Below are positions 1 to 56,814 of a stretch of DNA of 56,814 nt, piece by piece. This DNA comes from Candidatus Anaeroferrophillacea bacterium. GTDB lineage: Bacteria; Desulfobacterota; Anaeroferrophillalia; Anaeroferrophillales; Anaeroferrophillaceae. The stretch spans positions 1 through 56,814 of the forward strand of contig JAFGAM010000071.1 in NCBI GenBank assembly GCA_016933675.1, written 5' to 3'. The notes beneath the pieces are model-generated. The model had not been told where the DNA came from. It saw nothing but the letters and a program-made list of their open reading frames with translations, and ran no database searches. The first letter of the stretch is position 1, and every line of letters begins with the position of its first letter. Made by a program: the position numbers and the translations under genes.

Positions 1-204
1 ACCCACGCCTGCCTCGGCGACATCGCCGCCTTCGAGAGCGCCGCCCGCTGCTGTCAGCGCGATTGCTGGCTGGCGCTGCGCCGCGCCGCAGCACTTTCAA
101 CCGACCTGCTGCCGGTGCCACTCAAGGCCGGGATGCCCCTTACCTGCCGGCAGTACCGCGCCAACCCGAGCTGCATGGGAAAAGAGTGTCCGTTACGTGG
201 CTGA
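1..204 (+). CDS. C-terminal fragment of an unidentified Cys-rich protein
   Basis: An open frame enters from the left edge and ends with TGA at 202-204, giving the last 67 residues of a protein whose start lies outside the window. The fragment has seven cysteines, including a CCQRDC cluster near residue 17 and a C-terminal group (CRQY, SCMG, KECP). These could be metal ligands, but I do not recognise the family. It lies 94 bp upstream of the hydantoinase-like gene on the same strand and may belong to the same transcription unit. Just after the stop there is only a weak stem (AGCCG/CGGCT) followed by a short T run at about 206-229, which may not terminate transcription. Codon usage and GC content look like the neighbours. 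Confidence 0.5.
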   Translation, partial: THACLGDIAAFESAARCCQRDCWLALRRAAALSTDLLPVPLKAGMPLTCRQYRANPSCMGKECPLRG

Positions 205-298
205 AGCCGGGAAAAACGGCTCAGGTTTTTGCTGGACTGCCTGACGCCGGACGTGGTAGAAAATCCACGATCGAACCCATTTCCGACGGGAGTACCCC

Positions 299-1972
299 AT
301 GCTGCTCGGCATCGATGTCGGCGGAACCCATACCGACGCGGTCATGATCGCCACCAACGGCATCCATGCCGCCGCCAAGGTACCCACCGACCATGAAGAC
401 CTGCTCGCCTCGGTGAACGCGGCCATCGGCGAAATCCTGCGGGATGTCGACCCGGACGCGATCCGGCAGATAAACCTCTCCACCACCCTCACCACCAACG
501 CCATTATCGAAGAAAAGCTGGAACCGGTGGGCATGCTGGTAACCGGCGGACCGGGGATCGCCCCGGGACACTACACCATCGGCCGCCACTTCCACCTGCT
601 CAGAGGCGCCATCGATCACCGCGGCACCGAGCAGGAACCGCTGCCGGACGCCGAACTGGATGCCGCCGTCGAAGCCTGCCGCGCCGCCGGGGTGCGGGTC
701 TTCGGCGCGGTCACCAAGTTCTCGCCGCGCAATCCGGTCCAGGAGGAACAGATCGTCCGCCGGCTCCAACCCGACGCGGATTTCATCAGCATCGGCCACA
801 CCCTGTCCGGCCGCCTCAACTTTCCCCGGCGGGTAGCCACCGCCTTCTACAATTCCGCCGTCTGGCGCGCCTATATCGACTTCATCGACGCGGTCGAAAC
901 CGGCGTCCGGAAACACGGCATCAGCGCCCGGATGGACATCCTCAAAGCCGACGGCGGCACCATGCCGGCGGCGGTCTCCCGCACGGTGCCGGTACAATCG
1001 ATCCTCTCCGGACCGGCGGCCAGCATCATGGGCATCGTCGCCCTGTGCGACATCGACGAAGACGCCGTCATCCTCGATATCGGCGGCACCACCACCGACA
1101 TCGCCGTCTTCGCCGACGGCGCGCCGCTGGTCGAACCCGACGGCATCGCCATCGGCGGCCACCCGACCCTGGTGCGTGCGGTAATTACCCGCTCCATCGG
1201 CATCGGCGGCGATTCCGAGGTGGTCGTCGAAAACGGCGATCTTCGTATCGGCCCCCGACGTCGCGGTCCGGCGCTGGCCTGCGGCGGCCCGGTGCCGACC
1301 CTCATCGACGCCGGTAACGTCACCGGCACGGCTCAGGTCGGCAACCCCACCGCGTCGGCCGCCGGATTCCGTGAACTGGCGGCGGCCACCGGCATCGACC
1401 CGGAAGAACTCGCCCGGCGGGCCATCGCCCGGGCGATGGAACAGATCCGGGATGCTGCCCACGGCCTGGTGACCGAGCTAAACGCCCGCCCGGTCTACAC
1501 CATCCACGAACTGCTCACGGGCAAAACCCTGAGCCCCCGGCAGGTATACGTCATGGGCGGCCCGGCGGCGGTGCTGGCGGAACCCCTCGCGCAGGCCTTC
1601 GGCCTGCCGGTCACGGTGCCCGCCCGCCATGCGGTGGCCAACGCCATCGGCGCGGCGCTGACCCGCACCACCATGGAGATCGAACTGCTGGCGGACACCG
1701 AACGCAAGGAGCTTTCGATCCCGAACCTCGATATCCGTCAAAAAATTTCTTTTCAGTTCACCCTCGCCGACGCCGTTGCCGCCGGCCGCGAACACCTGCT
1801 GGCCTTCCTGCGACGACAACAGATCGAAGACATCGATGATGACATGATCCAGGTCGTCGAGGCGGATTCCTTCAACATGATCAGCAACTACTTCACCGTC
1901 GGTCGGAACATCCGCGTCAGTTGCCAGCTGAAGCCGTCGATCCGCGCCGCCTACCGCGAGGCCGTGCGATGA
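299..1972 (+). CDS. Hydantoinase/oxoprolinase family protein (HyuA-like, ASKHA fold)
   Basis: This 557-residue protein opens with the phosphate-binding signature GIDVGGTHTDAV (residues 4-15). A second ASKHA-type motif, DIGGTTTDIAVF, lies near residue 260, and GGPAAVLAEP near residue 420. These mark the hydantoinase A / oxoprolinase N-terminal family, whose members use ATP to open cyclic amides (hydantoins, 5-oxoproline) or carboxylate ketones. At 557 residues it is shorter than the ~690 residues usual for HyuA, and no HyuB partner follows. The substrate therefore cannot be named. GGGAG at about 287 precedes the ATG. The TGA overlaps the ATG of the deacetylase-fold gene (ATGA at 1969-1972), so the two are translationally coupled and probably act on related amides. 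Confidence 0.85.
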   Translation: MLLGIDVGGTHTDAVMIATNGIHAAAKVPTDHEDLLASVNAAIGEILRDVDPDAIRQINLSTTLTTNAIIEEKLEPVGMLVTGGPGIAPGHYTIGRHFHLLRGAIDHRGTEQEPLPDAELDAAVEACRAAGVRVFGAVTKFSPRNPVQEEQIVRRLQPDADFISIGHTLSGRLNFPRRVATAFYNSAVWRAYIDFIDAVETGVRKHGISARMDILKADGGTMPAAVSRTVPVQSILSGPAASIMGIVALCDIDEDAVILDIGGTTTDIAVFADGAPLVEPDGIAIGGHPTLVRAVITRSIGIGGDSEVVVENGDLRIGPRRRGPALACGGPVPTLIDAGNVTGTAQVGNPTASAAGFRELAAATGIDPEELARRAIARAMEQIRDAAHGLVTELNARPVYTIHELLTGKTLSPRQVYVMGGPAAVLAEPLAQAFGLPVTVPARHAVANAIGAALTRTTMEIELLADTERKELSIPNLDIRQKISFQFTLADAVAAGREHLLAFLRRQQIEDIDDDMIQVVEADSFNMISNYFTVGRNIRVSCQLKPSIRAAYREAVR

Positions 1973-3312
1973 GCACCGACCACCGCCGTCTGGGAATCAT
2001 CTTCTTCCCGGCCTATGACTGGGCCATCGACGCCACCCACCCGGAACGGGAGGAGCGTCTGCTCTACACCCAGGACCAGCTCCGCGAAGAGGGCATCTTC
2101 GACCTGCCGGGGATTTCCGAGCACAAGCCGGAGGTCGCCACCGCCGGGATGATCGAACGGGTGCATTTCTGCATCCCCGAGGTGGACGCGGTCACCACCC
2201 CGTCGCACCTGATCGCCGCCGGTGGCGCCGTCACCGCCGCCCGGCTGGTAATGGAAAAAAAGGTCGACCGGGCCTTCGCCATGGTACGCCCGCCGGGGCA
2301 CCATGCCATGAAGGTAGTCCACGGCAACCGCGGCTTCTGCAGCCTCAACAACGAGGCGGTGCTGGTGGAGTACCTGCGCGAGGAATGCGGCGTGCGGCGC
2401 ATCGCCATCGTCGATACCGACTGCCACCACGGCGACGGCACCCAGGACATCTATTGGCACGACCCCGAGGTTCTGTTCATCTCCCTGCACCAGGACGGTC
2501 GCACCATCTTTCCGGGCACCGGCTTCGTCCGGGAAAACGGCGGCCCCAACGCCATCGGCGCCACGGTCAACATCCCCCTGCCGCCGCAGACCGGCGACGA
2601 AGGGTTCCTCACCGTCATGGAGCGGGTGGTGCTGCCGATCCTTGAGGCATTCAAACCCGAGATCGTCATCAATTCCGCCGGCCAGGACAACCATTACACC
2701 GATCCGATCACCAACATGAGCTTCTCGGCCGCGGGTTACGCCCGTCTGAACGAGATGCTCAACCCCCATATCGCCGTCCTCGAGGGGGGCTACGCCATCC
2801 AGGGCGCCCTGCCCTACACCAACCTCGGCATCTGCCTGGCAATGGCCGGGCACGACTTCTCCGCCGTCCGGGAACCGGACTACGACCCTGAACGGCTGCG
2901 GCAATCGGCCCGGGTCAGTGAATACATCGACACCCTCTGCGCCCAGGTGATGGAACTGCACCGCCGGCCGCCGGCGCCGGCCGGCACCCCGGGGGAGTTC
3001 GCCGTACGGGACAAATCGATCTACTACGACACCGACGGCATCACCGAGGAACAAACCGAACGGGTGCTGATCTGCCGCGCCTGCGCCGGTCTCAGGATTA
3101 TCGAGACCCGCGCCTCCAGCTTTCCCCTGTCCATCTGCATCGAAATCCCGTTTGCCGCCTGCCGTTCCTGCCGGGAGGCGGGGGAAAAGCACCTGCGTGA
3201 AGCCAAGAACTCCCTGCGCTATCGCCTCATCAAGCTCATCGACCGACCGGGAAAGAACGTCGAAAGCTTCTCGGATCAGGATGTATCGCCGCGCAGCAAA
3301 TATTTTTTCTGA
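1969..3312 (+). CDS. Histone-deacetylase-fold amidohydrolase with C-terminal Cys extension
   Basis: A 447-residue arginase/deacetylase-superfamily enzyme that should hydrolyse N-acyl amides with zinc. The catalytic set is complete: the His pair in RPPGHHA (111-112), the metal ligands of DTDCHHGDG (D151, H153), the third ligand D240 in SAGQDNH, and the catalytic tyrosine in EGGYAIQG (Y275). Bacterial relatives act on acetylpolyamines, acetoin-related or other acyl substrates; the substrate here is unknown. After the catalytic domain (to about residue 330) comes an extension of about 115 residues. It contains CRAC and CRSC spaced about 30 residues apart, which could form a zinc ribbon. The ATG at 1969 overlaps the hydantoinase stop codon. 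The run-on frame to 1921 is upstream read-through only. Confidence 0.88.
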   Translation: MSTDHRRLGIIFFPAYDWAIDATHPEREERLLYTQDQLREEGIFDLPGISEHKPEVATAGMIERVHFCIPEVDAVTTPSHLIAAGGAVTAARLVMEKKVDRAFAMVRPPGHHAMKVVHGNRGFCSLNNEAVLVEYLREECGVRRIAIVDTDCHHGDGTQDIYWHDPEVLFISLHQDGRTIFPGTGFVRENGGPNAIGATVNIPLPPQTGDEGFLTVMERVVLPILEAFKPEIVINSAGQDNHYTDPITNMSFSAAGYARLNEMLNPHIAVLEGGYAIQGALPYTNLGICLAMAGHDFSAVREPDYDPERLRQSARVSEYIDTLCAQVMELHRRPPAPAGTPGEFAVRDKSIYYDTDGITEEQTERVLICRACAGLRIIETRASSFPLSICIEIPFAACRSCREAGEKHLREAKNSLRYRLIKLIDRPGKNVESFSDQDVSPRSKYFF

Positions 3313-3640
3313 GCCGGTCTGAAAAACCAGCGCGAAAATGCTGTCACTGCGAGGGCGACAACAGGATCACGCCCTGCCGGCAGCAGCGAAACCGCTGCCC
3401 CGGACAGCGCCGCACCATCCTGCCACGCCGACCGGCGGGTTCACCCCCCGAGCCCCGCTGCCTGTCCCGGTATCTGATGCATCGGACCCATCTGGTACAT
3501 CTGGCGCATCAGACGCATCAGGCATATCGGGTACATCTGGTTCATCGGGTGCGTTATCGCCGCCACAACCACGGGCCCGACCCTCCCGCCACACATACAT
3601 TATCCCGATAAGACCCCTGCAAAACATCGACACAAACAAT
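3313..3640. other. Intergenic stretch without a gene (contains a 9-bp tandem repeat)
   Basis: No credible coding sequence is seen between the deacetylase-like gene and the next promoter. Frames that stay open here do so only because of the repeat at 3471-3551. No convincing terminator follows the deacetylase stop. Confidence 0.6.
3471..3551. repeat. Nine-unit 9-bp tandem repeat (minisatellite-like)
   Basis: Nine consecutive 9-mers fit the pattern YATCNGRNN: TATCTGATG, CATCGGACC, CATCTGGTA, CATCTGGCG, CATCAGACG, CATCAGGCA, TATCGGGTA, CATCTGGTT, CATCGGGTG. Because the unit is three codons, all frames stay open and give Ser/Asp/Gly/Thr-rich or Pro/Asp-rich triplets. There is no supporting ribosome site or start, so it is treated as non-coding. 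Confidence 0.85.
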
Positions 3641-3669
3641 TTGACCCTATGATATCAATAACTTATAGT
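3641..3669 (+). promoter_or_regulatory. Sigma70-type promoter for the 3727 gene
   Basis: TTGACC (3641-3646), a 17-nt spacer and TATAGT (3664-3669) match the housekeeping consensus well. The predicted start near 3676 leaves a leader of about 50 nt before the ATG at 3727. This supports independent transcription of the secreted protein. Confidence 0.6.
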
Positions 3670-3726
3670 CGTCCCCGACGAAAAGAACAGGAGTTCTCGC
3701 ACAATCTATTCCAAAGGGGACAACAC

Positions 3727-4623
3727 ATGCGTTACAATCGGATTTTTCTCCTCGCCCTGGCACTGACACTGCTGACCGCGAGTCAGGTACGGGCCGGCGC
3801 CTGGACCATGCCCAGGGGCAAACTCTACGCCCGCCTGGCCTACAGCCAGTACGATGCCGACCGGTTCTTCGATCTCAACGGCAATTCCCAGCCTTATTCT
3901 CCGGGCGACGGGAAAAAGCGGGACTTCGAGTACAAGGAAAAGAAGAAGTCCATCTACCTGGAATACGGCGTGTGGGACCGGTTGACAATGATCACCGCCC
4001 TCGACTACAAGGAATGCCATTTCACCTACCTGGCCAACTCGGTGCGGGTCGGTCCCCAGGTGGGCGTTGACAAGGCGGCCTATTCCTCCGGCCTGGCGGA
4101 TGTCCAGTTCGGGTTGAAATACCAGGTATGGTCATGGGAAAAGGGGGTTTTGTCGGTCCAGGGGCTGATGAAAACCGGCGAGGCCTACGATCACCGGCAC
4201 ACCGGCCCCCTGGACATCCAGTTGGGTGATGCCCAGGACGATTACGAATTCCGTCTGCTCTACGGTCAGTCGCTCTACCCGACCATCCCCGGCTACTGCA
4301 ACCTCGAGGCCGGCTACCGCGTCCGCTCCCAGGCGCCGTCGGATGAGTTCCGCTACCTGGCCGAGTTCGGTCTCGATTTCGGCCCCCACGCCTATGCCCG
4401 GGCGAAGTTCAGCGGCACCATGAACACCGGCGACGGTGATGCCTACTCCGGCCAGGTGGATGCCAACGGCAACGAGATTGACCTTGGCACCCTGGAGGTG
4501 GTAATGGGAATCAAGGTCAGCGAACGCTGGGGCGCTGAACTGGGCTACACCGATGATGTTTTCGGTGAAAGCACCACCAACGGCTCCACCTGGACCGCGG
4601 CACTGACCTTCTACGGCCTGTAA
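3727..4623 (+). CDS. Secreted/outer-membrane beta-barrel-like protein
   Basis: A 298-residue protein with a clear Sec signal peptide: positive N-terminus (MRYNR), a hydrophobic core, and likely cleavage after ASQVRA near residue 22. The mature part is rich in alternating aromatic/polar stretches (KLYARLAYSQY, EFRLLYGQSLY, YARAKFSGTMN, WGAELGYTDD). This pattern fits a small outer-membrane beta-barrel, and it ends in FYGL, near the aromatic C-terminus typical of barrels. I do not recognise a specific family. The ATG at 3727 has AAAGGGG just upstream and is chosen over the in-frame start at 3649 because the signal peptide begins there. It is a stand-alone gene with its own promoter; it converges with the phosphodiesterase gene on the other strand. 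Confidence 0.75.
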   Translation: MRYNRIFLLALALTLLTASQVRAGAWTMPRGKLYARLAYSQYDADRFFDLNGNSQPYSPGDGKKRDFEYKEKKKSIYLEYGVWDRLTMITALDYKECHFTYLANSVRVGPQVGVDKAAYSSGLADVQFGLKYQVWSWEKGVLSVQGLMKTGEAYDHRHTGPLDIQLGDAQDDYEFRLLYGQSLYPTIPGYCNLEAGYRVRSQAPSDEFRYLAEFGLDFGPHAYARAKFSGTMNTGDGDAYSGQVDANGNEIDLGTLEVVMGIKVSERWGAELGYTDDVFGESTTNGSTWTAALTFYGL

Positions 4624-4710
4624 TCGCTACCTGATGACGGCGCGATGGAAGCGCCAAAATCAGCTGTTCTCCCCGCCGTAAGGCAACCACACCGCTCGCC
4701 CTCGCCAACG

Positions 4711-4754
4711 GAAAAAAACGCGCCGGGAGATCATCAGGAATCTCCCGGCGCGTT
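4711..4754 (-). terminator. Rho-independent terminator of the phosphodiesterase gene
   Basis: Perfect 14-bp arms (AACGCGCCGGGAGA at 4717-4730 and its complement at 4741-4754) enclose a 10-nt loop. On the minus strand the stem is followed by a run of T (the A run at 4712-4718). The polarity therefore serves the gene ending at 4882. Confidence 0.85.
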
Positions 4755-4881
4755 ATCGTTCAAACACCAATACCGACAGCGCTTTGAACGGTGCCGTTAC
4801 CAAAGGTTCCGACCTCACCCGCCCGGCAGCGGCAACGCCGGGAAGCGGATGACAAACCGAAAGCAGCGTCGACCCCGGCGC

Positions 4882-5448
4882 TCAGGAACCGCCGTAGCCC
4901 AGAGCCGCCAGCTCCTCACCGTTTTCCAGATCGATGATGACCACGGTCTTCTGCAGCGTGTCGACCACCGCCACCGACCCGTTCAGATGATCCTTGGGCA
5001 GGGCCGCGGAACCCGGGTTGATGTGGACGATATCGTTTTCCCGCTTCAGGTTGCGGATGTGGGTGTGTCCGGTGACGAGAAAATCGGCCCTAAAACGGTG
5101 CGCGGTCTGGAGCTGATCCTGGAGGGTACCGTGGTCGCCGTGCATGATGCAGTAACGCAGTCCTTCCATCTGCACGAAAGCCATGGGAGCATGGATCGGA
5201 TAGTTGAGCACCGTCTGATCGACGGCGGAATCGCAGTTGCCCCGGGCGATCACCAGCGGCACCGGGCAACTGTTCAGGAGATCGGCCAGCCGGGCGGTAT
5301 GGTAACCAAAAGGAAAGGGATTGCGGGCTCCATGGTACAGCAGGTCACCGGCATGAAAGATCATATCGACATCGAGAAACGGACCGTCCATGGCCTGCTT
5401 CCACGCCGCCACCGAACCATGGGTATCACTGATGATCCCGATCTTCAT
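4882..5448 (-). CDS. yfcE: YfcE/MJ0936-type metallophosphodiesterase
   Basis: A 188-residue calcineurin-like phosphoesterase. The metal-binding motifs are in order: SDTHG near the N-terminus, HAGDL, ARGNCD, then MHGDHG and TGHTHI towards the C-terminus, followed by NPGSAA. Enzymes of this family cleave phosphodiesters such as bis-pNPP with Mn, and some act on 2',3'-cyclic nucleotides; the physiological substrate is usually unknown. GGAGG sits 9 nt before the ATG at 5448 (MKIGIISDTHG). The ATG at 5457 touches the GGAGG directly and so is less likely. It is a single gene with its own terminator downstream. Confidence 0.88.
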   Translation of the reverse strand: MKIGIISDTHGSVAAWKQAMDGPFLDVDMIFHAGDLLYHGARNPFPFGYHTARLADLLNSCPVPLVIARGNCDSAVDQTVLNYPIHAPMAFVQMEGLRYCIMHGDHGTLQDQLQTAHRFRADFLVTGHTHIRNLKRENDIVHINPGSAALPKDHLNGSVAVVDTLQKTVVIIDLENGEELAALGYGGS

Positions 5449-5694
5449 GTCACGCATCCTCCGTCGGCATCAGGAAAACAACGGGTTGTCTTTCCGGGCA
5501 CGGATATACCTGGTGCAGCGTAAAAAACAACCACCCGTCCGGGAATTCCGGCCGCTACCGCAGCCGTTCCGGTTTCACGACGAATTCCCCCGGCTTGGCG
5601 GAGAAACGGCGCAACAACGGGCACCCCGCGGTCAATCACGCCGACTACCACACCACGCCGAAGATGGGGTGGTCAGGAAAACATCGTCATACAG

Positions 5695-6639
5695 TCAATT
5701 ATAACCCGGGCCGGGCGGTTTGCAAATACGCCCGACTTCAGCCGCAAGAATTTCCGCCACCCGCCGGTCAAGCACCAGCATGAAATGCCCGACGTCATCG
5801 ACGACAACCTCCCGCGCCCCCGCCCAGCGGCCATGCTCGTTGGGAATCACCAGCTCGTCAAAACGCGAGTAGACGCCGCAACGGTGGTACGCGACCGCTT
5901 CCTCCGCCCGCGCCAGTTCACCGAGCAGCTTCGATCCGGGGCGCATCTCCCGGGCCGCGGGGCCCATTCCCAGGGACCACAGCATGGTGCCCCGATGCGG
6001 TGAACCGAGGGCAATCACCCCACGCAGCGGCAGCCGGTCGGCATCCCACTCCCGCGCCGCCGCCCGGCACACCATCCCGCCCATGCTGTGCCCCAGGAGC
6101 ACCACCGGGGTTCCCGCCGGCACACAGCGGCTGATATGATCCCGCAACATCGCGGCATGTTCAACGATGGCGCGGCGGCAGTCGGCGACATCGAACAACA
6201 GGGTGCAAAACCCGGCCCGCCGCAGCCGCCGGGCAAGGGGCCAGAGACACCCGGTGGTCATGAGGTAGCCGGGCACCATGACCACCACCGGCGGGACTGA
6301 ACTTCCCCCGGTTTCCGGCGTTTCGGGCACCGCCGCCATCCCGACCCCGGTTCCGGGCTGCGACCGCGGCCCGCCGACTTGCCGCTCACCCCGGCGGGAC
6401 ACCCGACCGGCACCCCAGAGAAACAGCATGGGAATACTGCTGAAACACTCACGCACCAACGGTCGGACCAGCCGCCACGGCAGCAATGCGGGGAAAAACC
6501 CGGCCGGTGCCGAAAAGCCCGGCCGATTACTGATCTCCAGCCAGCGGATGGCATAGGCCGAAAGCCGCATGAGTACCAGCCAGAAAATCAGCGATGCCGT
6601 CACCATGACCATGATGAACACAACCATGAGAAAGATCAT
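5695..6639 (-). CDS. Membrane-anchored alpha/beta hydrolase (lipase/esterase-like)
   Basis: This protein of about 314 residues begins with a hydrophobic N-terminal segment (about 25 residues, MIFLMVVFIMVMVTASL), a probable membrane anchor. An alpha/beta-hydrolase domain follows: the strand/oxyanion region VVVMVPGYLM, the nucleophile elbow GHSMGG, an acid region around SRFDELVIP, and a C-terminal His in DVGHFMLV. The Ser-Asp-His set is complete, so it is likely an active esterase or lipase facing the periplasm. It is the last gene of the lipid A block, next to lpxB: TTG at 6648 would overlap the lpxB stop, while ATG at 6639 is the conservative start. A role in lipid turnover is inference from position only. 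Confidence 0.75.
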   Translation of the reverse strand: MIFLMVVFIMVMVTASLIFWLVLMRLSAYAIRWLEISNRPGFSAPAGFFPALLPWRLVRPLVRECFSSIPMLFLWGAGRVSRRGERQVGGPRSQPGTGVGMAAVPETPETGGSSVPPVVVMVPGYLMTTGCLWPLARRLRRAGFCTLLFDVADCRRAIVEHAAMLRDHISRCVPAGTPVVLLGHSMGGMVCRAAAREWDADRLPLRGVIALGSPHRGTMLWSLGMGPAAREMRPGSKLLGELARAEEAVAYHRCGVYSRFDELVIPNEHGRWAGAREVVVDDVGHFMLVLDRRVAEILAAEVGRICKPPGPGYN

Positions 6640-6644
6640 TACCG

Positions 6645-7850
6645 TCAAAACCGCACCGCCCCCCCGCTTCTCCCGGTGCCGGGTAGCAGCCTGATGATCT
6701 CGGTCGCGGCGCGGTCGGCGCCGCCGGCGCTACCCAGCCGCCGCTTTACCTCGACCAGATCCGCCACCATGCGTTCGTACCGCCCGCGGTCGGTCATCAG
6801 GGCGTGCAATTCGTCAAACAGCCGCCGGGAGGTCACCTCGTCCTGGATCAGCTCCGTCACCACCTTGCGACCGGCAACCAGGTTGACCAGGCTGATGAAC
6901 GGCACCGAGATCAGCATCCGTCCCACCCGGTAGGACAGCGGCGCGAGGCGGTAAACCACCACCATCGGCACCCCGGCAAGCGCGGTTTCAAGGGTCGCGG
7001 TGCCCGAAGTCACCACCGCCGCCGCGGCGTGGGGCAGACAGGCGGGAAGCGACTCCCGCACCAGCCTGACCGCGGAACGCAGATCGGCGGGGATCATCTC
7101 CTCCAACACCCGCTCGTCAAGCGATGGCGCAACGGGAACGAGAAACTCCTGCGCCGGAAAGATCGCCCGCACCATGGCGGCCGCTTCCAGCATCACCGGG
7201 AAGAGGCGCCGCACCTCGCGATGCCGGCTGCCGGGCAGAAGGGCAACGTAGGGCCTTTTTTCCCGCGACGGGGGCTGATAATCGATGAACTCGTCCACCA
7301 GGGGATGCCCGACGTAGGTCACCTCGACCCCGTAGCGGCGGTAGAATTCCGCCTCGAAGGGCAGGATCACCAGCATGCGGTCCACCAGCCGGCGGATTCG
7401 GTGTACCCGCCGCCGTCGCCAGGCCCATACCTGCGGGCTGATGTAGTAGACCAGCGGGATACACAGCCGCTTTACCGCCGGTGCCACGAGATAGAGATTG
7501 AAATCCGGGAAATCGATCAGCACCACCAGGTCCGGACGCCGTTCCTTGAGGATCTTGAGAACCGTGCGCCGGCCCTCACGGATTGCCGGCAGTTTCTCCA
7601 GCACCTCGGTAATCCCGACCACCGCCAGCTTCGCCGAGGGGTAAATCAACGACACCCCGGCGGCGGCCATGCGCATCCCGCCGACACCCAGCAGTTCCAC
7701 CTCCGGCTGTAGACGCTGCAACGCCCGGGCGAGGGTGGCACCGTGCAGATCGCCGGAATCCTCCCCGGCGATGATCAGGATGGTCGGCGACCGACCACCG
7801 TCAGCGCCGCGGGCCGCCGGGCTGCTGCCGCTCCCACTGGCCATCGGCAT
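6645..7850 (-). CDS. lpxB: Lipid-A-disaccharide synthase
   Basis: LpxB (401 residues) is a peripheral inner-membrane glycosyltransferase. It joins UDP-2,3-diacylglucosamine and lipid X into the lipid A disaccharide. Signature segments are IIAGEDSGDLHGA near the N-terminus, then DFPDFN, YYISPQVWAW, PFEAEFYRRYGV, YVGHPL, LLPGSRHREV, and SGTATLETAL with P-M-V-V-VYR after it. The ATG at 7850 lies inside the 3' end of the Gfo/Idh gene (50-bp overlap). No closer in-frame ATG or GTG precedes the conserved ILIIAGE, so the overlap seems real. The extra ~20 N-terminal residues are not part of the usual family core. The gene is cotranscribed with lpxA and fabZ. Confidence 0.95.
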   Translation of the reverse strand: MPMASGSGSSPAARGADGGRSPTILIIAGEDSGDLHGATLARALQRLQPEVELLGVGGMRMAAAGVSLIYPSAKLAVVGITEVLEKLPAIREGRRTVLKILKERRPDLVVLIDFPDFNLYLVAPAVKRLCIPLVYYISPQVWAWRRRRVHRIRRLVDRMLVILPFEAEFYRRYGVEVTYVGHPLVDEFIDYQPPSREKRPYVALLPGSRHREVRRLFPVMLEAAAMVRAIFPAQEFLVPVAPSLDERVLEEMIPADLRSAVRLVRESLPACLPHAAAAVVTSGTATLETALAGVPMVVVYRLAPLSYRVGRMLISVPFISLVNLVAGRKVVTELIQDEVTSRRLFDELHALMTDRGRYERMVADLVEVKRRLGSAGGADRAATEIIRLLPGTGRSGGAVRF

Positions 7851-8796
7851 TCGTCTCCTGCAGAGCTATGGTTTCCTTGATCCGCCAGGCGGCCTGCAGG
7901 GCCGCCAGCCCGTCGCTTCCGCTGACCACCGGCGGTCGGCCGGTACAAACGGAAGCGACAAAATCGGCGATCTCCAGCTTGAGGGAATCCGCGGCGGGAA
8001 ATTCTTTTTTGTGAAAATCGATACGGGGAATGGGGTCGTAGTAATCGATCTCTTTCCGGCGGCACTGCACCAGGGTGAAATTAGCGAAATCAACCGAAAA
8101 ATAGCTGTCCAACTGAAACACCCGCAGTTTGCGCTCACGGTTCAGCGACACCCGGCTGGCGGTAAGGTTGCACACCGTACCATCGACGAAATGGAGCCGG
8201 ACATTGGCAATGTCCACCCGTTCGGAAAGCACCGGCACACCGACGGCAAAGACCTCGCGGATGGGGCTCCTGACCAGGCTGAGCACCAGGTCCAGATCGT
8301 GAATCATCAGGTCGAGGACAACGTCGATATCGACGCTGCGGAAGGTGAACGGCGAGAGCCGATGCACCTCGATAAACCGGGGCTCCCGGATCTCCTCCAC
8401 CGCCGCCGTGAAGGCGGGATTGAAGCGCTCGAGATGGCCGATCTGCAGCACCAGGGCACGCGCTGCGGCCAGCGCCACCAGCCGCTCCGCCTCGTCGGGG
8501 GTGGCGGCAATGGGTTTCTCCAGCAGCACATGCACGCCGGCTTCCAGCGCCAGGCTCCCGACGCGAAAGTGGTCGCTGGTAGGCACCGCCACCGACACCG
8601 CGTCCACCGCTGCGAGCAGGGAAGGCAGATCCGTAAACACCCGGGTACCATACCGGCCGGCGATCTCCGCCGCCCGCCCGGGATCGGCATCAACCACCCC
8701 CACCAGATCGGTATCGGGCAGGCCGGCGTACTTCTGGGCGTGGTACTGGCCCAGATGACCAACCCCGACCACGCCGACTTTAAGCTTTGCGGTCAT
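7801..8796 (-). CDS. Gfo/Idh/MocA-family oxidoreductase of the lipid A cluster
   Basis: A 331-residue NAD(P)-dependent dehydrogenase with an N-terminal Rossmann fold (VGVVGVGHLGQYHAQKY), the conserved EKPIA motif near residue 95, and a GFO/IDH C-terminal domain. It lies between lpxA and lpxB, four bases after lpxA. In Acidithiobacillus and Leptospira a protein of this family (GnnA, UDP-GlcNAc 3-dehydrogenase) works with the aminotransferase GnnB to make 3-amino-sugar lipid A. No GnnB-like gene is in this window, so the GnnA role is only a hypothesis. Homologues at the same position are, from memory, common in Desulfuromonadia. The 3' end overlaps the lpxB start by 50 bp. Confidence 0.85.
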   Translation of the reverse strand: MTAKLKVGVVGVGHLGQYHAQKYAGLPDTDLVGVVDADPGRAAEIAGRYGTRVFTDLPSLLAAVDAVSVAVPTSDHFRVGSLALEAGVHVLLEKPIAATPDEAERLVALAAARALVLQIGHLERFNPAFTAAVEEIREPRFIEVHRLSPFTFRSVDIDVVLDLMIHDLDLVLSLVRSPIREVFAVGVPVLSERVDIANVRLHFVDGTVCNLTASRVSLNRERKLRVFQLDSYFSVDFANFTLVQCRRKEIDYYDPIPRIDFHKKEFPAADSLKLEIADFVASVCTGRPPVVSGSDGLAALQAAWRIKETIALQETNADGQWERQQPGGPRR

Positions 8797-8800
8797 GCGG

Positions 8801-9598
8801 TCAGCCCTTGCGGCAGACGCCGCGGCGGCCCGGCCGCTGGGCCGCCTGGACGAATTCGGTGAACCTCCGGACCTCGGGCAGATCCGGCACCTCGACGGCG
8901 ACCCGTTCCAGCGCCGCCGCCATGGGCAGCCCGGGGGTACGATAGATAAGCCGGTAGGTTCGTTTCAGCGCCGCCAGCGTTTCCCGCGAAAACCCGTGCC
9001 GCCTGAGACCGACGGAGTTGAGCCCGTAGAGCCGGCAGTGGTTGCCGGAGGCCATGCAGTAGGGCGGCACATCCTGGGAAACCCCGGCGGTACCGGCGAT
9101 CATGGTGTAGCCGCCGACATGACAGAACTGGTGAATCGCCGCCAGTCCGCCGATGATCGCGCACTCCTCGATGACGATGTGGCCGCCGAGGGTGGCACCG
9201 TTGGCCATGATCACCCCGTCGCCGAGACTGCAATCATGGGCCACGTGACAGTAGGCCATCAGCATGTTGTCCCGACCGACGCGGGTGATCCCGCCGCCGT
9301 GGGCGGTACCGCGGCTGATGGTGACGTACTCGCGGATGACGGTTCCCGCACCGATCTCCAGATCGGTTTCCTCGCCGGCGTATTTCATGTCCTGGGGATC
9401 GGTACCCACCAGGGCATAGGGATAAATCCGACAGCCGGGACCGATGACGGTCCGTCCGGAAATGGTGGCATGATGATCGATGACGGTAGCGGCACCGACC
9501 TCGACGTCGCCCTCGATGACGCTGTAAGGACCGACCCGGACATCTTCGGCCAGACGGGCGGCGACGGAAACGATCGCGGTGGGATGAATGTATGTCAT
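8801..9598 (-). CDS. lpxA: Acyl-ACP--UDP-N-acetylglucosamine O-acyltransferase
   Basis: LpxA (265 residues) catalyses the first step of lipid A synthesis, transferring a 3-hydroxyacyl chain from ACP to UDP-GlcNAc in the cytosol. The first two thirds form the left-handed beta-helix of hexapeptide repeats (starting IHPTAIVS, then VGPYSVIEGD and so on). The catalytic-loop histidine region GGHIVI and the segment AAIHQFCHVG are present. The C-terminal helical domain carries NSVGLRRHGFS. The ATG at 9598 gives the standard N-terminus MTYIHPTAIV; a GTG at 9634 would add 12 residues unlike the family. It lies between fabZ and the Gfo/Idh gene on the minus strand. Confidence 0.96.
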   Translation of the reverse strand: MTYIHPTAIVSVAARLAEDVRVGPYSVIEGDVEVGAATVIDHHATISGRTVIGPGCRIYPYALVGTDPQDMKYAGEETDLEIGAGTVIREYVTISRGTAHGGGITRVGRDNMLMAYCHVAHDCSLGDGVIMANGATLGGHIVIEECAIIGGLAAIHQFCHVGGYTMIAGTAGVSQDVPPYCMASGNHCRLYGLNSVGLRRHGFSRETLAALKRTYRLIYRTPGLPMAAALERVAVEVPDLPEVRRFTEFVQAAQRPGRRGVCRKG

Positions 9599-9645
9599 GA
9601 CAGTTCGGTTGTCTCTCCTCCCGGCCGGGGACACGGCATGCGTCG

Positions 9646-10083
9646 TCAGCCGATGCTGGCCATCATGTCGGCTTCGGCCACCGGCGTACCGTCCACCAGG
9701 GCTTCGCCATGGGACTTCCAGATCTTCCCGCGCCGCTGGATGGTAGACACTTCAAGCCGCAGCACATCGCCGGGCACCACCGGCCGCCGGAAACGGGCCT
9801 TGTCGATGCCCATGAAAAACACCTTGCGGCTGAGGTCATGGGCCAATTCCAGCCCTTCACTGTGCAGCACCAGCAACCCGCCGGCCTGGGCCAGCGCCTC
9901 GATGATCAACACCCCCGGCATGACCGGAAAACCGGGGAAGTGGCCGATGAAAAACGGCTCGTTGATGGTGACGTTCTTGACCGCCGTAATGCGCCGGTGC
10001 GGTTCGACCCCCAGTACCCGGTCGACCAGCAAAAACGGGTACCGGTGCGGCAGGTAATCCATGATTTTCGCGATATCAATCAT
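9646..10083 (-). CDS. fabZ: 3-hydroxyacyl-[ACP] dehydratase
   Basis: FabZ (145 residues from ATG 10083) dehydrates 3-hydroxyacyl-ACP in fatty-acid elongation and competes with LpxA for the same substrate, which explains the pairing. The hot-dog fold motifs are clear: IMDYLPHRYPFLLVDR at the start, the catalytic His in GHFPGFPVMPGV and the catalytic Glu in IIEALAQ. The start at 10083 gives the usual FabZ length and MIDI N-terminus, with GGAG 10 nt upstream. An alternative ATG at 10140 would add 19 residues of Ala-rich sequence. A perfect 6-bp hairpin (CCCCGC/GCGGGG) lies between skp and fabZ near 10146-10163. Confidence 0.95.
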   Translation of the reverse strand: MIDIAKIMDYLPHRYPFLLVDRVLGVEPHRRITAVKNVTINEPFFIGHFPGFPVMPGVLIIEALAQAGGLLVLHSEGLELAHDLSRKVFFMGIDKARFRRPVVPGDVLRLEVSTIQRRGKIWKSHGEALVDGTPVAEADMMASIG

Positions 10084-10164
10084 CTTTTCCGGGCTCCATG
10101 CCGCCGGCTCAGCGGCATCCCGGCCGGCGGCAGCGCTCATGTTCCCCGCTCACCGGCGGGGCAC

Positions 10165-10740
10165 TCATTTCGCCTTTTCGTCGTTCTTGGGAGGGTTTTT
10201 CACCCAGGCATTATAGGCATCGATCACCTTGCCGGTAATATCGAGCCGTTCGGAAGCGAAGAAAATACTACTCTCCTGCTTGCCGAGGATCATGTCGAAC
10301 TTGCCATCATTGCCGACCTTCAGGACCACCTTCTCAAGATCCTTGAGCATCGACTTCGTCAGTTCCTTGTAGGTATTCTTCAATTCCTGTTCGGAATCGG
10401 AGACAAAGAGCTTGAAATCACGCACCTGTTTCTGGTACTCGGCTTCCTTCTCGGCCCGGGCGGCCTCACTGAGCATCATCGCCTGACGCTCGATCTCCTC
10501 CTTGGCCCGGTTCAGCTCCATTTCCTTGCCCTTGATCTCCTGCGCCAGTTCGCCGCGCTTGCCCTCAAGGGTTTCCCGCGCCTGCTTGCCGGCTTCCGAC
10601 ATGGCCATGACCTTCTGCAGATCGATGAAAGCGATCTTCGCCCCCTCGGCCGCCGCGACGGGCAGCGGCGCGGCCAAAGCAAACAGCACCAGCAGCACAA
10701 ATACCATTACCCGGATCATCTTCACATCATGATTCTTCAT
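10165..10740 (-). CDS. skp: OmpH/Skp-family periplasmic chaperone
   Basis: A 191-residue Skp-type chaperone that escorts unfolded outer-membrane proteins to BamA. It has a signal peptide (a hydrophobic stretch ending in PLPVAAAEG), then the conserved KIAFIDLQKVMAMSEAGK. A long charged coiled-coil stretch (about residues 55-140, rich in K/E/A), which would form the tentacle arms, follows. The C-terminal part returns to the trimerisation body. ATG 10740 has AAGGGAG eight nt upstream and is preferred over the in-frame start at 10761. It follows bamA by about 275 bp and precedes fabZ. The usual lpxD between skp and fabZ is missing. Confidence 0.9.
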   Translation of the reverse strand: MKNHDVKMIRVMVFVLLVLFALAAPLPVAAAEGAKIAFIDLQKVMAMSEAGKQARETLEGKRGELAQEIKGKEMELNRAKEEIERQAMMLSEAARAEKEAEYQKQVRDFKLFVSDSEQELKNTYKELTKSMLKDLEKVVLKVGNDGKFDMILGKQESSIFFASERLDITGKVIDAYNAWVKNPPKNDEKAK

Positions 10741-11016
10741 CAGAGCAACTCCCTTTGTCAATCGTTATGAAATTATTGCAAGATCGATGACCGCGCCGCC
10801 GCGCCCCCTGAACATCGGCGGGCGTCGCGGCGTAACGATCAAACCATGTACGAACAGCCGCATGTGGTGGCCACGAATCATCTCCGGGCACCGCCCCATA
10901 TGACCGCGAATCATGTCCGGACCGCCGCCGGTGGCCGCCCCGGTGCAAATCGGGCCGGCACCGGAGCCCGACCCGACGATGGGCACGGCACGCGGTGCCC
11001 CGAATTCACGCCGTCA

Positions 11017-13308
11017 TCAGAAAAACGAACCGACGGAAAAATCCCACACCGTCGCCTTCTCGTCGTCCTCGGGGCTCAGGTTCAGGCCCCACTCCACCCT
11101 GAGCGGCCCCATGGGCGATTTCCACCGCACCCCGAAACCGACGCTCTGGCGCAGATCGAAGTCGATGTTCTCGTCATCGTCGTAGGCCTTACCCATGTCA
11201 TAAAACAGCACCCCGTGCAGGCCCATGCTTTTCACCAGTGGATAGACCCATTCGGCGCTGAGGATAACCTCGCTGGTGCCGCCGATAACATCGCCGTTTT
11301 CGTCTTCCGGCCCGGCCTCGCCGAAATCGAAACCGCGAATGGTATCCATGCCACCGAGGTAGAACCGTTCGTAAAGCGGCAGGTCATGGCCGCCATAGCC
11401 GTCGGCATAGCCGAGGGTACCACGGAGGTGCAGGGCACTTTCCCATTTCAGCGGGAAAAACTTGTGCCCCTCGAGGATGACCTTGTAAAAATCGTTATCG
11501 AAGCCCAGGGGACCACCGGCCAGCACCACCGTCCCCTTCACCCGGTAGCCGCGGGTCGGGAACAGGTAGTTGTTGCGCTTGTCGCGGACCAGGGAAAAAT
11601 ACACCTGACTGGTGGTCGTCTCCCCTTCCTCGTCCCAGATATAATCAGAGGCATAATCATCGATATTGAAGATCTCCACCTGCTCGAGACGGTAACCCGC
11701 CGACCAGCTGGTGTATTCATCGATGGACTTGCCGACGTGAACCCGGAATCCGGTCTGTTTGGTGTCGTAGGCATCGTACTCGATCTCCTCGTTGAACACC
11801 GCGAAGCCGGCGGTCATGGGAATGTCGAGAAAATAGGGATCGGTAATACCGATGTTATAGCGTGAGCTGGTTCCCGACAACTCGACATGGAAGTTGGCAT
11901 CCCAGCCGCGGCCGAGAAAATTCTTCTTGGCAATACTGGCCATACCGATGATTGAATCCACCGTACTGTAACCCAGCCCGACGCTGAACGACCCCGTCTG
12001 ACCCTCCTCCACCTTTATTTTGATATCCATGGTGTCGTCGCCGGACTGCTCGGTCTGGATATCGGCCTCGGCAAAAAACTGCGTATTGGTCAGCCGCTCG
12101 CGACTGCGCTTCAGGGCCGAGGTGTTGTACAGATCCCCTTCGGCGAACCGCAGTTCGCGCCGGATCACCTTATCCCGGGTCTTGGTGTTGCCGGCGATCT
12201 CGACCCGGCCGAAATGAAACTGCCCGCCGCGGCTGATCCGGTAGGAGATGTCGACCTGCCGTTTGTCCGGATCGAGCCGCGTGCGCGGATCGACATCGAC
12301 AAAGGCATAGCCCTGATCCCCGTACCAGGTGGTCAGCTTTTCGATATCCTCGCGCAGGTTCATGTTGCTGAAGGTTTCACCCGCCTTGCCGGCCAGTGCC
12401 GCCAGCACCAGATCCCGCTTGTCATCCGCCAGTTCATCGTCCACCAGCTCCACCGTACCGAGGGTGAACACCTCCCCTTCATCAACCTCGAAATCGAGAT
12501 AAATCCATTTTTTGTTGTCGCTCAGGGTGATCTGCGGCTTGCTGACGCGCGCCTGCACGTACCCCTTGCTGAGATAAAACGACTTGATCAGCTTGACGTC
12601 GTTATCCAGTTGATCCTGCTTGAGGATCCCGGCATCGGTGGCCCAGGTGAGGAACAGGTTGTACTTCTTGGTCTGCATCTGTCGCCGGAGGCGCCAGTCG
12701 CCGAAATTCTCGTTGCCGGAGAAGCGGATCCTGCGGACGTAGCTTTTGCGGCCTTCGTCGATATCGAACACCACCTTGACCCGCTGTTTTCCGGCCGGCA
12801 CCACCTTCGATTGCACCCCGATGGAAAAAAAGCCCTTCTCGCGGTAGAATGCCCGGATCTTCTCCTCGCTCTCGCTGATCTTCTCCCGGTTGAGGACAGC
12901 AAAGGTCCGAACGGTGATCTCCTTGAGCAGATCCTTGCGTTTGATCTTGTCGTTGCCGCGGATGTCGATCCCGGCAACGGTGGGCTTTTCCACCACCACC
13001 ACCGCCACCGCCACTCCGTCATCCACCGGCGTGGCGTTCATCAGTACGTCGGCGAAGAACCCGAGGGCGTAGATGGCCTTCAGGTCGGCATCCAGCCGCA
13101 CCCCGGAAAAGGACTGCCCGGACTTCACCTGCATGGCATTCAGGATGATGCTGTCGGCCACCTTGTCATTGCCGACCACCACCACCTCGACCACCGTCCG
13201 CCCCTCCACTGACACCTCCAGGGCAAGGACATCCCTCCCCCGGAGGAACGGATACCCCGCCAGCAGCACCACGGCACACAAAGCGGGGATCAGGATTCGT
13301 CGTTTCAC
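11017..13308 (-). CDS. bamA: Outer membrane protein assembly factor BamA
   Basis: BamA (763 residues) is the central outer-membrane insertase. After the signal-anchor region (about residues 1-30) come POTRA-like repeats ([56 protein letters not shown], and a later [18 protein letters not shown]). The C-terminal Omp85 barrel from about residue 430 contains [21 protein letters not shown], the lid-lock motif [11 protein letters not shown] (normally VRGF) and [11 protein letters not shown]. It ends in Phe (VGSFF), as expected for a Bam substrate. The start is GTG at 13308, overlapping the lolD stop by four bases (GTGA). Confidence 0.96.
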
Positions 13309-13994
13309 CGGCCGCTCACTTCCCTGGTCATACCGTCCTCCAGCAGGATCGTTCGGCGCATGCGGCCGGCAAGCCGCTGACTATGGGTCACGATGACCAG
13401 CACCATACCGTATTCACGATTGAGTTCGAACAGGAGATCCTCAACTTCACGGCTCGTCTGCCGGTCCAGATTGCCGGTGGGTTCGTCGGCCAGCATCATC
13501 GCCGGACGGGTCACCAGTGCCCGGGCAAGCGCCACGCGCTGCTGTTCACCGCCGGACATCTCCCCGGGCTGATGGGCCAGCCGATCGCCGAGACCCACCC
13601 GATCAAGCAGGGCGGCAGCGGTTTCCCGTGCCTTCCGCCGGCGATCCCCGCGAATCAGCAGGGGGATGGCGACGTTTTCCAATGCGCTGAACTCCGGCAG
13701 CAGGTGATGAAACTGGAACACGAACCCCACGTGTTCGTTGCGCCAGAGCGCCAGCCGGTGGTCGGGCCAGTGAAACACATCCTCACCACCGATGACCACC
13801 CGGCCCGCCGTCGGCCGGTCGAGCCCGCCCATGATGTGCAGCAGGGTGCTTTTACCGGCGCCGGATTCGCCGCAGATGGCCAGCTGTTCACCGGCAGCCA
13901 CCGCGAGATCGATCCCCCGGAGTACCGGCAGGCGTTTGCCTTCCAGCCGGTACTCCTTTTCCAGGGCGGTAACGACAATCAACGGTTCGGTCAT
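13305..13994 (-). CDS. lolD: Lipoprotein-releasing ABC transporter ATPase
   Basis: LolD (229 residues) is the cytoplasmic ATPase of the LolCDE complex, which lifts outer-membrane lipoproteins off the inner membrane for LolA. Motifs in order: Walker A GESGAGKS near residue 41, the Q-loop [16 protein letters not shown] (typical of the LolD/MacB family), the ABC signature [15 protein letters not shown], Walker [13 protein letters not shown], and the switch His in IVTHSQ. The ATG at 13994 lies 10 bp after the cyclic-nucleotide-domain gene. The stop overlaps the bamA GTG. Its permease, lolC, lies on the other side of that gene. Confidence 0.94.
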
Positions 13995-14004
13995 GACCGG
14001 GGTA

Positions 14005-15189
14005 TCAATCTTCCCGCTCGTAGCCGCCCAGCAACTGATGCATGGTCTGCTGGTTGCGCTGTTTCAGCCGGTCGAGAATAGTCCGCAGGAAGTGGGGAAA
14101 CCGGGTAGCGATTTCGTCCAGCAGCCGACGGTCCATTATCGCCAGCATGCCGTCGGTCGCCGCGATAACGGTGGCGATAGCCGGTCGGCCGGTAATCATG
14201 GAGATCTCGCCGAAGAAATCCCCCACGGCAAGGGTTGCGAGCCGGACCCGCCGCTCCCGGTCCCGGAGCCAGACATCCATCCTGCCCGCGAGGATGATAT
14301 AGAGCCTCCGGTTGTGCTGCCCCTCGTGGACGATTTCATCGCCGGCGGCCACCGGAACGGTAAGCAGCTGTTCGATGATTTCGAGGCGGCGGGAAACCGC
14401 AAACTGATGAAAGAACATCAGTGACGACAACACGGCATCTATCTGCCGCTTCCGAAAAGCATCATCCAGCACCTCCTTGAAGGCCGGCAACCGGGCACCG
14501 AGTTCTTCCAGCCGGCCGCTGGATATCGGCAGCACCCTCGCAACGGTCAACGCCCGCACGGTCGCCGAACGCACCCCGCCGCCGTAGACACTCATCTCAC
14601 CGAAAAAATTTCCCGGCCCGAGTTCGGCGATCATCCGTTCCTGACGGTCGTCACCGGTACGGAACACCCCCAGCTGGCCGGCGGCAACAACGTAGAAGGT
14701 GTCACCGGACTCCCCCTGACGCACCACCTCTTCACAGGCCGCCACCGACTGCGGCGGCGCGGTTTCCGCCAACTGCCGCATCTCCTCCACTCCCAGGCGG
14801 ACATTCACCGCCAGAGCGGCGTCATCGGTTTCCGGAGCGGCATCTTTCGGGGCCCCGGAGAACTCGGCCGCATCGGCGTTCAGTCCCCGGTTGCTCAGCA
14901 TGCCGGCAAGCACCTCGCGGGCACGAACGTTTTCCCGGTCATGTCGCAGGATCAGTTTACACAGGGCGATGGCCTTGTCGGACGATCCCCGGCGGGTCTC
15001 CTGGTCCACCATCTGCACCAGCATGGCGATACCGCGGCGCCGATCCCCGCCCTGCAGCAGGGACTCCGCCAGCTTGACGCGGAGATGAAAGCTGTTGGGA
15101 GAACGTGCCAGCTGCTCCCGCAACCGGGCGACCCGACCGGCACTGTCTTCCTCACGATGGTCCTTCCTGCCGAAAAAGATGGCCGCCAT
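14005..15189 (-). CDS. Protein with TPR-like N-terminus and two cyclic-nucleotide-binding domains
   Basis: A 394-residue soluble protein. Residues about 15-100 look like TPR-type helices ([43 protein letters not shown]). Two cNMP-binding beta-barrels follow, each with an FFGE phosphate-cassette core: [15 protein letters not shown] with RSATVRA in the first, and [23 protein letters not shown] in the second. The Arg that usually contacts the cyclic phosphate is present in the first (R in GVRSATV) and replaced by Pro-Ala in the second. There is no HTH or channel domain, so the output is unknown. The ATG at 15189 has GGAGG five nt upstream, better than GTG 15204. It sits between lolC and lolD in one operon, an unusual insertion. 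Confidence 0.85.
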
Positions 15190-15200
15190 CCCCACCTCCG

Positions 15201-16430
15201 TCACTCATACCGCAGCGCTTCGGCCGGCAGCATGCGCGCCGCCCGAAACGACGGATAAAGCGTCGCCAGAAATGAGATGATCAGGGAAGCGAAACAGGTC
15301 AGGACGACATACACCGGCTCCAGTTTCACCGGCAGACTGGTGATATAATATACATCGCTCGGCAGGGTGATGAACTGGTAGTGCCGCAGCACCCAGCAAA
15401 TGACGAGCCCTCCCGCGAGCCCCAGCAGAGTACCAACGAAGCCGACGACCATGCCCTCCCAGATGAATATCCGCATCACCCGGCGGGCGGAAAGACCGAG
15501 GGTTTTCAGCACCGCGATGTCACGGTGTTTTTCCATCACCATCATGAACAAGGTGGAGATGATGTTGAAGGCAGCCACGAGAATGATCAACGACAAGATG
15601 ATAAACATGACCACACGCTCCAGCTTCATGGCGGAAAAGAGGTTCCGGTTCATCTCGCTCCAGTCGCGGGCCCAGTAGGGATAGCCCAGGGTTTCCTGCA
15701 ACCGCCGGCCGACCTGCCGGGCCTGGAAGGGGTCCTCGACCTGCACCGCGAGCCCCGAAACCCGGTCGCCCATGGAAAAAAGCCGCTGCGCGGTACCGAG
15801 ATGCACGTAGACCAGCGAGGTATCATATTCATACATCCCCGAGGCGAACACGCCGCCGACCTTCAGCAGCAGCATCCGGGGCACCATCCCCAGAGGCGTC
15901 GGCGACCCCGTGGGACTGATGATCCGTACCGTGTCGCCGACGGTGACCCCGAGGTTCTTCGCCAGTTCGGCCCCCAGCACCGCCTCGGGACGCTGCGTCC
16001 CGTCCGGTTGCGGGGCGGAAAACAGGGCGCCGGTGGTCAGGCTGCGCTGCAGCTCGGTCGCCAGCGGATCACCGTCGGGATCGATGCCCCGCACCACCAC
16101 ACCGCTCACCGAGCGGTCATGGGCAATCATCACCTGACTGAGGACGAAGGGCGATACGGCGGTGACCGCTTCGTCCTGCCGCACCCGTGCGGCAATCTGA
16201 CGGGCATTGACCATACCGCCGCCGTACTGCATCACCATTATGTGGGCGTTGTTACCCAGAATCCGCTGCTGGAGTTCGCCGGCAAAACCGCTCATCACCG
16301 CCAGCACCGCGATCAGCGCCGCCACCCCCAGGGCGATACCGCCGATGGAAATCAGGGTGATCAGGGAAATAAAAACCTGTTTCCGGGTCGCCAGCAGGTA
16401 GCGACAGGCAATGAACAGTTCGAACCGCAA
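15201..16430 (-). CDS. lolC: Lipoprotein-releasing ABC transporter permease (LolC/E)
   Basis: A 409-residue inner-membrane permease of the LolCDE lipoprotein sorting system. It has the family N-terminus RFELFIACRYL...KQVFISLITLISIGGIALGV (first transmembrane helix) and a large periplasmic domain of about 220 residues. Three C-terminal transmembrane helices include the FtsX motif region with FNIISTLFMMVMEKHRDIAVLKTLG and ARRVMRIFIWEGM. It starts with TTG at 16430, one base after the lysS stop; the N-terminal match supports this rare start, which is probably translated by coupling to lysS. A single LolC/E-type permease is present here and may form a homodimer. Confidence 0.93.
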   Translation of the reverse strand: MRFELFIACRYLLATRKQVFISLITLISIGGIALGVAALIAVLAVMSGFAGELQQRILGNNAHIMVMQYGGGMVNARQIAARVRQDEAVTAVSPFVLSQVMIAHDRSVSGVVVRGIDPDGDPLATELQRSLTTGALFSAPQPDGTQRPEAVLGAELAKNLGVTVGDTVRIISPTGSPTPLGMVPRMLLLKVGGVFASGMYEYDTSLVYVHLGTAQRLFSMGDRVSGLAVQVEDPFQARQVGRRLQETLGYPYWARDWSEMNRNLFSAMKLERVVMFIILSLIILVAAFNIISTLFMMVMEKHRDIAVLKTLGLSARRVMRIFIWEGMVVGFVGTLLGLAGGLVICWVLRHYQFITLPSDVYYITSLPVKLEPVYVVLTCFASLIISFLATLYPSFRAARMLPAEALRYE

Positions 16431-16431
16431 C

Positions 16432-17937
16432 TCAGGCCTCGCCGGCCTCGGGCTTGAGCAGCGGAAAGAAGATCACCTCGCGGATAGAGGGTGAATCGGT
16501 CAGCAGCATCACCAGCCGGTCGATGCCGATCCCCTCCCCCGCCGTCGGCGGCAGGCCGTATTCCAGCGCCCGGATAAAGTCGGCGTCGTAGTGGTGCGCC
16601 TCCTCGTCCCCGGCCTCCTTTTCCGCCACCTGCTGCAGAAAACGATCCCGCTGATCCAGCGGATCGTTGAGCTCGGAAAAGGCGTTGGCCATCTCGCGGC
16701 CGCTGATGAAGAGTTCGAACCGGTCGGTCACCTCGGGGTTGACCTCACTGCGCCGCGACAGGGGGGATACCGCCACCGGGTAATCGGTAATAAAAGTGGG
16801 CTGAATGAGCTGGCTTTCCACCGTTTTATCGAAGATCTCCACCTGCAGTTTGCCGAGGCCGACACCGCGATCAGGCAGTTCGATCCCCCGTTCATCGATC
16901 ACCTGCAGGACACCTTCCCGGGTCTGCAGGCGTTCCGGGGCGACATTGCCGTACTTCTCGATCGCCTCGAGCACGGTGAGATGATCCCAGGGCGGCGTCA
17001 GGTCGATCTCCCGTCCCTGGTAGGTGATCTTCGTCCCGCCGCAGACCTCCATCGCCACCTCGACAAAGAGCTCCTCCGTCAGCTGCATGAGATCGAGATA
17101 GGTGGCGTAGGCAAGATAGAACTCCAGCATGGTGAATTCCGGGTTGTGCTGGATCGAGATGCCCTCGTTGCGAAAATTGCGGTTGATCTCGAACACCCGG
17201 TCGAAACCGCCCACCACCAGCCGCTTGAGATAAAGCTCCGGCGCGATACGCAGGAACAGTTCCAGATCAAGGGCGTTGTGGTGGGTAGTGAAGGGCCGTG
17301 CGGTGGCACCGCCGGCCACCGGCTGCATCATCGGGGTCTCGACCTCGAAGAAACCGCGGGCCTTGAAGAATTCACGGATGGTATCGATGATCCGGATGCG
17401 TTTGACAAAGGTCTCGCGCACCTCCGGGTTGGCGATCAGGTCGACGTACCGCTGGCGGTAGCGGGTTTCGACATCCTTGAGGCCGTGCCATTTCTCCGGC
17501 AGCGGCCGCAAGGCCTTGGTCAGCAGCCGCACGACACCCGCCTGGATGGTCAACTCACCGGTACGGGTACGGAACAACTCGCCGGTCACCCCGACGATAT
17601 CACCGACATCGAGCAGCTTGAACACCGCAAACAAATCATCGCCCACCTGATCGCGACGGACATAGGCCTGGATCCTGCCGCTGCGGTCCTGCAGGTGACA
17701 GAAGGCCGCTTTACCGAAAAAACGGATGGCCACCAGCCGTCCGGCAACCGAAACCCGCTCGGTCGCGGCTTCGAGCTGCTGCCGGTCGCTTTCACCGAAG
17801 CGGTCATGGATGGCGGCCGCGGTATGCTCGGGCACGAAGTCGTTGGCATAGGGATTGACGCCCAGGGCCCGGAGCTTCTCGAGCTTGTCCAACCGCTGCT
17901 CGCGAATCGTGTTCTTATCCTGCTTTTCTTCACTCAT
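16432..17937 (-). CDS. lysS: Lysyl-tRNA synthetase (class II)
   Basis: LysRS (501 residues) charges tRNA-Lys. It has the N-terminal OB-fold anticodon-binding domain ([23 protein letters not shown]) and the class II catalytic core: motif 1 region [21 protein letters not shown], motif 2 [19 protein letters not shown], and motif 3 [16 protein letters not shown]. Length is normal. It leads the envelope block and its stop abuts the lolC TTG. From memory, the lysS-lolC-lolD arrangement is typical of Desulfuromonadia. About 146 bp separate it from the upstream TPR lipoprotein gene; no clear promoter was picked out there. Confidence 0.97.
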
Positions 17938-18083
17938 GGTCTTCGCATATTTCGAAGGTTCACGGCAATTCCGCCAGTATCGTCACGCCGCGGCTTCACC
18001 CGTCGACGACTTCGTAACAACGCCATATTGCTTCGCTGCCGGCCCTGACAAAACGCATCCAGACTGACAGGCAACCCGACAAT

Positions 18084-18917
18084 TCAACGATCCGGCGACG
18101 CCGGCACACCGGCACCCGGTGCCGGTGGTTCCGGCAGCGTATCCAGACATCGCCGGGCCTCCGCCGCCGGTTCGCCGGCAGGGCTGATGGCAATCACCCG
18201 CTCCCAGGATGATCGCGCCAGGCCGTACTGCCCCAAAGCATGGGCCGCCCGGCCCCGCTGCAGCCAGGCATCGACGCGTTCGGGGGCGAGAACCGCCGCC
18301 TTGTTGAAGGCCTCCAGGGCATCCTCGTAGCGGCCAGCGTCGGAACACAGCCGACCGAGATTAATATAGGCAAGGGGAAAACCCGGTTTGGCATCGATGG
18401 CCCGCCGGTACCAGGTTTCTGCCTGATAGAGATTCCCCATCAACTCGCTGGCGCGGCCGAGGTTGTTGAGCGCCAGTTCCGGCGTCAGATACAGGGGATT
18501 TCCCAGCGCCGCCTTGAACGAGGCGATGGCCTGGGGATAATCCTTCTCGGCCAGATAGATCGAGCCGAGGTTGTTGAATGCCTCGGCATACCCCGGATCG
18601 ATTTCGATGGCCTCCCGGAACGCTTCCTTGGCAGCCTCGAAATCACGCTCCTGCCAGGCCATGATCCCGCTCAGGAAATGGAGCCGCTTGTCCCGGGCAC
18701 CATGTTCATTGGCCATGCGGATGATTTCCCGCACCCGCTCGTACTGGCGATTGTTGAAATGGAGCAGGATCTCCTCGTAGACGTCGTCACGCAGCTCGCT
18801 GGTCAGTTCGTCCTGCTTCGCGGTCCGCCCCAAGCAACCGGCAACCACCGGCAGCAGCGCCAGCAGCATCAGCCAGATACCGGCCCCCTCCCGCAACCAT
18901 CGCGTGACAACGGCCAT
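18084..18917 (-). CDS. TPR-repeat lipoprotein
   Basis: A 277-residue protein with a lipoprotein signal peptide: positively charged start, hydrophobic core LMLLALLPVVAGC, and a lipobox Cys near residue 28. It carries about five tandem tetratricopeptide repeats, recognisable by segments such as AEAFNNLGSIYLAEKDYPQAI and LAYINLGRLCSDAGRYEDAL. This resembles PilF/PilW or NlpI-type lipoproteins, which scaffold envelope assembly, but no pilus genes are near and the specific role is unknown. The tail is Pro/Ala rich. GGAGGAG precedes ATG 18917. It lies 15 bp downstream of another TPR-type gene and probably shares its transcript. Confidence 0.82.
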   Translation of the reverse strand: MAVVTRWLREGAGIWLMLLALLPVVAGCLGRTAKQDELTSELRDDVYEEILLHFNNRQYERVREIIRMANEHGARDKRLHFLSGIMAWQERDFEAAKEAFREAIEIDPGYAEAFNNLGSIYLAEKDYPQAIASFKAALGNPLYLTPELALNNLGRASELMGNLYQAETWYRRAIDAKPGFPLAYINLGRLCSDAGRYEDALEAFNKAAVLAPERVDAWLQRGRAAHALGQYGLARSSWERVIAISPAGEPAAEARRCLDTLPEPPAPGAGVPASPDR

Positions 18918-18932
18918 CGCCTCTCCTCCCGG

Positions 18933-19622
18933 CTATCCCCGGCGCTTTTCCTGCAACCGCAGACGCTCCACCTCTTCGGCGACCCAGTCATGATACGGCG
19001 CCCGTTCGGCGGCCCGCAACACCTGTTCGAAAGCCTGGCGCGCCTCCGCCTGCCGACCGAGCCGCGCCCGGCTCAGGCCGGTAAGCAGCCAGGCATCGGC
19101 GCCGGCAACGGTACCGCCGTGAAGGGGCTCAAGGATCGTGATGACATCCTCCCAGGCACCCTCCTCGAAGGATGCCGTCGCCATGCCCACCCGGCTCAGG
19201 CCGGACAGGAATGCGTCACCCGTATCCATGGCCAGGGTGAAGGCGTGCCGGGCATCGGCATACTGCTTCAGCCGCAGCCTGGCGACCCCCTCGACATAGG
19301 CACCCAGCGCCGCCGGCGCGGTACTGCCGAAGCGTTCCCGAAGTTCGGCGGCCGGCGGCAGCACCCGTTCCCAGCCGCCGTTTCCGGCTTCGGCGGGAGC
19401 CGCCGACACCATGTCCGTCAGCAGCAGGGCCGCCTGCCGGCCGCGGTGATCGATATACGCCCGGCCACCGGTTACCCCGACGAACACCACCGCGAACAAG
19501 CCGGCCACCGCCGCCATATGCCAGGGATGCTGTTTGACGTAGGCCAGCGCCCGACTGCTGAACTTCACGAATTCATCCGGCTGGCGCAACTCACGACGAA
19601 CGGTAATCTTTCCTTTTCTCAT
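18933..19622 (-). CDS. YfgM-like single-pass membrane protein with TPR-type helices
   Basis: A 229-residue protein with a basic cytoplasmic N-terminus, one transmembrane helix at about residues 34-54 (HMAAVAGLFAVVFVGVTGG), and a periplasmic helical domain with TPR-like pairs (LRLKQYADARHAFTLAMD, TGLSRARLGRQAEARQAFEQVL). The architecture resembles YfgM, the SecYEG-associated ancillary chaperone factor, but sequence identity cannot be judged here. It starts at ATG 19622 and is followed after 10 bp by the TPR lipoprotein gene. The pair may be the head of the envelope operon on the minus strand. Confidence 0.72.
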   Translation of the reverse strand: MRKGKITVRRELRQPDEFVKFSSRALAYVKQHPWHMAAVAGLFAVVFVGVTGGRAYIDHRGRQAALLLTDMVSAAPAEAGNGGWERVLPPAAELRERFGSTAPAALGAYVEGVARLRLKQYADARHAFTLAMDTGDAFLSGLSRVGMATASFEEGAWEDVITILEPLHGGTVAGADAWLLTGLSRARLGRQAEARQAFEQVLRAAERAPYHDWVAEEVERLRLQEKRRG

Positions 19623-19815
19623 CCTGATAACCTGGCCGCAAGGCCGCCGGAAAAACCGGCGGGAAATTAAAATAACCCTAAAAATCAGCTATTTCGATGC
19701 AAAAACAGTAGGCTTCATTACCATAGTCACCGGCATTTATCAACCAGGAAAACAGCTGTCTGAGGGAACGCCCGCCATGAACCCAGCCGGCGGGTGGACA
19801 CCCGACCGGCGGCGG

Positions 19816-19845
19816 TTGACAGACAGAAGGCGGATAGGGTAGAAA
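19816..19845 (+). promoter_or_regulatory. Sigma70-type promoter for the glycosyltransferase gene
   Basis: TTGACA at 19816-19821, an 18-nt spacer and TAGAAA at 19840-19845. It lies about 45 bp before the glycosyltransferase ATG. A perfect 7-bp hairpin with an A5 loop (19644-19662) lies further upstream; it has no T run and its role is unknown. Confidence 0.5.
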
Positions 19846-19892
19846 TAAACGAGATCGCAAACCACCAGACAACCATAAGGACGGGAAACCCG

Positions 19893-21158
19893 ATGGGAGA
19901 AAGCGCACTGCATCCTTCGGCCCGGGAGGCCATCGGCCGCATCGGCACCGCCGACATTCTGGTGGGCATCCCGAGCTACAATAACGAGGGCACCATCGCC
20001 CATGTCGCCGAAGCCGTGAAACTGGGGCTGGCAAAGTACTATCCGCGGGACCGGGCGGTCATCTTCAATTCTGACGGCGGTTCAGACGATGCCACCCGCA
20101 CGGTATTCGAACGGGTTGCCCGCACCGACTCCTACGATACCTTCTTCATCCGGCAGCCGGAGGCCCCGGTGGAGGTACTCAGCGCGCCCTACATCGGCAC
20201 CCCGGGCAAGGGCTCGGCCTTCAGGGCAATCTTCGAGGCAGCCCGGCTCCTGGGCGTCAGGGCGTGCGCGGTATTCGATTCCGACCTGCGTTCGGTCACC
20301 CCCGAGTGGATCCAGCTGCTCCTGGCGCCGGTGCTGGTAAAGGGCTACGGCTACGTCTGTCCCTTCTACCGGCGCTACAAGTACGACGGTACGATCACCA
20401 ACAGCATCGCCTATCCCCTGACCCGGGCACTGTACGGCCGCCGGGTACGCCAACCCATTGGCGGCGATTTCGGCTTTTCGGGGGAACTGGTCGAAACCTT
20501 CCTCGAAAAGGACGTATGGGGCACCGACGTGGCCCGGTTCGGCATCGACATCTGGATGACCACCACCGCCATGGTCGAAGGCTTCAAGATCTGCCAGTCG
20601 TTCATGGGCGCCAAGATCCACGACGTCAAGGATCCCGGCACCGATCTCGGGCCGATGTTCGTCCAGGTGGTCGGCACCCTTTTCACCATGCTGGCGGATT
20701 ACGACTATCACTGGCAGGAGGTGGCGGGCAGCCGGCCGACGGCAATCCTTGGCTTCCAGTCGGAGACCGCACCCCGACCGCTACAGGTCAACGTGCCGCG
20801 GATGATCGGCCATTTCAAGGACGGCATCACCCGGCACGGGGAAATCCTGGAACAGGTGCTTTCTCCCGCCGTGCACGGCAAACTGCACGAGGTAAGCGAC
20901 ATGACCGAGAACACGATCGATTTTCCCCAGACCCTGTGGGCCCGGATCGTTTTCGAGTACGCCGTCGCCTACCAGGAACATGCCGATCGGGTGGCACTGC
21001 TGCAGTCGCTGATTCCGCTCTACTTCGGTTTCATTTCATCGTTCGTCCGGGAAACGGAAACCTTCGATGACTACCAGGCCGAAGAGGTGGTGGAATCGCT
21101 GTGCCGGGTTTTCGAGGATACCAAACCCTATCTGCGGGAACGCTGGGAAAAACGATGA
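19893..21158 (+). CDS. Family 2-type glycosyltransferase (GpgS/mannosylglycerate-synthase-like)
   Basis: A 421-residue GT-A glycosyltransferase with ADILVGIPSYNNEGTIAHVAE at its N-terminus, an SDGGSDDATR nucleotide-sugar segment, and the metal-binding DSD in AVFDSDLRS. A later GGDFGFSGEL...DVARFGIDIWMTT segment carries likely acceptor-site residues. The layout recalls glucosyl-3-phosphoglycerate and mannosyl-3-phosphoglycerate synthases, which make compatible solutes or lipopolysaccharide precursors. No cognate phosphatase follows, so the product is uncertain. The ATG at 19893 has AAGGA upstream and is preferred over the in-frame GTG at 19794. It is followed after 88 bp by a response regulator on the same strand. 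Confidence 0.78.
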   Translation: MGESALHPSAREAIGRIGTADILVGIPSYNNEGTIAHVAEAVKLGLAKYYPRDRAVIFNSDGGSDDATRTVFERVARTDSYDTFFIRQPEAPVEVLSAPYIGTPGKGSAFRAIFEAARLLGVRACAVFDSDLRSVTPEWIQLLLAPVLVKGYGYVCPFYRRYKYDGTITNSIAYPLTRALYGRRVRQPIGGDFGFSGELVETFLEKDVWGTDVARFGIDIWMTTTAMVEGFKICQSFMGAKIHDVKDPGTDLGPMFVQVVGTLFTMLADYDYHWQEVAGSRPTAILGFQSETAPRPLQVNVPRMIGHFKDGITRHGEILEQVLSPAVHGKLHEVSDMTENTIDFPQTLWARIVFEYAVAYQEHADRVALLQSLIPLYFGFISSFVRETETFDDYQAEEVVESLCRVFEDTKPYLRERWEKR

Positions 21159-21246
21159 CCTGATCTGCTCGCGGCAGGGAACGGCATGCCCCGAGGTAAC
21201 CGGACCGTTGCGAAGCCATCAACGTCAGGCGGCAAGGAGTGACACC

Positions 21247-21618
21247 ATGACGGATACACCCAAGAAGATCCTCTGCGTCGACGATGAAGAGAATGTACGG
21301 ATGCTGCTCAGCTGTGAACTGGAAGACGAGGGTTACAAGGTCATTACCCTTGGCGACCCCCTCAAGGCCATGGACGCCATCGACCGCGAATCACCCGACA
21401 TCGTTCTCCTGGATATCAGGATGCCGAAACTCAACGGCATTGAGCTGCTCAAGCAGATCCGCGACCGCTACTACGACCTGCCGGTGATCCTGCTCACCGC
21501 CTACAGCTCCTTCAAGCGCGACGTGGCGGCGATGGCCTCGGACTACTATGTCGTCAAATCGGGGGACCTGACCGAATTGAAGAAGCTGATTACACGCATC
21601 CTGCAGACCCATATCTGA
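21247..21618 (+). CDS. Single-domain response regulator (CheY-like)
   Basis: A 123-residue receiver domain with no output domain. Conserved residues are present: the acidic pair in CVDDEENVR, the phosphoacceptor Asp in IVLLDIRMP (near residue 55), Thr in ILLTAYSS, and Lys in YVVKSGD. AAGGAG lies 7 nt before ATG 21247. No histidine kinase is adjacent. The proximity to the glycosyltransferase suggests, without proving, that it could control it by protein contact. Confidence 0.9.
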   Translation: MTDTPKKILCVDDEENVRMLLSCELEDEGYKVITLGDPLKAMDAIDRESPDIVLLDIRMPKLNGIELLKQIRDRYYDLPVILLTAYSSFKRDVAAMASDYYVVKSGDLTELKKLITRILQTHI

Positions 21619-21696
21619 TGAAGGCTCCGCAACAACTCCATTTCTTCCCGCCCATCACCGTGCCGCCGCCGGTATCCCGCGCTCCGGCGGCCGGAC

Positions 21697-21743
21697 AAGA
21701 AAAAAACGGCAACGCCGACCGCCGGTAACGGGCGGCGTTGCCG
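21697..21743 (-). terminator. Rho-independent terminator of the 21806-22510 gene
   Basis: An 11-bp perfect stem (CGGCAACGCCG at 21707-21717 with 21733-21743). On the minus strand it is followed by a T-rich run (A tract at 21698-21705). Confidence 0.8.
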
Positions 21744-21805
21744 CGTCGCGGAAAAAACTGCTCTGGAAGTCCGCCCGGCCGGGCATATGGCCAGCGGCGG
21801 CACAC

Positions 21806-22510
21806 TCAGGATTCGTCGCCGTCGCCTTCACCGGCCGCGACATCCGCAACCGGCCCCGCGTTGCCGGCATCCCCCTCACCGCCAGTGTCGGCAGACGACG
21901 GTTTCGCGGTCTTCTTCGCCGCACGCCGGCGGGTCGGTTGGATCGAAGCATCGTTCCCGGCCGGGGCCCCGACCGCCGCGGTCGTCTTCGATGCCGTCTC
22001 CGATTTCGGCTTCGACTCCGGTGCCGACGCCGCCGATTCCGGCGCGGAGCCGGTATCCGCACCCGACGCCTCCGCGGCTTCCGGCTCCCCGGCTTTTTCG
22101 ACCGGGGCAGTCTCCGCCGCTCCAGATGCGGCGGCGGCCGCGGCCGTTTCAGATGCCGTCGGCACATCTGCCACCGGCGACTCCCCGACCAGCGGGCCGA
22201 CGGTTTCCCCGCCGCAGAAACATTCGTTACGAATCTCGTTGATCTCCATGAGCAGCAGTTCCTGCTCCTGGTCGAGGTCCGCGAGGCTCAGCAGCAACTG
22301 GCTGATCTCCTCCTTGTCCCAGACGTTGTCTTCGCGCTGCAACACCCTGAAGACATAAAGCCGCTCGCCGAGATTGCGAAAGTAATGTTTACGCTGCCGG
22401 CGGACGGCCGCCAGCCGCACCTGGCGACTGGCGATACGGCACAGCCTGCCGGCGACAACGGTACATTTCTTCAGCAGCGATGCCCCTGTTCCGGTTGTCG
22501 ATTTGTTCAT
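21806..22510 (-). CDS. Hypothetical protein with Ala/Glu/Ser-rich disordered C-terminus
   Basis: A 234-residue protein of no recognised family. Residues 1-100 look helical and compact (KKCTVVAGRLCRIASRQVR, LGERLYVFRVL, EEISQLLLSLADLDQEQELL) and end in a NECFCGG cysteine cluster. The remaining ~130 residues are low-complexity Ala/Pro/Glu/Ser/Thr with a basic patch (RRRAAKKTAK), most likely disordered. The ATG at 22510 has AAAGGGG upstream; the TTG two codons earlier is unlikely. The terminator at 21697-21743 supports a real monocistronic gene. Its start is divergent from kdsB across a 318-bp gap. Confidence 0.7.
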   Translation of the reverse strand: MNKSTTGTGASLLKKCTVVAGRLCRIASRQVRLAAVRRQRKHYFRNLGERLYVFRVLQREDNVWDKEEISQLLLSLADLDQEQELLLMEINEIRNECFCGGETVGPLVGESPVADVPTASETAAAAAASGAAETAPVEKAGEPEAAEASGADTGSAPESAASAPESKPKSETASKTTAAVGAPAGNDASIQPTRRRAAKKTAKPSSADTGGEGDAGNAGPVADVAAGEGDGDES

Positions 22511-22828
22511 AACCAACCCCTTTCCCCCCGCTCATCCGCCGACAGCAGCCGGATGACGGGTGCATATTCACGTCCACGCACAAATTCACATCCATGCACA
22601 AGGTAAAGCCGGCGGTACGGCAGCCGCAAACCGCCGGCCGCGTCCACTGCCAACGAAGTACGGATTGCAACACCTGCCACCACCGGTGTTAATGAAAAGC
22701 AATTGCTTTGTCAAGGCGTATCTGGCACAACAGGCGGCACCCGGACATCTCCGGCACGATCAGAAAAACACCGATGGAACGCCGGAGGAACACCGCATGG
22801 AAACCCAACGACACCGGGGAACAAACTG
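22511..22828. other. Divergent intergenic region with short repeats and palindromes
   Basis: It holds an 18-bp imperfect tandem duplication (22566-22601, ATTCACGTCCACGCACAA and a near copy). An inverted repeat AACACC/GGTGTT lies near 22670-22690. A perfect 14-bp palindrome AAAGCAATTGCTTT is at 22696-22709. No gene is supported. Confidence 0.55.
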
Positions 22829-23596
22829 ATGGCCAATGCATCCGTCATGGTGGTGATACCGGCCCGTTATCAATCGTCGCGATTTCCCGGCAAGCCGCTG
22901 GCGCCACTGGGAGGAAAGCCGATGGTTGTCCGGGTCGTCGAACAGTGCCGGGGAGCACGACATGTGGGCGCCGTGGTGGTGGCCACCGACGATCCGCGGA
23001 TTGCGGCGACCGTAACGGCGGCCGGATATGCCGCGGAGATGACCCGTGACGATCACGCCAGCGGCACCGACCGGGTGGTTGAAATCGCCGCCCGCCATCC
23101 GGGATTCGACTGGTTCATCAACGTCCAGGGGGATGAACCGCTGATCCCGCCGGAACTGGTGGTCAACCTGGCAACAACTCTGATCGCCGCCGGCGATCCC
23201 GGAATGGTGGTCACCGCCGCGACCCCGATCCGACGGCGGGAAGAATTCCTTTCACCCCACGTCGTCAAGGTGGTTACCGACCGGCACGGTCGGGCGCTCT
23301 ACTTCTCCCGCGCCCCGATTCCCTGCGTGCGTGACGCCGGACCCGGCGAAACGCCCCGTGATGCCCGGCAGCACATCGGTATCTACGGCTACCACCGGGC
23401 CTTTCTGCTCGCTCTCCACCGGCAATCTCCCGGTCGACTGGAAGCACTGGAAAAGCTCGAACAGCTGCGCTGGCTGGAAAACGGCACCGCCATCCGGGTC
23501 ATCGACACCGACTACCGCGGTATCGGCGTCGATACCCCGGCGGATCTCGAACGGATCGAGCGTCTGCTGAGGAACCGGAAGCTGGAAGATGGCTGA
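22829..23596 (+). CDS. kdsB: 3-deoxy-manno-octulosonate cytidylyltransferase
   Basis: KdsB (255 residues) activates KDO as CMP-KDO for attachment to lipid A, so it complements the lpx genes in this window. Family motifs: IPARYQSSRFPGKPLA at the N-terminus, VVVATDDPRI, DDHASGTDRV, the metal/CTP site NVQGDEPLIPPE, VKVVTDRHGRALYFSRAPIP, and HIGIYGYHRAFL with LEKLEQLRWLENG near the C-terminus. The ATG at 22829 gives the standard MANASVMVVIPAR N-terminus; the open frame upstream to 22703 is not conserved-looking. It is apparently monocistronic. Confidence 0.95.
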   Translation: MANASVMVVIPARYQSSRFPGKPLAPLGGKPMVVRVVEQCRGARHVGAVVVATDDPRIAATVTAAGYAAEMTRDDHASGTDRVVEIAARHPGFDWFINVQGDEPLIPPELVVNLATTLIAAGDPGMVVTAATPIRRREEFLSPHVVKVVTDRHGRALYFSRAPIPCVRDAGPGETPRDARQHIGIYGYHRAFLLALHRQSPGRLEALEKLEQLRWLENGTAIRVIDTDYRGIGVDTPADLERIERLLRNRKLEDG

Positions 23597-23617
23597 AACA
23601 GCCCATGACAAAACCAG

Positions 23618-23650
23618 GTAATGTCCGGTATGGTTTTGCGGAATCATAAC
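23618..23650. repeat. Dispersed repeat family B, single arm
   Basis: The segment around TGTCCGGTATGGTTTTGCGGAA (23622-23643) matches the left arm of the elements at 36896-36979 and 53526-53621. Confidence 0.55.
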
Positions 23651-23762
23651 AACAGCAAAAATGTGGCACCGTCAGGCCGGCATGACACGGGCGAATGGCC
23701 TTTCGTTTCGCCCCAGCGGGCTCCGGGTTTGCGGCACTGCCTCGATGAGAAGGTATATATCT

Positions 23763-23820
23763 GAAGTACGTCGAATGACTCAGGCTGCAGTGCAGGGAGG
23801 AAGATGGAGTCGCTCCAATG
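23763..23820 (+). repeat. Dispersed repeat family A, copy 1
   Basis: It starts GAAGTACGTCGAATGACTCA and continues through a GCAG(N)GCA(N)GAAGATGGAG segment. The same ordered blocks occur at 51737-51799 and, inverted, at 55248-55309. It lies in the 351-bp region between kdsB and the serpin gene, which otherwise holds no gene. Confidence 0.75.
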
Positions 23821-23947
23821 CCGTCAAACTTATGGGTGTCGAACCGCCCGAGTACTCCCTCGGTGGTGGAAAAAACCCGAAAGATATGCCATACTGGCAC
23901 CAAGCGAATGCTTCCCGCGCCACCCGTCGAGCCATGGAGTACCGGTA

Positions 23948-25618
23948 ATGAAGTCGAATCGGATGATTGCTGTCTTTGCCCTGCTGACCCTGGTATCCGG
24001 CATCCTGCCGGCTGCGGTCCATGCCGGCGGAGTCACATTGGAAATGCGGCGTCTCAGCTATGGCCCCGGCGACCGGATGGCCCTGACCTGCAGCATCGAC
24101 GCCGCCGGTATCCCGGCGGCGGACGCGGATGTCTATGTCGCCGTCGGCACCCCGGATGCGTCATTCTTCTGCCTGCAGCCCGGCGGCGGTTTCGGTGCTC
24201 CCAACACCGCTGAGCCATTCGCGCCGGCCTGGCCGATCACTGGTATTCCCGCCGTAACAATCTTCACCCACGATTTCACCGCCGCCTTCCCCGTGGGAAA
24301 TTACGCCTGGCACCTGATCCTCTGCGCCGCCGGCACCGACGTCCTCCAACCGGCCAACTGGATTGCCGGCGATACACTGGCGTGGGAATTCTCCGCCGCC
24401 ACGGCCGGCGATCAGGAACTGATGTCCGACCAGCCCCGGGAAACCGATCCCGAGGTAACGCCGGCCGACCTCGCCACCCTGACGGCAGACAACAGTGATT
24501 TCGCCTTCGACCTGTACCGGCATATCCGTGACGACAGCGGGGAAAACATCTTCATCTCCCCGGTGAGCATCTCCATCGCCCTGGCCATGACATCGGCCGG
24601 CGCCCGGGCCGACACCGCTGCCGCCATGGCGGAAACCTTGCGCTTCACCCTGCCGGCCGAACGGCTGCACCCCGCCTTCAACGCCATGGACCGCACCCTG
24701 GCCTCCCGGGGCGCGGATGCCGCCGGCACCGACGGCACCCCCTTCCGGCTGCACATCGTCAATGCCCTCTGGGGACAAGACGGCTATCACTTCCTGCCGG
24801 AGTTTCTCGACACCCTGGCGGAAAACTACGGCGCCGGCCTGCGACTGCTGGACTTTCGCACCAGGCCGGAGGATTCACGCCTGCGGATCAACGCCTGGGT
24901 CGAGGAGCAAACGGAGGAACTGATCACCGACCTCCTGCCCCCTGGTTCCATCGATGTATTTACCCGGCTGGTACTAACCAACGCGATCTATTTCAACGCC
25001 GCCTGGCAACACCCCTTCGATGCCAATGCAACCGTTCCCGACGGCACCTTCACCTGCCTCGACGGCAGCACGTCAACGGTACCGATGATGACCGGGACAA
25101 CGTTCTACGGTTATGCCGCCGGTAACGGCTGGCAGGCACTGGAGCTGCCTTACGATGGCGGGGAGATTTCGATGGCGGTGCTGCTCCCCGATGCCGGCCG
25201 GTACGAGGAGTTCGAGGAAACGCTTGACGCCGACCTGGCGGCGGCGATCATCGCCGATCTCACCGCGACCAATGTCCACCTGACAATACCCAAATTCACC
25301 GTCGAATACCCGCTGGAACTACGGGAAACCCTGATAGCAATGGGAATGGGCAATGCCTTCACCGGCGGGATCGCCGACTTTTCCGGCATGGACGGCAGCC
25401 GCGAGCTGTACATCGGCAATGTCGTCCACAAGGCGTTCGTGACCGTGGACGAGGAAGGCACCGAGGCGGCAGCGGCCACCGCGGTGATCATGGAAACCAC
25501 GGCGATTCCGGCCCCGCCCGTCGAACTGACCCTGGACCGGCCGTTCATTTTTCTCATCCGCGATGTGGAAACCGGCACCATCCTTTTCCTGGGCCGGGTC
25601 ACAGACCCCGGGGTCTGA
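23948..25618 (+). CDS. Secreted serpin with extra N-terminal domain
   Basis: A 556-residue protein with a Sec signal peptide (cleavage near VHA-GG, residue 26). A domain of about 140 residues rich in beta strands (MRRLSYGPGDRMALTCSID to TLAWEFSA) follows, then a serpin domain from about residue 178 (NSDFAFDLYRHI). Serpin landmarks: NIFISPVSISIALAM, the FNAMDRTL region, INAWVEEQT, LVLTNAIYFNAAWQHPF, and the breach/hinge EEGTEAAAATAV. The hinge matches the inhibitory consensus (G504 as P15, small residues P12-P9). By alignment to antitrypsin I infer P1 as T518 and P1' as A519. The C-terminal PFIFLIRDVETGTILFLGRV is typical. ATG 23948 has GGAG upstream. A 16-bp perfect palindrome overlaps the stop (25602-25617). 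Target proteases are unknown. Confidence 0.92.
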   Translation: MKSNRMIAVFALLTLVSGILPAAVHAGGVTLEMRRLSYGPGDRMALTCSIDAAGIPAADADVYVAVGTPDASFFCLQPGGGFGAPNTAEPFAPAWPITGIPAVTIFTHDFTAAFPVGNYAWHLILCAAGTDVLQPANWIAGDTLAWEFSAATAGDQELMSDQPRETDPEVTPADLATLTADNSDFAFDLYRHIRDDSGENIFISPVSISIALAMTSAGARADTAAAMAETLRFTLPAERLHPAFNAMDRTLASRGADAAGTDGTPFRLHIVNALWGQDGYHFLPEFLDTLAENYGAGLRLLDFRTRPEDSRLRINAWVEEQTEELITDLLPPGSIDVFTRLVLTNAIYFNAAWQHPFDANATVPDGTFTCLDGSTSTVPMMTGTTFYGYAAGNGWQALELPYDGGEISMAVLLPDAGRYEEFEETLDADLAAAIIADLTATNVHLTIPKFTVEYPLELRETLIAMGMGNAFTGGIADFSGMDGSRELYIGNVVHKAFVTVDEEGTEAAAATAVIMETTAIPAPPVELTLDRPFIFLIRDVETGTILFLGRVTDPGV

Positions 25619-25755
25619 CCGGCGACGATCCACCGCGGGAAACGGCAGGGCCGTCCGGGTAGATGACGGTGGACATCCACGGTCACCTGATTCCGGGTGC
25701 AAACCGCGATGGAGTGAACAATCCCGCTGACCGCAAAAGCATGGTATGACGGCCC
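25619..25755. other. Intergenic DNA after the serpin gene
   Basis: No gene is seen. It leads into the palindromic repeat at 25756-25827. Confidence 0.5.
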
Positions 25756-25827
25756 CGTAAAAAGTCCCCGAGACATCATTCCCGCCGGCGCGGGAATGAC
25801 AAGAAACGGCTTTCGGGACTTTTTACG
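25756..25827. repeat. Nested palindromic REP-like element
   Basis: Outer arms CGTAAAAAGTCCC (from 25756) and CGGGACTTTTTACG (25814-25827) enclose an inner hairpin CATTCCCGC/GCGGGAATG (25777-25785 with 25790-25798). The two-level symmetry in 72 bp is that of a REP or small MITE-like element. Confidence 0.75.
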
Positions 25828-25850
25828 AGTTCATCATGATATGCCCGCCG

Positions 25851-25892
25851 AAAAAACAAAAGCGGCTGTAACCGATTAAGATTACAGCCGCT
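25851..25892 (-). terminator. Terminator of tRNA-Leu
   Basis: Perfect 11-bp arms AGCGGCTGTAA (25861-25871) and TTACAGCCGCT (25882-25892). On the minus strand they are followed by a T-rich run (25851-25860). It lies 11 bp after the CCA end of tRNA-Leu. Confidence 0.85.
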
Positions 25893-25902
25893 TGTAACTT
25901 TT

Positions 25903-25990
25903 TGGTGCCGAAGAGAGGACTCGAACCTCCACAGGCGTACACCTACTAGACCCTGAACCTAGCGCGTCTACCAATTCCGCCACTTCGGCA
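25903..25990 (-). tRNA. tRNA-Leu (CAG)
   Basis: An 88-nt type II tRNA with a variable arm. The acceptor stem is TGCCGAA/TTCGGCA with encoded CCA, the D arm contains GGCGGAATTGGTAGAC, the anticodon stem-loop is CTAGG-TTCAGGG-TCTAG (anticodon CAG), and the T arm carries GGTTCGAGTCC. It is divergent from cysS and followed by its own terminator. Confidence 0.96.
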
Positions 25991-26051
25991 CATGCACCAC
26001 CTTGTCAATCAGCCGCCGCGGGAACCCTCGCGGGCACCCCGGCGAAAAGTG

Positions 26052-26086
26052 TTGACTTATGTAATCCAAAAAAATTATATTGTCAA
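26052..26086. promoter_or_regulatory. Face-to-face promoters for cysS and tRNA-Leu
   Basis: On the plus strand TTGACT (26052-26057), an 18-nt spacer and TATATT (26076-26081) point at cysS. On the minus strand TTGACA (26086-26081), a 17-nt spacer and TACATA (26063-26058) point at tRNA-Leu. The two promoters occupy the same 35 bp, so polymerase binding should be mutually exclusive. Confidence 0.6.
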
Positions 26087-26140
26087 GCCTTATGACAGCG
26101 CCCCTAAACATTTATCTTTTTCGAGCAATGGAGAGTATTT

Positions 26141-27649
26141 TTGCAGGTTTACAACACACTCACACGCCACAAGGAAGAATTCGTCCCGCTGCATGACAAC
26201 CGGGTTTCCATGTATGCCTGCGGGGTAACGGTCTACGACCTCTGCCACCTGGGCCACGCCCGCTCACTGGTGGTCTTCGATGTCATCTACCGTTACCTAC
26301 GTTTCAAGGGCTACGACGTCACCTACGTCCGCAATTTCACCGATGTCGACGACAAGATCATCAACCGGGCCAACGAGCGCAACATCACCTGGAGGGAACT
26401 GGCGGAAACCTACATCCGCGAATTTTACACTGACATGGACCGTTTGCAGCTCGAGCGACCGACGATGGAACCGCGGGCGACCGACCATATCGACGATATC
26501 ATCGCCCTGGTCCGCACCCTGGAGGTGAAGGGACTGGCCTATGCCGTCGACGGCGACGTCTATTTCCGCGTCACCGCCTTCCCCGGTTACGGCAAGCTGT
26601 CGGGCAAAAACACCGCCGACCTGCTCTCCGGCGCCCGCATCGAGGTAGACGACCGCAAGGAATCGCCGCTGGATTTCGCCCTGTGGAAGAAAAGCAAGCC
26701 CGGTGAACCGGCCTGGGACAGCCCCTGGGGGCCCGGCCGGCCGGGATGGCACATCGAGTGCTCGGCCATGAGCCAGCGGCTGTTGGGGGCAACCTTCGAT
26801 ATCCACGGCGGCGGCAAGGATCTGGTCTTCCCGCACCACGAAAACGAGATCGCCCAGTCGGAAGCGGCCACCGGCAAACCCTTTGTCCGCTACTGGCTGC
26901 ACAACGGCTTCGTCAACATCGACAAGGAGAAGATGTCCAAATCCCTGGGCAACTTTCACACCATCCGCGACGTGCTGGAACGGTACCATCCCGAAGCCCT
27001 GCGGCTGTTCATTCTGTCCAGTCATTACCGTTCACCCATCGACTTCTCATGGGAATTGCTGGATGGCGCCACCGCCGGCCTCGAACGGCTGTATGAGGCC
27101 GGCGCCCGACTGTGGCCCGAGGGCGAAACCGCCCCGGAAACGGAAGGAAAAACGGCGCTGCCCGCCGCCATCGAACCGGTGATGGAACATCGCCTCGAGG
27201 CGGCTGACGCCGGCACCGCCCGGACCGCCGCCACGAAGAGCCTCAGTGCCCGCATCGCCGCCTGCACCGAAGCCTTCACCACCGCCATGGACGACGACTT
27301 CAACACCGCTCAGGCAGTCGCGGTGCTGTTCGACGCTGCGCGGGAGATCAACCGTTTTTGCGACCGACAGCCGCCGGAGGAGGCCGACCGCCAAGCGGCA
27401 CTGACCGGCTTCCTGCGGTTGGCCGGGGTGCTGGGTATCGTGCAGCACAAGCCCGCCGCTTTCTTCCGCCGCGAACACGACAGTGCAGAAATCACCGCCG
27501 CGGAGATCGAGGAATTCATCGCCCGCCGCCGCCGGGCCCGAACGGAAAAAAACTGGGCCGAAGCAGACCGCATCCGCGACCATCTGGCGGCATGCGGGGT
27601 AATTCTCAAGGACTCGCCACAGGGCACTGACTGGCAGCGGAAGCGGTAA
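26141..27649 (+). CDS. cysS: Cysteinyl-tRNA synthetase
   Basis: CysRS (502 residues) charges tRNA-Cys. The zinc-site Cys lies in YACGVTVYD, the HIGH motif is HLGHARS, then NFTDVDDKIINRA, the zinc segment GWHIECSAMS with DIHGGGKDLVFPHHENEIAQSEA, and KMSKS in NIDKEKMSKSLGNF. Start: TTG at 26141 gives the family N-terminus QVYNTLTRHKEEF, with GGAGAG five nt upstream. No in-frame ATG exists nearby (the ATG at 26128 is in another frame), so a TTG start is well supported. It is expressed from the promoter at 26052-26081. Confidence 0.96.
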   Translation: MQVYNTLTRHKEEFVPLHDNRVSMYACGVTVYDLCHLGHARSLVVFDVIYRYLRFKGYDVTYVRNFTDVDDKIINRANERNITWRELAETYIREFYTDMDRLQLERPTMEPRATDHIDDIIALVRTLEVKGLAYAVDGDVYFRVTAFPGYGKLSGKNTADLLSGARIEVDDRKESPLDFALWKKSKPGEPAWDSPWGPGRPGWHIECSAMSQRLLGATFDIHGGGKDLVFPHHENEIAQSEAATGKPFVRYWLHNGFVNIDKEKMSKSLGNFHTIRDVLERYHPEALRLFILSSHYRSPIDFSWELLDGATAGLERLYEAGARLWPEGETAPETEGKTALPAAIEPVMEHRLEAADAGTARTAATKSLSARIAACTEAFTTAMDDDFNTAQAVAVLFDAAREINRFCDRQPPEEADRQAALTGFLRLAGVLGIVQHKPAAFFRREHDSAEITAAEIEEFIARRRRARTEKNWAEADRIRDHLAACGVILKDSPQGTDWQRKR

Positions 27650-27817
27650 CCCGCCCGCTGCCTTCCAGACACATCATGAAGACACACGGAACCGCCCGTG
27701 TACCACCATGAGACGAACACCCGTTTCATCGGCTGCGGCATCCTGCAGGACTTCAAAAGAGCGCCACACATCTGCCCGCGGCGGGACGAGATGCCGGCAA
27801 AAACGGCAAGAAATCCC

Positions 27818-27846
27818 TTGACATGAAACGGTCGACCTGCTAACAG
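27818..27846 (+). promoter_or_regulatory. Promoter of tRNA-Val
   Basis: TTGACA (27818-27823), a 17-nt spacer and TAACAG (27841-27846, a weak -10) lie about 38 bp before the tRNA. The rest of the 27650-27884 gap shows no gene. Confidence 0.45.
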
Positions 27847-27884
27847 GAAATTCCCTAGCAGGGATCAGCGAGCGGGACATCTGC

Positions 27885-27959
27885 AGGCACATAGCTCAGG
27901 GGGAGAGCGCTACCTTGACGCGGTAGAGGTCGGCGGTTCGAAACCGCCTGTGCCTACCA
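27885..27959 (+). tRNA. tRNA-Val (GAC)
   Basis: A 75-nt tRNA with acceptor stem AGGCACA/TGTGCCT and encoded ACCA end, D arm AGCTCAGGGGGAGAGC, anticodon stem-loop CTACC-TTGACGC-GGTAG (anticodon GAC), and T arm GGCGGTTCGAAACCGCC. It lies about 150 bp before thrS; cotranscription is possible. Confidence 0.96.
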
Positions 27960-28107
27960 TCCATCCCGGTGTCTCCGACATGATCCATGGTGCCTCCGCT
28001 GCGGGGCAACGAGTGGCATCGACCTTCGGGATCTACGATGCCTTTTCTTTTTTTGACCTGCACGTGACCGGCGGCAGGCCGCGCCGGAACCCGGATCCTT
28101 TACCGTC

Positions 28108-30051
28108 ATGCTGACAGTCGTCGTTCCAGGCCACGAAAGCTTCACCATCGAACCGCCGGCAGGCCGTCCGCTCGCCGAGATCGTCGCGGCCCGGGATTCC
28201 CGGCTGCTCAAGGACATCGTCGCCGCCCGGATCGCCGACCGGTTGTTCGATCTCGCTGCCCCGGCTCCCGTGACCGGCGAGGTGGAGCTGGTGTACGCCG
28301 ATTCTCCCGCCGGCCTCGATATCCTGCGCCACAGCGCCGCCCATGTCATGGCCGCAGCGGTCAAGGAACTGTTTCCCGAAACCAAGGTGACCATCGGCCC
28401 GGCCATCGCCGACGGCTTCTTCTACGATTTTGACCGCAGCCAACCCTTCACCCCCGACGATCTCGAGCAGATCGAAAAGAGGATGAAGGAGCTGGTGAAA
28501 AAGAACGCCCCCTTTACCCGTCGGGAACTCGATCGGGATGAGGCGCTGGAGCTGTTCGCCGCCCTCGGTGAGGATTACAAGCTCGAACTGATCCGTGATC
28601 TGCCGGCGGGGGAAACCCTCTCCACCTATCAGGTGGACGAATTCGTCGATCTCTGTCGCGGCCCCCATATCCCCAGGACCGGTCTGCTCAAGGGTGGCTT
28701 CAAGTTGCTCAGCCTTGCCGGGGCATACTGGCGCGGCGATGAAAAGAACAAGATGCTGCAGCGCATCTACGGCACCGCCTTCCCCGACAAGGAGGCCCTG
28801 AAGCACCACATCGAGATGCTCGAGGAAGCGAAACGGCGCGACCACCGCAAGCTCGGCCGTGAACTGGATCTCTTCAGCATCGACGACGAGGTTGGTGCCG
28901 GCTTTGTCATCTGGCACCCGAAAGGCGCCATGCTGCGCACCCTGCTGGAGGATTTCGAGCGCCGGGAGCACCTGCGCCGGGGCTACGAGATCGTCATCGG
29001 GCCGCAGATCCTCAAGCAGGAGCTCTGGAAGCGTTCGGGCCATTTCGACCACTACCGGGAAAACATGTATTTTACCCGGATCGAGGAACAGGAATACGGC
29101 ATCAAGCCGATGAACTGCCTGGCCCATATGCTGATCTACAAATCGAAGGTACGCAGCTACCGCGATCTGCCCCAACGCTACTTCGAACTCGGCACCGTCT
29201 ATCGCCACGAGAAGTCCGGGGTGCTGCACGGGCTGCTGCGGGTACGGGGTTTCACCCAGGACGACGCCCACATCATCTGCACCCCCGATCAGTTACAGGA
29301 AGAGATCACCGGCGTTCTCGGCTTCGTCGCCGACGTGATGGAGATTTTCGGTTTCCCCTTCTCACTGGAGCTCAGCACCAGGCCGGAAAAATCCATCGGC
29401 AGCGACGAAGACTGGGCGCGGGCGACCACCGCCCTTACCAAAGCCCTTGACAGCCACGGGCTGGAATATGATATCAATGCCGGTGACGGAGCCTTCTACG
29501 GTCCCAAGATCGACGTCAAACTGAAGGACGCGCTGAACCGCGAATGGCAGTGCGCCACCGTCCAGTGCGACTTCACCCTGCCGGAGCGCTTCGAGCTGAC
29601 CTATGTCGGCGCCGATGGCGCGCGCCACCGTCCGGTGATGCTGCACCGGGTCATTCTCGGTTCCATCGAGCGCTTCATCGGGGTGCTGATCGAGCACTAT
29701 GCCGGCGCCTTCCCCCTGTGGCTGGCACCGGTGCAGACGCGGGTCATGACCGTCACCGAGGAGCACGTGCCCTACGCCCGCGAGGTCGCCGAAATCCTCC
29801 GGGCCGCCGATATCCGGGTCGAAACCGATTACCGCAACGAGAAGCTGGGCTACAAGATCCGTGAGGCACAGGTGGAAAAGGTTCCCTACATGCTGGTCAT
29901 CGGCGGGCAGGAGGTGGAGCACCGCACCGTCACCCCCCGTCTGCGGGAGGGCGGCGCCAACCTCGAGCCCATGACCGCCGCCGAATTCGCGGCCCGTGTA
30001 CGGGATGAATGTCAACGGCAGATGAGAAAAGGAGCGACCCATAGCCACTAA
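28108..30051 (+). CDS. thrS: Threonyl-tRNA synthetase
   Basis: ThrRS (647 residues). It has an N-terminal TGS domain ([21 protein letters not shown]), the editing domain with [16 protein letters not shown] and the [12 protein letters not shown] segment, and the class II core with zinc/active-site [10 protein letters not shown]. Motif 2 is [22 protein letters not shown] and [21 protein letters not shown] (motif 3) follow, then the C-terminal anticodon-binding domain. The ATG at 28108 lacks a strong Shine-Dalgarno. Its 3' end overlaps the infC start by 11 bp. This begins the classical translation-factor operon. Confidence 0.97.
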
Positions 30052-30556
30052 CAACATCCGTATCAATCGGCAGATCAGGGCCGCCGGTGTCCGTCTCATC
30101 GATGATGACGGTGCCCAGCTGGGCATCATGACGGTGCCCGAAGCCCTGAACATCGCCGCCGAACGAGGTCTTGACCTGGTGGAGGTGTCACCTACCGCCG
30201 AGCCGCCAGTGTGCAAGATAATGGATTATGGTAAGTACAAGTACGAGCAGAGCAAGAAGGCCCAGGAGGCCCGCAAGCGGCAGAGCACCATCCAGGTGAA
30301 GGAGATCAAGATGCGGCCGCGGACCGATGACCATGATCTCGATTTCAAGATCAAGCACATCGTCCGGTTTCTCGATGAAGGGAACAAGGTCAAGATCACC
30401 ATCCGCTTTCGCGGCCGCGAGATGGCCTACACCGACCAGGGTCTCGCCCTGCTTGAACGGGTTGTTGACATGGTTAAGGAATACGGCGGGGTGGAACAGC
30501 GCCCCCAGCACGAGGGGCGGCAGTTGTCCCTGGTCCTGGCGCCGCAGAAGAAATAA
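30041..30556 (+). CDS. infC: Translation initiation factor IF-3, with AUA start codon
   Basis: IF-3 (171 residues) binds the 30S subunit and polices start-codon choice. The conserved N-terminus [20 protein letters not shown] is encoded from 30062. Reading upstream in frame, the only plausible start is ATA at 30041 (ATA GCC ACT AAC AAC ATC CGT), six nt after GGAG. The ATG at 30128 would delete half of the N-terminal domain. Known infC genes start with AUU, AUC or AUA, allowing IF-3 to repress its own translation, so this start fits. The C-terminal domain shows [20 protein letters not shown] and [13 protein letters not shown]. The start overlaps the thrS stop by 11 bp. Confidence 0.93.
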
Positions 30557-30574
30557 TTCAGGAGGGAATCACCA

Positions 30575-30772
30575 ATGCCCAAGATCAAATCCAACAGCGG
30601 CGCCCGCAAACGTTTCAAAACCACCGGCAGCGGCAAGATCGTCCGCCGCAAGGCCTATGCCAGCCACCTGCTGAGCAGCAAGAGCCGTAAACGCAAGCGC
30701 AAGCTGCGCCAGGGAGCCATCGTCGATGCCAGCAACGTCCGCGGCATCGAGCGCATGCTGCCCTACATCTAG
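30575..30772 (+). CDS. rpmI: 50S ribosomal protein L35
   Basis: A 65-residue, very basic ribosomal protein with the family signature MPKIKSNSGARKRFKTTGSG and RRKAYASHLLSSKSRKRKR. It lies 18 bp after infC with AGGAGG upstream of the ATG, in the standard infC-rpmI-rplT order. Expression is probably coupled to L20 feedback, as known for this operon in other bacteria; no specific L20 site was identified here. Confidence 0.97.
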   Translation: MPKIKSNSGARKRFKTTGSGKIVRRKAYASHLLSSKSRKRKRKLRQGAIVDASNVRGIERMLPYI

Positions 30773-30869
30773 ATTTACCGGAACATATCCGCAAGACCAT
30801 TGCCAACATTGACTTCAGGCCACTGTGACAGCCCGTCGCGGTGGCTGTTACTGTGAAGGAGAGCGAACC

Positions 30870-32251
<1,382 letters not shown>

Positions 32252-32279
32252 TCCTGCCCCCAATCCCTGAGGATTTGCC

Positions 32280-34700
32280 ATGAACGTCAGCTGGAACTGG
32301 CTGCAAGAATTTGTCGACCTGTCCGGCATCGATCCCGCCGCGGCCGCCCACCGCCTGACCATGGCCGGGCTGGAGATCGCCGCCATCCGGCCGGCACTTG
32401 ACCAAAACCTGCTGAAAGTGGTCAGTGCCCGCATCACCGCCATGAAACCCCACCCCCAGGCCGACAAGCTGACCCTGTGCACCGTCAGCGACGGCAGTGA
32501 GACCATGCAGATCGTCTGCGGCGCCAAGAACATGCGGGCCGGCGATACGGTGGCTCTGGCGCCGGTGGGCACCCGGCTGCCCGGCGGCATGCAGATCAAG
32601 AAGTCAAAGATCCGCGGCATCGATTCCTTCGGCATGCTCTGCTCCGCCGCGGAAATGGGATTTGCGGAGGAATCGGCGGGCATCCTTATCCTGCCGCCGG
32701 AACTCGAGCCCGGCCAGCCGGTGGTGCGCGCCCTGAATCTCGACGACACCATCCTCGAGGTGGAACTGACCCCGAACCGGGGCGACTGCCTGAGCATCAT
32801 CGGCATCGCCCGGGAACTGGCGGCCATCTACGACCGGCCCTGCAATTACCCCACGCCGCCCATCAGCGAGAACGGCGGATCCCCCACGGCATCCTTCGTC
32901 ACCATCGAAATCGCCGAGCCGGAACTGTGCCCCCGTTACGTCGGCCGGGTGGCGACGGATATCACCCTGGAAGAATCGCCTCTGTGGCTCAGACAGCGGT
33001 TGCACTCCGCCGGGGTGCGCGCCATCAACAACGTGGTGGATATCACCAATGTGGTCATGCTGGAGACCGGTCAGCCGCTGCACGCCTTCGATCTCGATTT
33101 CATCCGTGACCGGCAGATTATCGTCCGACGTGCCGGCAGCGACCGGGCCTTCACCACCCTCGACAACGTCGAGCGGCAGCTCGATCCCGAAACCCTGATG
33201 ATCTGCGACGGCCGGGGACCGGTGGCCGTCGCCGGCATCATGGGCGGGATCAACTCCGAGATCAAGGACCACACCACCCGGGTCCTTATCGAAAGCGCCC
33301 ATTTCCAGCCCGCTTCCATCCGCCGATCTTCGCGTCTGCTCGGGCTGTCCACCGAGTCTTCCTACCGTTTCGAGCGCGGCGTCGACCCGGAAGGTGCCCC
33401 CCGGGCAGCGGACCGGGCAATATCTCTCCTCCAGCAGCTCGCCGGGGCCAGGGCGGCGCCGGGAGGTCTCGACGTCCACCCCCGGCCCTGGCAGCCGGCG
33501 GCGATTACCATCCGCACCGCGTACACCAATCGGCTGCTGGGCATCGGACTTGACACCGCCGATATCGGCACGGCATTGAAGCGCCTGCATTTCGAGATTA
33601 CCGAGAAAACCGACGATGCCGTCACCTGCCGGGCGCCGTCGTTCCGTTTCGACATGGAGCGGGAGGCCGATCTCATCGAAGAGGTGGCCCGTTTCCACGG
33701 CTACGACAACATCCCCCGCACCCTGCCGCGCATGTCCAGCGAGCACCGGCAGGCACCCGCCGCCAGCGACCGGTTCCACGGCCGCCTTCGGCAGCTGATG
33801 CAGGCGCAGGGATTGAGTGAGGCGATCAACTACAGCTTCATGGATCCGGCGGCCTTGGGCCAGCTTCGCATTGCCGCGGCGGACCGGCGCCGGTCCCTGG
33901 TACGGCTGCGGAACCCGCTCACCGAGGAAATGGCGGTGATGCGCACCTCCCTGGTCCCCGGCCTGCTGAAGAACCTGGCCGACAATTACCGCCTCGCCCG
34001 GCGCGACATCCGTCTCTTCGAACTGGGAACCCTGTTCTTCGCCCGACCGGATGAGCGGCTTCCGGAAGAGGAAGGCCGGCTTGCCGGGATTATCACCGGC
34101 AACCGACGGCCGCGGCATTTTTCTGTCGACAGCGGAAAGGTCGATTTCTTCGACCTCAAGGGGATTGTCGAAACCATCGGCACCGATATCCGCCGCACCC
34201 TCGGTTTTTCCTCTGCCGACGGCATCGAACCGTATCACCATCCGGGTCGGGCGGCGGGGATCTTTCTGGATGATGCCCGCATCGGCGCCCTCGGTCAGGT
34301 GCATCCGGACATTGCCGACGACCTGGATATCGACCAGGAACTCTACCTGTTCGAGCTTCTGACCGCGCCCCTCGCTACCCGGCACCAGGAACGACCGGCA
34401 TTCCGCCAGCTCGGCCGTTATCCGTCGGTAATCCGCGACCTGGCCATCGTCGTCGACAACGGGGTAGCGGCACAGACCCTGATCGACTGCATAACCTCCG
34501 GCAGCCCGCTGATCACCGAGACGGTGCTGTTCGATGTCTACACCGGTGACCAGGTTCCGGCCGGTTGCAAGAGCATGGCCTTCCACATCACCTTTCAGGA
34601 TCACAATAAAACCTTGACAGACAAAAAGGTACATGCGATTATCGAGCGGCTTTCCAGCATTATAAAACAGGATTTTGGCGGCGCCATCCGTGCTTCTTAA
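32280..34700 (+). CDS. pheT: Phenylalanyl-tRNA synthetase beta subunit
   Basis: PheT (806 residues, normal length) starts MNVSWNWLQEFVDLSG. It has an EMAP-II/OB tRNA-binding domain (VVSARITAMKPHPQADKLTL, IVCGAKNMRAGD), B3/B4 editing domains (VELTPNRGDCLSIIGIARELAA, GVRAINNVVDITN, VAGIMGG) and B5 (TESSYRFERGVDP, EADLIEEVARFHGYDNIP). The catalytic-like core (MRTSLVPGLLKNLADNYRLARRD) and the C-terminal FDX-ACB anticodon-recognition domain (DLAIVVDNGVAAQTL, FHITFQDHNKTLTDKKV) follow. GAGG precedes the ATG. An internal promoter for ihfA probably lies in its 3' end. Confidence 0.97.
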   Translation: MNVSWNWLQEFVDLSGIDPAAAAHRLTMAGLEIAAIRPALDQNLLKVVSARITAMKPHPQADKLTLCTVSDGSETMQIVCGAKNMRAGDTVALAPVGTRLPGGMQIKKSKIRGIDSFGMLCSAAEMGFAEESAGILILPPELEPGQPVVRALNLDDTILEVELTPNRGDCLSIIGIARELAAIYDRPCNYPTPPISENGGSPTASFVTIEIAEPELCPRYVGRVATDITLEESPLWLRQRLHSAGVRAINNVVDITNVVMLETGQPLHAFDLDFIRDRQIIVRRAGSDRAFTTLDNVERQLDPETLMICDGRGPVAVAGIMGGINSEIKDHTTRVLIESAHFQPASIRRSSRLLGLSTESSYRFERGVDPEGAPRAADRAISLLQQLAGARAAPGGLDVHPRPWQPAAITIRTAYTNRLLGIGLDTADIGTALKRLHFEITEKTDDAVTCRAPSFRFDMEREADLIEEVARFHGYDNIPRTLPRMSSEHRQAPAASDRFHGRLRQLMQAQGLSEAINYSFMDPAALGQLRIAAADRRRSLVRLRNPLTEEMAVMRTSLVPGLLKNLADNYRLARRDIRLFELGTLFFARPDERLPEEEGRLAGIITGNRRPRHFSVDSGKVDFFDLKGIVETIGTDIRRTLGFSSADGIEPYHHPGRAAGIFLDDARIGALGQVHPDIADDLDIDQELYLFELLTAPLATRHQERPAFRQLGRYPSVIRDLAIVVDNGVAAQTLIDCITSGSPLITETVLFDVYTGDQVPAGCKSMAFHITFQDHNKTLTDKKVHAIIERLSSIIKQDFGGAIRAS
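34614..34642 (+). promoter_or_regulatory. Possible internal promoter for ihfA
   Basis: TTGACA (34614-34619), a 17-nt spacer and GATTAT (34637-34642) lie inside the end of pheT, about 95 bp before the ihfA ATG. The perfect -35 and correct spacing are suggestive, though a coding-sequence coincidence is possible. Confidence 0.4.
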
Positions 34701-34736
34701 CTTTTTCCGCAGTCGTCGTACCAAGGAGTGTTGTGC

Positions 34737-35015
34737 ATGACCAAGGCTGATATTGTCGAAACGATTTATGAGAAGGTCGGACTCTCCAAGCGCGAATCGG
34801 CGCGGATCGTCGACATGATTTTCGATATCATGAAGAACAAACTGGAATTCGGCGAGAATGTGAAGATCTCCGGGTTCGGCAGTTTTTCGGTGCGCGACAA
34901 GAACGCCCGTCGTGGTCGCAACCCCCAGACCGGTGAAGAGATTATCATTTCATCCCGCCGGGTGCTGAGTTTTAAACCCAGTAACGTGCTGCGCAAGCAG
35001 ATCAACAACTTCTGA
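34737..35015 (+). CDS. ihfA: Integration host factor alpha subunit
   Basis: A 92-residue HU/IHF-family DNA-bending protein beginning [20 protein letters not shown], with [26 protein letters not shown] (the beta-arm and its tip Pro in RNPQTG) and a C-terminal [11 protein letters not shown]. Location after pheT identifies it as the IHF alpha subunit rather than HU. AAGGAG lies nine nt before ATG 34737. The MerR-type regulator follows after 23 bp, the same order as in enterobacteria and Desulfuromonadia. Confidence 0.94.
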
Positions 35016-35038
35016 ACCCTTCGACCATTTATCTCCGG

Positions 35039-35398
35039 ATGCACGGGAACATGGACCGGATTCCCGACAAACTGTTTTTCCGTATCGGTGAAGTGAGCGA
35101 CATCGTCGATGTCAAGCCCTACGTTCTGCGGTACTGGGAATCGGAGTTCGACCTCGTCGCCCCGCAGAAGAGCCCGACCCGGCAGCGGCTCTACCAGCGC
35201 TGCGACCTGGAGATGCTGCTGGAAATCAAACGGCTGCTCTATGTGGAAGGATTCACCATCGCCGGGGCGAAGAAGAAGCTGAAGCAGGGTCTCAAGACCC
35301 GGCAGCGAAAAGCTCCGGCGCTCGATGACGGCCGCGAGGCGCTGGCAACCGTACGGCAGGAACTGGAAGAGATCAGGAAATTGTTGCGATCCGGTTGA
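35039..35398 (+). CDS. MerR-family transcriptional regulator
   Basis: A 119-residue protein with the MerR winged-helix at the N-terminus ([33 protein letters not shown], then [19 protein letters not shown]). A short helical tail (coiled-coil [17 protein letters not shown]) replaces an effector domain. Small MerR proteins downstream of ihfA are common, and their ligand and targets are unknown. The start could be ATG 35039 or ATG 35051; neither has a strong ribosome site. It ends 43 bp before tRNA-Pro, and the tRNA promoter overlaps its last codons. Confidence 0.87.
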
Positions 35399-35412
35399 TA
35401 ATTGTGTATTAT
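35384..35412 (+). promoter_or_regulatory. Promoter of tRNA-Pro
   Basis: TTGCGA (35384-35389), a 17-nt spacer and TATTAT (35407-35412). The predicted start near 35419 gives a leader of about 23 nt. Confidence 0.5.
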
Positions 35413-35441
35413 CCGCCTGCTTCAACAATAATGGCATTAAA

Positions 35442-35520
<79 letters not shown>

Positions 35521-35524
35521 AAAT

Positions 35525-35575
35525 AAGAGCGGTTCCGGTAGCTTAGGCTGTTTGGAACCGCTCTTTTTGTTTTCC
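35525..35575 (+). terminator. Terminator after tRNA-Pro
   Basis: Perfect 12-bp arms AAGAGCGGTTCC (35525-35536) and GGAACCGCTCTT (35554-35565), followed by a T-rich run. About 240 bp of gene-free sequence follows before the end of the FmdE-like gene. Confidence 0.9.
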
Positions 35576-35815
35576 GAGGCAGATTGTCCGGACCATAACC
35601 GGTTTCCGTTTGCCTGACGATGAAAGAGGCCCGCAAGGGTCGAGGTCCGGCGGCGCCGACTGGAAGCCGCCGAAAGGTTACGGGCGCCGCAGGCCGGGCA
35701 CCGCTTAGCCGGAACTTCTTCCTCCTGCATTCCTGCTGCCGGCGCCCTCAGCACCTGGCATGGGAGATTGGCGGCGGTAAGCCACGTCGCGTATTCAGCA
35801 ACCGGTTCGATACCT

Positions 35816-36427
35816 TTACCGGTACGGCAGCACGCCGCCGCGGCAACCGCCGCACAACTCCCCTTCCGCCACCGGGATTGACTCGCCGCAACCACGGCAG
35901 AAATGCACCGGACCAAGTTTCCGTTTGCCGAGAAATGACGGGTCGACAGTGATCTCCCGGCGGCCGATGGTCGTGTTACCGGCGGCGATGATCTCCCCCA
36001 GAAGCCTTTCGGTGTCCTGCTCCGCCTTGGGTGTCAGCTTGAGGAACCAGCTTCGGGTTTCGGGCCAATCATCGAGCTTCCCGGCATCGAGATGCACCCG
36101 CACGCCTTTGCCGGTGAACTTGTCGTAGAGCGCCAGCGCGTAGCGCCCGACGTTAATCACCCGAAGCCGGCCGTTGCCGGTGGTACAGGGGGTCAGAAGC
36201 TGCACCGCGTCGGCGACGCAGACACGGGTTTCACAAATGGCCTCGAAGAGGATGTCCGGTGGCAGGACCGCACGGGCATGCTGAACCATGAAACTCCCGA
36301 TGAGCATGCCCGGCGCCACGCTGCCGTGAAAGTTCCTGACAATGTCGCAGTAATCCTCCAGTGACCAGCGGCCGAAACGAACCGGCGGCGCCCCCTCCGG
36401 CGGCCGGCACACGATCATATTATCCAT
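35816..36427 (-). CDS. FmdE-family protein (molybdenum/tungsten enzyme accessory) with zinc ribbon
   Basis: A 203-residue protein with an FmdE domain at the N-terminus (LEDYCDIVRNFHGSVAPGMLIGSFM, then CETRVCVADAVQLLTPCTTGNGRL) and a C-terminal zinc ribbon (CRGCGESIPVAEGELCGGC). FmdE proteins accompany formylmethanofuran or formate dehydrogenases and other molybdopterin enzymes; their biochemical role is not settled. As I recall the family, the first motif is normally FHGH-x-CPG; here the second His and the Cys are replaced (HGSVAPG), so metal binding at that site may be lost. Gene order (pseudo-fdhA, flavoprotein, ModE) supports a molybdenum context. The transcript probably begins near 36748 with a leader of about 320 nt. 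Confidence 0.82.
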   Translation of the reverse strand: MDNMIVCRPPEGAPPVRFGRWSLEDYCDIVRNFHGSVAPGMLIGSFMVQHARAVLPPDILFEAICETRVCVADAVQLLTPCTTGNGRLRVINVGRYALALYDKFTGKGVRVHLDAGKLDDWPETRSWFLKLTPKAEQDTERLLGEIIAAGNTTIGRREITVDPSFLGKRKLGPVHFCRGCGESIPVAEGELCGGCRGGVLPYR

Positions 36428-36748
36428 CCTTCACCTTACCTGCCGCGCCCGGTTCATGACGCGAAACAGCAAAACTGAATCAATCATCGATGACGAAACC
36501 ATGAACACGGCAAAACACCTCGACAAGGAACGGCACCCTACGGGCGACCAGGCGGCACCCCACCGGTGCCGGACTCGCGGCACGCAAAAGCTGAGAAATA
36601 CGGCGTTGTCTCGCGGCGCAGAACCCGGACCGCGGCGTCCCCCCGGCCAACCACCAAACCGGGGTTTGAACACCGCCGGGCATCCACCGAGACGTCACGT
36701 CCCTGGCATGGTAACCATCAGGCGGCCCCAGAAACGCATGGTCTGCTG
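36428..36748 (-). ncRNA. Candidate structured 5' leader of the FmdE-like gene
   Basis: From the promoter at 36755-36783 the predicted leader is about 320 nt without a credible ORF. On the minus strand GTGCCG (36583-36578) can pair with CGGCAC inside CGGCACC (36571-36565). That segment can instead pair with either of two downstream GGTGCCG copies (36559-36553 and 36537-36531). A GC-rich stem CCCCGG/CCGGGG flanked by GGCG/CGCC lies further upstream. Mutually exclusive hairpins suggest a switch or attenuator. Molybdenum-cofactor riboswitches are known before such genes, but I cannot match the Moco consensus by eye. Confidence 0.35.
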
Positions 36749-36754
36749 ACATGC

Positions 36755-36783
36755 AATATATATACCCTGAACCGTCATGTAAA
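36755..36783 (-). promoter_or_regulatory. Promoter upstream of the FmdE-like gene
   Basis: On the minus strand TTTACA (36783-36778), a 17-nt spacer and TATATT (36760-36755). It points towards the FmdE-like gene and sets the long leader. Confidence 0.5.
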
Positions 36784-36895
36784 GATAGAGAGATCAGCCG
36801 GCCGCCAAGGCCCACCCCGGCACAGCCCGGCGCGTACCGGTTACTTTTTCACCCCGATCGGTAGGTTTTCCGTCGCCGGGAATGATGGAAGCCAT

Positions 36896-36979
36896 GAGTG
36901 TCAAGTACACTTTTTGCTGAATCGCACCTCACCCTCACCGCTTGGCGGAAGACAAGCGGCAATAATCATCCCGGACAGT
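36896..36979. repeat. Dispersed repeat family B, copy with both arms
   Basis: The left part (AGTGTCAAGTACACTTTTTG) and right part (GCGGCAATAATCATCCCGGA) match, in order and orientation, the element at 53526-53621. It lies just downstream of the decayed fdhA. Confidence 0.65.
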
Positions 36980-37045
36980 TGCCGCGTATTCCCGGCATGC
37001 TCCGGACCAATGGGTAAACCGGGACGGCTGCCGACCATCCGTTCA

Positions 37046-38118
37046 TCAGATTTTGGCGATGTTCACCGCGCAGACTTGTACTCGGCAGTCTGGGTTTCAG
37101 GGTCGAAGGCGTCCATGGTCAACCAGTTGGAATTGCCCTTCCGGAAGTGGAACGACATCCAGACGAAGCCTTTCGGCACCTCGCCGGTGATGCGCGCCGG
37201 CACCCTCACCTCGCCGCGACGGGAACGGACCAGAATCCGCTCGCCGGGCGCGATGCCCAACTCGGTGGCATCGGCGGGCGAGATATCGGCGGTTTCCTCA
37301 CCGTAGTAGTGATTGATGCCGACCGACCGTGAAGACCGGGCCGCGGGCAGTACTGATACAGGCGCCGACCGGTGCTCAGAACGAAGGGATACTCGTCGTC
37401 GGTGGTCTCCGCCGGGGGGGCTCCAGTCGATGGGCAGGAGGAGTCCTTTGCCACGGGTAAATTTACCGCCCGTATGCAATACCGGGGTACCGGGATGATC
37501 GATACTCGGGCAGGGCCACTGGAGGCCGTCGCCCTCGATGCGGTGATACGTGATCCCGGCCATGGCGGGCACCAACCGGGAGATTTCGTTGTCCCAGATC
37601 TCCCGGGCACCGGGAGATTCCCAGTTGTGCCCCATGCGCCGAGCGATCTCCTTGAAAATCCACCAGTTGGGCCGCGCCGCGCCCCGGGTGGCGCGAATCC
37701 TGCGCACCCGGTTGACGCGGCGCTCGCTGTTGGTGAAGGTGCCGTCGTCCTCGCACCAACCGGCGGAGGGCAGAATCACGTGGGCAAAGCGATTGGTTTA
37801 AGTGGGGAAGATATCCTGGCCGACGTTGTGCCGGCCGTTGGCCAGCAGCATCCTGATTGTCTGGCGTCGGGATTCGATCACCCGACCGCTGTCGGTGAGA
37901 ATCTCCATCCCGGCGACGGCGGCGGTACTACACGAGGGCACCAGATGGTCGCTGCCCCGCAGTTCGACGACACAGATGCGGCAGACGTCACGGTGGCCGG
38001 TTTCCTCCATGTAGCACAGGGTGGGGATCTCGCTCCTCGCCGCCGTGGCGGCTTCGAGGATCGTCTGGCCGGGGGTAAAAACCACCGGCCGGTCGTTGAT
38101 GGTTATGGTCTGGTTCAT
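37046..38118 (-). pseudogene. Decayed formate dehydrogenase alpha subunit (internal deletion and frameshifts)
   Basis: The 5' part (38118 to TAA 37798-37800) encodes a NuoG-type [2Fe-2S] N-terminal domain: ITINDRPVVFTPGQTILEAA, IPTLCYMEETGHRDVCRICVVE, VPSCSTAA. The frame then stops and the sequence resumes directly with FAHVILPSAGWCEDDGTFTN, the C-terminal third of a molybdopterin oxidoreductase. The [4Fe-4S] sites and the catalytic centre (roughly 600 residues) are missing. Further damage: the stretch DDEYPFVLSTGRRLYQY lies in another frame from its flanks. One base is also missing before CAVNIAKI, which ends at 37046-37048. GGGAGGT precedes ATG 38118. The protein cannot be active. The adjacent flavoprotein is presumably its former partner. 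Confidence 0.9.
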
Positions 38119-38459
38119 GCGCACCTCCCGTTGATGAAGTCCGCGTAATGGCATTAGAATTCAGGAGTCAAAAACCGGGGATCGGAAGTCGGAACTCGAA
38201 AAAGCTCGAAATACGTGAACGTGAAACCGACTGCTCCTGACCGCTGAAGAATATCCATGTCATCTGCTCAGCGGTGCCAGCAAATGTATTTTCCGGCTTG
38301 AACCGGTCACCGGCCGATACCTTGCTTCAGTTTCGCGGCCTGCCGGTCCCTGAAAGAGAAACCTACGCAGTATACACAGCGAACCAGGGCTGCTGTGTCT
38401 GGCTGCATGGAGCCCACACCGGCAGGCAAGGATCAACACGGTGGCGACGAGGCCATCGA
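38119..38459. other. Gap between the flavoprotein and pseudo-fdhA
   Basis: No gene is recognised. A purine-rich string of AGGAGTCA / GGAAGTCGGAACTC units lies at about 38160-38200. Similar strings occur at 42423-42475 and 50158-50197. The rest may be eroded sequence. Confidence 0.5.
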
Positions 38460-40379
38460 TCAGGATACGGCGGCCAGTACCAGCCGGTAGCACCGCGTGC
38501 AGCGTTCGGCCTCGGCATGTGCCTGGCACGCCGAAAGTCTGCCTTCGACCTCGGAAAAATCTTTGATGCGCTCGTGCGGGTCGGCCACCGGGGGCCGCTG
38601 CCGGACCGCCGCCCGACTGACAACCGGTGGTTCCTCGGCCTCGCGGGTTGCCAGATCGGCCACTGCACGGCCAAGCAGATCGGCCGGTTCCGCTTCGCAG
38701 GTACCGGTTTCCAAATAGCGGGCGATGTAACGCGCCGCCCGCCGGCCGGCGGCGAGAGCGGCGATCAGAGTGCTGGGACCGGTGTGGCAGTCACCCCCGC
38801 CGAACATGTACTCTACGGCCGACTGCATGGTCACGGGGTCCACCACGATGGTCCGTCCGCGGCCGGTTTTCACGCCCTCGGGAACGAATTGGTCCACCTC
38901 GCGGGCCTGACCGATGGCTGGCACCACGGCATCCCAGTCGAGCACGAAGGTGGAGCCCTCGACGGGCACCGGCCGGCGGCGGCCCGATGCATCGGGCTCG
39001 CCCAGCTCCATGCGGACGCACTCGATGCCGGTAACGCGGCCGTCGGCGGCAACAATTTTTACCGGCGATAGCAAGGTGTGGAACTTCACCCCCTCCTCCT
39101 GCGACTCCTCGATCTCCACCGGATCGGCGGGCATCACTTTCACTGTCCGCCGGTAGAGCAGGTTGACATCGTCGAAACCGAGGCGCAACGCGGTACGAAC
39201 GCAGTCCATGGCGACGTTGCCGCCGCCGATCACGGCCATCTTCCGACCGGTCAGCGGCTGCTCGCCGAAGGCGGCGCGGCGAAGAAACTCGACTCCGGGC
39301 ATGAAACCTTCATAACCGGCGTCCTCACCCTCGCAACCCATGGCGGACGAGCCCGGCGCGCCGGCGGCAACGAAGTCGGCGGCAAAACCCCGGCTTCGCA
39401 GCTCGTCGACCGTGACATCACTATGAACCTTGACGCCGTAATGGATTTCAACCCCAACTTCCTCGATCCAGGAGGCCTCGGTACGCAGAATATGGCGCGG
39501 CAGCCGGTAGTCCGGAATACCCACCGCGGCCATGCCGCCGGGATCGGGCAGAGCCTCGAAGATCACCGCACGATACCCCATGAGCCCGAGATAATAGGCG
39601 CAGGACAGCCCCGCCGGCCCGGCGCCGATGATCGCCGCCTTGTGCTCGCGGGGTTCCTGTTTTTCCCGGCATTCCGCCGGCACAACGTTGCCGGCGGCGA
39701 GCTCGTGGTCGGCGGCGAAGCACTTCAGGGCGCGGATGGCGACCGGTTGCTCGTCGATCCGCCCGCGGCGGCACTTGGCCTCGCAACAATGGACGCAGAC
39801 GCGCCCCACGGTACCCGGCAAGCTGCACGTCTGGCGCACCAGATCGAGGGCACTGCCCGGACGATCGACGCGAACCTGCTCGACATAGCCGGGGATATCA
39901 ACGTGTGCCGGGCAGGCGGCAATGCAGGGTGCCGTCACCCGACCGATGTATTCGCCCCGGGGCCGCGCCTTCCCGGCCGTGACGGCGGCGATGAAACGAT
40001 CACGAAAGTGGCGCAGGGCGTCGAGAATCGGCTTCGGCGAGGTTTTGCCGATATCGCAGCGGACCGCGTCACGGACGTAGAGCGCCAGGTGTTCGAGCCG
40101 TTCGATATCATCGGCCCGCCCCGCGCCGGCGCAGATGCGGTTGAGAATCTCCGCCATCGCCGTGGTACCCATGCGGCAGGGAAAGCACTGGCCGCAGGAT
40201 TCGGCACCGGCCCGTTCGGCGACCTCACGCGTCATATCGACGATGTCAACCGCCTCATCGGCCATGATGATGCCGTCCCAGCCCATGAAGGCCCGGATGC
40301 GCCCGTCATCAGTGAACGACGGCGGCGTTCCGGGGACCGACGGCACGGCACTTCCCCAGGTGGAAAACATTGCGCTCAT
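38460..40379 (-). CDS. NuoF-C-terminal/GltD-type iron-sulfur flavoprotein, formate dehydrogenase partner
   Basis: A 639-residue cytoplasmic electron-transfer protein. Residues ~25-140 match the C-terminal Fe-S part of NuoF (FMGWDGIIMADEAVDIVDM, then ESCGQCFPCRMGT and DIGKTSP). The FMN/NADH part of NuoF is absent. A GltD-like module follows with [4Fe-4S] Cys motifs (CIAACPAHVDIPGYVE, CVHCCEAKCRRGRIDE), an FAD site IIGAGPAGLSCAYYLG, and an NAD(P) site VIGGGNVAMDCVRTAL. YMFGGGDCHTGPSTLIAALAAG comes next, and the C-terminal CTRCYR motif ends the protein. Such proteins couple formate dehydrogenase or hydrogenase to NAD(P)/ferredoxin. ATG 40379 has a GGGGAGGGGAGA tract upstream. It looks intact although the adjacent catalytic subunit is destroyed. 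Confidence 0.85.
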   Translation of the reverse strand: MSAMFSTWGSAVPSVPGTPPSFTDDGRIRAFMGWDGIIMADEAVDIVDMTREVAERAGAESCGQCFPCRMGTTAMAEILNRICAGAGRADDIERLEHLALYVRDAVRCDIGKTSPKPILDALRHFRDRFIAAVTAGKARPRGEYIGRVTAPCIAACPAHVDIPGYVEQVRVDRPGSALDLVRQTCSLPGTVGRVCVHCCEAKCRRGRIDEQPVAIRALKCFAADHELAAGNVVPAECREKQEPREHKAAIIGAGPAGLSCAYYLGLMGYRAVIFEALPDPGGMAAVGIPDYRLPRHILRTEASWIEEVGVEIHYGVKVHSDVTVDELRSRGFAADFVAAGAPGSSAMGCEGEDAGYEGFMPGVEFLRRAAFGEQPLTGRKMAVIGGGNVAMDCVRTALRLGFDDVNLLYRRTVKVMPADPVEIEESQEEGVKFHTLLSPVKIVAADGRVTGIECVRMELGEPDASGRRRPVPVEGSTFVLDWDAVVPAIGQAREVDQFVPEGVKTGRGRTIVVDPVTMQSAVEYMFGGGDCHTGPSTLIAALAAGRRAARYIARYLETGTCEAEPADLLGRAVADLATREAEEPPVVSRAAVRQRPPVADPHERIKDFSEVEGRLSACQAHAEAERCTRCYRLVLAAVS

Positions 40380-40461
40380 ATCTCTCCCCTCCCCGTTACA
40401 GACCAGGCCGACAGGAAAAACCATATCGACCGCGGTGAATTTTTCTGCTCGCATCAGAAAT

Positions 40462-40493
40462 GGACCGCTATGTGAACATTGATATAGCGGTCC
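40462..40493. promoter_or_regulatory. Candidate ModE operator between modE-like gene and flavoprotein gene
   Basis: A perfect 10-bp inverted repeat GGACCGCTAT / ATAGCGGTCC (40462-40471, 40484-40493) with a 12-nt spacer. Its core CGCTATGTG-N6-GATATAGCG has the 9-6-9 layout of the E. coli ModE site as I recall it (CGNTATATA-N6/7-TATATAACG). It lies 83 bp from the flavoprotein ATG and 158 bp from the ModE-like ATG. Confidence 0.6.
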
Positions 40494-40650
40494 CGGGGGC
40501 GACAAAGTGCGACAACAGGAATGAAAAAAGCAGTCGGATACCGGGTGGAAAAGGAATTGGCAACAACTCAGTGGACAAATGCGGCATGGCGGTCGGCGAA
40601 AACGGTCGGCGTCCTTGAAAACGCGGAACTCGCGTGTTATAAAGCGGATC

Positions 40651-41103
40651 ATGTGCGGCAACGAGCAACAGGGTGAGCAACCGGGAGCGACGCTTCAGAT
40701 CCGCTCGAAGATCTGGATTGTCAACGACGGGGGCGAGGTAATCTTTGGCCTCGGTCGGCTGAAGATTCTCGAGGTGGTGGAGCGGCTGGGATCGCTGCAG
40801 GCGGCGGCCAAGGTTCTCAGGATGAGTTACCGGGCGGTCTGGGGACGCATCAATGCCACCGAGAAACGACTGGGAAAACCGTTGCTGGTACGCAGTATCG
40901 GTGGCAGCGCTCGCGGCGGCTCGGAACTCACCCCCTTTGCTCACGAACTGATCGCCGAATTCCGCCGGCTGCACCGGGAGGTGCAGCTTTTTTCCGACGA
41001 TCTTTTCGCCCGGAGCGAGGTTTTCAGTCCCCCCTCTACCCCAGTAACCGGCGAATCCAGCGCGGTTTCCGGAGATAAGGCGGATAGGGAATGCTCGGGT
41101 TGA
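40651..41103 (+). CDS. ModE-like molybdenum-responsive regulator (DNA-binding domain only)
   Basis: A 150-residue protein with the ModE N-terminal winged helix: KIWIVNDGGEVIFGLGRLKILEVVERLGSLQAAAKVLRMSYRAVWGRINATE and the LVRSIGGSARGGSELTP wing. It lacks the C-terminal Mop/TOBE molybdate-binding domains of E. coli ModE, so how it would sense metal is unclear. Short ModE-like proteins of this type are common in anaerobes. It is divergent from the flavoprotein gene across a 271-bp region with the palindrome described separately. ATG 40651 has no strong ribosome site. Its last 68 bp overlap tail-to-tail with the aldehyde dehydrogenase gene, and its C-terminal ~25 residues are unlike the family. 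Confidence 0.85.
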   Translation: MCGNEQQGEQPGATLQIRSKIWIVNDGGEVIFGLGRLKILEVVERLGSLQAAAKVLRMSYRAVWGRINATEKRLGKPLLVRSIGGSARGGSELTPFAHELIAEFRRLHREVQLFSDDLFARSEVFSPPSTPVTGESSAVSGDKADRECSG

Positions 41104-42409
41104 AGCGCGTCGTCTTCTGCAGCACCGACCGGTGATGACTGAAGGTGTCGAAACTGAATTTGCCGTGGTATGACCCCATGCCGCTGGTACCCACGCCGCC
41201 GAAAGGCATATGCGGGTTGGTAACGTGCATGATGGTGTCGTTGATGCAGCCGCCGCCGGACGAGGTGGAGGCCAGCAGCAGATCGCGCCGGTCGTCGGAC
41301 GAGGTAAAAAAGTAGAGTGCCAGGGGCTTGTCACGGGCGTTGATGCGTGCAATCACGTTTTCAAGGCGGTCGAACTCCAGCACCGGCAGCAGCGGCCCGA
41401 AGATCTCCTCACCCATGATCGGATACTCCTCACCCACATCGCAGATCACCGTCGGCTCGATGTAACGCGTCTCCCGGTTCGTTCGCCCACCGCGATAGAT
41501 GCGGCCGGCGGAGCGCAGCAGGTATTCCAGGCGCTGGAAATGCTGATCATTGATAACCCGGCCGAAATCCGGACTCCGCTCCGGATCGTCGCCGTAGAAG
41601 CGGCGGATGCAGGCGTCGATCTGTTCCAACAGCGGCGCTTTCACCGTGCGGTGGACATAGAGGTGGTCGGGAGCGATGCAGGTCTGACCGGCGTTGAGGA
41701 ACTTGCCGAAGGTGAGACGCTGGGCGGCAACCTTCAGATTGGCGTCGCGCTCGACGATGCACGGGCTCTTGCCGCCCAGCTCCAGGACCACCGGCGTCAG
41801 GTGGCGGGCGGCTTTCTCCATCACCATGCGGCCGAGGAACGGGCTGCCGGTGAAAAAGATGAAATCGAAGCGCTGGTCAAGCACCGCCCGATTTACCTCA
41901 CGGCCGCCGGTGACCACGGTGATGTACTCCGGCGGGAAGGTTTCGGCGATCATCGCGGCGATCACTTCCGCTACCCGGGTGGAATAGTGGGCCGGCTTCA
42001 GCAGGGCGCAGTTACCGGCGGCGATCGCCCCCACCAGCGGCAGCAAGGCAAGCTGGAGCGGATAGTTCCACGGCGACATGATCAGCGCCACCCCGAAGGG
42101 CTCGTGCAGCACCCGGCTGCGGGCGGGAAAATTCAGCAGGTCGGTAAGCACCCGGTCGGGCCGGGCCCATTTTCGCAGTTTCTTCAGGTGATGGCCGATC
42201 TCCTTTGACACCATGCCGATCTCGGTGCCGAAAACCTCGAAGGGCGGCTTGTGCAGGTCCTCCCGAAAGGCCTCACAGAAGCGATCCTCGGAAGCGAGCA
42301 GCGCCTCTCTGAGTCGACACAGGCTTTCGCGCCGGAAGTCGATGTCACGGGTTCTGCCGGAGGCATAGAATTCCCGCTGGGCCTGCACCGCGGCGGAGAT
42401 AGCGTCCAT
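41036..42409 (-). CDS. Class 3-type aldehyde dehydrogenase
   Basis: A 457-residue NAD(P)-dependent aldehyde dehydrogenase. Motifs: MSPWNYPLQLALLPLVGAIAAGN, FTGSPFLGRMVMEKAA (coenzyme-binding loop), general-base ELGGKSPC, catalytic Cys in NAGQTCIAPD, EEIFGPLLPVLEF, and NDTIMHVTNPHMPFGGVGTSGMGSYHG. The length and the absence of an N-terminal extension match the class 3 / coniferyl-aldehyde-dehydrogenase group, which oxidises medium-chain or aromatic aldehydes. The substrate is unknown. AAGGAG nine nt before ATG 42409. It lies downstream of a second aldehyde dehydrogenase on the same strand, 272 bp away, and overlaps the ModE-like gene at its 3' end. Confidence 0.92.
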   Translation of the reverse strand: MDAISAAVQAQREFYASGRTRDIDFRRESLCRLREALLASEDRFCEAFREDLHKPPFEVFGTEIGMVSKEIGHHLKKLRKWARPDRVLTDLLNFPARSRVLHEPFGVALIMSPWNYPLQLALLPLVGAIAAGNCALLKPAHYSTRVAEVIAAMIAETFPPEYITVVTGGREVNRAVLDQRFDFIFFTGSPFLGRMVMEKAARHLTPVVLELGGKSPCIVERDANLKVAAQRLTFGKFLNAGQTCIAPDHLYVHRTVKAPLLEQIDACIRRFYGDDPERSPDFGRVINDQHFQRLEYLLRSAGRIYRGGRTNRETRYIEPTVICDVGEEYPIMGEEIFGPLLPVLEFDRLENVIARINARDKPLALYFFTSSDDRRDLLLASTSSGGGCINDTIMHVTNPHMPFGGVGTSGMGSYHGKFSFDTFSHHRSVLQKTTRFNPSIPYPPYLRKPRWIRRLLG

Positions 42410-42550
42410 GGAATTTTTCTCCTTCAGGGTCAGAAGCCTGAAACCTGAAGTCAGAACTCAGGAATCAGGGGTCAGCGCCCCACGTCGCCCGCGGCAGCGA
42501 TTCAGCATCAAGGTAGTTTCGCCGAACTCGGCAAACGTCATGTACAGATC

Positions 42551-42580
42551 TGTAGGGGCGAAAGATTTTTCGCCCTTACG
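42551..42580. repeat. REP-like palindrome between the aldehyde dehydrogenase genes
   Basis: GTAGGGGCGAAA and its near complement TTTCGCCCTTAC form a 30-bp hairpin. The sequence directly after it (42593-42615, GCGGCAACAATCACCCCGGA) matches the right arm of repeat family B. No gene lies in 42410-42681. Confidence 0.65.
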
Positions 42581-42681
42581 CCCAGTAGTTACGCGGCAAC
42601 AATCACCCCGGACATCCCCGGGACTCAGGGGTTCATGAATGACCGGCAGACCAGGGTCCAACCATCGAGATGACGAGGTCG

Positions 42682-44049
42682 TCAGCGGCTACCGATGGAA
42701 ACGGTCTTGATGTTCACGAACTCCCGGATGCCGTGATAGGACAGCTCCCGGCCGTAACCCGATTTTTTGATCCCGCCGAAGGGCATCCGGGGGTCGGAGC
42801 GGGTCATCCCGTTGACGAAGACGGCACCCGATTCGATGCGCCGCGCCAGGCGCTCGCCGCGTTCGAGATCCCGGGTCCAGAGGCTGGCGCCGAGACCGTA
42901 TTCCGAGTCGTTGGCCACCCGCACCGCCTCTTCCTCGTCACGTACCGGAATAATGGCGCTCACCGGCCCGAAGGTCTCCTCATGGTAGACCGGCATCCCC
43001 GGCCGCACGTCGGCAAGCACCGTCGGGGCGTAGAAGAATCCCGGCCCTTCCAGGCGCCGGCCGCCGGTAAGCAACCGGGCACCGGCAGCGATGGAGGCGG
43101 TCACCTGGTGATGCAGGTCTTCGACCAGATCCGCCCGCGCCAGGGGACCGGCCTGGGTCGCCGGATCCAACGGATCGCCGACCTTCATGGCACCCATTAC
43201 CTGCGCCTGCCGTTCGGCAAATTCCTCGGCACGGGACGCAACGACAATGAAACGCTTGGCGGCGATACAGGTCTGACCGGCGTTCACCATCCGCGCGGCG
43301 GCGGACACCGCAACACAGTCCGGCAGATCGGCATCCTCGAGGACGATAAAAGGGTCTGAGCCGCCCAGTTCCATCACCGTCTTCTTGATTTCACGGCCGG
43401 CGGCGGCGGCCACCCGGCTGCCGGCGACTTCGCTGCCGGTAATGGTCACCGCCCGGATCAGCGGGTTGGCGATAACCGCCTCTACCCGTGACGCGCCGAT
43501 GAGCAGGGTATTGAACAGGTCCGGCGGGAAACCCGCACGGCGGAAGATACCCGCGATGGCCAGCGCCGATCCGGGGACGTTGGAGGCATGTTTCAATACC
43601 CCGCCGTTGCCGGCCATCAGCGCCGGAGCGGCGAAGCGGAACACCTGCCAGAAAGGAAAGTTCCACGGCATCACCGCCAGCACCAGACCCAGCGGCTCAT
43701 AGGCGACGAAGCTTTTTTCGGCATCGGTTTCCACCAGCTCGTCGGCAAGCCAGGCAGCGGCATGGTCGGCGTAGAATTCACAGACACGGGCGCATTTCTC
43801 CACCTCGGCCCGGCTCTCGGTGATGGTCTTGCCCATTTCCATAGTGATAGTGCGGGCATGCTGCTCCAGTTCTTCCCGCACCACCCGGCCGGCAGCCAGC
43901 AAAAGCCGCCGGCGTTCGTCGAAACCGGTATTCCGCCAGGCGGTGAACGCCGCCTGGCCCCGTTCGATGGCCGCCCACACCTCTGCATCGGTATGTTCCC
44001 GATATTCCCTGATCATCTCATTCGTCGCTGGATTGACTGACTTCATCAT
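42682..44049 (-). CDS. Aldehyde dehydrogenase, Sad/YneI-like (succinate-semialdehyde type)
   Basis: A 455-residue NAD(P)-dependent aldehyde dehydrogenase starting MMKSVNPATNEMIREYREH. Motifs: MPWNFPFWQVFRFAAPALMAGN, TITGSEVAGSRVAAAAGREIKK, general base ELGGSDPFIVLEDADL, catalytic Cys in NAGQTCIAAKRFIV, EETFGPVSAIIPV and FGGIKKSGYGRELSYHG. The ELGGSDPF and AAKRFIV segments resemble E. coli Sad/YneI (succinate semialdehyde dehydrogenase), so that activity is the best guess. The ATG at 44049 with GGGAGC upstream is preferred over the frame opening at 44127. No decarboxylase or transaminase partner is adjacent. Confidence 0.9.
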   Translation of the reverse strand: MMKSVNPATNEMIREYREHTDAEVWAAIERGQAAFTAWRNTGFDERRRLLLAAGRVVREELEQHARTITMEMGKTITESRAEVEKCARVCEFYADHAAAWLADELVETDAEKSFVAYEPLGLVLAVMPWNFPFWQVFRFAAPALMAGNGGVLKHASNVPGSALAIAGIFRRAGFPPDLFNTLLIGASRVEAVIANPLIRAVTITGSEVAGSRVAAAAGREIKKTVMELGGSDPFIVLEDADLPDCVAVSAAARMVNAGQTCIAAKRFIVVASRAEEFAERQAQVMGAMKVGDPLDPATQAGPLARADLVEDLHHQVTASIAAGARLLTGGRRLEGPGFFYAPTVLADVRPGMPVYHEETFGPVSAIIPVRDEEEAVRVANDSEYGLGASLWTRDLERGERLARRIESGAVFVNGMTRSDPRMPFGGIKKSGYGRELSYHGIREFVNIKTVSIGSR

Positions 44050-44313
44050 CAATGCTCCCACGGTTGTGCCGTGCCGCTGATGGTCCTCACCTCCGTACTC
44101 CCGATCGGAGTACGATGAAGGCGGCACGCATGGTTCAACCGCCTGCTATACACCGGCCGGAAAAATCTGTAAAGGGATTGGTGACGGATGGACGCCCAGG
44201 ATGGAAACGGAACGAACATGGAAGGAAAAAACGCGACGTACGATGATCGATCACCACGGCGGCGCCGGCGACATCGGCGCAGGTGGAGTGGCTGAGCGGT
44301 TACGGGACCAGCA

Positions 44314-45990
44314 TCATTTCACGCCGCCGATGACCTCGGCGATATTATAGCAGTGGTCGCCGATCTTCTCGAAGTTGGTCAACATATCGATGAAAATCAG
44401 GCCGGCAACGACGGTGCAGCCGCCCTCGTTCAGGCGGCGGATGTGGCGCTTGCGGTAACGATCCTCGAGAGTGTTGATACTGCCTTCAAGCCGCTTCGCT
44501 TCGACAATGATCTTCTCGTTGCCATGCTCGTAACCGGCAGCAACGAGAGCAATGAACTCGCCGCAGCGGGCGGCGATCTCATGAATCTCATCCAGCGCCT
44601 CACGGCTGAATTCGATTTTCTTTTCCACCTTGCGATCGATGAGTCGCAGGAGGTTTTCGGAATGGTCACCGAGACGTTCAAGGTTATTGACGATATACAT
44701 CACCGAGGTGGTTTCGCGGGAAATCTCGGGGGTCAGGGAGGACTGGGTCAGGGTAACGACGAAGTTGGTGATTTCCTTCTGCAGCATATCGACGGTATTT
44801 TCCTTGCGCAGGATATCGTCGCTGACCGCCGGGGTGAAAGCCTCCAGGCAACCGACGGTCTGGTGAAACATTTCCATCACCACCCGGGCCATGCGCACCG
44901 TCTCCTGGCGCACCTCCGACATCGCCAGCGCCGGGGTATCGAGCAGCAGGTTGTCGAGATAGCTCAGGTGATAATCCCCTTCCCCTTCGCGACCGGGGAC
45001 CATCCACGAGCTGACCTTCGCCAGGAGGCCGATGAGCGGCAGGAAGAGCAGGCAATTGAACACGTTGAAGAGGGTATGGGCATTGGCCAGGTGACGGGAG
45101 ATGTAGGGCTTGTCGCCCACCGCCACCCCTAATTGCACCGCCTGGGCCGTGGTCTCGACGACCATCTCGGGATCGCCGGGGGTGAAGTGATCAACCAGCT
45201 CGGCAAAGAACGGAAACAGCAGGAGAACATAGCAGACCCCGAGAACATTGAAGAGAAGATGCGCCCGGGCGGCGCGTCGGGCGGTGACGTTGGTGCCGAT
45301 GCTGGCCAGCAAGGCAGTGATGGTGGTACCGATGTTCTCCCCCAGCACCAGCCCGAGGCCGCCGCTGAAGGACAACATGCCGCCGGCGGCCAGCGCCATG
45401 GTGATGCCGACGGTGGCGCTGCTGCTCTGCAACACCATGGTCAGCAGGGCACCGGCGAGTACCGCCAGCACCGGGTTGGTACCGAAGGTGACGAAGGCAT
45501 GCGCGAATGCCGGCAACGACTTGAGCGCCGCCAGCCCGTGTTTCATCGTCTCGAGGCCGTAGAACAACAGGCCGAAACCGAGGAATATTTCGCCGAGATA
45601 CTGGGTTTTTCGTCGGCGGGCAAAAAGTTTCATACCGACGCCCATACCGATGGCCGGCAGGGCGTACTTCTGGATCTTGAAGGCGATCATCTGGGCGGTC
45701 ACGGTGGTACCGATGTTGGCCCCGAGCACTACCCCGATGGCCTGCATGAGGTTCATCAGGCCGGCGTTGACGAAGCCCACCACCATTACCGTGGTAGCAC
45801 TACTGCTCTGAATGACCGCCGTCACCATGGCCCCCACCAGAAGGGCCACCACCCGGTTGGAGGTCAGCTTTTCCAAAATTCGGCGGAGCCGGTCGCCGGC
45901 GGCCTTCTGGAGCCCCTCGGACATAATCTTCATGCCGTAAAGGAACAGTCCCAGCCCGCCCATAAAGGCGAACACCATCGAGGTAATCAT
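44314..45990 (-). CDS. Na/Pi cotransporter family protein with PhoU-like domain
   Basis: A 558-residue inner-membrane protein. The N-terminal half has the inverted-repeat transporter fold with two QSSSATT-type motifs (AVIQSSSATTVMVVGFVNAG near residue 60 and VLQSSSATVGITMAL near residue 190) and two GANIGTT/GENIGTT motifs. The C-terminal ~200 residues are helical and PhoU-like (MFHQTVGCLEAF, NNLERLGDHSENLLRL, NFEKIGDHCYNIAEV). It likely imports phosphate with sodium or acts as a YjbB-type phosphate exporter; direction cannot be told. It starts at ATG 45990. A 264-bp gap separates it from the aldehyde dehydrogenase downstream. Confidence 0.92.
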   Translation of the reverse strand: MITSMVFAFMGGLGLFLYGMKIMSEGLQKAAGDRLRRILEKLTSNRVVALLVGAMVTAVIQSSSATTVMVVGFVNAGLMNLMQAIGVVLGANIGTTVTAQMIAFKIQKYALPAIGMGVGMKLFARRRKTQYLGEIFLGFGLLFYGLETMKHGLAALKSLPAFAHAFVTFGTNPVLAVLAGALLTMVLQSSSATVGITMALAAGGMLSFSGGLGLVLGENIGTTITALLASIGTNVTARRAARAHLLFNVLGVCYVLLLFPFFAELVDHFTPGDPEMVVETTAQAVQLGVAVGDKPYISRHLANAHTLFNVFNCLLFLPLIGLLAKVSSWMVPGREGEGDYHLSYLDNLLLDTPALAMSEVRQETVRMARVVMEMFHQTVGCLEAFTPAVSDDILRKENTVDMLQKEITNFVVTLTQSSLTPEISRETTSVMYIVNNLERLGDHSENLLRLIDRKVEKKIEFSREALDEIHEIAARCGEFIALVAAGYEHGNEKIIVEAKRLEGSINTLEDRYRKRHIRRLNEGGCTVVAGLIFIDMLTNFEKIGDHCYNIAEVIGGVK

Positions 45991-46167
45991 CGGTCAGGCA
46001 ATCCCGGCGGTTGCGGCGCCTTCAGGCTTCAGGAAGGCACCCGGCGGTTGTTGTCGGCAGCTCTGCGCCGTCCAAACCCGAACAGCGATTTAACGTATTC
46101 TTAACAATCCGTCAAAGGAAAATATCTTCCCCCGGTCGCAGCCCGGAGGTTCGTCGGGGTACCGACG

Positions 46168-46196
46168 TTGACGAAAGCGGTTGGAACTGGTATAAA
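46168..46196 (+). promoter_or_regulatory. Strong promoter of the MarR-betaine operon
   Basis: TTGACG (46168-46173), a 17-nt spacer and TATAAA (46191-46196). The start near 46203 lies just before the partial palindrome at 46209-46220. Confidence 0.65.
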
Positions 46197-46208
46197 GGGG
46201 AAAGAATT

Positions 46209-46220
46209 TTCGTGTACGAA
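46209..46220. promoter_or_regulatory. Candidate operator of the MarR regulator
   Basis: TTCGTGTACGAA (arms TTCG/CGAA) just after the predicted transcription start. A copy differing at one base (TTTGTGTACGAA) lies at 46925-46936, in codons 6-9 of proV. Confidence 0.4.
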
Positions 46221-46249
46221 GTTTTTTTCACCGCTTTCCCTGGAGTTCC

Positions 46250-46762
46250 ATGCCCCCCACCTACGATCAGGACATCCTCCGCTCGCTGCGGCGCATCATC
46301 CGCGCGGTCGATCGCTACAGCCGCAAACTGAGTCGGGTATTCAACCTCACCGTGCCCCAGATCATCACCCTCCACCAGCTGCACGAGGGCGGCGAATGCA
46401 CCGCCGGTGAACTGTCGAACCGTGTCTGCCTGAGCCAGGCCACCATGACCGGCATCGTCGACCGTCTGGAGGCCCGGGGTCTGCTGCGCCGGGCGCGCAG
46501 TGCCGACGACCGCCGCCGGGTGATGGTCGACCTGACCCCGGAAGGACGCGAGGTCATCAGTATTATGCCGCCGCCGCTGCAGGAGCAGTTCGCTGTCCGC
46601 CTCGCCGCCCTGCCCACCGAAGAGCAGGAAACCATCAACCGCACCCTGGCACTCATTGTCGAAATGATGCAGGCCGAGGACATCGATGCCTCGCCCATTC
46701 TGACCACCCAGGACGTGGAACACCTCCCCGACGAACGTCCCCCAACCACCAAAAACATCTAG
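46250..46762 (+). CDS. MarR-family regulator, probable controller of betaine uptake
   Basis: A 170-residue MarR protein: the N-terminal dimerisation helix (DILRSLRRIIRAVDRYSRKLSRVF), winged helix (CTAGELSNRVCLSQATMTGIVDRLEARGLLRRARSADDRRRVMVDLT) and C-terminal helices. It is followed after 146 bp by proV-proW-proX. MarR-type regulators of compatible-solute genes are known in other bacteria, so osmotic control of the transporter is a reasonable inference. A consensus promoter and a partial palindrome at the start site suggest autoregulation. The C-terminal tail (DVEHLPDERPPTTKNI) is polar and family-atypical. Confidence 0.88.
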   Translation: MPPTYDQDILRSLRRIIRAVDRYSRKLSRVFNLTVPQIITLHQLHEGGECTAGELSNRVCLSQATMTGIVDRLEARGLLRRARSADDRRRVMVDLTPEGREVISIMPPPLQEQFAVRLAALPTEEQETINRTLALIVEMMQAEDIDASPILTTQDVEHLPDERPPTTKNI

Positions 46763-46908
46763 TCCGAATCCCTGCGGGAAATCATCAGGTTCAGGGCGTT
46801 GGCCGGCGGTAAACCAACGCACCGCCCGGGCCGGACCCGCACGCGGCATCATCCCGCGTTCCCCCGCTTGCCACCCGTGTACCGCAACGAAAAAACGAGA
46901 AGATCATC

Positions 46909-48105
46909 ATGTCTGAGAAAAAGATTTGTGTACGAAATGTATCAAAGGTGTTCGGCCCCCACCCCGAACGGGCGCTGAAACTGCTCGCCGATGGTGCCGA
47001 CAAGGAAGAAATCCTCGAAAAAACCGGTCAGGCGGTGGGACTCGCCGACACCAGCTTCGATGTCTACGAAGGCGAGATCCTGGTGATCATGGGGCTGAGC
47101 GGCAGCGGTAAATCGACTCTCATCCGCTGCCTCAACCTGCTCAACAGGCCCACTGCCGGCTCCATTACCATCGATGGCGAAGAGCTCACCACCGCCGGCC
47201 AGGACCAGTTGCTGCGCATCCGGCAATCGAAGTTCGGCATGGTATTCCAGCACTTCGCCCTTTTCCCCCACCGCACGGTACAGCAAAATGCCGCGTACGG
47301 CCTCGAAATCCAGCATATGGAAGCCGCCGTACGGGCGGAAAAGGCGCGCGATGCGCTCAAACTGGTCGGGCTCGAGGGCTGGGAGGATTCATATCCCCGC
47401 CAGCTCAGCGGCGGTATGCAGCAGCGCGTCGGCCTGGCCCGTGCCCTGGCGGTTGATCCCGATATTCTGCTGATGGACGAGGCCTTCTCGGCCCTCGATC
47501 CGCTCATCCGGCGCGACATGCAGCACGAGCTGATCTCGCTGCAGGCGCGGATGCAGAAGACCATTGTATTCATCACCCACGACCTCGACGAGGCGCTGAA
47601 GATCGGCGACCGCATCATTCTCATGAAGGACGGCCGCATCGTCCAGATCGGCACCCCCGAGGACATCCTCGAAAACCCGTCGAACCGCTACGTGGAAAAA
47701 TTCGTCGAGGACGTCGACAAATCCAAGGTCCTCACCATCGCGTCGATCATGGGCCGAGCCAAGGTGGTCGCCTATCCCAAGGACGGACCGCGAACAGCGC
47801 TGCATAAGATGCGGGACGAGGGTATCAGCTCGATCTTCGTGGTTGACCGTGACTACACCTTCCGCGGCCTGCTGACCGCCGACCGGGCCGCGGAGGCGGT
47901 GGAGCACCACCGCAAACCCATCGATGAATTCTACGAACGCGATATCCAGGCGGTAAAACCGGACGATCCGGTCAATACCCTGTTTCCGATCATGGCCGAA
48001 ACCGCAAAACCGGTCCCGGTGGTCGACGAGGACGGCAAATTGCAGGGCGTTGTCGTCCGCGGCAACCTGCTCGCCGGACTCGCGGAAGGAGGATCCAACC
48101 GATGA
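46909..48105 (+). CDS. proV: Glycine betaine/proline ABC transporter ATPase
   Basis: ProV/OpuAA (398 residues) energises osmoprotectant import. Motifs: an N-terminal helical extension typical of ProV (KLLADGADKEEILEKTG), Walker A GLSGSGKST at 62-70, FQHFALFPHRTV, signature LSGGMQQRVGLARAL, Walker B ILLMDEAFSALDPL and switch ITHDLDEALKIGD. A tandem CBS domain pair occupies the C-terminal 120 residues (AYPKDGPRTALHKMRDEGIS, QAVKPDDPVNTLFPIMAE), which in OpuA senses ionic strength. The stop overlaps the proW start (ATGA). A motif like the MarR operator lies in codons 6-9. Confidence 0.96.
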   Translation: MSEKKICVRNVSKVFGPHPERALKLLADGADKEEILEKTGQAVGLADTSFDVYEGEILVIMGLSGSGKSTLIRCLNLLNRPTAGSITIDGEELTTAGQDQLLRIRQSKFGMVFQHFALFPHRTVQQNAAYGLEIQHMEAAVRAEKARDALKLVGLEGWEDSYPRQLSGGMQQRVGLARALAVDPDILLMDEAFSALDPLIRRDMQHELISLQARMQKTIVFITHDLDEALKIGDRIILMKDGRIVQIGTPEDILENPSNRYVEKFVEDVDKSKVLTIASIMGRAKVVAYPKDGPRTALHKMRDEGISSIFVVDRDYTFRGLLTADRAAEAVEHHRKPIDEFYERDIQAVKPDDPVNTLFPIMAETAKPVPVVDEDGKLQGVVVRGNLLAGLAEGGSNR

Positions 48106-48944
48106 ACCTTTCCATTCCAGCATTCCCCCTCGAAGATATCATCGAAGCGGTGATCGCCTTTCTCACCGACAACTTCGCCTTCATCACCAAGGGCGTCTCC
48201 GACGTCCTGGAGACCGGTATCAACCTGCTCCAAGACGGACTCGAATTCCTGCCGCCGTGGCTTGTCATTCTGGTGCTGGTCTTTCTGGCGTGGCGGCTCG
48301 CCGACCGCCGGGTAGCGATCATGACCCTCTTCGGGTTGCTGCTGATCTGGAACCTTCGGCTCTGGAACGCCACCATCGACACCCTCATCCTGGTGATATT
48401 TTCCACCGGCATCGCGATCATCATCGGGATCCCCCTGGGCATCACCGCGGCCCTGTCGCCGGGCTTCAACCGAATCGTCATGCCGATCCTCGACTTCATG
48501 CAGACGATGCCGGCCTTTGTCTACCTGATCCCGGCGATCCCGTTTTTCGGGCTTGGCCCGGTATCGGCAATCTTTTCCACCGTCATCTTCGCCATGCCGC
48601 CGTCCATCCGGCTGACCTGCTTCGGCATCCAGCAGGTACCGGGAGACCTGGTTGAAGCCGCCGACGCCTTCGGCTCGACCAGGAAGCAGAAGCTCTTCAA
48701 ACTTCAGCTGCCGCTGGCAACACCGACCATCATGGCCGGGGTCAACCAGACCATCATGCTTTCCCTGTCGATGGTGGTCATTGCCGCCATGATCGGCGCC
48801 AAGGGACTGGGCGGCGAGGTCTGGAAGGCGATCCAGCGCCTGCAGCCCGGCAAGGGCTTTGTCGCCGGCATCGGCGTCGTGATCGTTGCCATGATCCTCG
48901 ACCGCATCACCCAGAAAATTGGCCGGGGAAACAGCTGTGAATAA
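48102..48944 (+). CDS. proW: Glycine betaine/proline ABC transporter permease
   Basis: ProW/OpuAB (280 residues) with about six to seven transmembrane helices. It has the conserved FMQTMPAFVYLIPAIPFFGLG segment, the EAA-loop region EAADAFGSTRKQKLFKLQLP that contacts ProV, and QTIMLSLSMVVIAAMIGAKGLG. The N-terminal portion includes an amphipathic stretch (IAFLTDNFAFITKGVSDVLE) seen in this family. It overlaps proV by four bases. The 351-bp gap that follows separates it from proX and carries a REP-like palindrome, yet the order and strand indicate a single operon or a second promoter. Confidence 0.96.
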   Translation: MNLSIPAFPLEDIIEAVIAFLTDNFAFITKGVSDVLETGINLLQDGLEFLPPWLVILVLVFLAWRLADRRVAIMTLFGLLLIWNLRLWNATIDTLILVIFSTGIAIIIGIPLGITAALSPGFNRIVMPILDFMQTMPAFVYLIPAIPFFGLGPVSAIFSTVIFAMPPSIRLTCFGIQQVPGDLVEAADAFGSTRKQKLFKLQLPLATPTIMAGVNQTIMLSLSMVVIAAMIGAKGLGGEVWKAIQRLQPGKGFVAGIGVVIVAMILDRITQKIGRGNSCE

Positions 48945-49295
48945 CGGGACACAGGGAACCGACCGGGTTCCGCGGTCCCGCGCCGACGCCCCCGCCTGGC
49001 CACTGTATGCCGACCACATCACCGGAAGGACCCCGATGACGCGCCCAGTCCGGTTGGAGAAACAACCGCAACCCGGAAAGTGTACGCGATCATATTTAAC
49101 GGACTCGCAAGAACTCGAACAAGGCGTCATTCCCACGCCGGCGGGTACGGGCGACCGGACGGTCGCCCCAACAACCGCCTAAATGATTGAATCTACTAGA
49201 TTCCATCCTGCACGGAAATGACGGTAAATGGCCAAAAGCGGCCTTTTGTGAAATCATCATTTTATATTCACCATGAAAAGGAAAAGGAGGAACAA
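48945..49295. other. Gap between proW and proX
   Basis: No gene is supported. It contains the palindrome at 49145-49169 and otherwise unremarkable sequence up to the proX ribosome site AAAGGAGGAA. Confidence 0.5.
49145..49169. repeat. REP-like palindrome upstream of proX
   Basis: GTACGGGCGACCGGACGGTCGCCCC is a near-perfect hairpin (GGGCGACCG/CGGTCGCCC). Its position between proW and proX could affect differential expression of the binding protein. Confidence 0.6.
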
Positions 49296-50153
49296 ATGAT
49301 TCTGAAACGCACCCTGGCAACGCTCATGATCCTGCTGGCGCTCTGTCTGACCACCGGCATCCAGCCGGCGGCTGCCGGCAAGGGGAAGGTCGAGTTGGCC
49401 TACGTGGAATGGGACTGTGCCACCGCCTCGACCCACGTCGTGCAGGTGGTACTCCAGGATCTCGGCTATGACGTCGAGGTCATACCCGTGGCCGCGGCCG
49501 CCATGTGGCAGTCCATCGCCTCCGGCGACGCCGACGGCATGGTCACCGCCTGGCTGCCCACCACCCACGGGCACTATCTGAAGAGGTTCAAGGACAAGAT
49601 CGTCGACCTGGGCAAGAACCTCCACGGCACCCGCATCGGTCTGGTGGTGCCCGCCTACGTCACCATCGATTCCATCGCCGACCTGAAAGCCAACGCCAGG
49701 AAATTTGCCAACAAGGTCATCGGCATCGACCCCGGTGCCGGCCTGATGAGCAAAACCGAGACCGTGATGAAGGAATACGGCCTCGGGAAGATGAACCTGG
49801 TTGAAGGCAGTGGCGCAACCATGGCCGCCGCCCTGCAGGACGCGATCAAGAACCGGGAATGGATCGTCGTCACCGGCTGGACCCCCCACTGGAAGTTCGC
49901 CCGCTGGGAGCTTAAATATCTCGACGATCCGAAGGGCATCTACGGCGGCGATGAATACATCAGCACCATGGTGCGCAAGGGTTTGAAAGAGGACCTGCCC
50001 GAGGTCTACGCGGTACTGGACAGTTTCTCCTGGACCCCGAAGGACATCGCCACGGTGATGATCATGAACCGGCAGGAAGGCGCCAGCCCCGAGGCCTCGG
50101 CCCGCAAGTGGGTGGACGAGCATCAGGACCTGGTGAAGAAGTGGCTGCCTTGA
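49296..50153 (+). CDS. proX: Glycine betaine ABC transporter substrate-binding protein
   Basis: A 285-residue periplasmic binding protein of the OpuAC/ProX type. It has a signal peptide (MILKRTLATLMILLALCL, cleavage near QPAAAG), then VELAYVEWDCATASTHVVQVVL, the aromatic-cage region AAAMWQSIASGDADGMVTAWLPTTHG, VIGIDPGAGLMSKT, and WIVVTGWTPHWKFARWELKYLDDP. The tryptophans in AMW, AWLP and GWTPHW are the likely ammonium-binding aromatic box. The ATG at 49296 has AAAAGGAGG upstream. No lipobox is present, so it should be freely periplasmic. The gene is followed by a porin-like gene. Confidence 0.95.
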   Translation: MILKRTLATLMILLALCLTTGIQPAAAGKGKVELAYVEWDCATASTHVVQVVLQDLGYDVEVIPVAAAAMWQSIASGDADGMVTAWLPTTHGHYLKRFKDKIVDLGKNLHGTRIGLVVPAYVTIDSIADLKANARKFANKVIGIDPGAGLMSKTETVMKEYGLGKMNLVEGSGATMAAALQDAIKNREWIVVTGWTPHWKFARWELKYLDDPKGIYGGDEYISTMVRKGLKEDLPEVYAVLDSFSWTPKDIATVMIMNRQEGASPEASARKWVDEHQDLVKKWLP

Positions 50154-50157
50154 GCGT

Positions 50158-50197
50158 GAGACAGGAGACAGGAAACGGGAGACGGGAGTCGGAAGAG
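50158..50197. repeat. Purine-rich short repeats (GAGACAGGA type)
   Basis: A run of GAGACAGGAGACAGGAAACGGGAGACGGGAGTC-like units directly after the proX stop. Comparable strings lie at 38160-38200 and 42423-42475. Confidence 0.5.
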
Positions 50198-50274
50198 ACG
50201 ACAACAACCCGTCTAATATCGCATCGTCGGTTCAACAACACCGTCAAATATCGATGAAAGGAGAGCGCGACATC

Positions 50275-51606
50275 ATGTCTTACGGACGTACAACGACCTC
50301 CATTGCCGCGGCGATGGTTATCACCATGAGCCTGCTGCTGCCGGCCGGCGTACTGGCGGGGGGCTCTGAAACCGGCGCGCTGCGGGCAGAGATTCAAGAC
50401 CTCAAGGCCCGTTTGGCGGATATGGAAGCCCTGAAACAGCAGCTCCGACAACTGGAATCCAAGATTGCTGCGGTGGAAACCGTTCAGGTTGAACAGCAGC
50501 AGAAAACCGCCGCCCTGGAAGTTGAAGCCGATGCCGGTGACGAAGGCCCGGTGAAGGATATATCCATTGGCGGGGCACTCAGGGTAAACTACGGCTACGG
50601 CGACTGGAATGACCAGCAGAAGGACCGCGGCGGCGACTTCAATTTCGACATTTTCCGCCTCGACGTCAACGGCCAATACAACGACCTGCTGATCTCGGCC
50701 CAGTATCGCTGGTACAGCTACATGGACGTCATCCACCACGGCTGGGTGGGCTACAACTTCACCGACAAGCTCCAGGGCCAGTTGGGGGTCACCCAGGTGC
50801 CCTTCGGCCTGTTGCCCTACGCGTCGCACAACTTCTGGTTCGGCGTCCCCTACTACGTCGGCCTCGAGGATGACTACGACATGGGCGCCAAGCTGCTCTA
50901 CAACGACGGCCCGCTGAACCTTCAATTCGCCTTCTTCAAGAACGAGGAGTGGGGCAGCTCCGGCAAAACCGCACGCTACTCTTTTGATGTCATCGACGAC
51001 GGCGGCCTGGCCTCCAGCAACTCCGAGGACAACCAGTTCAACCTCCGGGCGGCATGCACCCTCGACCACGGCGACCTCGGCTCCACCGAAATCGGTTTCT
51101 CCGGCGAGTGGGGCATGCTCTACAACTCCATCACCGAAGACCACGGCGATCATTGGGCCGCGGCGGTACATCTCAACGGCAATTACGGCCCCTGGAACCT
51201 GATGCTGGAAGCGGCACGCTACGAGTACGACCCGGAAAACCCGGATGGCGTGAGCGATGATTCCATCCTCATGGGCGCCTTCGCCGGTTCATATGAGGTG
51301 GCTTCGGAAGGCAACATCTACGTCGCCAACCTGAGCTATGACGTGCCGGTCTCCTGGGGCCCGGTTACCAACTTGACCTTTTACGACGATTACAGCATAC
51401 TCGACAAGGACAGCGGCGACGGTGACGATTCCCATATCAACACCCTGGGCTGCCTGATCAGCGCCAATCCGATCTACACCTACGTCGACTTCATCATGGG
51501 CCGCAACATGGCCTGGCTGGGCAGCGATGCCGCCCAGCCGCTGGCCGGCGGTGAGGACGATGACTGGCATATGCTGTTCAATGTCAACATCGGCTACTAT
51601 TTCTAG
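50275..51606 (+). CDS. Porin-like outer-membrane protein with N-terminal coiled coil
   Basis: A 443-residue protein with a signal peptide (cleavage near VLAGG). A heptad-like coiled coil follows at about residues 32-75 (LRAEIQDLKARLADMEALKQQLRQLESKIAAVE), then a long beta-barrel-like domain (ISIGGALRVNYGYGDW, FDIFRLDVNGQYND, ISAQYRWYSYMD, NLQFAFFKNEEW) ending in Tyr-Phe (NIGYYF), as expected for BamA substrates. It resembles phosphate- or carbohydrate-selective porins of Proteobacteria. ATG 50275 has AAAGGAG upstream. Its place just after the betaine transporter suggests, by inference, passage of osmoprotectants across the outer membrane. Confidence 0.8.
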   Translation: MSYGRTTTSIAAAMVITMSLLLPAGVLAGGSETGALRAEIQDLKARLADMEALKQQLRQLESKIAAVETVQVEQQQKTAALEVEADAGDEGPVKDISIGGALRVNYGYGDWNDQQKDRGGDFNFDIFRLDVNGQYNDLLISAQYRWYSYMDVIHHGWVGYNFTDKLQGQLGVTQVPFGLLPYASHNFWFGVPYYVGLEDDYDMGAKLLYNDGPLNLQFAFFKNEEWGSSGKTARYSFDVIDDGGLASSNSEDNQFNLRAACTLDHGDLGSTEIGFSGEWGMLYNSITEDHGDHWAAAVHLNGNYGPWNLMLEAARYEYDPENPDGVSDDSILMGAFAGSYEVASEGNIYVANLSYDVPVSWGPVTNLTFYDDYSILDKDSGDGDDSHINTLGCLISANPIYTYVDFIMGRNMAWLGSDAAQPLAGGEDDDWHMLFNVNIGYYF

Positions 51607-51736
51607 ACCGCGGACATCCTACGGCCGGCAAGAGTCATGCAGAATTGTAACAACTACCGATATGCACTGAGAAGGGGTGGCACGCCAACGGCTCCAGATT
51701 CACGACGCTCCCCCGCATGAGGAATGAGCGTACCTG

Positions 51737-51799
51737 GGGGTACGTCAATTGACTCAACCGGCAGCGCAACAAAGAAGATGGCGTTTTCACGAAGCCATC
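51737..51799 (+). repeat. Dispersed repeat family A, copy 2
   Basis: GGGGTACGTCAATTGACTCA, then GGCAGCGCAACAAAGAAGATGG and a tail ACGAAGCCATC. Same order of blocks as the copies at 23763 and 55248. Confidence 0.75.
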
Positions 51800-51891
51800 C
51801 ACCGCCGCCGGGGAATGGGCACGGCATCCTGCCCGGCCCGATTCCCCGGCGGTTTTCTTTCCACCTCGGCACGGAGGACAAAACAACATAC

Positions 51892-53520
51892 ATGTGTACT
51901 ATCTGCGGTCATCTGGTCCATCAGGGAACGATGATATCAACCGACATCTTTGACATGCTGATGAAGATGGCCCACCGCGGCCCCGACCAGCACGGGGCCT
52001 GCCTCGACGGCGAATCACGCCGGGCGGCGGAAATCGACGAACTGAAAGACTTCTTCTCCCGTGAAAGCCGCATCGCCCTCGGTCACTCCCGCCTCCGCAT
52101 CATCGGCGACGAGGGCACCACCCAGCCCTACGTCTCTTGTGACGGCGCCCTGACTCTGATCCACAACGGCGAAATCTACAACTACCAGAAACTCCGCACC
52201 CTGCTGCGCCGCCGGCACACCTTCAGCACAGCCAGTGACAGCGAGATCATCGTCCACCTGCTGGGCGAAACCTACCGCGGCGACCTTCGCGAAGCGATGG
52301 AAAAGGTGGTCAGCCTGCTTGACGGCATGTACGTCATCGCCGTGACCGACGGCAAATCGGTGGTCCTGGCGCGGGATCCCATCGGCAAGAAGCCGCTCTA
52401 CTACCTGACCACGGAACGGGTGACCTACTTCGCATCGGAGAAAAAATCGCTGTGGAACGGTACCGACGAACCCGTACGGCTCAACCCCGGCGAATTGCTC
52501 ACCCTCGATGACAGCGGGGTTGCGGTGGGCAACGGTTACAATCTGCAACTGCCGCAGATCGATATTGTCGACTTTCGCACCGGGATCGAATCCTACAAGG
52601 AAGCCCTCATCACCGCGGTACGGAAGCGGCTCACGGGTCTGAAGGAGTCGGCCATCGGGGTGATCTTCTCCGGCGGCATCGACTCGGTGCTGGTGGCCAA
52701 ACTGCTGCAGCGGGAAGGCAAGAACGTCATCTGCTACTGCACCGGCACTGAGGAATCGGGCGACATCGTCGCCGCCCGTTCGGTGGCGAAGGATCTCGGC
52801 CTGCAATTGAAAACCACCATCATCGACGAGGCCCTGGTGGAAAAGGCCATTCCCGGCATCATCCACGACGTCGAGGAGTGCGGCCTTTTGCAGGTGGAAG
52901 TGGCAATCCCGATGTACCTGGCGGCAAAGCTGGCCGCCGAGGATGGCATCCGGGTGATGTTCACCGGCCAGGCGGCGGACGAAATCATGGCCGGCTACCC
53001 GTGGTACAATGACGTCCTCGAAGAACACGGCTACCTGCGACTGCACGAAAAGCTGTGGGAGGACCTCAGTTTCCTCTACACCGACACCCTCGAGCGGGAG
53101 GACAAGCTGACCATGGCCCACTCCATCGAGTTGCGCGCCCCCTACCTCGACCGGGACGTGATCCATACCGCCATGCGCATCTCCCCGCGGCTGAAGATCG
53201 AGAGTGAGCGCGATATGCTCCGCAAACGGGTTCACCGCCAAGTGGCTTCGGAACTGGGAGTGCCCGATTACCTCTCCTACCGGATCAAGGATCCGGCCCA
53301 GTCGGGCTCCGGCATCCACCGCATCATCGAACGCATCGCCGCCCGCCGCATCATGGCGAACGATGTGGACGAGGATCTGGTGGACGAAAACATCGCCCGC
53401 GACAAGGGCAGCCTCTATCGCTACGGCGACCCCAGCTACGGCGGGGACGCGCCGCGTTTCTATCTCCAGCAGATCGAGGAGGAGATCAAACAGAAATACA
53501 TTCCGGCATTCCTGAAATAA
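51892..53520 (+). CDS. Asparagine-synthase-like glutamine amidotransferase
   Basis: A 542-residue protein of the AsnB architecture. The class II glutaminase domain starts at Cys2 (MCTICG, where AsnB has MCGI), with HRGPDQHG, GHSRLRIIG, IHNGEIYNY and the SDSE segment. The synthetase domain has the pyrophosphate loop FSGGIDS (259-265), FTGQAADEIMAGY (358-369) and ELRAPYLDRDVI. All catalytic elements seem present, so it likely amidates a carboxylate via an acyl-adenylate. The acceptor need not be aspartate, because the following gene encodes a nitrilase-type amidase, an odd partner for simple asparagine synthesis. GGAGG lies upstream of ATG 51892. The upstream gap carries a family A repeat. Confidence 0.88.
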   Translation: MCTICGHLVHQGTMISTDIFDMLMKMAHRGPDQHGACLDGESRRAAEIDELKDFFSRESRIALGHSRLRIIGDEGTTQPYVSCDGALTLIHNGEIYNYQKLRTLLRRRHTFSTASDSEIIVHLLGETYRGDLREAMEKVVSLLDGMYVIAVTDGKSVVLARDPIGKKPLYYLTTERVTYFASEKKSLWNGTDEPVRLNPGELLTLDDSGVAVGNGYNLQLPQIDIVDFRTGIESYKEALITAVRKRLTGLKESAIGVIFSGGIDSVLVAKLLQREGKNVICYCTGTEESGDIVAARSVAKDLGLQLKTTIIDEALVEKAIPGIIHDVEECGLLQVEVAIPMYLAAKLAAEDGIRVMFTGQAADEIMAGYPWYNDVLEEHGYLRLHEKLWEDLSFLYTDTLEREDKLTMAHSIELRAPYLDRDVIHTAMRISPRLKIESERDMLRKRVHRQVASELGVPDYLSYRIKDPAQSGSGIHRIIERIAARRIMANDVDEDLVDENIARDKGSLYRYGDPSYGGDAPRFYLQQIEEEIKQKYIPAFLK

Positions 53521-53525
53521 ACCGG

Positions 53526-53621
53526 CAGTGTCGGGTATGCTTTTTGCGGAACAATCCTCAACGGGTCGGGCTCGGCACTGAGGCGGAAGTCACGAGGCAA
53601 TAATCATACCGGATATCACTG
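53526..53621. repeat. Dispersed repeat family B, inverted-repeat element
   Basis: The left arm CAGTGTCGGGTATGCTTTTT and right arm AATAATCATACCGGATATCA are imperfect inverted complements about 95 bp apart. The same left/right layout occurs at 36896-36979, and left-arm or right-arm relatives occur at 23618-23650 and 42593-42615. Confidence 0.65.
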
Positions 53622-53632
53622 GAAATAAACCT

Positions 53633-54502
53633 ATGCATATCTGTATCGCCCAAATAAACTACTGCGGTCGCCACATTCAGACCCACGTCGGCCGTATCAA
53701 GGAGATTATTGCCCGGAACCGGCACGCCGATCTGCTGGTGTTCCCGGAGCTCATCCTCCACGGCCACCCATCCTTCGAAAAACCGGAGGGATTTCTCTAC
53801 CGGCGCATGCAGGTGGTCTACCGGACCATTTCCGAGGATCTTTACCGGTACGTCCGGCAGCAGGACGCCCGGGTGATCATCGGCGAGATCAAACGCCGGG
53901 GCACCCGGTTTTACAACCTGGCGACCTACGTCGACCGCCACGAGGTGCAGCACTACACCAAAACCCACGTCCACTGGACCGAACAGTTCGTCCCCGGGCG
54001 CGAGCTGAAGGTGTTCGAAACGCCGATGGGCAAGCTCGGCATCAACATCTGCTTCGACGCCGCCTTCCCCGAGGTCTGGCGGGTGCTGGCCCTCAGGGGG
54101 GCGGAGATCATCGTCAACATCTCCGCCGTACCGCGGGATTTCCCGATGGACTACATGTGGCGCCGGCTCAAGGGGGCGGCGCTCAACAACCAGGTCTACT
54201 GCATCTACGCCAACCGGCCGGGACCGACCTTCAGCGGCTACAGTGCCGTCTTTACCCCGCGGGGGGAGGTGCTGGCCGGTACCGCCCGCGACGAGGCAAT
54301 ATTCGGCACCGACATCGATCCGGGCGCCGTCAGCCGCTGGCGCGCCGAGGAGCAGATATTTCCTCACCGCCGGCCGCTGCTCTACCGCGACATCGGCCGC
54401 CGACAGCCGGAAACCGCCGAGCCGGGTGGAGAGGCCGAGGATATCCCCGACAACAGCCACCAGTTGCGCCAGGTCACGGAGACCGGTATCGGCAACAGGT
54501 GA
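53633..54502 (+). CDS. Carbon-nitrogen hydrolase (nitrilase superfamily amidase)
   Basis: A 289-residue enzyme with the complete nitrilase triad: Glu39 in LLVFPEL, Lys110 in YTKTHVHW, and the nucleophile Cys140 in GINICFDAAFPE. Other family segments are RGAEIIVNISAVPRDFP and NNQVYCIYANRPG. It should hydrolyse or transfer an amide; relatives include N-carbamoylputrescine amidase, beta-alanine synthase and omega-amidase. It lies 112 bp after the amidotransferase and 10 bp before a small ORF, so an operon is likely. A counterbalanced amide-forming/amide-breaking pair, or glutaminase-like supply, are both possible. The C-terminal ~35 residues are polar and probably disordered. Confidence 0.87.
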   Translation: MHICIAQINYCGRHIQTHVGRIKEIIARNRHADLLVFPELILHGHPSFEKPEGFLYRRMQVVYRTISEDLYRYVRQQDARVIIGEIKRRGTRFYNLATYVDRHEVQHYTKTHVHWTEQFVPGRELKVFETPMGKLGINICFDAAFPEVWRVLALRGAEIIVNISAVPRDFPMDYMWRRLKGAALNNQVYCIYANRPGPTFSGYSAVFTPRGEVLAGTARDEAIFGTDIDPGAVSRWRAEEQIFPHRRPLLYRDIGRRQPETAEPGGEAEDIPDNSHQLRQVTETGIGNR

Positions 54503-54512
54503 AGAAGGAATT

Positions 54513-54680
54513 ATGATGTTTCAGTACTACGTCCTCTCCCCGCACATGACGCGGCGCGAAATTTTTGCCTTCGGCCGGCGGCGCTCCGCCGCCGGGGCCG
54601 ATATCGCGCCGCGATTGGACGAAACGGTGCGAATGCACCTGTTTTGCCCGGAGCGGCAGCTGGCGGCACCCCGTCAATGA
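54513..54680 (+). CDS. Small ORF, 55 residues, of unknown function
   Basis: ATG at 54513 preceded by AAGAAGGAATT, a good ribosome site. It encodes a 55-residue basic protein starting MMFQYYVLSPHMTRREIFAFGRRR. Its stop overlaps the next start (ATGA at 54677-54680), and it begins 10 bp after the amidase stop. This tight packing on both sides argues for real translation even though I recognise no family. It could also serve only to couple translation of the membrane protein downstream. Confidence 0.55.
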   Translation: MMFQYYVLSPHMTRREIFAFGRRRSAAGADIAPRLDETVRMHLFCPERQLAAPRQ

Positions 54681-55141
54681 ACTCATACCACATCATGCGT
54701 CTTCTTCCCCTGCGTGAACATTCGACCCTGCTCTGGTGGCTGGGCAGCCTGTCTTTGGTCACCTTCGTCGCCTCGCTGATCTTCATTCCGCTACTCGTCG
54801 CATGGATGCCGGCGGACTATTTCACCCGTAAGCGACCCTACTACCGCGGCCGCCACCCGTTAGTCCACTGGGCCATCCTGATCGCCAAGAACCTGTTCGG
54901 CGCCCTTTTCCTGCTGACCGGCCTGGCGATGCTGTTTCTCCCCGGTCAAGGGCTGATCACCATCGTCATCGCCCTCACCCTGCTCAACTTCCCCGGCAAA
55001 CGGCGGCTGGAATGTCGCCTCATTCGCCGCCCGGGTATAAACCGGGCAATCAACTGGATCCGCGCCCGGAAGGGCAGACCGCCGCTACTCATCCCGGAAA
55101 CGGACTGCGGCGAGGAACAGCCAGCGGAGCATGGCGGCTGA
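54677..55141 (+). CDS. PGPGW-type small membrane protein
   Basis: A 154-residue inner-membrane protein with two hydrophobic segments: about residues 19-43 (LWWLGSLSLVTFVASLIFIPLLVAW) and about 67-95 (AILIAKNLFGALFLLTGLAMLF). The short conserved turn FLPGQGLITIVIAL matches the position of the PGPGW motif that names the family (PGQGL here). The C-terminus is basic and cytoplasmic-looking (RRLECRLIRRPG, WIRARKGRPP). Function is unknown for the family. It is the last gene of the amidotransferase/amidase operon, coupled by ATGA to the small ORF. Confidence 0.75.
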   Translation: MNSYHIMRLLPLREHSTLLWWLGSLSLVTFVASLIFIPLLVAWMPADYFTRKRPYYRGRHPLVHWAILIAKNLFGALFLLTGLAMLFLPGQGLITIVIALTLLNFPGKRRLECRLIRRPGINRAINWIRARKGRPPLLIPETDCGEEQPAEHGG

Positions 55142-55490
55142 AGATTGCGCTCTCCGCCGCCGGAAACGGCCGGGCCAACGATTGCCGTGAAGCCCTCGGC
55201 AACAGATGAGATGCGCCCCACAGCATATAAAGCCCGGCGGTAACTTTGATGGCTTCCTAATAACTCCATCCTCTTCCTTGCGCGGCAATTGAGCCATTTG
55301 ACGTACTTCGTCTCTGTGTACGCCGGCCTCGGCTTTTGCCGACGGCGAATCTGAAGCCGTTGCCATGCCATGCCTTTTCGACCCATTGCAGTTGTCACGG
55401 TTCCATCAACTCGCGCAGGAAATATCCCTTGCATTTAAGAGTACGATGTTTTATGCAGCACTAAATTCTAACGACCGATCGGTATTTTTC
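55142..55490. other. Intergenic region before the TetR gene
   Basis: No gene is supported. It holds family A repeat copy 3. The perfect palindrome ACCGATCGGT (55474-55483), eight bases before the TetR ATG, is a plausible autoregulatory site. Confidence 0.5.
55248..55309 (-). repeat. Dispersed repeat family A, copy 3 (inverted)
   Basis: On the minus strand: GAAGTACGTCAAATGGCTCA, then TTGCCGCGCAAGGAAGAGG, ATGGAGTT and GGAAGCCATC. The blocks match copies 1 and 2 in order and spacing. Confidence 0.75.
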
Positions 55491-56096
55491 ATGACTGACA
55501 AGTATGCGTTGAAACAACAGGAACTTTTCGACAAGGCTGCGGCTCTGTTCGCGGAAAAAGGCTACCACGGCACTTCGATTGCCGATCTTGCCCGGGCCAT
55601 GGACCTGCAGAAGGGTTCGCTCTACCATTACTTCAAGAGCAAGGAAGATCTGCTCTTTCAGCTGCTCGACGATTACATCAGCCGGGCCCTGGGCGAGATT
55701 GAAGAAATCATGCGGGCCGAACTCAAACCTGAGGTCCGGCTCGAGCGCTTCATGCTCTTTTACACCGGTTTTTACGCCGGTGACCGCGACCGCCTTATCC
55801 TGCTGATCAATGATATCGACCAGCTCGGCCCGGAGCGCAAAGCGCGGGTGCTGGCCCGGGAGCGTCTCTATTATCAGGCTCTGACCGATATCTTTACCCA
55901 GTTGCAGGCGGCCGGAATCATGAAGCCGTTGCCGTTGCCGGCCGCCGCTTTCGCCTTTTTCGGAATGGTTCACTACACGTATAAATGGTATCGGGCCGCG
56001 GGCGCAATTTCGCCCGAGGAACTGAGCGCCATCTTTTCTGAAATTTTTACCCGCGGGATCTTTAAGCTGAAGGATAGAGTTCTGACCACTTCGTGA
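55491..56096 (+). CDS. TetR/AcrR-family transcriptional regulator
   Basis: A 201-residue regulator with the TetR helix-turn-helix at residues ~10-55 (LFDKAAALFAEKGYHGTSIADLARAMDLQKGSLYHYFKSKEDLLFQL) and a helical ligand-binding C-terminal domain with the TetR_C-like ending FFGMVHYTYKWYRAAGAISPEE. This subgroup often controls fatty-acid or polyketide-type acyl-CoA metabolism, but no target gene is adjacent in the window. ATG 55491 lacks a clear ribosome site and a palindrome sits just upstream, so the mRNA may be nearly leaderless. The open frame upstream to 55365 is not TetR-like. A truncated transposase follows. Confidence 0.88.
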   Translation: MTDKYALKQQELFDKAAALFAEKGYHGTSIADLARAMDLQKGSLYHYFKSKEDLLFQLLDDYISRALGEIEEIMRAELKPEVRLERFMLFYTGFYAGDRDRLILLINDIDQLGPERKARVLARERLYYQALTDIFTQLQAAGIMKPLPLPAAAFAFFGMVHYTYKWYRAAGAISPEELSAIFSEIFTRGIFKLKDRVLTTS

Positions 56097-56129
56097 AGCA
56101 CTCACCTCGGTACCACCTGCGCTCTTTGA

Positions 56130-56814
56130 AAAAAGCTGTCGAAGCGAAAAAATGTGAAAAAAGTGCTTGACATTGCGGCGATTTTGCGCGGTTCGCCAAA
56201 GGCGCCGGAATCACGGATACACCACCAGCACGGAGCGAAAATGAACCGGCAGCTTTTCGTGCGGGGGCAAAACTGGGTCAGCCTGGGATTGACCCTGTCC
56301 CGGGAACGGCGCTCCGTGGCGGTCCCGGTCTTGTCCCGCCTGTCCCGATCCACCGGCAACAGCGGCAAGCTGGTTGCCGCCAAAACCCTTTTACGGGTGG
56401 TCAGGTCCGGATTCCGGGATCGCCTTGTAACGGTGCTGCTGGATAGCTGGTACATGCGCCGGAATCTGATCAAGCCGGCCCTGAACATGGGTTGCCAGGT
56501 CATCGGTCAGGTCCGCCGAGACACGGCCCTTTATGCACCACCGCCACCACACAATGGAAAACGTGGGCGGCCCAGGAAGTACGGTAGCAAACTCATGCCG
56601 GAAACGGTTGCCGCGTTCCCCGAAACGACGCGACAACTTTTTCTCTATGGAAAAGAGCAGACGGTGCATTACCGCAGCACCGAGGTACTGGCATATTTCC
56701 TTGGCGGCCAACGAGTAAGGGCGGTCTGTTCCCAATTGGAAAACAAGGATGGGACACGGCGTCAATCCCGGTTGATACTCTCTACCGACCTGACCTTGAC
56801 GGCGGAAGAAATCC
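56130..56814 (+). mobile_element. 5'-truncated DDE transposase (runs off the window)
   Basis: From about 56193 the frame matches the C-terminal two thirds of an IS transposase: KAPESRIHHQHGAKMNRQLF, RGQNWVSLGL, SGKLVAAKTLLRVV, VTVLLDSWYMRRNLIKPAL, VIGQVRRDTALY, GKRGRPRKYGSKL, LILSTDLTLTAEE. The first catalytic Asp region expected before KAP is missing or replaced (DIAAILRGS), and the frame has a stop at 56127-56129, so the N-terminal domain is absent. No terminal inverted repeat is visible on the left. The 3' end lies beyond the window. It is probably a remnant beside the TetR gene; the IS family cannot be named with confidence. Confidence 0.75.

Follow-up and report, generated by a model that had tools for sequence, protein, structure and literature searches.

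RESULTS

An AsnB-like gene and a nitrilase gene form a conserved two-gene unit

In the window, the whole stretch of 56,814 nucleotides that was analysed, a gene for an AsnB-like amidotransferase is followed by a gene for a nitrilase-superfamily amidase (Table 1), and the two are a real, conserved two-gene unit. When the nitrilase was searched in a GTDB-based genome collection, five loci were found, and the AsnB-like gene was directly upstream in all five. Within the phylum, the nitrilase was present in 14 of 395 genomes, including that of the window (E below 1e-40), and exactly those 14, which span 8 families, had the AsnB-like gene at more than 64% identity; neither gene was found alone. The next AsnB matches in the phylum were only 35 to 37% identical and are true AsnB. 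AsnB-query searches of four other classes gave the same picture, with the nitrilase adjoining in 18 of 18 matching genomes. The pair carriers total 22 genomes from at least nine families, among them the cultured Desulfocarbo indianensis (locus L039), and order and adjacency of the two genes were kept in each of the 21 genomes other than that of the window, with a spacing of -40 (overlap) to 150 bp, usually under 25 bp. Thus, the AsnB-like/nitrilase partnership that had been proposed from the sequence-only reading recurs well beyond its own genome. Adjacency is, of course, not proof of a shared pathway.

Table 1. Genes and spacer at the AsnB-like/nitrilase locus of the window
Feature	Position	Strand	Basis
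AsnB-like amidotransferase, 542 aa, MCTICG start	51892..53520	+	Pfam GATase_7/GATase_6 (PF13537/PF13522) and Asn_synthase (PF00733)
Spacer of 112 bp, AsnB-like gene to nitrilase gene	53521..53632	.	coordinates
Nitrilase-superfamily amidase, 289 aa, E39-K110-E117-C140	53633..54502	+	CN_hydrolase (PF00795), 98 bits
55-aa ORF, vestige of a UgpC/MalK-type ABC-transporter ATPase, no working part of the unit	54513..54680	+	
PGPGW-family membrane protein, neighbour outside the conserved unit	54677..55141	+	PF09656, 29.8 bits (cut-off 23.3)

The nitrilase was absent from the 21 other genomes of the window's own class. This patchy occurrence speaks for horizontal transfer or for loss on more than one occasion. 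The base composition of the pair did not stand out, and a plasmid collection gave distant matches only, in which the AsnB-like protein reached no more than about 30% identity. A Recombinase-domain fragment (PF07508; L057:253-606) lies upstream of the pair in genome G322, which is consistent with mobility. A search of the open-access literature found nothing relevant on an AsnB-nitrilase operon.

Neighbouring genes are not part of the core

The AsnB-like gene, the nitrilase gene, a small ORF and the PGPGW gene had been read as one tight unit. The short junctions are indeed there, a 10-bp gap (54503-54512) between the nitrilase gene and the ORF and an ATGA overlap (54677-54680) between the ORF and the PGPGW gene, but only downstream of the nitrilase, and the AsnB-nitrilase junction is the wide one. 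The ORF itself is not a member of the unit. It gave no domain in a Pfam scan, matched the Q-loop region of ABC ATPases (NCBIfam PotA model, 3.2e-5) and aligned to residues 79 to 109 of the orthologous ATPase of G322 with a score of 67 (maximum of 46 in 2000 shuffles). These matches rule out a new small protein and identify the ORF as what is left of an ABC-transporter ATPase gene. The operon of G322 continues after the pair with genes for a solute-binding protein and two permeases and closes with one for a UgpC/MalK-type ATPase; the same arrangement was seen in G337 and G653, and a permease and an ATPase were identified after the pair in G534. A broken ATPase gene directly follows the nitrilase gene in G437, with its N-terminal half missing, a frame change and a stop inside, and its best match was the ATPase of G322. 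Since the importer is intact in some relatives, broken in G437 and reduced to a Q-loop scrap in the window, it is an optional, decayed part, and the asn-nit pair is the core.

No homologue of the PGPGW protein was found near the pair in the 21 other loci, and the gene has to be taken out of the unit. The same holds for the suggested link with the upstream betaine transporter and porin: neither the porin nor the transporter, as a unit, accompanies the pair in any of the 21 other loci, where the only neighbours matching the betaine-transporter region were generic ABC ATPases and MarR regulators. A MarR-family regulator is encoded upstream of the betaine transporter in the window (46250-46759), and G256 has a MarR gene 38% identical to it immediately before the pair (L061:10063-10638). 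Directly upstream of the pair in another locus is a deoxyhypusine-synthase-like gene (PF01916; L063:14579-15634, minus strand), and L092, from the same genus, has a matching gene about 110 bp before the pair; its best NCBIfam model, below cut-off, is a homospermidine biosynthesis protein, a possible polyamine link. In G144, a true AsnB gene follows a betaine/choline-type ABC transporter, made up of an ATPase and a permease-binding-protein fusion, at a distance of 8 bp (L110:1824-5715), an unusual arrangement of AsnB and an osmolyte transporter. An ORF that is cut off by the right end of the window (56154-56813) looks like a transposase fragment, as judged by eye.

The AsnB-like proteins are a subfamily apart from AsnB

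The AsnB-like protein passed the broad model TIGR01536 (asn_synth_AEB; 318 bits, cut-off 267) and fell short of the AsnB equivalog PRK09431 by 228 bits (271 bits, cut-off 499). Trees were calculated for the 22 members, joined by relatives from E. coli, Parabacteroides and actinobacteria and by NAGGN-type relatives. The members were monophyletic (support 100/100), the stem leading to them is 3.9 to 4.4 changes per site long (two trees), and they fell outside the E. coli-type AsnB clade, whereas true AsnBs of the same phylum (G144 and G379) clustered with E. coli AsnB at 96/88 and passed PRK09431 with 548 and 602 bits. The tree comparison with AsnB and NAGGN synthetases that had been proposed as a check therefore places the protein in a clade of its own, not inside AsnB. 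The other branches are long, and the trees support no order among the deeper subfamilies. The genome of the window encodes a second TIGR01536 protein (426 bits). Judged by its sequence, the AsnB-like protein is distinct from housekeeping AsnB. Synthesis of NAGGN was also considered and rejected, since the score against the NAGGN amidotransferase model TIGR03104 was 174 bits (cut-off 570) and the loci contain no ngg acetyltransferase/synthetase or M42 peptidase.

The MCTICG start had been taken to set the protein apart from ordinary AsnB. It is a signature of the family; the telling differences, however, lie in the synthetase site. Three Cys residues do not vary among the 22 AsnB-like proteins, C281 and C283 (CYCTG) and C83 (SCDG); the CYC motif is missing from the reference AsnBs in the alignment.

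The synthetase site is altered and the glutaminase site is partly lost

The PP-loop SGGIDS is at residues 260 to 265, and in the family alignment SGGIDS, K466, R402, Q334-V-E336-V-A and Q360 were invariant in all 22 members. Two of these residues are fixed changes: Arg324 of E. coli AsnB is Glu (E336) and Glu348 is Gln (Q360), in 22/22. True AsnBs have T-I/V-R or L-V-R at the first place and Glu at the second, and those of the same phylum retain R and E at both sites. Glu348 of the E. coli enzyme corresponds to Glu364 of human ASNS, and the human variants E364A and E364Q showed no activity when given aspartate, ATP and ammonium (PMC6748925). Thus, the motifs that had been described as complete are complete in the glutaminase but not in the synthetase site, where E336 and Q360 replace the aspartate-site Arg and the catalytic Glu. 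The altered site suggests that the amide formed may be one other than asparagine. The second TIGR01536 protein of the genome has G and A at these positions, and many TIGR01536 proteins that are variable there carry the name asparagine synthase; since the wider family varies in this way, the product could still be asparagine. In the AlphaFold model of the AsnB-like protein, the synthetase domain had low confidence (pTM 0.49), which makes it unfit for placing E336 and Q360 in the pocket.

The window protein has all the residues expected of a class II (Ntn) glutamine amidotransferase: Cys2, the glutamine-binding Arg, Asn, Glu and Asp are present as C2, R67, N92, E94 and D116. Three of the 22 members have lost the catalytic Cys: L057 and L075 have Ser in its place, and L038 has Gly; G322 and G437 are among the genomes concerned. 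These three members form one group, with supports of 84/89 and 94/92 in the two trees, and Cys2 was possibly lost in a single event. The Arg that binds the glutamine carboxylate (R49 in E. coli) is missing in 6/22. Synthetase motifs and nitrilase tetrad were intact in the members with a lost glutaminase Cys or Arg, and mean pairwise identity in the family was 80% for the synthetase part and 68% for the glutaminase part. The three members without the catalytic Cys, with synthetase site and nitrilase unbroken, support the view that the protein's own glutaminase site may be dispensable in part of the family.

The nitrilase has a complete catalytic tetrad

The nitrilase belongs to the nitrilase superfamily (PF00795, Glu-Lys-Cys triad). 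The E39-K110-C140 triad noted from the sequence was borne out and extended by E117; all four residues were invariant in 22/22 nitrilases. The best matches of the fold model were the PH0642 amidase and Nit2, and NAD-synthetase domains were far weaker matches than archaeal amidases and Nit2. None of the NCBIfam equivalogs, including NadE glutaminase, deaminated glutathione amidase and carbamoylputrescine amidase, was reached at cut-off. The genome of the window has a separate Nit2-like protein, on C17.

DISCUSSION

Obligate pairing, conserved catalytic residues and an altered synthetase site incline us to the reading that the pair makes and handles a carboxamide, that the acid substrate of the AsnB-like enzyme is not free L-aspartate and that the nitrilase is its obligate partner. 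The AsnB-like enzyme would adenylate the carboxylate of a small acid and then amidate it, with ammonia released from glutamine at the N-terminal site of those members in which this is intact and drawn from elsewhere in the rest. The nitrilase would be an accompanying amidase, acting on the amide product or on an amide that supplies the nitrogen. The operon of some lineages is completed by an ABC importer of the carbohydrate type, of which the ATPase scrap alone is left in the window. That the substrate is not aspartate and the product an amide, what the nitrilase does, and that the two genes are cotranscribed are inferences. Of the dedicated amide-forming pathway that had been proposed, the distinct, recurrent AsnB-like/nitrilase pair stands; the small ORF, the PGPGW protein and the tie to transporter and porin fall away.

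If the pair were an ordinary asparagine synthetase with a diverged signature and an omega-amidase-type enzyme that cleans up alpha-ketosuccinamate, the transamination product of asparagine, one would understand the TIGR01536 score above cut-off, the Nit2- and PH0642-like fold of the nitrilase and the tolerance of the wider family to changes at the Arg and Glu sites. However, the wide miss of the AsnB equivalog, the position outside the AsnB clade, an E-to-Q change that inactivates human ASNS, and the presence of another TIGR01536 protein and a Nit2-like protein in the same genome make this quite doubtful. We give no more credence to the AsnB-like protein being a ligase or cyclase that joins an amine, like beta-lactam synthetase or the lasso cyclases, with a vestigial glutaminase domain. 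The loss of the glutaminase nucleophile in part of the family would fit, and CarA and beta-lactam synthetase, ligases of this kind with known structures, were matched by profile, but the glutamine site is complete in most members and no peptide precursor or biosynthetic genes were found near the loci.

Rather unlikely, but less so than these two, is that the nitrilase acts like a glutaminase and is the subunit that feeds ammonia to the synthetase, as in two-subunit or fused NAD synthetases, and that the Ntn glutaminase is becoming redundant. In Thermus thermophilus, a clustered nitrilase-type G-subunit and NadE form a tight complex and can use glutamine (PMC3376133), a precedent that goes well with the 1:1 pairing and with the retention of synthetase motifs and nitrilase tetrad in members without the catalytic Cys. 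On the other hand, the Ntn Cys is kept in 19/22, which would put two glutaminases side by side, its loss was perhaps one event and the closest relatives of the nitrilase are not NAD-synthetase domains. That the pair is a heteromeric amidotransferase of a kind not described before, with the nitrilase coming to replace the decaying Ntn glutaminase as nitrogen supplier of an AsnB-type synthetase whose amide is not asparagine, we consider unlikely; if true, the architecture of the NAD synthetases would have been invented a second time, independently.

With the preferred reading of an amide-forming pair, the obligate pairing and the two synthetase changes on the stem branch predict that no asparagine is made from aspartate and that an amide pool depends on both genes. 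Such proteins pass NCBI's broad asparagine-synthase model, and a distinct two-gene system would be hidden behind it. The members without the glutaminase Cys are a natural test of how amidotransferases switch their nitrogen source.

Compared with AsnB (E. coli, 1ct9; human ASNS, 6gq3), the AsnB-like protein shares the domain order, the Ntn glutaminase, the SGGxDS PP-loop and the equivalents of E. coli K449 and R387. It differs in being only about 26 to 27% identical, in the invariant replacements of Arg324 and Glu348, in an insert of about 20 residues after HRGPD, in the CYC motif at 281 to 283, in missing PRK09431 and in always being paired with a nitrilase. The NAGGN amidotransferase is likewise of the AsnB type and has a substrate other than aspartate, as proposed here for the AsnB-like enzyme, and the Azospirillum protein also has Gln at the Glu348 position, but the model score and gene neighbourhood are different and the two are not sisters at useful tree support. 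As for the importer, the ATPase of UgpC/MalK-type carbohydrate transporters is what the 55-aa ORF matches; the operons that follow the pair in four relatives are intact or partly identified, unlike the remains in the window and G437. The nitrilase has the fold and the E-K-E-C residues of the Pyrococcus nitrilase-amidase PH0642 (1j31, 3ivz, 6ypa) and of the Nit2 omega-amidase, but is 27 to 28% identical, has distinct GHPS..PEGFLYR and HVHWTE motifs and is linked to an AsnB-like gene. The two-subunit glutamine-dependent NAD synthetase differs in that the synthetase here is an AsnB-type enzyme that has an Ntn glutaminase of its own and the nitrilase is closer to the PH0642 amidase than to the NadE glutaminase; common to both systems is the gene for an adenylating amide synthetase beside that for a nitrilase-superfamily amidase (PMC3376133).
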